Source: a virus. From it: a stretch of DNA of 23,962 nt. Shown here piece after piece: positions 1 to 23,962 of the stretch (its first letter is position 1; each line of letters begins with the position of its first letter). The notes under the pieces were generated by a model that was not told the DNA's origin, ran no database searches, and saw only the letters and a list, made by a program, of their open reading frames with translations. Both the position numbers and the translations under genes were made by a program. The stretch spans positions 1 through 23,962 of the IMG/VR virus record IMGVR_UViG_3300035698_003394; one strand, 5' to 3'.

Positions 1-54
1 AGATTATTTGGAAATTGATAAGTTTACAAATTTTTAAATAGAGAGGTATTAAAA

Positions 55-510
55 ATGGCGAATAATGAATTTTTTATTGACGGTAGAACCAAATTGGTGG
101 ATGATCTTCTGATCCTAAAAGCCAAAGGAACCGTAGCTACTAATAGGGTGGGTGAGAAACCTGTCGGTACTGTTAAAACGTATGATTCTGGTGGTGGACA
201 TACTCGGGGCGATATTGTTCTGCTTGTGTACGCTGTTCCTAACATTTTAGCATCTACGAAAATGACTTTTAGACTCCAGGGTTCTAAGAATAGTGGTTTT
301 ACCACTATGACTGACCTGGCAATTATTGAACTTGGGGATTCTACTCAGATTTCTGCTAGTGCAGATATGACCACTGGGAAGTATATTGTTCCCTTTACCA
401 ATGCTTTTGATGGTACAGTGTATAGGTATCTGCGTCATTACCTGACCATTGGCGGTACTTGTGGTACTGGTGTTCAGTATGAATATTTCTTAGGTAAAAT
501 ATCAACCTAA
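55..510 (+). CDS. Bbp16-like capsid cement (virion) protein
   Basis: This 151-residue protein probably decorates or stabilises the capsid. The N-terminal part lists short beta-strand-like segments. The C-terminal part has the pattern of Bbp16-family cement proteins: a T-x-R-L-Q stretch near residue 72, alternating hydrophobic strands, then YRYLRHYLTIGG near the end. This family normally sits directly downstream of the major capsid gene, which would lie just left of the window. The start ATG is preceded by a purine-rich site (AGAGAGGT) about 8 bases upstream. The stop is 16 bases from the glycosyltransferase start, so they are probably cotranscribed. Bases 1-54 hold no complete gene; they may contain the last codons of the preceding gene, but all three frames end quickly, so I cannot say which. 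The family call rests on recalled pattern, not on a search. Confidence 0.6.
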   Translation: MANNEFFIDGRTKLVDDLLILKAKGTVATNRVGEKPVGTVKTYDSGGGHTRGDIVLLVYAVPNILASTKMTFRLQGSKNSGFTTMTDLAIIELGDSTQISASADMTTGKYIVPFTNAFDGTVYRYLRHYLTIGGTCGTGVQYEYFLGKIST

Positions 511-526
511 ACAAAAGGAGATAGGT

Positions 527-1759
527 ATGAATACGGGGCAAATATCTATTTCTGTATGTATGATGATAAAGGATGAGGAAGATAACCTTTCTCGTTCTTT
601 GTCATCGCTGAAGGACTTTGCGGCTGAGCTTATTGTTGTAGATACGGGCTCATCCGATAAGTCCATCGAAATAGCTAAATCCTTCGGTGCTAAAGTTTAC
701 GAGCATCCATGGGAAAACGATTTTTCTAAACATAGAAATCAGTCTCTATCCTACGCTACGTCTGATTGGGTATTTATATTCGATGCAGATGAGGAATTAA
801 TTTTAAATGAATCTGTAGAAACTTTGAAAGCGTGGTTGGCTTCATTAGAAGAGGAATGCTCATCTTGTGCTATTGTGCTTCATGATATGCAAAAGAATAG
901 ACAGGCAATGAGTTTTAATTCTGTTAGGTTTTTTAGAAAAGGAAAAGTAGAGTATAAGGGTATAGTACATAACGCCCCAATTATTATAGATGGAAAACCT
1001 GAAGCAATTATATGTCCACATGTAGCATTAAATCATTATGGTTATGATTTGTCCTTAGAGAAGTCACTGAAGAAGAGAAAACGAACAGAAGGACTTTTAC
1101 TGAAAAGAGTGGAAGAAGATCCTAAAGATGTAGCAGCCTATTTTTATTTAGTTCAATTGTATACAGCCCATAGTGAATTTGATACGGCAGCGGAGTATAT
1201 ATTTAAGTATGAAAAAATGGTACAAGAAACTACCGTTGAATTTAATGGGTCTATATTTTGTACTGCTGTTTCTGTATTTAGAAAATTGAATGATAAGGAA
1301 AATGTACAGAAATGGTTGCTTATGGGTTTGAAAAAATATCCTAAAGATTTAGATCTTCTGATGAATTTGACAGAATTTGGTGTGTGGCAAAAGAAATTGA
1401 ATTTAGTAGTTGATGGTGCTAAAGGATTTCTTGAGGTTTATGCTGAATATAATAATGGTAGTTTGATGGGAAGTGGAAATAGATTTACGTATTCTAATAT
1501 TCCAGAAGCCGCTTCTTATTGTATGTTCCATTTATCTCTAGGTCTATTGCAACAAAGTTCTGCCTATATAGATAAATTGAAAGGATTTTTAGATGGTAAA
1601 GTAGACCCACAGTACGCCTCTGGTATGAGAGAGGATATGAATACCGTTTTAACAAAATTTGGTTGGTTTAGATCTGGTTGGAATTACATTCCAGAATCAA
1701 AAGTTAAACAAAATATCCCAAAACAAGAATTTAAAAAAGTTGTGAATTTAAGTAGATAA
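527..1759 (+). CDS. family 2 glycosyltransferase with C-terminal helical (TPR-like) region
   Basis: This 410-residue enzyme is predicted to transfer a sugar from a nucleotide sugar to an unknown acceptor. The GT-A fold signature is clear: ISVCMMIKDEEDNL at residues 8-21, IVVDTGSSDKS at 36-46, and a metal-binding DxD motif (FDADEE, D86 and D88) after ENDFSKHRNQSL. The arrangement matches the SunS/TPR-containing GT2 group common in environmental bacteria and phages. Residues from about 190 to the end are helical with aromatic/alanine spacing suggesting TPR-type repeats. No signal peptide or membrane segment is seen, so it should act in the cytoplasm. A good site (AAGGAGATAG) precedes the ATG. 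It lies inside the virion operon between a capsid cement gene and exported proteins, so a virion or exported protein is a plausible acceptor, but that is inference. Confidence 0.88.
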   Translation: MNTGQISISVCMMIKDEEDNLSRSLSSLKDFAAELIVVDTGSSDKSIEIAKSFGAKVYEHPWENDFSKHRNQSLSYATSDWVFIFDADEELILNESVETLKAWLASLEEECSSCAIVLHDMQKNRQAMSFNSVRFFRKGKVEYKGIVHNAPIIIDGKPEAIICPHVALNHYGYDLSLEKSLKKRKRTEGLLLKRVEEDPKDVAAYFYLVQLYTAHSEFDTAAEYIFKYEKMVQETTVEFNGSIFCTAVSVFRKLNDKENVQKWLLMGLKKYPKDLDLLMNLTEFGVWQKKLNLVVDGAKGFLEVYAEYNNGSLMGSGNRFTYSNIPEAASYCMFHLSLGLLQQSSAYIDKLKGFLDGKVDPQYASGMREDMNTVLTKFGWFRSGWNYIPESKVKQNIPKQEFKKVVNLSR

Positions 1760-1770
1760 GGAGAAATATA

Positions 1771-2037
1771 ATGGTCATTATATATGATGTAAAAACTGGT
1801 GAACCACGGACTATAGATCATATGATTGATGCTAAAGAGTCTGTACGGAATGGTTCATATTCGTTTATTGCCCATGCACCTAAAGAAGATCCTAAACCAG
1901 TAACTAAACCAATACCTAAACCAGTTGTAAAGAAAGAAGAACCTATTATAAAGAAAGAAGTTCCTATTGTTAAACAGGAAAGAAAAGTAGAAAAACCATC
2001 AAAAATAAAAAAGGTACTCAATAAAAAGTCTTTTTAA
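1771..2037 (+). CDS. small phage protein with Lys/Pro-rich tail
   Basis: The product has 88 residues. The first 33 (VIIYDVKTGEPRTIDHMIDAKESV region) resemble short proteins often found beside capsid genes, which carry a similar 'TGE...IDAKE' pattern. Residues 38-88 are low complexity: alternating P-K-P and K-K-E/P-I-I units (KPVTKPIPKPVVKKEEPII, then similar), ending in a basic stretch. Such a segment is probably extended and disordered and could span the cell wall, bind polyanions or act as a linker. There is a strong site (AAGGAG) just before the ATG, 11 bases after the glycosyltransferase stop, so it is likely cotranscribed. I do not know its function. Confidence 0.6.
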   Translation: MVIIYDVKTGEPRTIDHMIDAKESVRNGSYSFIAHAPKEDPKPVTKPIPKPVVKKEEPIIKKEVPIVKQERKVEKPSKIKKVLNKKSF

Positions 2038-2054
2038 ATTAGAGGTACTGTGTA

Positions 2055-2465
2055 ATGAAAAAATTAATTTTTTGCGTGTGTATATTTGCAATTTTAGTTG
2101 GTACTAATGTTTGGGCATTAGATTCATTTTTGAATTATAAAAATGCATCCATTGTAGGTAGTGAACTTACTGCCGCAGTTCCAGATTCTAACTTTGCAAT
2201 CGCACAGGGTTACGTCAACACATACGTTTTAACTGCTAGTACTAAAAAAGATATCACAGTCCCTACAGGGTCTAAATTTGCTGTATTTGCAGCAGATGCC
2301 GATATATGGGTTGCAGTTGGTGGAGTAGCAGCAGTACCTTCTGGAGATACAACCGATGGTACGGGTTCAGAATTAAATCCTTCTGTAAGATATTTAGGTA
2401 CTGAAACTGTTATTAGTGTTATATCTGAAAGTGCGGCTAATGTTTCCATAATGTTTTACAATTAG
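2055..2465 (+). CDS. small exported protein with Sec signal peptide
   Basis: This 136-residue protein has a textbook signal peptide: MKKL, a hydrophobic core (IFCVCIFAILVGTN), then VWA with cleavage expected after residue 21. The mature part of about 115 residues is Ala/Val/Thr/Ser-rich and predicted to be beta-rich (a KKDITVPTGSKFAVFAA segment, then TVISVISESAANVSIMFYN). It has no cysteines for disulfides and no recognisable catalytic motif. The site AGAGGT lies 9 bases before the ATG. It sits between the Lys/Pro-rich protein and the exported beta-helix protein and probably belongs with them as one accessory block. A signal peptide on a protein in a virion-structure operon is unusual. I do not recognise the family. 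Confidence 0.75.
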   Translation: MKKLIFCVCIFAILVGTNVWALDSFLNYKNASIVGSELTAAVPDSNFAIAQGYVNTYVLTASTKKDITVPTGSKFAVFAADADIWVAVGGVAAVPSGDTTDGTGSELNPSVRYLGTETVISVISESAANVSIMFYN

Positions 2466-2480
2466 TGGAAGGAGGTTACT

Positions 2481-3350
2481 ATGAGAAAGCTACTTTTATA
2501 TTTGTTTTTGTCTTTAAGTTTATTTTATGCTGCACCTGTATTGGCTGAATACTCAACCTATAGTAACTCTGTTATTGCTTCTACTATTAATGTTCCTCAA
2601 TTTGCTGGAGATATTTACTATGTGGATGCGGCTCGTGCTGATAATACTGGCGGTGGATTAACTCCAGCTACAGCTAAAAAAACTATTGGAGCTGCCATTA
2701 CTGCTGCGGCTGCTGGTGATGCTATTACCATCAAAGCTGGGACGTACACTGAAGTTGGCTTAGATTTGAATCACGCTGGTATGGAATTATGGTTTGAGAT
2801 TGGAGTCTCTATCGTTCCTGCTACTGGCACAGGGTTAATAGTAAGTGGTGATTATTGTAAAATTACGGGTCATGTGGTCATTATTGCGTCTGCTGCGAAT
2901 ACAGGTTTTTTGGCTTCCGGAGCTTATGGTAATTTTACAGGGATTACAGCAAGTGCTGGAGATATTAACTTTGAAATTACTGGAACTGCGAATACATTTG
3001 AAGATTGTATAGGAAGTACTGCTACCGCCGCTTCATTTGATATTAAAGCTAATAGTCAGACATTAAGAAATTGTTCTACAGCAGGCGCAAGTGGAAGTAC
3101 CTACGGTTACAAGGTAAACAATAGTGCGGATAGTGGAAGAATTATTAGTTGCACATCAGCAGGACATGGAACAAGTGGGTTTTATGTAGACACAGGATCT
3201 TCCAGTTGGACTATATTCGGTTGTTCAAGTGGTGGTGGAGATGGCAAGAGAGGTGATTTAGGAACTTTAAATGTCTGGAATAACTATTTCCCACCCTTCA
3301 ATGAACGCTTCTTTGGTGGTACTATTTGGTATGTGAATAAGGGTACTTGA
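2481..3350 (+). CDS. exported right-handed beta-helix protein, first half (ends at in-frame TGA)
   Basis: The product has 289 residues. It begins with a Sec signal peptide (MRKLLLYLFLSLSLFYAAPV, then LA; cleavage after residue 22). From about residue 50 it has the DIYYVDAARADNTGGGLTPA lead-in and the TIGAAITAAAAGDAITIKAG segment typical of phage-associated pectate-lyase-like beta-helix proteins, followed by repeated coils rich in Gly, Ala, Ser and short T/N turns. It ends in WYVNKGT and then TGA. The same frame stays open after the TGA and continues as a second copy of the same domain to 4481. So this is either a complete short protein, or the N-terminal part of a 667-codon gene broken by one nonsense codon, or a readthrough gene. 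The start is secure: GGAAGGAGG lies 7 bases before the ATG. Confidence 0.7.
   Translation: MRKLLLYLFLSLSLFYAAPVLAEYSTYSNSVIASTINVPQFAGDIYYVDAARADNTGGGLTPATAKKTIGAAITAAAAGDAITIKAGTYTEVGLDLNHAGMELWFEIGVSIVPATGTGLIVSGDYCKITGHVVIIASAANTGFLASGAYGNFTGITASAGDINFEITGTANTFEDCIGSTATAASFDIKANSQTLRNCSTAGASGSTYGYKVNNSADSGRIISCTSAGHGTSGFYVDTGSSSWTIFGCSSGGGDGKRGDLGTLNVWNNYFPPFNERFFGGTIWYVNKGT
2682..2768 (+). repeat. internal duplication copy 1 (87 bp)
   Basis: This 87-bp stretch encodes TIGAAITAAAAGDAITIKAG and the following residues up to GLDL. Aligned without gaps to 3393-3479 it is identical at 74 of 87 positions (hand count). Most differences are at third codon positions, so both copies appear to have been kept under protein-level selection. 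Confidence 0.85.
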
Positions 3351-3377
3351 GTAGATACTAATAAGGGGCAGACCCCT
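3348..3377 (+). other. in-frame TGA followed by a short GC-rich hairpin
   Basis: TGA at 3348-3350 interrupts an otherwise open frame running from 2481 to 4481. Thirteen bases downstream, AGGGG (3364-3368) can pair with CCCCT (3373-3377) around a CAGA loop. The hairpin is real as a sequence pattern; a role in readthrough is only a possibility. A GGA or CGA codon would need one base change to become TGA. Confidence 0.5.
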
Positions 3378-3392
3378 ATTTCTAGTTTTGAA

Positions 3393-3479
3393 ACCATTGG
3401 AGCTGCCATAACTGCTGCGGCTGCTGGAGATGCAATCAACATAACTGCTGGAACCTATACTGAAGTTGGTTTAGATTTG
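3393..3479 (+). repeat. internal duplication copy 2 (87 bp)
   Basis: This is the second copy of the 87-bp unit at 2682-2768 (74 of 87 identical by hand count). It lies just after the in-frame TGA and in the same frame as the first copy. It shows that the two halves of the beta-helix region arose by duplication. Confidence 0.85.
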
Positions 3480-4481
3480 GACAAAAACTCTGTTGAGTTA
3501 TGGTGCGAGATTGGGACTGTTATTGACCCAGTTAGTGGTACAGCCTTAATTATATCTGGGAATGACTGTAAATTAAAAGGAAACCATCTTATAACACCTG
3601 CTGCTGCCGCAATCGGGTTACAGATTACAGGTACGGGGGCTATGGTTTCAGACGGCAAGGTGCTTGCTGGAGGTACTGGAGTTCAAATTACAGCGGCTGG
3701 TTCTGGCGCTACTTTTTATAATTATGTTGCAGGGTTACAAACTACTACATCTTGGGACATTGCTGCGGCTCAAGGAAGATTCTTTGAATGTGGAACAGTT
3801 GGGACTGGTGGGGCAACATATGGATTTAAAATTGGAGCTGTAGCGGCTGGTATTTTAAGAAATTGCACCTCTGCTGGACATGGAACCGCAGGGTTTTATA
3901 TTGCAAGTGGGGCAACCGGATGGACTTTAAAAGGCTGTTCTTCTGGTGTAGACGATGGCCGATGGGTTGATGTAGATGATAAGAATATGTGGGCCGATTT
4001 TAGTTATGATAAAGTGAAAACGGAAGTTACTGATTTCAGTGTTGTAGGTGGTGGAGCGGGAAGCCGGAATTTATTTAAGGTCACTGGCGTAGTTCAGATA
4101 CTTGGTTTGTCTGGCCATGTTGAAACAGCTCTTGCTGCTGATGTTGGGAATTTAAAATTTGAATTGTATGATGAAACTGATGTTGTGCTTATCTCTAATA
4201 ACGTGGATGTATCTAGTGCTCCTGTCGGATCATTTATAGTCCAAGAGAAAAAAGCGAATGATGCACTTGTAATGTACACCACAGCCTCAGCAAGAACGAT
4301 GGTTGAAACAGATCTTAAAAAGTTAGTGTTTGGTATAGTTGCCATAGAAAATGTGGGTGGAGACAGTACCTATATTCGGGTAACTTGGGCAGGCAATGCC
4401 GCATCAGGAGTTATTCATTGGCATTGTGAATGGGAACCTTTGACAGAAGAAGGCTTTGTTGAAAAGTATGTGGCACCATAA
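3477..4481 (+). CDS. beta-helix protein, second half with C-terminal domain
   Basis: The open frame actually begins at 3351, directly after the TGA and in the same frame as 2481-3350. The given start is only the first TTG (3477). It lacks a convincing ribosome binding site, and the frame has no ATG before about 3640. That makes independent translation doubtful and favours a nonsense mutation or readthrough. The 334 residues repeat the beta-helix coils of the first half (the CTSAGHGTAGFYIASGATGW segment matches CTSAGHGTSGFYVDTGSSSW). From about residue 180 they carry a separate beta-sandwich-like C-terminal domain (LFKVTGVVQILGLSGHVETA region, ending WHCEWEPLTEEGFVEKYVAP) of a kind seen at the C-terminus of phage appendage proteins. 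The first half lacks this domain. Confidence 0.6.
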   Translation: MDKNSVELWCEIGTVIDPVSGTALIISGNDCKLKGNHLITPAAAAIGLQITGTGAMVSDGKVLAGGTGVQITAAGSGATFYNYVAGLQTTTSWDIAAAQGRFFECGTVGTGGATYGFKIGAVAAGILRNCTSAGHGTAGFYIASGATGWTLKGCSSGVDDGRWVDVDDKNMWADFSYDKVKTEVTDFSVVGGGAGSRNLFKVTGVVQILGLSGHVETALAADVGNLKFELYDETDVVLISNNVDVSSAPVGSFIVQEKKANDALVMYTTASARTMVETDLKKLVFGIVAIENVGGDSTYIRVTWAGNAASGVIHWHCEWEPLTEEGFVEKYVAP

Positions 4482-4497
4482 ATAGAGGAATTTAATT

Positions 4498-5004
4498 ATG
4501 GCTTTAACTCTTGATAACACCACTAGTGGAAGCGGTGCAAATGCATATTGTACACTTGCCTCGGCAAATGTCTTTCTTCAACAGAATATTCATACTTATG
4601 CTGCTTGGAGTAGTCTTTCAACGGCAAATAAAGAAGCATGCCTCATTTGGAGTACTACCCTTCTCGATAATCAAATAGATTGGGATGGTAATAAAGGTAC
4701 TGATGCACAGGCACTAAGATGGCCAAGGGATGATGTTTCAGATCCGGACGGCTACGCTGTGGATTCTGACACTATTCCTGTTTTTTTAATTGAGGCTACT
4801 GCTGAGTACGCCAGGCTTTTATCAATCAAGGACAGAACGCTCGAAAGTCCAACTTTAGGTTTTTCAAGATTAGAAGCTGGAGGTCTCGCAGCTTATATTG
4901 ACAGAAATGATCGTGCTCAGACTATGCCAACAACAGTATTTACAATGGTTCAAGGTTATGGAAATAAATCTTCAAGTCAAACTAGAGTTTTAGAGAGAAG
5001 GTAA
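4498..5004 (+). CDS. DnaT-like head-tail adaptor protein
   Basis: This 168-residue protein belongs to the phage family annotated as 'DnaT-like ssDNA-binding protein', whose position implies a head-tail connector role. Family features: N-terminal ANAYCTLASANVFLQ (residues 15-29), a helical W/A-rich stretch (YAAWSSLSTANKEACLIWST), then ALRWPRDDVSDPDGYAVDSD and IPVFLIEATAEYARLL. The usual partner genes follow immediately. GAGGAATTTAATT precedes the ATG, 16 bases after the previous stop. With it the canonical neck order resumes after the accessory block. Confidence 0.82.
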   Translation: MALTLDNTTSGSGANAYCTLASANVFLQQNIHTYAAWSSLSTANKEACLIWSTTLLDNQIDWDGNKGTDAQALRWPRDDVSDPDGYAVDSDTIPVFLIEATAEYARLLSIKDRTLESPTLGFSRLEAGGLAAYIDRNDRAQTMPTTVFTMVQGYGNKSSSQTRVLERR

Positions 5005-5007
5005 TTC

Positions 5008-5616
5008 ATGGGCCTGCAATCAGTTTTTCAGGATGTAGCCGAGATAATTATAGATGCATTCGATGATGTACCATTGGATTTTTATTTTCATTCTTTGAGT
5101 TCATTATCTTTTAATGCCACAACTGATGTTATGTCCGAAGCTGATGCCATTGAGATTTCCGCTGCTACTGATCTCTCTATGATAGCCACAGCAATTTTAA
5201 AATCAGTGAGTACAGATCTTTCAGCTTATAATATTCCAACCGATGATATTCAATGGTTTAAGATTTCGGGTTTTTCAAATGCCACCAATAATGGTTATGT
5301 TAAATCCACTGTAGCTACTACCACAGGAGTTACATTAAGTGGAAAAACTGTGGAAACAGAAGTTGCTGGAGAGAGTGTTTCTATTATTGGTCCTTTTTAC
5401 AAATTGAAAGGTGTATTTGGAAAATACACAATTTTAGAGGTACAGAATTCACCAATAGAAATTACGGACACAAAATTACTTATTGCTGCAAATGATTTAT
5501 CAGTAACACCAAAACCTGGAGATTGGTTATTAAGAGATGCTATAAAATATGATGTGTTAAGTGTTAAAACCGACCCTGCTTGGGCTACTTGGACAATGCA
5601 AATTAGGAAATTATAA
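5008..5616 (+). CDS. head-closure/neck protein with inserted beta-sandwich module
   Basis: This 202-residue protein sits where a head-closure or stopper protein is expected, between the adaptor and the gp10-like protein. Its beginning (GLQSVFQDVAEIIIDAFDDV) and end (DLSVTPKPGDWLLRDAIKYD, then VKTDPAWATWTMQIRKL) match short neck proteins I recall of about 120-140 residues. The middle (about residues 55-130) carries an extra module with ISGFSNATNNGYVKSTVATT and ESVSIIG. The same SNxTNNxY module occurs in both tail tube proteins of this window. GAGAGAAGG precedes the start, 3 bases after the adaptor stop. Its stop TAA overlaps the next ATG by one base (TAATG). The role comes from position and the end motifs. 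Confidence 0.6.
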   Translation: MGLQSVFQDVAEIIIDAFDDVPLDFYFHSLSSLSFNATTDVMSEADAIEISAATDLSMIATAILKSVSTDLSAYNIPTDDIQWFKISGFSNATNNGYVKSTVATTTGVTLSGKTVETEVAGESVSIIGPFYKLKGVFGKYTILEVQNSPIEITDTKLLIAANDLSVTPKPGDWLLRDAIKYDVLSVKTDPAWATWTMQIRKL

Positions 5617-6113
5617 TGGCGCATGTTTACGGAAATAAAATGCTTAAAAGTTACTCCATTTCTTTACAGGAGTATATTGATAAGATTGTGCCTGAGTTTG
5701 CCAATGCTTTAAAAAAGAAAGTAGCTAAAGAAGTATTTTTAGCGATTGTATACCCTATAGGTAAAGATCCTTTTAAAACTGGATCTTATATCGCAAGTCA
5801 CAGAATAGCTATGAATGTTCCTGATGATTCGGATACAGTTTACCAAGAAGAAGGAGAAGTAACATTAGGCCAGGTAAAAGCAGATGTTGTTCCAAGAGAA
5901 TTAGCTAAATTAGAACAATCTAAAGTGGGTGATGATATTCATATTTCTAATTCAGTTGGTTATTCTAATGAGAATCATTATTCTTGGGCAAGAAATGTAG
6001 AGTATGCTGGTTGGGCAAATAGAGGACCTTATCTTATTTATGAAAAAGCAGTACAAAGAATTGAACCTAAGATAGAAGAATATGCTATGGTATTAATGGA
6101 GGAATATTTCTAA
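5616..6113 (+). CDS. HK97 gp10-like tail-completion protein
   Basis: This 165-residue protein matches the HK97-gp10-like family: an N-terminal helix (LQEYIDKIVPEFANALKKKV), the family hallmark TGSYIASHRIAMNV (around residues 53-66), and a C-terminal stretch with SWARNVEYAGWANRGPYLIY, in which the 'YA...VEYG'-type motif is recognisable. Members help complete the neck or connect tail to head. It overlaps the preceding stop and the following start by one base each (TAATG), indicating translational coupling with both neighbours. Confidence 0.8.
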   Translation: MAHVYGNKMLKSYSISLQEYIDKIVPEFANALKKKVAKEVFLAIVYPIGKDPFKTGSYIASHRIAMNVPDDSDTVYQEEGEVTLGQVKADVVPRELAKLEQSKVGDDIHISNSVGYSNENHYSWARNVEYAGWANRGPYLIYEKAVQRIEPKIEEYAMVLMEEYF

Positions 6114-6577
6114 TGGGTTCTTTTCAAGATGTAAGAAATTATATAACAAATAGATTAGTAACTAATTGGACTACTACTGATATAGCCCAAGATAATCATG
6201 AGTATACTCCTGATGCTAGAACAGCTTTTATTAATTTAATAATTGATGATACTGATAGTTGGCAGATAACTTACAATGGAAACGGTTCTGCTACTCATAG
6301 ATATACAGGTTTTATTATTATTTTTGTGAATGTGCCTTTGCATTCTGGTACTAATACTGCAAGAGGTTATGCGGATAGTATAGCTGATATTTTTAGAGGA
6401 GCACAATTTTCTGCAATGGATATTTTATGCAGAACACCTAAAATAATTAGAGTTGGGGAAGTTAATGGAATGTTCCAATACAATGTTCTAACCCCTTTTC
6501 AGGTTGATGTTACAAAATATAATACTTTAGTTTCCAATGTAGTTACAGAAGAATTAGATTATTTAGTTACGGAGTAG
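6113..6577 (+). CDS. phage tail terminator (DUF4128-like, lambda gpU analogue)
   Basis: This 154-residue protein is a likely tail terminator, which caps the growing tail tube and mediates joining to the head. Family features are the N-terminal FQDVRNYITNRLVTNW, a central TAFINLIIDDTDSWQIT, RYTGFIIIFVNVPLHSGTNT with the small-residue turn typical of DUF4128, and ARGYADSIADIFRG. Its location between the gp10-like gene and the tail tube gene is the usual place for this function. It starts through a TAATG overlap with the gp10-like gene. Confidence 0.78.
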   Translation: MGSFQDVRNYITNRLVTNWTTTDIAQDNHEYTPDARTAFINLIIDDTDSWQITYNGNGSATHRYTGFIIIFVNVPLHSGTNTARGYADSIADIFRGAQFSAMDILCRTPKIIRVGEVNGMFQYNVLTPFQVDVTKYNTLVSNVVTEELDYLVTE

Positions 6578-6582
6578 TATTT

Positions 6583-6798
6583 ATGATTAAATTAAAATTA
6601 ATATCGCCGAATAAGGAGAATGATGAATGTCGGTGTTATGGATGCAATAAATTATTGGCTAAAATAAAAACAGTTGAAAGTTTAGCCATTATTGAGATAA
6701 AATGTACTAGAGCTAAATGTGGAATTATAAATAGATTTGAAATAGAAAGAAATATAGACTATGTTGATCCCACAAGAAATAAAAATACAGGCAGTTAA
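6583..6798 (+). CDS. Com-like zinc-finger protein
   Basis: This 71-residue protein resembles phage Mu Com, a zinc-finger RNA-binding activator of mom translation. It contains CRCYGCNKLLAK (C18 and C21 as a CxxC pair followed by NKLL, as in Com), then IEIKCTRAKC at residues 38-46 with C41 and C46 as the second pair, spaced CX4C here instead of CX2C. A fifth Cys is at 16. The CX4C spacing is atypical and could mean altered metal binding. No mom-type gene follows; the next large gene is the major tail tube. It starts 6 bases after the tail terminator stop and overlaps the next small gene by 38 bases. Confidence 0.7.
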   Translation: MIKLKLISPNKENDECRCYGCNKLLAKIKTVESLAIIEIKCTRAKCGIINRFEIERNIDYVDPTRNKNTGS

Positions 6799-6949
6799 AG
6801 AATTACCTTTAGATTGTAAAGGTCAAAAAAAATGTAGTCAAAAGAAGTTTTATCAAATAGAGTGTGAATGTGAATGTTACAAAGAAAATTTAGGCAGGTT
6901 GTTAGGTGAGTATAAGTTGGGTCATAAGGCGAGCGTCAGCGCCAAGTAG
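6761..6949 (+). CDS. small Cys-rich protein of unknown function
   Basis: The product has 62 residues and overlaps the end of the Com-like gene in another frame. It has five cysteines at 19, 25, 35, 37 and 39 (DCKGQKKCSQ, then IECECECYKENLG), suggesting metal binding, and a Lys-rich background. The start at 6761 is the first ATG, but its ribosome binding site is weak (GAAAG), so expression may depend on coupling to the Com-like gene. The last codons include a GGCG/CGCC pairing near 6928-6943. I do not recognise the family. Confidence 0.5.
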   Translation: MLIPQEIKIQAVKELPLDCKGQKKCSQKKFYQIECECECYKENLGRLLGEYKLGHKASVSAK

Positions 6950-6965
6950 TACAAATCAGTAAGAA

Positions 6966-6994
6966 CCTCCAGAAGGTCTAAATGTTTAAGGAGG
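6966..6994 (+). promoter_or_regulatory. possible sequestration of the tail tube ribosome binding site
   Basis: The tail tube gene has a perfect site, GGAGG at 6990-6994, 9 bases before its ATG. Twenty bases upstream is CCTCC (6966-6970), its exact complement, giving a possible 5-bp all-GC stem with a 19-base loop. ACCT (6965-6968) could instead pair with AGGT (6974-6977), which would free the site. This is a pattern only; it is short and needs probing. Confidence 0.35.
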
Positions 6995-7003
6995 AAGTTT
7001 GCC

Positions 7004-8185
7004 ATGGATAGTAATAGAACTGCACTATACTATGGAGAAGAAGTTACTTGGGGTACGGCAGCTACCTGTACGTACCAGGCATTAAGATTCACAGGTGAAT
7101 CTTTTGCTTATAATATCAGCAATACTACAAGTGCTGAGATAAGGAGTGATCGTCAGGTTACAGATCTTATCCAGACTGATGCTGATGTTTCCGGGGGCTT
7201 CAATTTTGAATTTAGCTACGGGACTTTTGCAGACTTGCTTGAGGGTGCATTGTGGAGTGATTGGTCTACCCAACTTGCGATTTCTGCTTTAGGAATTGGT
7301 ATTGATGTTGCTGGTACTCTTACTGCTGGAACTGGCGCTACCGATGATACAGCTAATTTCTCTCTTGCAACTGTTGGACAGTGGATTGAGCTACGTGGTA
7401 GTTCCAATGTTACCAACAATGGGTATTACCAGATCACGGCTAAAGCAAGTTATGCGACTATGACTATAGCCCCTGTTCCTGATGCTACTGTGGCATCAGG
7501 AACAGATACTATTACAATAGTTGGATCTTATTTACGTAATGGTACGACTGAACATAGTTACACTTTTATTAGGGAACATGCCGGTCTTTCGTCCCCTTCT
7601 GCTCAGTACTTTAATTTTGTTGGTGCTGTGTGTAACTCTTTTTCACTTTCTGTTCAATCAGGATCTACTTTAACTGGTAGTTTCGATTTCATTGGAAAAA
7701 CTGCTACCCTTGCATCTGTTAATACTAATGTTAGTGGAGCAAGTGTTGCTTCCACTTACTCTATATTGAATGCTGTAACTAATGTAGCAGAGGTAAAGGA
7801 AGCGGGTTCTGATGTGGCTGATTGCTTGGTACAGGGTCTTGACTTCACTGTCGCCAATAATGTTCGTGGTTTAAAATCTATAGCTCAATTGGGGAATTGT
7901 GATATTGGTGTTGGGAAATGCGATGTAACTGGAACGCTTAATGCATTTTTCAAAGACAATTCTCTTTATGATAAGTATCTTGCTGGTACTACTTCTTACA
8001 TTTCTTTTAAGGTGGAAGATACTAGTGGAAATGCTTATATTTTTGATTTTCCGCAGATTGAATTTGAGTCTGATGGGGTAAATTCTGGTGGTCAGGATCA
8101 GGATGTAATGGAAGCCATTGGTTTTAGAGCTTACAAAGATCCTACCTATGGGTATACCATTCAGGTAAGTAAATTTGACGCTTAA
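7004..8185 (+). CDS. major tail tube protein
   Basis: This 393-residue protein should polymerise as rings around the tape measure. It matches the Phage_tube_2-type tail tube family: MDSNRTALYYGEEVTWGTA start, SAEIRSDRQVTDL near residues 43-55, SGGFNFEFSYGTFADLLEGA near 63-82. A module inserted at about 125-175 has GSSNVTNNGYYQITAKAS and the VASGTDTITIVG strand. The C-terminal half contains NVRGLKSIAQLGNCDIGVGK and FKDNSLYDKYLAGTT, and it ends in YTIQVSKFDA. It has the strongest ribosome binding site in the window (AAGGAGGAAG), fitting a very abundant product. A diverged second copy lies at 20951-22204. Its last codons contain the -35 box of the next promoter. Confidence 0.88.
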   Translation: MDSNRTALYYGEEVTWGTAATCTYQALRFTGESFAYNISNTTSAEIRSDRQVTDLIQTDADVSGGFNFEFSYGTFADLLEGALWSDWSTQLAISALGIGIDVAGTLTAGTGATDDTANFSLATVGQWIELRGSSNVTNNGYYQITAKASYATMTIAPVPDATVASGTDTITIVGSYLRNGTTEHSYTFIREHAGLSSPSAQYFNFVGAVCNSFSLSVQSGSTLTGSFDFIGKTATLASVNTNVSGASVASTYSILNAVTNVAEVKEAGSDVADCLVQGLDFTVANNVRGLKSIAQLGNCDIGVGKCDVTGTLNAFFKDNSLYDKYLAGTTSYISFKVEDTSGNAYIFDFPQIEFESDGVNSGGQDQDVMEAIGFRAYKDPTYGYTIQVSKFDA

Positions 8186-8203
8186 AGGTTGAGTTTTTAT
8201 AAT
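8175..8203 (+). promoter_or_regulatory. near-consensus sigma70 promoter
   Basis: TTGACG (8175-8180) is followed by a 17-base spacer and a perfect TATAAT (8198-8203). This is five of six and six of six consensus positions at the optimal spacing. Transcription would start near 8210. The -35 box lies inside the last codons of the tail tube gene. The next gene start is at 8276. Confidence 0.65.
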
Positions 8204-8236
8204 AGTTTATTAAAGGTTGATTTTTAATAAACTATT
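8201..8236. promoter_or_regulatory. perfect 14-bp inverted repeat over -10 and start site (candidate operator)
   Basis: AATAGTTTATTAAA (8201-8214) and TTTAATAAACTATT (8223-8236) are exact reverse complements separated by 8 bases; T8200/A8237 extends the match to 15 bp. The repeat overlaps the TATAAT box and the predicted start, where a dimeric repressor would block transcription. An outer GGTTGA/TCAACC pair (8187-8192 with 8240-8245) encloses it. In a readthrough transcript the same bases could form a hairpin. Confidence 0.55.
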
Positions 8237-8275
8237 AGATCAACCACTGGCTGTACGGATGTAGGTAATGACACT

Positions 8276-8548
8276 TTGGAATTTTCCCAGTTCCAAACAC
8301 TGCAAGAACTGGTGGAAGAACATGGAGCATCATATTTGAGTAGCTTAGTAGTCAAAAAAGGACATAAGCGATTTAGATCAGTTAAACCTTTTAATATGGG
8401 AGACACTGTTAAATTTCTTAGAGAATTTTTTATAGTAAAAGGTTACACAGGTTTTTCGTTAGGTTTTGTGGGGGAACCAAAATATAATTTCCCAATGGCA
8501 AAAACTGATTTGGTTCTAAAAAATGGGGGTATAGTTTTTATGAACTAA
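8276..8548 (+). CDS. hypothetical protein, likely moron gene
   Basis: The product has 90 residues and no recognised family. It begins at TTG (8276); the frame is open from 8231 but has no ATG there. AGG at 8263-8265 is a weak ribosome binding site about 10 bases upstream. The N-terminal third is helical (FQTLQELVEEHGASYLSSLV). The middle is basic (KKGHKRFRSV), and the rest is aromatic and probably beta-rich (FFIVKGYTGFSLGFVGEPKY). No membrane segment, signal peptide or cysteine is seen. A near-consensus promoter lies upstream and a terminator-like stem downstream, so it can be transcribed independently of the late operon. It interrupts the usual tail tube to chaperone order. The start codon is uncertain. 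Confidence 0.6.
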   Translation: MEFSQFQTLQELVEEHGASYLSSLVVKKGHKRFRSVKPFNMGDTVKFLREFFIVKGYTGFSLGFVGEPKYNFPMAKTDLVLKNGGIVFMN

Positions 8549-8562
8549 CTTTATAATAACCT

Positions 8563-8640
8563 ATTGGGTCAAATGTCTTGATGTTTGTGTGTGGTCACGT
8601 GCCCCGTGTCAGTACCCGTGAGATATTTGACCCAATTTTT
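8563..8640 (+). terminator. terminator-like 16-bp stem with structured loop
   Basis: ATTGGGTCAAATGTCT (8563-8578) pairs with AGATATTTGACCCAAT (8621-8636) over 16 bp with one G-U pair. T runs from 8636 to 8640. The 42-base loop contains CACG/CGTG pairs that could form a second hairpin. The long loop is unusual for an intrinsic terminator, so it may be weak or may be an RNA control element; AAGGGGG of the next gene follows immediately. Confidence 0.5.
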
Positions 8641-8655
8641 AAGGGGGAAATTAAA

Positions 8656-8976
8656 ATGGCAAAGGTAAGATTAGATGATTTTAACCCTAAAAGTGGTAAC
8701 TGGAATTCTTCTGATGTAATAGACTTAAAAGATTTTAATTTTAATGCAACTTTTAATAGTATTTATGGTGGAGTAGTTAGGGCTATTTTTATTGATGATA
8801 AAGGTAAATCTATTAGTAAAAAGGAGGCTATTCGTCTAAAGAAAGGGGTTGATTCTAAAAAAACTATTAAAAATAAACTTAAAAAGACTAAAATCGTAAA
8901 AAAAGATTTGACAAAGGGAAAAACTAATGATAATCTTAAAGAGGACTATGAAAGTAACGTAAAAGTTCTTGATTAA
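8656..8976 (+). CDS. small Lys-rich tail-region protein of unknown function
   Basis: The product has 106 residues. I chose ATG 8656 because AAGGGGG (8641-8647) lies ahead of it at good spacing. An in-frame ATG at 8578 exists, but that start would place the gene inside the strong stem-loop. The N-terminal half (MAKVRLDDFNPKSGNWNSSD, then DLKDFNFNATFNSIYGGVVR) looks globular. The C-terminal half is almost entirely Lys/Ser/Thr/Asp with repeated KK pairs and is probably disordered. It sits between the moron-like gene and the tail chaperones. I do not recognise the family; it may be tail-tube associated, but only its position suggests that. Confidence 0.65.
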   Translation: MAKVRLDDFNPKSGNWNSSDVIDLKDFNFNATFNSIYGGVVRAIFIDDKGKSISKKEAIRLKKGVDSKKTIKNKLKKTKIVKKDLTKGKTNDNLKEDYESNVKVLD

Positions 8977-8991
8977 CACGGGGAGGAGTAA

Positions 8992-9402
8992 ATGGCAGAT
9001 CTTAGGAGAATTTATGGTACAGACGAGAATAAAGAGATAACAGGAGTATGGCAAGATTTTGGTGATGGGATCGAAATGAAAATTGCTCGTATTGGTAATC
9101 CTAAATACCAGAAGTTATTTCAGAGGATTAGTAAACCTCATCGTAAGTCCATAAGAAGGGGCACGCTCAGAGAAGATGTCGCCGAGAAGTTGATGATTGA
9201 ATGTATGGCAGAGACAGTTCTTTTGGATTGGAAAAACATTGAGGTGGATGATGTTGCTCTTACTTATTCAAAAGAAAATGCAGTTAGGATTTTAACCGAA
9301 TTTAAAGACTTACGGGACTATGTAAATGATTTTGCAAATGACATGGAAGCGTATATGCAGGAAGATGTTGAAGAGATGGAGGAGGGCTTAAAAAACTCCT
9401 AA
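8992..9402 (+). CDS. tail assembly chaperone, short form (lambda G-like)
   Basis: This 136-residue protein sits where lambda G sits, between the tail tube and tape measure genes. The sequence fits the short chaperone form: an N-terminal segment with GVWQDFGDGIEMKIARIGNP, a central VAEKLMIECMAETVLLDWKN (W and acidic residues typical of tail chaperones that bind tape measure), and a strongly acidic end (EAYMQEDVEEMEEGLKNS). GGGGAGGAG precedes the ATG. The last codons contain the frameshift site for the extended form. Confidence 0.8.
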   Translation: MADLRRIYGTDENKEITGVWQDFGDGIEMKIARIGNPKYQKLFQRISKPHRKSIRRGTLREDVAEKLMIECMAETVLLDWKNIEVDDVALTYSKENAVRILTEFKDLRDYVNDFANDMEAYMQEDVEEMEEGLKNS

Positions 9403-9776
9403 AGTGGACTCTCAAGAATAAGAATCAATTAGATTGGTTAGAACAACTGGAAGAAGAGGGTCATGATGTAGGGTCCATATTAGAAGAAAAGCCAGAATTA
9501 ACACAAGATCTCATTCCGTTTTGGAACGCATTTAATATTCTTTCAAACTCAAGAAGTGTTGGTATGAGTATTGGGGCAATTCCACTTTCTGCATATGAGT
9601 CTTACTTTAGCATTTGGGAAATTAGAACTTTAGAAGAACGATTGGAATATTTTAGATTTGTCAGTATCTTGGATACTGAATATTTAAAATACCAAAGCGA
9701 AAAATCTAAAGCTGACAGTAAGGCAAATAAAAGTGGAAAGAGCGTCAATAGAATGCCAAAGAAAAGTATTAGATAA
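8992..9776 (+). CDS. tail assembly chaperone, -1 frameshift extended form (lambda GT-like)
   Basis: A -1 shift at A AAA AAC (9390-9396) joins the short chaperone to an open frame that ends at 9776, giving a protein of about 261 residues. The extension continues directly as LLKWTLKNKNQLDWLEQLEE and contains DLIPFWNAFNILSNSRSVG and SIWEIRTLEERLEYFRFVSI, a typical T-domain-like helical region. No start with a credible ribosome binding site lies at the beginning of the second frame; its first ATG (9564) is well inside the continuous domain. In lambda, G and GT bind the tape measure and recruit tail tube subunits at a set ratio; the same role is inferred here. Confidence 0.85.
9379..9396 (+). promoter_or_regulatory. 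-1 ribosomal frameshift site A AAA AAC with upstream SD-like stimulator
   Basis: In frame the codons are GGC TTA AAA AAC TCC TAA, so A AAA AAC (9390-9396) fits X XXY YYZ and lies only 2 codons before the zero-frame stop. GGAGGAGG (9379-9386) just upstream resembles a Shine-Dalgarno sequence, a known stimulator of -1 shifting in bacteria. I see no strong downstream hairpin. Confidence 0.8.
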
Positions 9777-9778
9777 TA

Positions 9779-9822
9779 GGGCTGTTAACCTGTTGATAGG
9801 GTTAATAGCCCTTTTCGTTTTT
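9779..9822 (+). terminator. intrinsic terminator before the tape measure gene
   Basis: GGGCTGTTAACC (9779-9790) pairs with GGTTAATAGCCC (9800-9811), 12 bp with one G-U pair and a 9-base loop, followed by TTTTCGTTTTT. It starts just after the chaperone stop and ends 13 bases before the tape measure ATG. There is no room for a promoter in between. Confidence 0.85.
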
Positions 9823-9835
9823 AAAGTGAGATGAT

Positions 9836-12800
9836 ATGCCAGCTATTAATATAGTTATAAGCGAAAAGGGTTTAACAGAGGTCAAAAGTGCTTTAGATAG
9901 GTTGCAGACCTCTTTAAAGAAGGGGAAAACTGCGGCTGATGCTCTTAAAGATTCCTTTGGTAAAATGCCTACGGAAAAAGTAGTCGGTTTACTAGGTAAA
10001 GTACAAACTGGAGTTGAAAAATTAGAAAAGACTATAACTAAATATGATAAAGCTTTAGCAGAGGCTAAAGCTACCAGCGGACAATATGCTAAAGCCGTTG
10101 AGGAATTGGGTAAAAAATATGGTAAAACAGATGAAGCATTAAAAAGATGGCTTCCTTCTTTGAAGAAAGCTGAGGCAGCTATAAATAAAGAAGCTATGGC
10201 TCTGAATGCTGTTGGTAAAGCAGGAAGTAAATATTATAAAGAAACCAGTCGTATGAAGGTAATGAATGATCAATTAACTAAATCTACTAAAGCGGCTACT
10301 TCAGCACAAAATAAACTCAATGCAAGTACTAATAAAGGAAGTAAAGGTTTTGTTGGATTACTTCCTCATGTTGCTGCTGTTACCTTATCTTATATGGCTA
10401 TGAGGAGAGCAGTTAGAGCCGCAGTGGGTGCTATTGCTCTTGGAGTAGAATTTGAACAGCAAATGGCTTTAGTTGGGGGTATTGTTAGGGCAACCATAGA
10501 AGATTTTAAAATGTTGGAGGAGGCAGCAAAAAAAGCTGGTGAAACAACCGTTTGGACAGCAACAGAATCAGCAAAAGCTTTGCGATTTTTAGGTATGGCT
10601 GGTTTCTCTGCTGCGGAAAGTATATCTTCATTAACAGGAGTTCTTAATTTGGCATTAATTGGTGAATTGGATTTGTCTCGTGCCACTGATATTGCCACTG
10701 ATACATTACGTGCTTTTGGTTTAGAAGCAGTCGAACTGGATAGAATTGTTGATGTGATGGTTGGTACTATTACTCGTAGTAATACCAATATTGAAAAGAT
10801 GGGAATGGCAATGAAATTTGTTGCACCTATTGCGGCAAAACTTGGGTATGAAATTGAAGAAGTTTCCGCAATGATTGGTGTTCTCTCGCAATCAGGTATC
10901 AAATCAGGTATGGCAGGACGTTCTCTTCGTATGTCTTTCCTTAGATCCGCAGATGCAGCAATTAAATTAGGTATGGAATCAACTAATTTGATGGATATTT
11001 TGAAGGAACTTAACAGTAGAGATCTCTCTCCAGTAGTACTTACATCTACTTTAAAAGATTTATTTGGGCTTAGAGCTACTCCAGCTATGTTAACTTTGAT
11101 GGCTGGTATTGAACAAGTTGAAAAATTTACAGAAACATTACAAGATGCCACTGGTGAAACCGATGAGTTTATTGAACGCTTAAATACTGTTGATGTTGCG
11201 TGGCGTAAATTAAAATCCGTAATAACTGATGTAGCTATTGAAATATTTACGCAGTATTCTGAAGAAATTAAAAAATCATTACAAGATATTACTGTTTGGA
11301 TGAAAGATAATAAAAGTACAATAAAGGCATTTTTTGCCATGTTTGTTGATGGTCCAAAGGCTGCTATTGTAGTAATAAAAGAACTTCTTGAAAGTTTACG
11401 TGAGTTAGCTACATTTGGTGGTCTTCTTGACGTTTTTTTTAAACAACCAGAAGGAAGTCCTGGTTGGGCTTCTGCCATACCAGATACATTGGTTGATATT
11501 GAAAATTGGTGGAATGATGTTGGAAAATTAACTAAAGAAGGGGAAGTTGCACTTGATAAATATGCTGAAAAATTAACGAAGCTTTCCGAAGTAGCGGCTA
11601 AAGTTCCTGTTGATTTATCTGCTGTAAAGTACATAAATCCAATGAGTTATATGGATGAAAGTGATTTAGATGCTTATCTTGAGCTAATTACATTGACTGA
11701 AAAACACTATGCGATTATCAAAAAAATAGCAAAACCAATGGCGGATATTGAATGGACACCTGGAGGTTTCCAAGAAGTTGAAGATTTTGCTGGTAGTTTA
11801 GATATGACGACAAAGAGTGGCAAAGCACTTGAAAAAGAACTTAAAAAATTAGCGGATATTGAATGGACACCTGGAGGTTTCCAAGAAGTTGAAGATTTTG
11901 CTGGTAGTTTAGATATGACGACAAAAAGTGCCAAGACTCTTAAAAAGGAATTAAAAAAATTAGCGGATATTGAATGGACTCCAGGTGGATTTAGAGAAGC
12001 TGAAGACTTTGCTGGTAGTTTAGATATGACGACAAAAAGTGCCAAGACTCTTGAAAAAGAACTTAAAAAATTAGCAGATGTTGAATGGTTGCCGGGTGGA
12101 TTTAGAGAAGCTGAAGACTTTGCTGGTAGTTTGGATACTGTTAGTAAAAGTGCTAAAGCACTTGAAAAAGAACTTAAAAAATTAGCGGATATTGAATGGA
12201 CTCCAGGTGGATTTAGAGAGGCTGAAGATTTTGCTGGTAGTTTAGATAGTATAACAGAAAGTAGTAAAAAATTAAAAACTGCGTTAGAAAAATTAGCAGA
12301 TGTTGAATGGTTGCCGGGTGGATTTAGAGAAGCTGAAGACTTTGCTGGTAGTATAGAATTTATCAGTAAATTTGATGCTGAGGTACTTAAGCAGACATTT
12401 GCTATGTCGGAAACTCTTTTCAAGATTTCAGATGCTGCCATAAAAAAGCGGCTTTTGAATGAAACTAATTTAGTAGTAGAGGCGTATGCGCAACGTTTAG
12501 ATGTTTCTCAAATGTATGCTAATGATGAATTTGGTTTTATTAAAGCCATAAATGCTTTTACCGTAAGTGAACTTAAAAAACGTGTGAGTGAAGAATTACG
12601 GATTATACAGACCAGAACTAAGGATATAAAAGAAGAATTAGCCAAGTTAGCAGAAATTGAGTGGCTTCCTGGTGGTTTTAGAGAGGCAGAAGACTTTGAC
12701 AGTAGTTATATACCAAAGGATACCGTAGATAAAGATGAACAGTTGTTAAAGCAACAGTTAAATGCCCAACGTCAATTCTATAAAGCAATGGGGAAATTAA

Positions 12801-15800
12801 GTGCTGAGTACCTTGACCAATATATGTTGGGCGTAGATCTTGAATATGAAAATTACATTGTAAAACTTGGCCTAAAACTAAAAGCTGGGCAGGCGTATAC
12901 TACTGCACAGATTAAACTTCTTAATGAGCTTAATAAATGGAGAAAAAAATCAGAAGATAAACCCTTTGAAGATGCAATAAAAAATGCTAAAGGAGCTTTT
13001 ACAGGAAATATTTTTGGTGATTCCTCAGATCAAAGTATCAATAATATGAACAAAAGTTTGGAGACTTTACTTGATACTTATAATAATTTAGCTGAAACTA
13101 TGGAGTATATGAATGCTTTAGAAGAAAAAAATCTTCAAATGAAAAAACAAGCAGGGGCAATGGACCCTTCCGATATTAATGATTTAATAGTACGTCAAAA
13201 ATTACAAGAAAAAATAGCTGTAAATGAAAAAAAATTATTTCAATTAAATGCTGTATCTGTAGCATCTCAAGCTGGAGCATGGGGTGAGTTATTTGGAAAT
13301 GTTTCCCAGATGATGGAAAAAAATTCCAAAGAACGTGAGATGTTTGAAAAAGCGCAGATAGCTGCAACAATGGTTCAAATAGGAATGCAAGCTGTATCGG
13401 CTATAGCTGGTGCAGCAGCAGGTATTGGTCCTACAGGATTTATAACTATGGCTGCTATGGCTGCTGCTATGGCATCATTATTATCTCAAATAGGAATGTC
13501 TGTAAGTGGAGGTGGAGCAACAGCACCACAAGCAGCATCTACAGTTTTAGGTGCAGCGGCAGGAACTGGAAGTGAATCAATAAGTAATTCCTATGAAATG
13601 TTAAAAGAGACAAATGCCGATCAGTACAACGAATTGAAAAAAATCTATAATGAATTACAGGATTTAAATCAAAATATTACTGGTTTAGTAACGGCGGTTA
13701 TAAAAGGTGGTGCGGAAGGTTTTAGTGGAGCAGAAGCCTCTTTTGAAAAGGGTCCTGGTTCAAAATTATCAGATTGGTTTACAGATTATATGTCAGACAC
13801 ATATTTCATAGATCCAATATTGAAAAATGTTGTACCTTTAATAGGAAGTCTCATAGATGGAATACTGGGAGGAGCTGAAGAAACTCGTCCACTTTATGGT
13901 GGCATTAGAGTTGGTGACATTTCAATTAAAGATATTTTAAATGATATTACCGCAGACGTTGACTACTATCAAAAATGGATAAAAGAAACTTCAAAATCAT
14001 GGCTTACTGGAGGAGGACAAGACAACGAATATTTTGAAACTATAAAAAAAGCTTCTGACAAAGTTAAAGAATTGTTTACAAAAATCTTTAAGAATATATC
14101 CGAAACAATGGTAGCATTAGGTGAAGTTCTTCTTGGTGAAGATGGAATAGAAGCTGTTAAAAATTATGTGATGGATTTAGGTGATATAAATTTAAATGGT
14201 TTAGACACTGAAGGTATTAGTAAGGCTATCAATGAGGCTATAGCTAACATGACTGATAAAATGGCTGAAGATCTTTTTGGAGATCTTATCAGTCAATATC
14301 AGAAGGTTGGGGAAGGTATGGCTGAAACAGCCATCCGAGTTGTTATGGAGATGGCCATTGTTGATGAAATGCTAAAACTTACAGGTCAATCTTTTGAAGC
14401 TGTTGCTGATGAAGAAGGAACTGTAATAGAAAAGACTTTAGCATTCAGTCAAGCTTTAATTGCTGTTGCTGGAGATTTAGAAACTTTAACCGATATTGTA
14501 GCTACATATTATGAAGAATTTACTACTGATGCCCAGAAACAAATTGATCTTTACAATAATTTATCAGATGCTATGTCGGCACTTGGAGTTGCACTACCTA
14601 GTACAAGACAAGGATTTGTTGACCTGTTAGAATCTATTGATATGGATGACGGCATAGATGATGAAGCTGATATGGAATTATATGTTGCCTTATTAAAATT
14701 AGCAGAAGCAACAAGTGCTTACTATGATGTTGTGGAAGCATCTATTCAAACTATTATTGACGCAAAGAGGGAAATAACAGGTACAGAGGATAAGGGAGCT
14801 TTACAGGATATAGCAGATAGATATGGGATTTCAACTTCTGATATGGATTTAGATTGGGCAAATAGTACTATTTCTACTTTTTTATCTATGTCTGAGAAAG
14901 ACATTATGGCGTACGCAGATTCATTAGGAATTACTACTGAGGAACTTGTCAACGATATTATGACTATCTGGGGTACTTTGGAAGATGGTACTCAGAAATT
15001 AGAAGATTTGGCAGCAGCTATACAGAAAATAACGGATACTTTGCAAATTGTTTTTGATGTCATAGAAAGATTTAATTGGGATGCTGCTAATCCAGGTGGT
15101 ACGGATGTAGATTACATTGTAAAAAAATTATGGGAAATTAAAGATAAAATGGATCTTGGTTTAGGTGGAATTGCTGATTTAGATCAGGCATCACAACTTT
15201 TGAACGATTGGTATTTTGCATCTGCCGCAGAAATAGAATCAAAATATAAAGCCATATATGAGCAAGAAAAATTAATAGATCAATGGGAAGAATTAGTAGA
15301 TAAAACTGCGGAAATGGTAAAAGCTATTCAAGATACCATTATTGATATAAAGTATTCTGATTTTAATACTAGTATTCCTAAACAAATACTTGAGGAAGCA
15401 AAATTTGATTACAATCAACTATTAACAGAGGCAGAAACAGGAAATTCTGATGCTGCTCAAGAGTATCTTAATTTTATTAATACTTATTTAAGTTCCGCTA
15501 GATCAGAATTTGGTTCTTCTCAAGCATATCAAGCTATTTACGATTCTGTAATGGGTGATTTAGAAAGACTAAAAGGTCTTGGTTTCTATGATCCTAATTT
15601 AGAACCTCCTGAAGACCCTGCGGATCTTGAAGATGAATATGAGAATTGGTTAGCAGATTCAGGTTATGGAACAGAGATGGAAGCTTTAAATACCACCTTC
15701 ACTAATGCTGCTGAATGGATTAGTAAAGCCATGACTAGTATACAAAATGGTATATTTTTAGATATTAATTGGGATAATTACGATGGTGATGCAAAGGAAG

Positions 15801-16888
15801 TAATCGAGATGTTGGCAAGCATTGTAGATGAGTACGGGTGGAACAGTACGGTAACACTGAATTTTGCTGCTGCGATGGCGGAGGGTCTTGTTGCATCAGA
15901 TCTAGCTTCTGCTTTAACTATCGTAGAATATTTGGGTGACACGACAGGATGGGATAGTGAGATCACTTTGAAATTTGCTGCCGGAATGGCCACAGGTATA
16001 ATCAAACAAGACTATAAAAATGCACAAGCTGTTTTAGCTTATCTTGGGGGAACTACTGGATGGAGTAGTGAAATTACCTTGGCTTTTGCCGCTGCACTAG
16101 GGAGTGGAGTTACAAAAGATAATTTTTCTTCCGCCCTGAAAGTTTTGGCATATCTTACTGATACAACCGGATGGACAAGTGACGTAACCATTGATTTTCT
16201 TATGGGGATGATAAAAGCTAATGATATCCCTATTACTAGTGTATCGGCGTGGTTATTGAGTATGGGACTAGACCAGGATATAGTTAATTCAGTTACTTGG
16301 AAATTAGAGGTAGAAGACCTTAGTAATCCAGAGGAAGTAAAGGACTGGATGGCGGACATTATCGTAGCTGGAGCTGGGGAACAACTATACACTGTCATGC
16401 AGATGTATGGATTTTCTTCCGCAGACGTCGCCTCATACTGGAATCAATTAGCTGGTATAGATCCTGATTCTCCTGAGGCATATACGGCAGCTCAAGTTAA
16501 AAATTGGGTTGTAACTACTTCTGGTGGAAATTACACTCTGGACGACTTAAAATATTGGGCAACTGGTGGGATCGTTAGCCAACCAACGCTAGGTGTGGTA
16601 GGTGAAGCAGGTTATCCGGAAGCAGTAATACCAATGATGGACGGGTACAATATCCCTGTTAAATGGTTGAATGGTGGTTCTATGCAACAAGGAATGTCTG
16701 ATAATTCAGAGGAAGTATCCTTACTTAGGGAGCAAGTAAAATTATTAACGGAATTAGTGATACAAAATGGTAGACCTATAGAGTTAGGTGGTCAAGTATT
16801 GGATTCTTACGTGGATGGTAGAGCCGATAATGTAAGGGTTACTACTGCAAATCGTAAGAAAAGTAATCTGAAGAGGCGTTATCAATGA
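9836..16888 (+). CDS. tail tape measure protein
   Basis: This 2350-residue protein sets tail length and occupies the tube lumen. Residues 1-150 are coiled-coil-like (Lys/Ala/Glu-rich). A hydrophobic segment lies near 172-205. The phage tail tape measure core follows (about 205-400: EFEQQMALVGGIVRATIEDF, then MAGFSAAESISSLTGVLNLA, GIKSGMAGRSLRMSFLRSAD). Six tandem 37-residue repeats with EWxPGGFxEAEDF span 636-857, with a displaced seventh copy near 939. A long Ala/Gly/Met hydrophobic stretch (about 1173-1222) may insert into the host membrane. A second set of 37-residue repeats spans 1999-2146. The classic C-terminal motif GGIVSQPTLGVVGEAGYPEA lies near 2243-2262. I see no peptidase or lysozyme motif. 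Its TGA stop overlaps the next ATG (ATGA). Large antisense frames here are shadows. Confidence 0.93.
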   Translation: MPAINIVISEKGLTEVKSALDRLQTSLKKGKTAADALKDSFGKMPTEKVVGLLGKVQTGVEKLEKTITKYDKALAEAKATSGQYAKAVEELGKKYGKTDEALKRWLPSLKKAEAAINKEAMALNAVGKAGSKYYKETSRMKVMNDQLTKSTKAATSAQNKLNASTNKGSKGFVGLLPHVAAVTLSYMAMRRAVRAAVGAIALGVEFEQQMALVGGIVRATIEDFKMLEEAAKKAGETTVWTATESAKALRFLGMAGFSAAESISSLTGVLNLALIGELDLSRATDIATDTLRAFGLEAVELDRIVDVMVGTITRSNTNIEKMGMAMKFVAPIAAKLGYEIEEVSAMIGVLSQSGIKSGMAGRSLRMSFLRSADAAIKLGMESTNLMDILKELNSRDLSPVVLTSTLKDLFGLRATPAMLTLMAGIEQVEKFTETLQDATGETDEFIERLNTVDVAWRKLKSVITDVAIEIFTQYSEEIKKSLQDITVWMKDNKSTIKAFFAMFVDGPKAAIVVIKELLESLRELATFGGLLDVFFKQPEGSPGWASAIPDTLVDIENWWNDVGKLTKEGEVALDKYAEKLTKLSEVAAKVPVDLSAVKYINPMSYMDESDLDAYLELITLTEKHYAIIKKIAKPMADIEWTPGGFQEVEDFAGSLDMTTKSGKALEKELKKLADIEWTPGGFQEVEDFAGSLDMTTKSAKTLKKELKKLADIEWTPGGFREAEDFAGSLDMTTKSAKTLEKELKKLADVEWLPGGFREAEDFAGSLDTVSKSAKALEKELKKLADIEWTPGGFREAEDFAGSLDSITESSKKLKTALEKLADVEWLPGGFREAEDFAGSIEFISKFDAEVLKQTFAMSETLFKISDAAIKKRLLNETNLVVEAYAQRLDVSQMYANDEFGFIKAINAFTVSELKKRVSEELRIIQTRTKDIKEELAKLAEIEWLPGGFREAEDFDSSYIPKDTVDKDEQLLKQQLNAQRQFYKAMGKLSAEYLDQYMLGVDLEYENYIVKLGLKLKAGQAYTTAQIKLLNELNKWRKKSEDKPFEDAIKNAKGAFTGNIFGDSSDQSINNMNKSLETLLDTYNNLAETMEYMNALEEKNLQMKKQAGAMDPSDINDLIVRQKLQEKIAVNEKKLFQLNAVSVASQAGAWGELFGNVSQMMEKNSKEREMFEKAQIAATMVQIGMQAVSAIAGAAAGIGPTGFITMAAMAAAMASLLSQIGMSVSGGGATAPQAASTVLGAAAGTGSESISNSYEMLKETNADQYNELKKIYNELQDLNQNITGLVTAVIKGGAEGFSGAEASFEKGPGSKLSDWFTDYMSDTYFIDPILKNVVPLIGSLIDGILGGAEETRPLYGGIRVGDISIKDILNDITADVDYYQKWIKETSKSWLTGGGQDNEYFETIKKASDKVKELFTKIFKNISETMVALGEVLLGEDGIEAVKNYVMDLGDINLNGLDTEGISKAINEAIANMTDKMAEDLFGDLISQYQKVGEGMAETAIRVVMEMAIVDEMLKLTGQSFEAVADEEGTVIEKTLAFSQALIAVAGDLETLTDIVATYYEEFTTDAQKQIDLYNNLSDAMSALGVALPSTRQGFVDLLESIDMDDGIDDEADMELYVALLKLAEATSAYYDVVEASIQTIIDAKREITGTEDKGALQDIADRYGISTSDMDLDWANSTISTFLSMSEKDIMAYADSLGITTEELVNDIMTIWGTLEDGTQKLEDLAAAIQKITDTLQIVFDVIERFNWDAANPGGTDVDYIVKKLWEIKDKMDLGLGGIADLDQASQLLNDWYFASAAEIESKYKAIYEQEKLIDQWEELVDKTAEMVKAIQDTIIDIKYSDFNTSIPKQILEEAKFDYNQLLTEAETGNSDAAQEYLNFINTYLSSARSEFGSSQAYQAIYDSVMGDLERLKGLGFYDPNLEPPEDPADLEDEYENWLADSGYGTEMEALNTTFTNAAEWISKAMTSIQNGIFLDINWDNYDGDAKEVIEMLASIVDEYGWNSTVTLNFAAAMAEGLVASDLASALTIVEYLGDTTGWDSEITLKFAAGMATGIIKQDYKNAQAVLAYLGGTTGWSSEITLAFAAALGSGVTKDNFSSALKVLAYLTDTTGWTSDVTIDFLMGMIKANDIPITSVSAWLLSMGLDQDIVNSVTWKLEVEDLSNPEEVKDWMADIIVAGAGEQLYTVMQMYGFSSADVASYWNQLAGIDPDSPEAYTAAQVKNWVVTTSGGNYTLDDLKYWATGGIVSQPTLGVVGEAGYPEAVIPMMDGYNIPVKWLNGGSMQQGMSDNSEEVSLLREQVKLLTELVIQNGRPIELGGQVLDSYVDGRADNVRVTTANRKKSNLKRRYQ
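11741..12406 (+). repeat. six tandem 111-bp repeats in tape measure gene
   Basis: Copies start at 11741, 11852, 11963, 12074, 12185 and 12296, exactly 111 bp apart. Each encodes 37 residues beginning ADIEWTPGGF or ADVEWLPGGF, then (Q/R)E(V/A)EDFAGS, and most end in a Lys-rich helix ending KL. The sixth copy degrades after its first third. Another copy start is at 12650. DNA is nearly identical between some copies, notably the first two. Confidence 0.95.
15830..16273 (+). repeat. four tandem 111-bp repeats near tape measure C-terminus
   Basis: Copies start at 15830, 15941, 16052 and 16163, exactly 111 bp apart. Each encodes about 37 residues of pattern TTGWxSEITLxFAAAM, then xxxKxxxxxALxVLxYL. 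The first and fourth copies are more diverged. The sequence is unrelated to the repeat set at 11741-12406, yet the period is the same. Confidence 0.9.
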
Positions 16889-18636
16889 TCCTCATAACAA
16901 TAACAATAGATGATACAGATTTTTACATAAGTGATGAGTATTTAAATTTAACTCATGAATGGAAACCTTATGTAATATCTTTTACTCCACCACAGTACCA
17001 AACTGATGAGGATTATGGTGGCTGGGGTAATTTAGGTTGGGGAAATATCGCAATTTCTCCAACTATGTTTGTATCTAATTGGCCACCTTCACGTAATGCT
17101 ACAGCTACAGTTCAATATACAGCTAGTACGGAAGGTGCGGCAGTTACTTTATTTTCTTGTGCTATGCGTTTAAAAAGTTTTGAAGAAACTTCCGTTAATT
17201 ATGAAATGTATGAACCCTTATATCCAGAGAATGTATTAATTGAAGGTACGAATTATGCTGGAGATACAGTTCCTTTACCGAGAGCATTTGGAGCTGTTAC
17301 ACATATGCCATCTATGCGAGTTCCAAATGATGGTGGAGATTTTCCATGTTATAGTTTAGCAAGTTTAGATTCTTCAAATGTTGGAATAAAAATAATTGGA
17401 TTTACATCTGCCTCTGCCGGTACTGCCACTATAATAACAACTGAAACAGCCCACGGTTTTAATAATGGTGAAACAGCTTATATTGCCGGAACTACTAATT
17501 TTGATGATTTTACAGATGGTTATTACATAAGTAATGCCACTGCTGCTACTAATCAGTTTCAAATTTTAAAAACATTTCCTACAGATACTTCAGAAAATGC
17601 ACTCATAAATGGTGTAACTTATCAGGATGGATATTTGACAGTTTATGAGAATGGTATTCCTATTCTTGGTCTTGTTTCTGCTAATACTGATGGTACTTTT
17701 TCATTAAGTGACACTACACATGGAACAATTACAATGAGTGGTACTGCCTCAAGAACTACATTAGTAGATGTAGTAACATGGGGTCAAGGAAAACTTGGAA
17801 TTACTTCCATTGATACTTCAAAAGATAGAGCCACTTCTCCGGTAGTATCTTGTTGGATTGATAGTCAACAATCTCTAATTGAATTTCTATCTGATATATG
17901 CGCCTTTTTTACGCATTTATATTATATAAAAGCAGATACTTTACATCTTGTGGATGTATTTATAGCTAATGGAGCATTATCCTTAACAGAATACGAATAT
18001 TTTAGTGCTAAATATACAATTCCTGATATGATTGGTAAAGTCATGTCCTCATGGAAAACGTATAGTGCTGAAGTAGGTTTTAAAGATGACGCTGTTAATC
18101 AAACGCATTATATTAAAACTACAGAAAATTATGCTTCAGCTAATTTATATGAAAAATCCAATGGGACAGTTTCCACAGTTAGTGCTAGTAAATTAGTAGA
18201 TGCTGCTGCTGATTTTGATACTGATAATATAAAAGTAGGGGACGTAGCAAAAAATACAGATAAAAATTTATTTGCCACAGTAGCTACAGTAAATACTACA
18301 GAATTATTTTTAGATACCAATATTTTTACAGTTAATGGAAACTCTTATTCAGTAGGACCTTCTATGCCGTATGCTGTAGATATAAATATAAAACCTTTTC
18401 ATGATACGGAAGCTAATATTCAAGCGGCATTACAAAATATTTTGAAAGTGGTAAATGATTCTTCTGTTGATATTAAAGTACCAATTACGGGTACTTTGCC
18501 AGATCCTGGGGCAAGTATATCTTTTGAAAATACTCGTTTATTGGGTACAGTAACGGCTAGTGTTAAAGCTAGAGATTTATCCTTTGATTTTATAAGAGAT
18601 GAAGTAACTATTAAAGCATTAGGAGAATTAAGCTAA
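16885..18636 (+). CDS. baseplate / tail-tip structural protein
   Basis: This 583-residue protein follows the tape measure, where distal tail and hub proteins are encoded. The N-terminal part has beta-rich, Trp/Gly segments (YGGWGNLGWGNIAISPTMFV near 47-66) and a PLPRAFGAVTHMP turn near 130. Two small inserted modules are visible: ETAHGFNNGETAYIAGTTNF near 186-205, which resembles beta-barrel linker modules found in many phage proteins, and SKLVDAAADFDTDNIKVGDV near 435-454, another common phage module. The region near 330-360 (VVSCWIDSQQSLIEFLSDIC) resembles hub-type baseplate proteins with a DxxxxLxxLL pattern. ATGA overlap with the tape measure stop and TAATG overlap with the next gene indicate coupling. 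Confidence 0.65.
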   Translation: MILITITIDDTDFYISDEYLNLTHEWKPYVISFTPPQYQTDEDYGGWGNLGWGNIAISPTMFVSNWPPSRNATATVQYTASTEGAAVTLFSCAMRLKSFEETSVNYEMYEPLYPENVLIEGTNYAGDTVPLPRAFGAVTHMPSMRVPNDGGDFPCYSLASLDSSNVGIKIIGFTSASAGTATIITTETAHGFNNGETAYIAGTTNFDDFTDGYYISNATAATNQFQILKTFPTDTSENALINGVTYQDGYLTVYENGIPILGLVSANTDGTFSLSDTTHGTITMSGTASRTTLVDVVTWGQGKLGITSIDTSKDRATSPVVSCWIDSQQSLIEFLSDICAFFTHLYYIKADTLHLVDVFIANGALSLTEYEYFSAKYTIPDMIGKVMSSWKTYSAEVGFKDDAVNQTHYIKTTENYASANLYEKSNGTVSTVSASKLVDAAADFDTDNIKVGDVAKNTDKNLFATVATVNTTELFLDTNIFTVNGNSYSVGPSMPYAVDINIKPFHDTEANIQAALQNILKVVNDSSVDIKVPITGTLPDPGASISFENTRLLGTVTASVKARDLSFDFIRDEVTIKALGELS

Positions 18637-19964
18637 TGGCAGCTACAGCACAACATATAGGTAATGCAGATACTTTGGCTGCTATCCTTAAAGCTGATTT
18701 AGAATTAAATGATTGGGCTTACATTTGGTTAAATGGGTATACCAGAAAAATGGTTTATTCAACCACTGCTACAATGGATGAAGATATAGTTTATCATCCT
18801 TATAAAATAAGACCTGATGATAATACTTACCCTACTGCTGGTGTATGGGAGGAAGATGTTGGTGCTGATCAACCAGAAGTGTGGAGTGCTGATCAAATTA
18901 TTACTGGGAAACTCACAAGTACAAATTGGGCTGCGGCTGCCGGCAGTCAGTTTGATCTTGATGCCGGGACACTAGAGATCAGGCAAAGTGGTGGTGGGAT
19001 ATTAGTAAAAGCTGGTGGTGATATCCAATTAGAATCAGTCACAGGCGACACCGAAGCTGACAGATCGAGTATTAATTTTGTATGTGATAACTATACTGCA
19101 AAAATGCAATGTGATTACGATGACGATGTTCTATCAATTTATCCATCTACTTCCGGGGAAATGAGATTTGCTATTGGAGCACAACCATGGGCTGGTTCAA
19201 TAACTTACTTACCATTTGATCAAATTGATTTGGTCAGTAAAGTTTCCTCTCGAATGATGTGCTATTATAATTCAGTAATTAATGGAGATATTAATGTTTA
19301 TCAGAAAATTTCCAGTGGATACATAGTAGCAAGATTATTGACCCAGTATTCAGGAAGTAGTGATCAAGCCAGTGTCCAGGTTAGGTCAACTACTGGAACA
19401 GATTGTTATATTGAATTGCGTACGGCTAGTACAACTAGGGTAAGAGTTGCCGTTGGTGGGAATGTCGGGATAAATGATTTAGATCCATCATATAGACTTG
19501 ATGTGGATGGAACCGGTAGATTTACGGGAGCATTTCTTTTGGATAGCTCCTTGGATGTGGCGGGAATCACAGGGATTGGGGTAGCTGATGTAACTTCTGG
19601 GGTGCTACTTGTCTACGGTGGAGCTACCGGTGATGAGGGCGGTGATGTTCGTCTTCACATGTCTAATGATAATGATGGTACATATGATTTTTGGCGTATG
19701 GATGTGTATGAAGATGATCTAAGATTTGGACCGACCGGGCAAACTCGAATGACGTTAACTGCTGAAGGTCATGTCGGTATTGCAACAGGCACACCGTCTG
19801 TATATGCAGATTTGACACTAGAGGGTGGTGCCTTGTGTTTAAAAGAAACCACTACACCAACTGCGGATACAGATTACGCCAAGATCTACGCCAAGACAGA
19901 TAATTTATTATATTTTCAAGATGGGGCAGGAACGGAATACACTGTTGATATTACAGCGGTTTAA
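18636..19964 (+). CDS. tail fibre / tail-tip appendage protein
   Basis: This 442-residue protein probably forms a fibre at the tail tip. It starts with a small domain (LNDWAYIWLNGYTRKMVYST) followed by WSADQIITGKLTSTNW near 90-105, typical of central fibre proteins. Beta-rich repeats follow (GGGILVKAGGDIQLESVTG). Near residue 275 GNVGINDLDPSYRLDVDG and later GHVGIATGTPS carry the VGI(x)TxxPxxxLDV motif common in fibres and in proteins with S74-type tails. No intramolecular chaperone domain is seen at the C-terminus, which ends LLYFQDGAGTEYTVDITAV. It starts by TAATG overlap with the baseplate gene. Confidence 0.75.
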   Translation: MAATAQHIGNADTLAAILKADLELNDWAYIWLNGYTRKMVYSTTATMDEDIVYHPYKIRPDDNTYPTAGVWEEDVGADQPEVWSADQIITGKLTSTNWAAAAGSQFDLDAGTLEIRQSGGGILVKAGGDIQLESVTGDTEADRSSINFVCDNYTAKMQCDYDDDVLSIYPSTSGEMRFAIGAQPWAGSITYLPFDQIDLVSKVSSRMMCYYNSVINGDINVYQKISSGYIVARLLTQYSGSSDQASVQVRSTTGTDCYIELRTASTTRVRVAVGGNVGINDLDPSYRLDVDGTGRFTGAFLLDSSLDVAGITGIGVADVTSGVLLVYGGATGDEGGDVRLHMSNDNDGTYDFWRMDVYEDDLRFGPTGQTRMTLTAEGHVGIATGTPSVYADLTLEGGALCLKETTTPTADTDYAKIYAKTDNLLYFQDGAGTEYTVDITAV

Positions 19965-19976
19965 TGGGAGAATGAA

Positions 19977-20186
19977 ATGGAGAATCAAAACGAAAGAAAC
20001 CACATGCAAGAAACACAAAAACAACAAACAATGTCAGTCACTCCGTATCATGAAGAAATCGGGGCACTTTACATGGCGAATAAGATGCTCGTGAAACGGA
20101 TTCAAGATTTGGAGCAAATGTGTACTGTTTTTGAAGAAGAAAACAAAAAATTAAAGGAATTGAAAGATGAAAATCCTACATCTTGA
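19977..20186 (+). CDS. small coiled-coil protein
   Basis: The product has 69 residues. Residues 1-20 are Gln/Asn/Glu-rich, and residues 28-65 form a probable coiled coil (IGALYMANKMLVKRIQDLEQ, then EEENKKLKELKDEN). GGGAG (19966-19970) precedes the start. It ends in TGA and overlaps the next gene by 20 bases. Similar short coiled-coil proteins occur among phage tail genes, but I assign no function. Confidence 0.6.
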   Translation: MENQNERNHMQETQKQQTMSVTPYHEEIGALYMANKMLVKRIQDLEQMCTVFEEENKKLKELKDENPTS

Positions 20187-20883
20187 TCTTATTTCAGCTA
20201 TTGCAGTAAGTACAGAAAATGCTAATTTTCCTAAAGAAAATTTGTCCAATAATTATAGGGCAAGTCTTTGGAAAGGTACGGCTACAGCAGCCACAGTTTC
20301 TTTAACTGTTGGAGAAGGATCTAATATGGTTGGTATTAGTAATATACCAAATACTTCCTCTGTAACTGTAGAAGTACAGGACGTAGCTTCTGCCACTATA
20401 TATGGGCCTACTGCACATAGTATAGATAGTCTTAGAACAGATTTATGGGTGAATTATGCTACTCAAGCCAGTATTTGTACAGCTATAATAAGTTTCAGTA
20501 GCACTGCCACAGCTAGTTTTGGTATTGCTAGGGCAGGATATGCCTATACTTTTAAAAATCCTCAAAATGGGTTTAATGAAGGTTTAGAAGATCTTTCTGT
20601 AATTAAGGAATTAAATAATAGTTCTATCTATTATAAAAAGAGAGATATAATTAGGATATTTTCTGGTCAAATAGATATTGAGGCGGATACAGATTTTTAT
20701 ACTTTCATGTACACTATTGCAGCAAGTCGTGGACAAAGACCTATGTTTTTTAAATTTACTGGAGATTCTAATCAAGATTGGACAGTTTTTGGTAGATTTT
20801 CAGGCTTACCTAAAGGGGCACATTCTTATTACAATTATAGTGTGATACCTTTTACTATAATTGAAGATACAAAAGGGAGTTAA
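20167..20883 (+). CDS. beta-rich distal tail or binding protein
   Basis: This 238-residue protein begins KILHLDLISAIAVSTENANF, then FPKENLSNNYRASLWKGTAT. This pattern belongs to phage beta-sandwich proteins in which an N-terminal discoidin or carbohydrate-binding-like domain precedes a tail-associated C-terminal part (GFNEGLEDLSVIKELNNSSI, ending FTIIEDTKGS). I would call it a tail-tip or baseplate protein with possible ligand binding; the exact role is inferred. AAAGGAATTGAAAG, inside the preceding gene, is a good ribosome binding site. The gene ends 13 bases before a strong promoter and so probably closes the main tail transcription unit. Confidence 0.5.
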   Translation: MKILHLDLISAIAVSTENANFPKENLSNNYRASLWKGTATAATVSLTVGEGSNMVGISNIPNTSSVTVEVQDVASATIYGPTAHSIDSLRTDLWVNYATQASICTAIISFSSTATASFGIARAGYAYTFKNPQNGFNEGLEDLSVIKELNNSSIYYKKRDIIRIFSGQIDIEADTDFYTFMYTIAASRGQRPMFFKFTGDSNQDWTVFGRFSGLPKGAHSYYNYSVIPFTIIEDTKGS

Positions 20884-20895
20884 ATAATTTTTATC

Positions 20896-20925
20896 TTGAC
20901 TTTTACAATTTGTATAATTTATAAT
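20896..20925 (+). promoter_or_regulatory. near-consensus sigma70 promoter before the second tail tube gene
   Basis: TTGACT (20896-20901), an 18-base spacer and a perfect TATAAT (20920-20925) match the sigma70 consensus at five and six of six positions. A second TATAAT at 20913 is too close to the -35 to fit. The start would be near 20932. The leader CCACCTTGGGGG then leads to the GTG start at 20951. Confidence 0.65.
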
Positions 20926-20950
20926 AATTCCACCTTGGGGGTTATTTGTT

Positions 20951-22204
20951 GTGGAAAGTAATAGAACAATATTATACTATGCTGAAGAAACTACATGGGG
21001 AAATGAATCCACAGGTACGTATCAGGCTTTGCGTTTCACAAGTGAATCTTTTACCTATAATATTCAAAGTATTATCAGTGCGGAAATAAGAAAAGATAGA
21101 CAAATAGCTGATCATGTCAGAGTAGCTGGTGGTGTAGCAGGTGGTTTTATTTATGAATTTAGTTATGATACTTTTTCTGAGTTAATAGAAGGGGCATTGT
21201 GGAGTGATTGGTCAAGGGTATACATTTCTTCTGACGGCATAGGTATTAATGTAGATGGAACTATTTCTTCAGGATTAGGAGATGCCAGTAGAGGTTTTTC
21301 TTTAGTTACTGTTGGTCAGTGGATAGAAATAAGTGGAAGTTCTAATGCAACTAATAATGACTACTATCAGGTAACGGCTAAAGCAAGTAACTATGAGATA
21401 ACCGTTTCTCCGACCCCAGATGCTACCGTAGCGTCTGGTACTGATGAAATAGTAATAGGTGGCTCTATTATTCGCAACGGGGTTACAAAGCACTCTTATA
21501 CATTCATAAGAGAACATGCAAAATTTGGACATACAGATCTTTACTATTTTACTTTTTTAGGTGCTGTATGTAATTCTTTTTCTCTTTCTATGAAAGCGGG
21601 ATCTATTGTTTCTGGTAATTTCACCTTTGTTGGTAAATCTGCCACATTAGCTTCTGTAAATACCAATACTTCTGCTGCGGATTCAGCTACAACTACTACG
21701 CCATTAAATACTTCTGTAGATATATCAAATTTAAAAATTGGCACAGAACTAGATTCTCCAGTTTGCTTAGTAAATGGTTTAGAATTTACATTAGTAAATA
21801 ATGTTAGAGGAATGAAAGCCATTGCTGAATTAGGTAATTGTAATGTTGGTGTTGGAAAATGTGATATAGTTGGAACTATAACTGCATTTTTTAAGGATGC
21901 CACATTATATGATAAATATTTAGCTGGAACTACTTCCTCATTATCTTTCAGAGTGACGGACGATGATGATAATTCTTATATTATAGATTTTCCTTGCATA
22001 AAATTTACTACAGATGCTATTAATACAGGTGGTTTAGATCAAAGTGTTATGGAAGTTATTAAATTTAGAGCTATAAGAGACAATTCTTATGGCTATACAG
22101 TACAAATAAGTAGATTTGATTCTACAATAGTAGCACCTTTTATGATTACAGAAGATGGAGATTTTTTAATGACAGAAGATGGAGATTATTTAATTCCAGA
22201 ATAA
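20951..22204 (+). CDS. second tail tube protein paralogue
   Basis: This 417-residue protein is clearly homologous along its full length to the tail tube protein at 7004-8185. It shares MESNRTILYYAEETTWGNES, SAEIRKDRQIADH, GGFIYEFSYDTFSELIEGAL, the GSSNATNNDYYQVTAKAS module, NVRGMKAIAELGNCNVGVGK, FKDATLYDKYLAGTTSSLSF and YTVQISRFDS. It differs by a 24-residue C-terminal extension containing TEDGDFLMTEDGDYLIPE. The start is GTG with GGGGG 9 bases upstream, a weaker site than that of the first tail tube gene. The gene has its own strong promoter. Its codons are AT-richer than those of the first copy. It could replace tube subunits in a distinct part of the tail or at another stage. It is unlikely to be a pseudogene: the frame is intact and conserved residues are kept. 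Confidence 0.85.
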   Translation: MESNRTILYYAEETTWGNESTGTYQALRFTSESFTYNIQSIISAEIRKDRQIADHVRVAGGVAGGFIYEFSYDTFSELIEGALWSDWSRVYISSDGIGINVDGTISSGLGDASRGFSLVTVGQWIEISGSSNATNNDYYQVTAKASNYEITVSPTPDATVASGTDEIVIGGSIIRNGVTKHSYTFIREHAKFGHTDLYYFTFLGAVCNSFSLSMKAGSIVSGNFTFVGKSATLASVNTNTSAADSATTTTPLNTSVDISNLKIGTELDSPVCLVNGLEFTLVNNVRGMKAIAELGNCNVGVGKCDIVGTITAFFKDATLYDKYLAGTTSSLSFRVTDDDDNSYIIDFPCIKFTTDAINTGGLDQSVMEVIKFRAIRDNSYGYTVQISRFDSTIVAPFMITEDGDFLMTEDGDYLIPE

Positions 22205-22215
22205 GGAGAAGTATC

Positions 22216-23962
22216 ATGAAAAAGAAATTATTTATTTTTTTACTAATTTTGTTATTTCCTATGTTTGCGTATAGTGCAAATTTAAAAATAACAGATTTAC
22301 CAACTGAGTCTTCTCCTACTGTGGATGACTATCTGATAATAGTGGATGATCCTTCTGGGACACCCGCAAGTAAAAAAGCCACTATTCAAAGTGTGGTGGA
22401 TGCTGCATCTTCTACTCTCACATCTTTGACTTTATCTGGAGATTTAGATGTTGATGGTGTTACTGACTTGGATGTTACAAATGTAGATGGGGATTTAACA
22501 ATTGCTACTGGAGGGCAATTAGTAATTACAGATATTACGACTGGGAATTTTCCTTATATGTCCGCAACTGGATCTGCTGATTCTCCATTGAGTACAGACG
22601 GGACGGATTTGACGGCTACGGATGATATTCTTGCCGACACCTTCGACACGAACGTAGCCGCCGCCGCTGTAACCCTAACCGCCACGACCCTTGCCGCTGA
22701 TGGTACGGACGCAGCTATTAACATTAATATTACGCCAAAAGGAACTGGTGAAGTTGATATTACAAAAGTTGACATCGACGCTGGGACCATAGACGCTACT
22801 GCAATCGGTGGGGCTACCCCTGCTGCTATTGCTGGGACCACGATTGCTGGTACTGGCGTTCTAACAGTAAGCCCAGATGGAACCAACGAAGTCTTACAGG
22901 TCAACGACGGAACGCTGGATTTTAGCGATGGCAATGCCGGAACTGCTGGTGTAGCCACAATAGATGCGAGTGGGAATCTGTCTTATAATAAGAACATCGC
23001 TGCAACCGACCTTGACGGAATTATCGGCAGCAATACCCCTGCTGCTGGGACGTTTACTGATTTGACCTCCACCGGTGACACGACCCTCGGTGACGCTGCG
23101 GCGGATAGCTTAACGATTAACGCTACGGTAGCCGCTGACATAGATATGGGAGGCAACCGTTTTATCCAAGCCCAATCCATAACCGACCTCGTTGCAGACA
23201 AGGCCGGGGCTGCGAGTTTGTATTTTGATGGGGTGGATGATTATGTGGTTACTGGTAACTATGGGCTTGAAGCTGACGCAGATGTTTCTATTGTTTCTGT
23301 ATTTAAGACTGACCGTGCAACAGATCAAGGTTTAATTGAACTAGGTGAATCATACCTTTCTATGGGCTTCGATTCTGGTTATTTATCATCTTATGCGTAT
23401 GATGGTACTCAGCACTATAGTACATCAGGACTGGCTATTAGCTTAAATGAATGGCATACGGCGGCTAATGTTTTTTCCGGGGGTGAAGTTACCCAGTATT
23501 TGGATGGAAAATCTGATGGGGCAGCAGTGGAGCTTCCTAACCAAGCCAATAATGGCTGGGTGAAGGTTGGTGATGGGTTTATTCAAGGAGCAGCCTCGAT
23601 TTTCTCAGGCCAAATCTCCTCAACCAAGCTATTCAACCTAGCCCTAGACCCCACGGACGCAACAGACGAGGCCATCCTGAACGGGGGTGCTGTGCCTTTT
23701 CTCTATGCTGGGGCTTCGCAGGATGAGATGATAACCGATTCTGACAACACCGACTTTGCTGATGGGACTATTAATGAGTGGGTCGTTAACACAGATGGAA
23801 ATGGCACAGTGACGTATGATGCTGGTCCGGGGGCTGTTGGAACAGGCTTAATAACCGTTGGTGGAACTGCAGGAACGTACACACAAGCTCAATTAGCAAC
23901 AACACAAACTACCACATTAATTGTTGGAAAAACCTACCGAGTGTCTGCCGATGTGTATCTTC
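22216..23962 (+). CDS. exported modular tail fibre / adhesin with LamG-like domain (partial)
   Basis: The frame is open from ATG 22216 to the window end (582 codons, no stop), so the gene is cut off. A signal peptide (MKKKLFIFLLILLFPMFAYS) is followed by LKITDLPTESSPTVDDYLII and KKATIQSVVDAASSTLTSLT, the usual N-terminus of phage fibres. A repetitive Ala/Thr/Asp/Gly region (about 125-320, with IGSNTPAAGTFTDLTSTGDT) comes next. A LamG-like sugar-binding domain (about 336-485, LYFDGVDDYVVTGNYGLEAD to TKLFNLALDPTDATDEAIL) follows, then a start of a carbohydrate-binding-like module (about 509 on, DFADGTINEWVVNTDGNGTV). AAGGAGAAG lies before the ATG. From about 22600 the DNA is much GC-richer than its neighbours. 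It may share the promoter at 20896. Confidence 0.8.
   Translation, partial: MKKKLFIFLLILLFPMFAYSANLKITDLPTESSPTVDDYLIIVDDPSGTPASKKATIQSVVDAASSTLTSLTLSGDLDVDGVTDLDVTNVDGDLTIATGGQLVITDITTGNFPYMSATGSADSPLSTDGTDLTATDDILADTFDTNVAAAAVTLTATTLAADGTDAAININITPKGTGEVDITKVDIDAGTIDATAIGGATPAAIAGTTIAGTGVLTVSPDGTNEVLQVNDGTLDFSDGNAGTAGVATIDASGNLSYNKNIAATDLDGIIGSNTPAAGTFTDLTSTGDTTLGDAAADSLTINATVAADIDMGGNRFIQAQSITDLVADKAGAASLYFDGVDDYVVTGNYGLEADADVSIVSVFKTDRATDQGLIELGESYLSMGFDSGYLSSYAYDGTQHYSTSGLAISLNEWHTAANVFSGGEVTQYLDGKSDGAAVELPNQANNGWVKVGDGFIQGAASIFSGQISSTKLFNLALDPTDATDEAILNGGAVPFLYAGASQDEMITDSDNTDFADGTINEWVVNTDGNGTVTYDAGPGAVGTGLITVGGTAGTYTQAQLATTQTTTLIVGKTYRVSADVYL

Follow-up and report, generated by a model that had tools for sequence, protein, structure and literature searches.

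A gene inserted beside an older conserved hairpin that probably controls tail assembly chaperone synthesis in uncultured phages

ORF90, a 90-codon gene located between the tail tube and tail assembly chaperone genes of a virus (IMG/VR record IMGVR_UViG_3300035698_003394; the whole stretch of 23,962 nucleotides that was analysed is called the window), seems to have been inserted beside an older cis-acting RNA, a conserved hairpin that would control translation of the chaperone gene through pairing of its loop with the chaperone ribosome-binding site. We hold this reading with moderate confidence. A siphophage requires tail-tube subunits in large number but little of the tail assembly chaperone, and frameshifting is the known device that gives two forms of the chaperone; how the level of chaperone synthesis is adjusted to that of the tube is, to our knowledge, not generally known. 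An element that reaches from the tube gene to the chaperone ribosome-binding site, and that persists despite cargo genes on either side, would offer a testable answer in uncultured phages. The locus also illustrates how an insertion can be credited with a terminator that is instead an adjacent regulatory RNA. The features are listed in Table 1.

Table 1. Features of the tail tube-chaperone region of the window.
Feature	Coordinates	Strand	Remarks
Major tail tube gene (Phage_tube_2)	7004..8185	+	Pfam PF18906, E 2e-45; phrog_290
Promoter-like site, TTGACG-N17-TATAAT	8175..8203	+	-35 in tail-tube codons, -10 in AT-rich hairpin
Window-specific insertion, tail-tube stop to hairpin	8186..8562	+	Edges approximate; absent in L007-L027 and distant relatives
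AT-rich hairpin, GGTTGA/TCAACC closing, within insertion	8187..8245	+	Inverted repeat 8193-8214/8223-8244, 86%
TTTATAATA, left copy	8196..8204	+	Tentative duplication flanking insertion, read from sequence
ORF90, putative inserted accessory gene, unknown family	8276..8548	+	90 codons, TTG start
TTTATAATA, right copy	8550..8558	+	Read from sequence
Conserved two-tier RNA hairpin	8563..8636	+	P1 8563-8578/8621-8636; inner helix, apical loop around CCCCG
Loop sequence CCCCGTGT	8602..8609	+	Sole CCCCG on + strand of window
Site A candidate, GGGGG, ribosome-binding site of small gene, hairpin-proximal	8643..8647	+	CCCC pairing only (4 bp)
Small conserved gene, hairpin to chaperone	8656..8976	+	Similar small gene 3' of hairpin in close relatives
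Site B, ACACGGGG, chaperone ribosome-binding site	8976..8983	+	Perfect complement of 8602-8609
Tail assembly chaperone gene, proposed target	8992..9402	+	phrog_313, E 7e-22

The outer helix of the hairpin, P1, is a 16-nt stem with 94% complementarity whose arms are separated by 42 nt rather than by a loop of terminator size, and the apical loop above the inner helix, which is less regular in the window than in its relatives, is nearly invariant across loci (UGU(N)RCCCCGUG). The hairpin is kept in all close relatives with a complete interval, where the same two-tier structure follows the tail-tube stop without ORF90, and profile searches with tail-tube alignments added no fewer than 15 distant loci that have it. 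A tail-tube stop followed by a C4G-loop hairpin is found in L053, L069, L077, L087, L129, L158, L160, L165, L173, L185, L187, L189, and L206, and later in L209 and L270; L044, L045, and L048 have the hairpin with extra sequence ahead of it. All hairpin-bearing relatives are uncultured contigs, and except for L209 and L270 they were picked by eye from the interval sequences. The RNAalifold consensus of P1 has 16 pairs, 10 of them with changes on both sides; together with the inner helix there are 21 pairs, 13 with double changes, and 93.6% of cells are paired, covariation that none of 500 shuffles matched (slid controls were 34-43% paired). Folded individually, the hairpins of the window clade have z scores of -3.6 to -6. 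Among cultured phages of this tail-tube family (Xp15, Lucjan, AQKL99, DoCa5, SSP002, PVA73, RpAliso, XM05, DC31, and others), those that were read showed no C4G hairpin. Rfam, searched at gathering and relaxed thresholds with the window region and 18 related loci, gave no family match, its lone hit being to HEARO (17 bits against a cut-off of 83) and attributed to chance, and no account of a comparable element turned up in the literature searches. Stop-codon read-through driven by the hairpin was considered and rejected, as the frames after the stop soon close, by reading, in several relatives.

In L044 (5173-5320), L045 (4836-4990), and L048 (3765-3930), the stretch from the tail-tube stop to the C4G hairpin contains a promoter-like site with TTGACA, some 100 nt of sequence that is conserved in part (ACGGAAAGCCAAACCTA...GAGCTTCA...AAGCCCGGGTTGA in L045 and L048), and a strong hairpin resembling a terminator. 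Judged by these features, the interval looks like a small RNA gene; it has no match in Rfam.

The gene directly next to the hairpin (8656-8976) is a separate small gene, and the tail chaperone is encoded at 8992-9402. The loop (CCCCGUGU, 8602-8609) and the chaperone ribosome-binding site (ACACGGGG, 8976-8983) match perfectly over 8 nt, and the chaperone gene is the only accepted gene of the window with CGGGG at its start; one further CGGGG in the window precedes an internal frame at 3642. With the chaperone located in each locus by profile and CGGGG counted within 25 nt of its start, the motif occurs in the chaperone ribosome-binding site of 24 of the 28 loci that have the hairpin and in none of the 51 that lack it (Fisher p 2e-16, to be read as an index and not as a probability because the loci are related), and in about 14 of the 15 hairpin-bearing groups that we formed from the tail tubes. 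The exceptions among the 28 are L044, L045, and L048, in which the hairpin stands without CGGGG at the chaperone, and L016, which has AAGGGGC. Other gene-like starts in these loci have CGGGG in 6 of 171 cases, two of which are the hairpin-proximal site A described below (L185 and L187), and in the same phages most tail-tube genes carry a usual ribosome-binding site of the GGAG type. The predicted duplex of the loop with the chaperone ribosome-binding site averages -12.9 kcal/mol, versus -7.1 with that of the tail tube (paired p 2e-4), while the anti-Shine-Dalgarno sequence binds more weakly to the chaperone site (-8.1) than to the tail-tube site (-10.5). In a 78-kb relative, the coding strand has a single occurrence of the loop motif. 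The loop-ribosome-binding site core is near-invariant, so there is little covariation signal within it. What is conserved is an upstream element complementary to a downstream ribosome-binding site, as would be expected of a long-range operator. A tail-tube gene of the window clade, in L017 (position 1880), has the ribosome-binding site GCGGGGG in place of GGAGG.

From the loop to the chaperone start the distance is about 390 nt in the window, 565 nt in L185, 570 nt in L209, and 820 nt in L158 and L187. Hairpin and chaperone are separated by one small gene in the window clade and by other genes in L158, L185, L187, and L209, and in these loci the chaperone retains ACGGGG, as it does in L023, where a TnpB-like insertion of about 1.5 kb lies in between. 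L209 was found through its chaperone alone, and the predicted hairpin was then located by pattern search at position 1880, directly after the tail-tube stop and beyond an acyltransferase-like gene. Among the matches listed by a DNA pattern scan of the viral collection, only the contig of L077 and L270, a new locus with the full layout, had the pattern between tail tube and chaperone; most of the listed matches were unrelated repetitive sequence with GGGGTGCA repeats and were set aside. L209 and L270 both bear out the association. The cargo gene in the hairpin-chaperone interval of L209 (1929-2456) is hexapeptide-repeat-like, and the TnpB-like (IS200/IS605) gene of L023 (2930-4400; also in L024 and L025) was placed by reading at the end of the outer helix of the hairpin. 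From the gene content of these loci, the hairpin-chaperone junction seems to be an accessory-gene hotspot.

The hairpin might instead be an attenuator, or a protector of the mRNA 3' end after the tail tube gene, with CGGGG merely a phage-specific Shine-Dalgarno sequence. Hairpins after the major tail gene are common in other phages, and the window, like some of its relatives, has a T run 3' of the stem, but we consider this explanation unlikely: it accounts neither for the conserved loop nor for its complementarity to the chaperone ribosome-binding site, the tail tubes of the same phages have standard GGAGG-type sites, and CGGGG is absent from all 51 hairpin-less loci. The T run of the window (8636-8640) adjoins the stem, a terminator scan made no call there, and L007, L069, L077, L158, L206, and L209 have no T run. 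The hairpin does not conform to the pattern of an intrinsic terminator, in which a T run follows a short stem that is rich in G+C and has a small loop. Control of chaperone synthesis by the hairpin is the probable alternative.

ORF90 occurs in none of about 20 IMG/VR loci with tail tubes 66-83% identical to that of the window, and in the close-relative intervals that are covered, tail-tube stop and hairpin are kept apart by only a short spacer of about 1-20 nt; ORF90 and the AT-rich hairpin are therefore regarded as an insertion in the lineage of the window. By this comparison ORF90 is a recent insertion beside an older RNA element, in agreement with the preliminary description, which had expected no gene at this position in related phages: it is present in the window only and absent from the same interval of every relative that was read. 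The insertion probably adjoined a TTTATAATA repeat, tentatively recognized from the two copies of Table 1. The only Blastn match of the insertion, between its AT-rich hairpin and Polaribacter phages (E 0.03), was taken as chance, and an IS200/IS605-like element was rejected, a transposase being absent.

ORF90 looks like a coding gene, as first described, with its TTG start. A 90-codon frame arises in 0.15% of shuffled inserts, and the codon score of ORF90 (0.108, versus a mean of -0.40 for out-of-frame stretches) is similar to those of held-out small genes of the window (0.106-0.225) and lower than those of its main genes, so that ORF90 is coding-like but unlike the latter. No strong Shine-Dalgarno sequence precedes the TTG codon. 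The family remains unassigned, as had been stated, after searches of Pfam, PHROGs, NCBIfam, PADLOC, and PDB sequences gave no match, and no homologues were found in viral contigs, phages, plasmids, or the large related records. A single-sequence AlphaFold2 model had a mean pLDDT of 52 and was set aside.

The promoter-like site reported upstream of ORF90 is where it was said to be, with TTGACG from 8175, a 17-nt spacer, and TATAAT ending at 8203, matching 11 of 12 consensus bases. Under a Markov model of the window, about 0.003 such matches are expected per 100 nt; on the + strand of the 24-kb window there are 3 versus 0.8 expected, and in the scanned 19 kb there are 68 promoter-like sites versus 71 expected, hence no overall excess. 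The -35 box belongs to the final codons of the tail tube gene, and L007, a relative that lacks the insert, has the identical hexamer. The AT-rich hairpin, overlooked in the preliminary description, lies directly 3' of the tail-tube stop and includes the -10 box; an RNA start near 8210 would fall inside it and split it. The region that includes this hairpin folds more strongly than shuffles (z -3.3).

The preliminary description suggested that ORF90 may be a moron, a self-contained cassette with its own promoter and with the 16-bp stem and TTTTT as terminator, whose product may act on the host; in the strict sense, such a gene would also be expressed from a prophage. The promoter match, the T run 3' of the stem, and the restriction of the gene to the window are in keeping with this account. 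It is nonetheless improbable, since the -35 box is tail-tube coding sequence and the hairpin, which relatives possess without ORF90, predates the gene. The stem and the T run are present as described, but the hairpin is an older element and so is not the terminator of ORF90, its arms being 42 nt apart and the T run missing from several relatives; the inserted gene stands, its private terminator does not. Lysogeny and an action of ORF90 on the host gain no support, and no integrase was found in the window or in four related records (78, 36, 120, and 78 kb), all possibly incomplete. We propose that transcription of the tail operon accounts for most of the expression of ORF90, to which a weak promoter belonging to the gene may contribute. 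Very improbable is the explanation that a phage or host DNA-binding protein reads CACGGGG in both directions at two sites, with RNA pairing irrelevant: CCCCGT and ACGGGG are reverse complements that one protein could select, but one copy always occupies the apical part of a hairpin whose helices covary, and the other coincides with the position of the Shine-Dalgarno sequence, an arrangement expected from RNA pairing and not from DNA binding.

The window contains a second, diverged tail-tube gene (20951-22204) with a C-terminal extension (MITEDGDFLMTEDGDYLIPE) and no CCCCG-loop hairpin after it. A small zinc-ribbon protein resembling Com of phage Mu, a translational regulator, is encoded shortly before the tail tube (6583-6798). 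Among the virion genes is a glycosyltransferase family 2 gene with a TPR-like C-terminus (527-1759; phrog_13126), and the tape-measure gene has several near-identical repeats, LADIEWTPGGFxEAEDFAGSLDxxTKSAK (11700-12450).

The best reading of the conserved hairpin is that of a cis-acting RNA that would repress the chaperone gene or couple it to upstream translation. Placed right after the upstream stop codon, the hairpin would present its UGU(N)RCCCCGUG loop for base pairing with ACGGGG in the chaperone ribosome-binding site, which would become inaccessible for initiation; a ribosome that ends translation immediately before the hairpin would open the base of P1 and free the site. In this way the chaperone would be made in step with translation of whichever gene lies upstream, as a rule that of the tail tube. 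The relief of repression by upstream translation is modelled on the MS2 coat-replicase pair and on the RNA-unfolding model. In relatives the loop lies 27-60 nt past the upstream stop codon, close enough that P1 would be covered or opened at its base by a ribosome terminating there. The loop of the window is 417 nt from the tail-tube stop and 54 nt from the ORF90 stop; judged by position, ORF90 occupies the place of the upstream gene relative to the hairpin.

In many loci a second CGGGG, site A, immediately follows the hairpin; in the window it amounts to GGGG only. Site A could pair with the same loop as a pseudoknot, in competition with the chaperone site, giving a switch. The base 3' of site A often matches the one that precedes CCCC in the loop, as GGGGC with GCCCC (L087, L160, L165, L173, and L187), GGGGT with ACCCC (L129 and L158), and GGGGA with TCCCC (L053); permutation gave a modest signal, with p 0.035 for the length and 0.16 for this single flanking pair. 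On these correspondences, a site A pseudoknot competing for the loop is reasonable but unproven. It is possible, and we suggest it tentatively, that the loop alternates between the proximal CGGGG and the distant chaperone ribosome-binding site as a widespread, undescribed phage RNA switch; if so, the switch would set the ratio of tail tube to chaperone across as much as 1.5 kb and several cargo-gene insertions.

Like the morons of lambdoid phages, ORF90 is an extra gene between virion genes that is missing in relatives; it differs from them in having no terminator of its own and a doubtful promoter, and in that lysogeny and a host effect are unsupported. The proposed control resembles that in MS2, where a part of the upstream mRNA pairs with the downstream initiation region and upstream translation lifts the block. 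Long-distance RNA interactions have been described for the translational coupling of the MS2 coat and replicase genes (PMC9894550). Common to both would be an upstream mRNA element complementary to a downstream ribosome-binding site and relief by upstream translation, which for the present phages is our inference. The phages considered here differ in being tailed DNA phages, with the loop of a dedicated intergenic hairpin in place of coding sequence as in MS2, predicted pairing over distances of up to about 1.5 kb, and a possible second partner site. The RNA-unfolding model of translational coupling has been reviewed for genes VII and IX of phage f1 (PMC12548453); there the ribosome-binding site is masked by a local hairpin, whereas here the masked site would be distant and reached by the loop.
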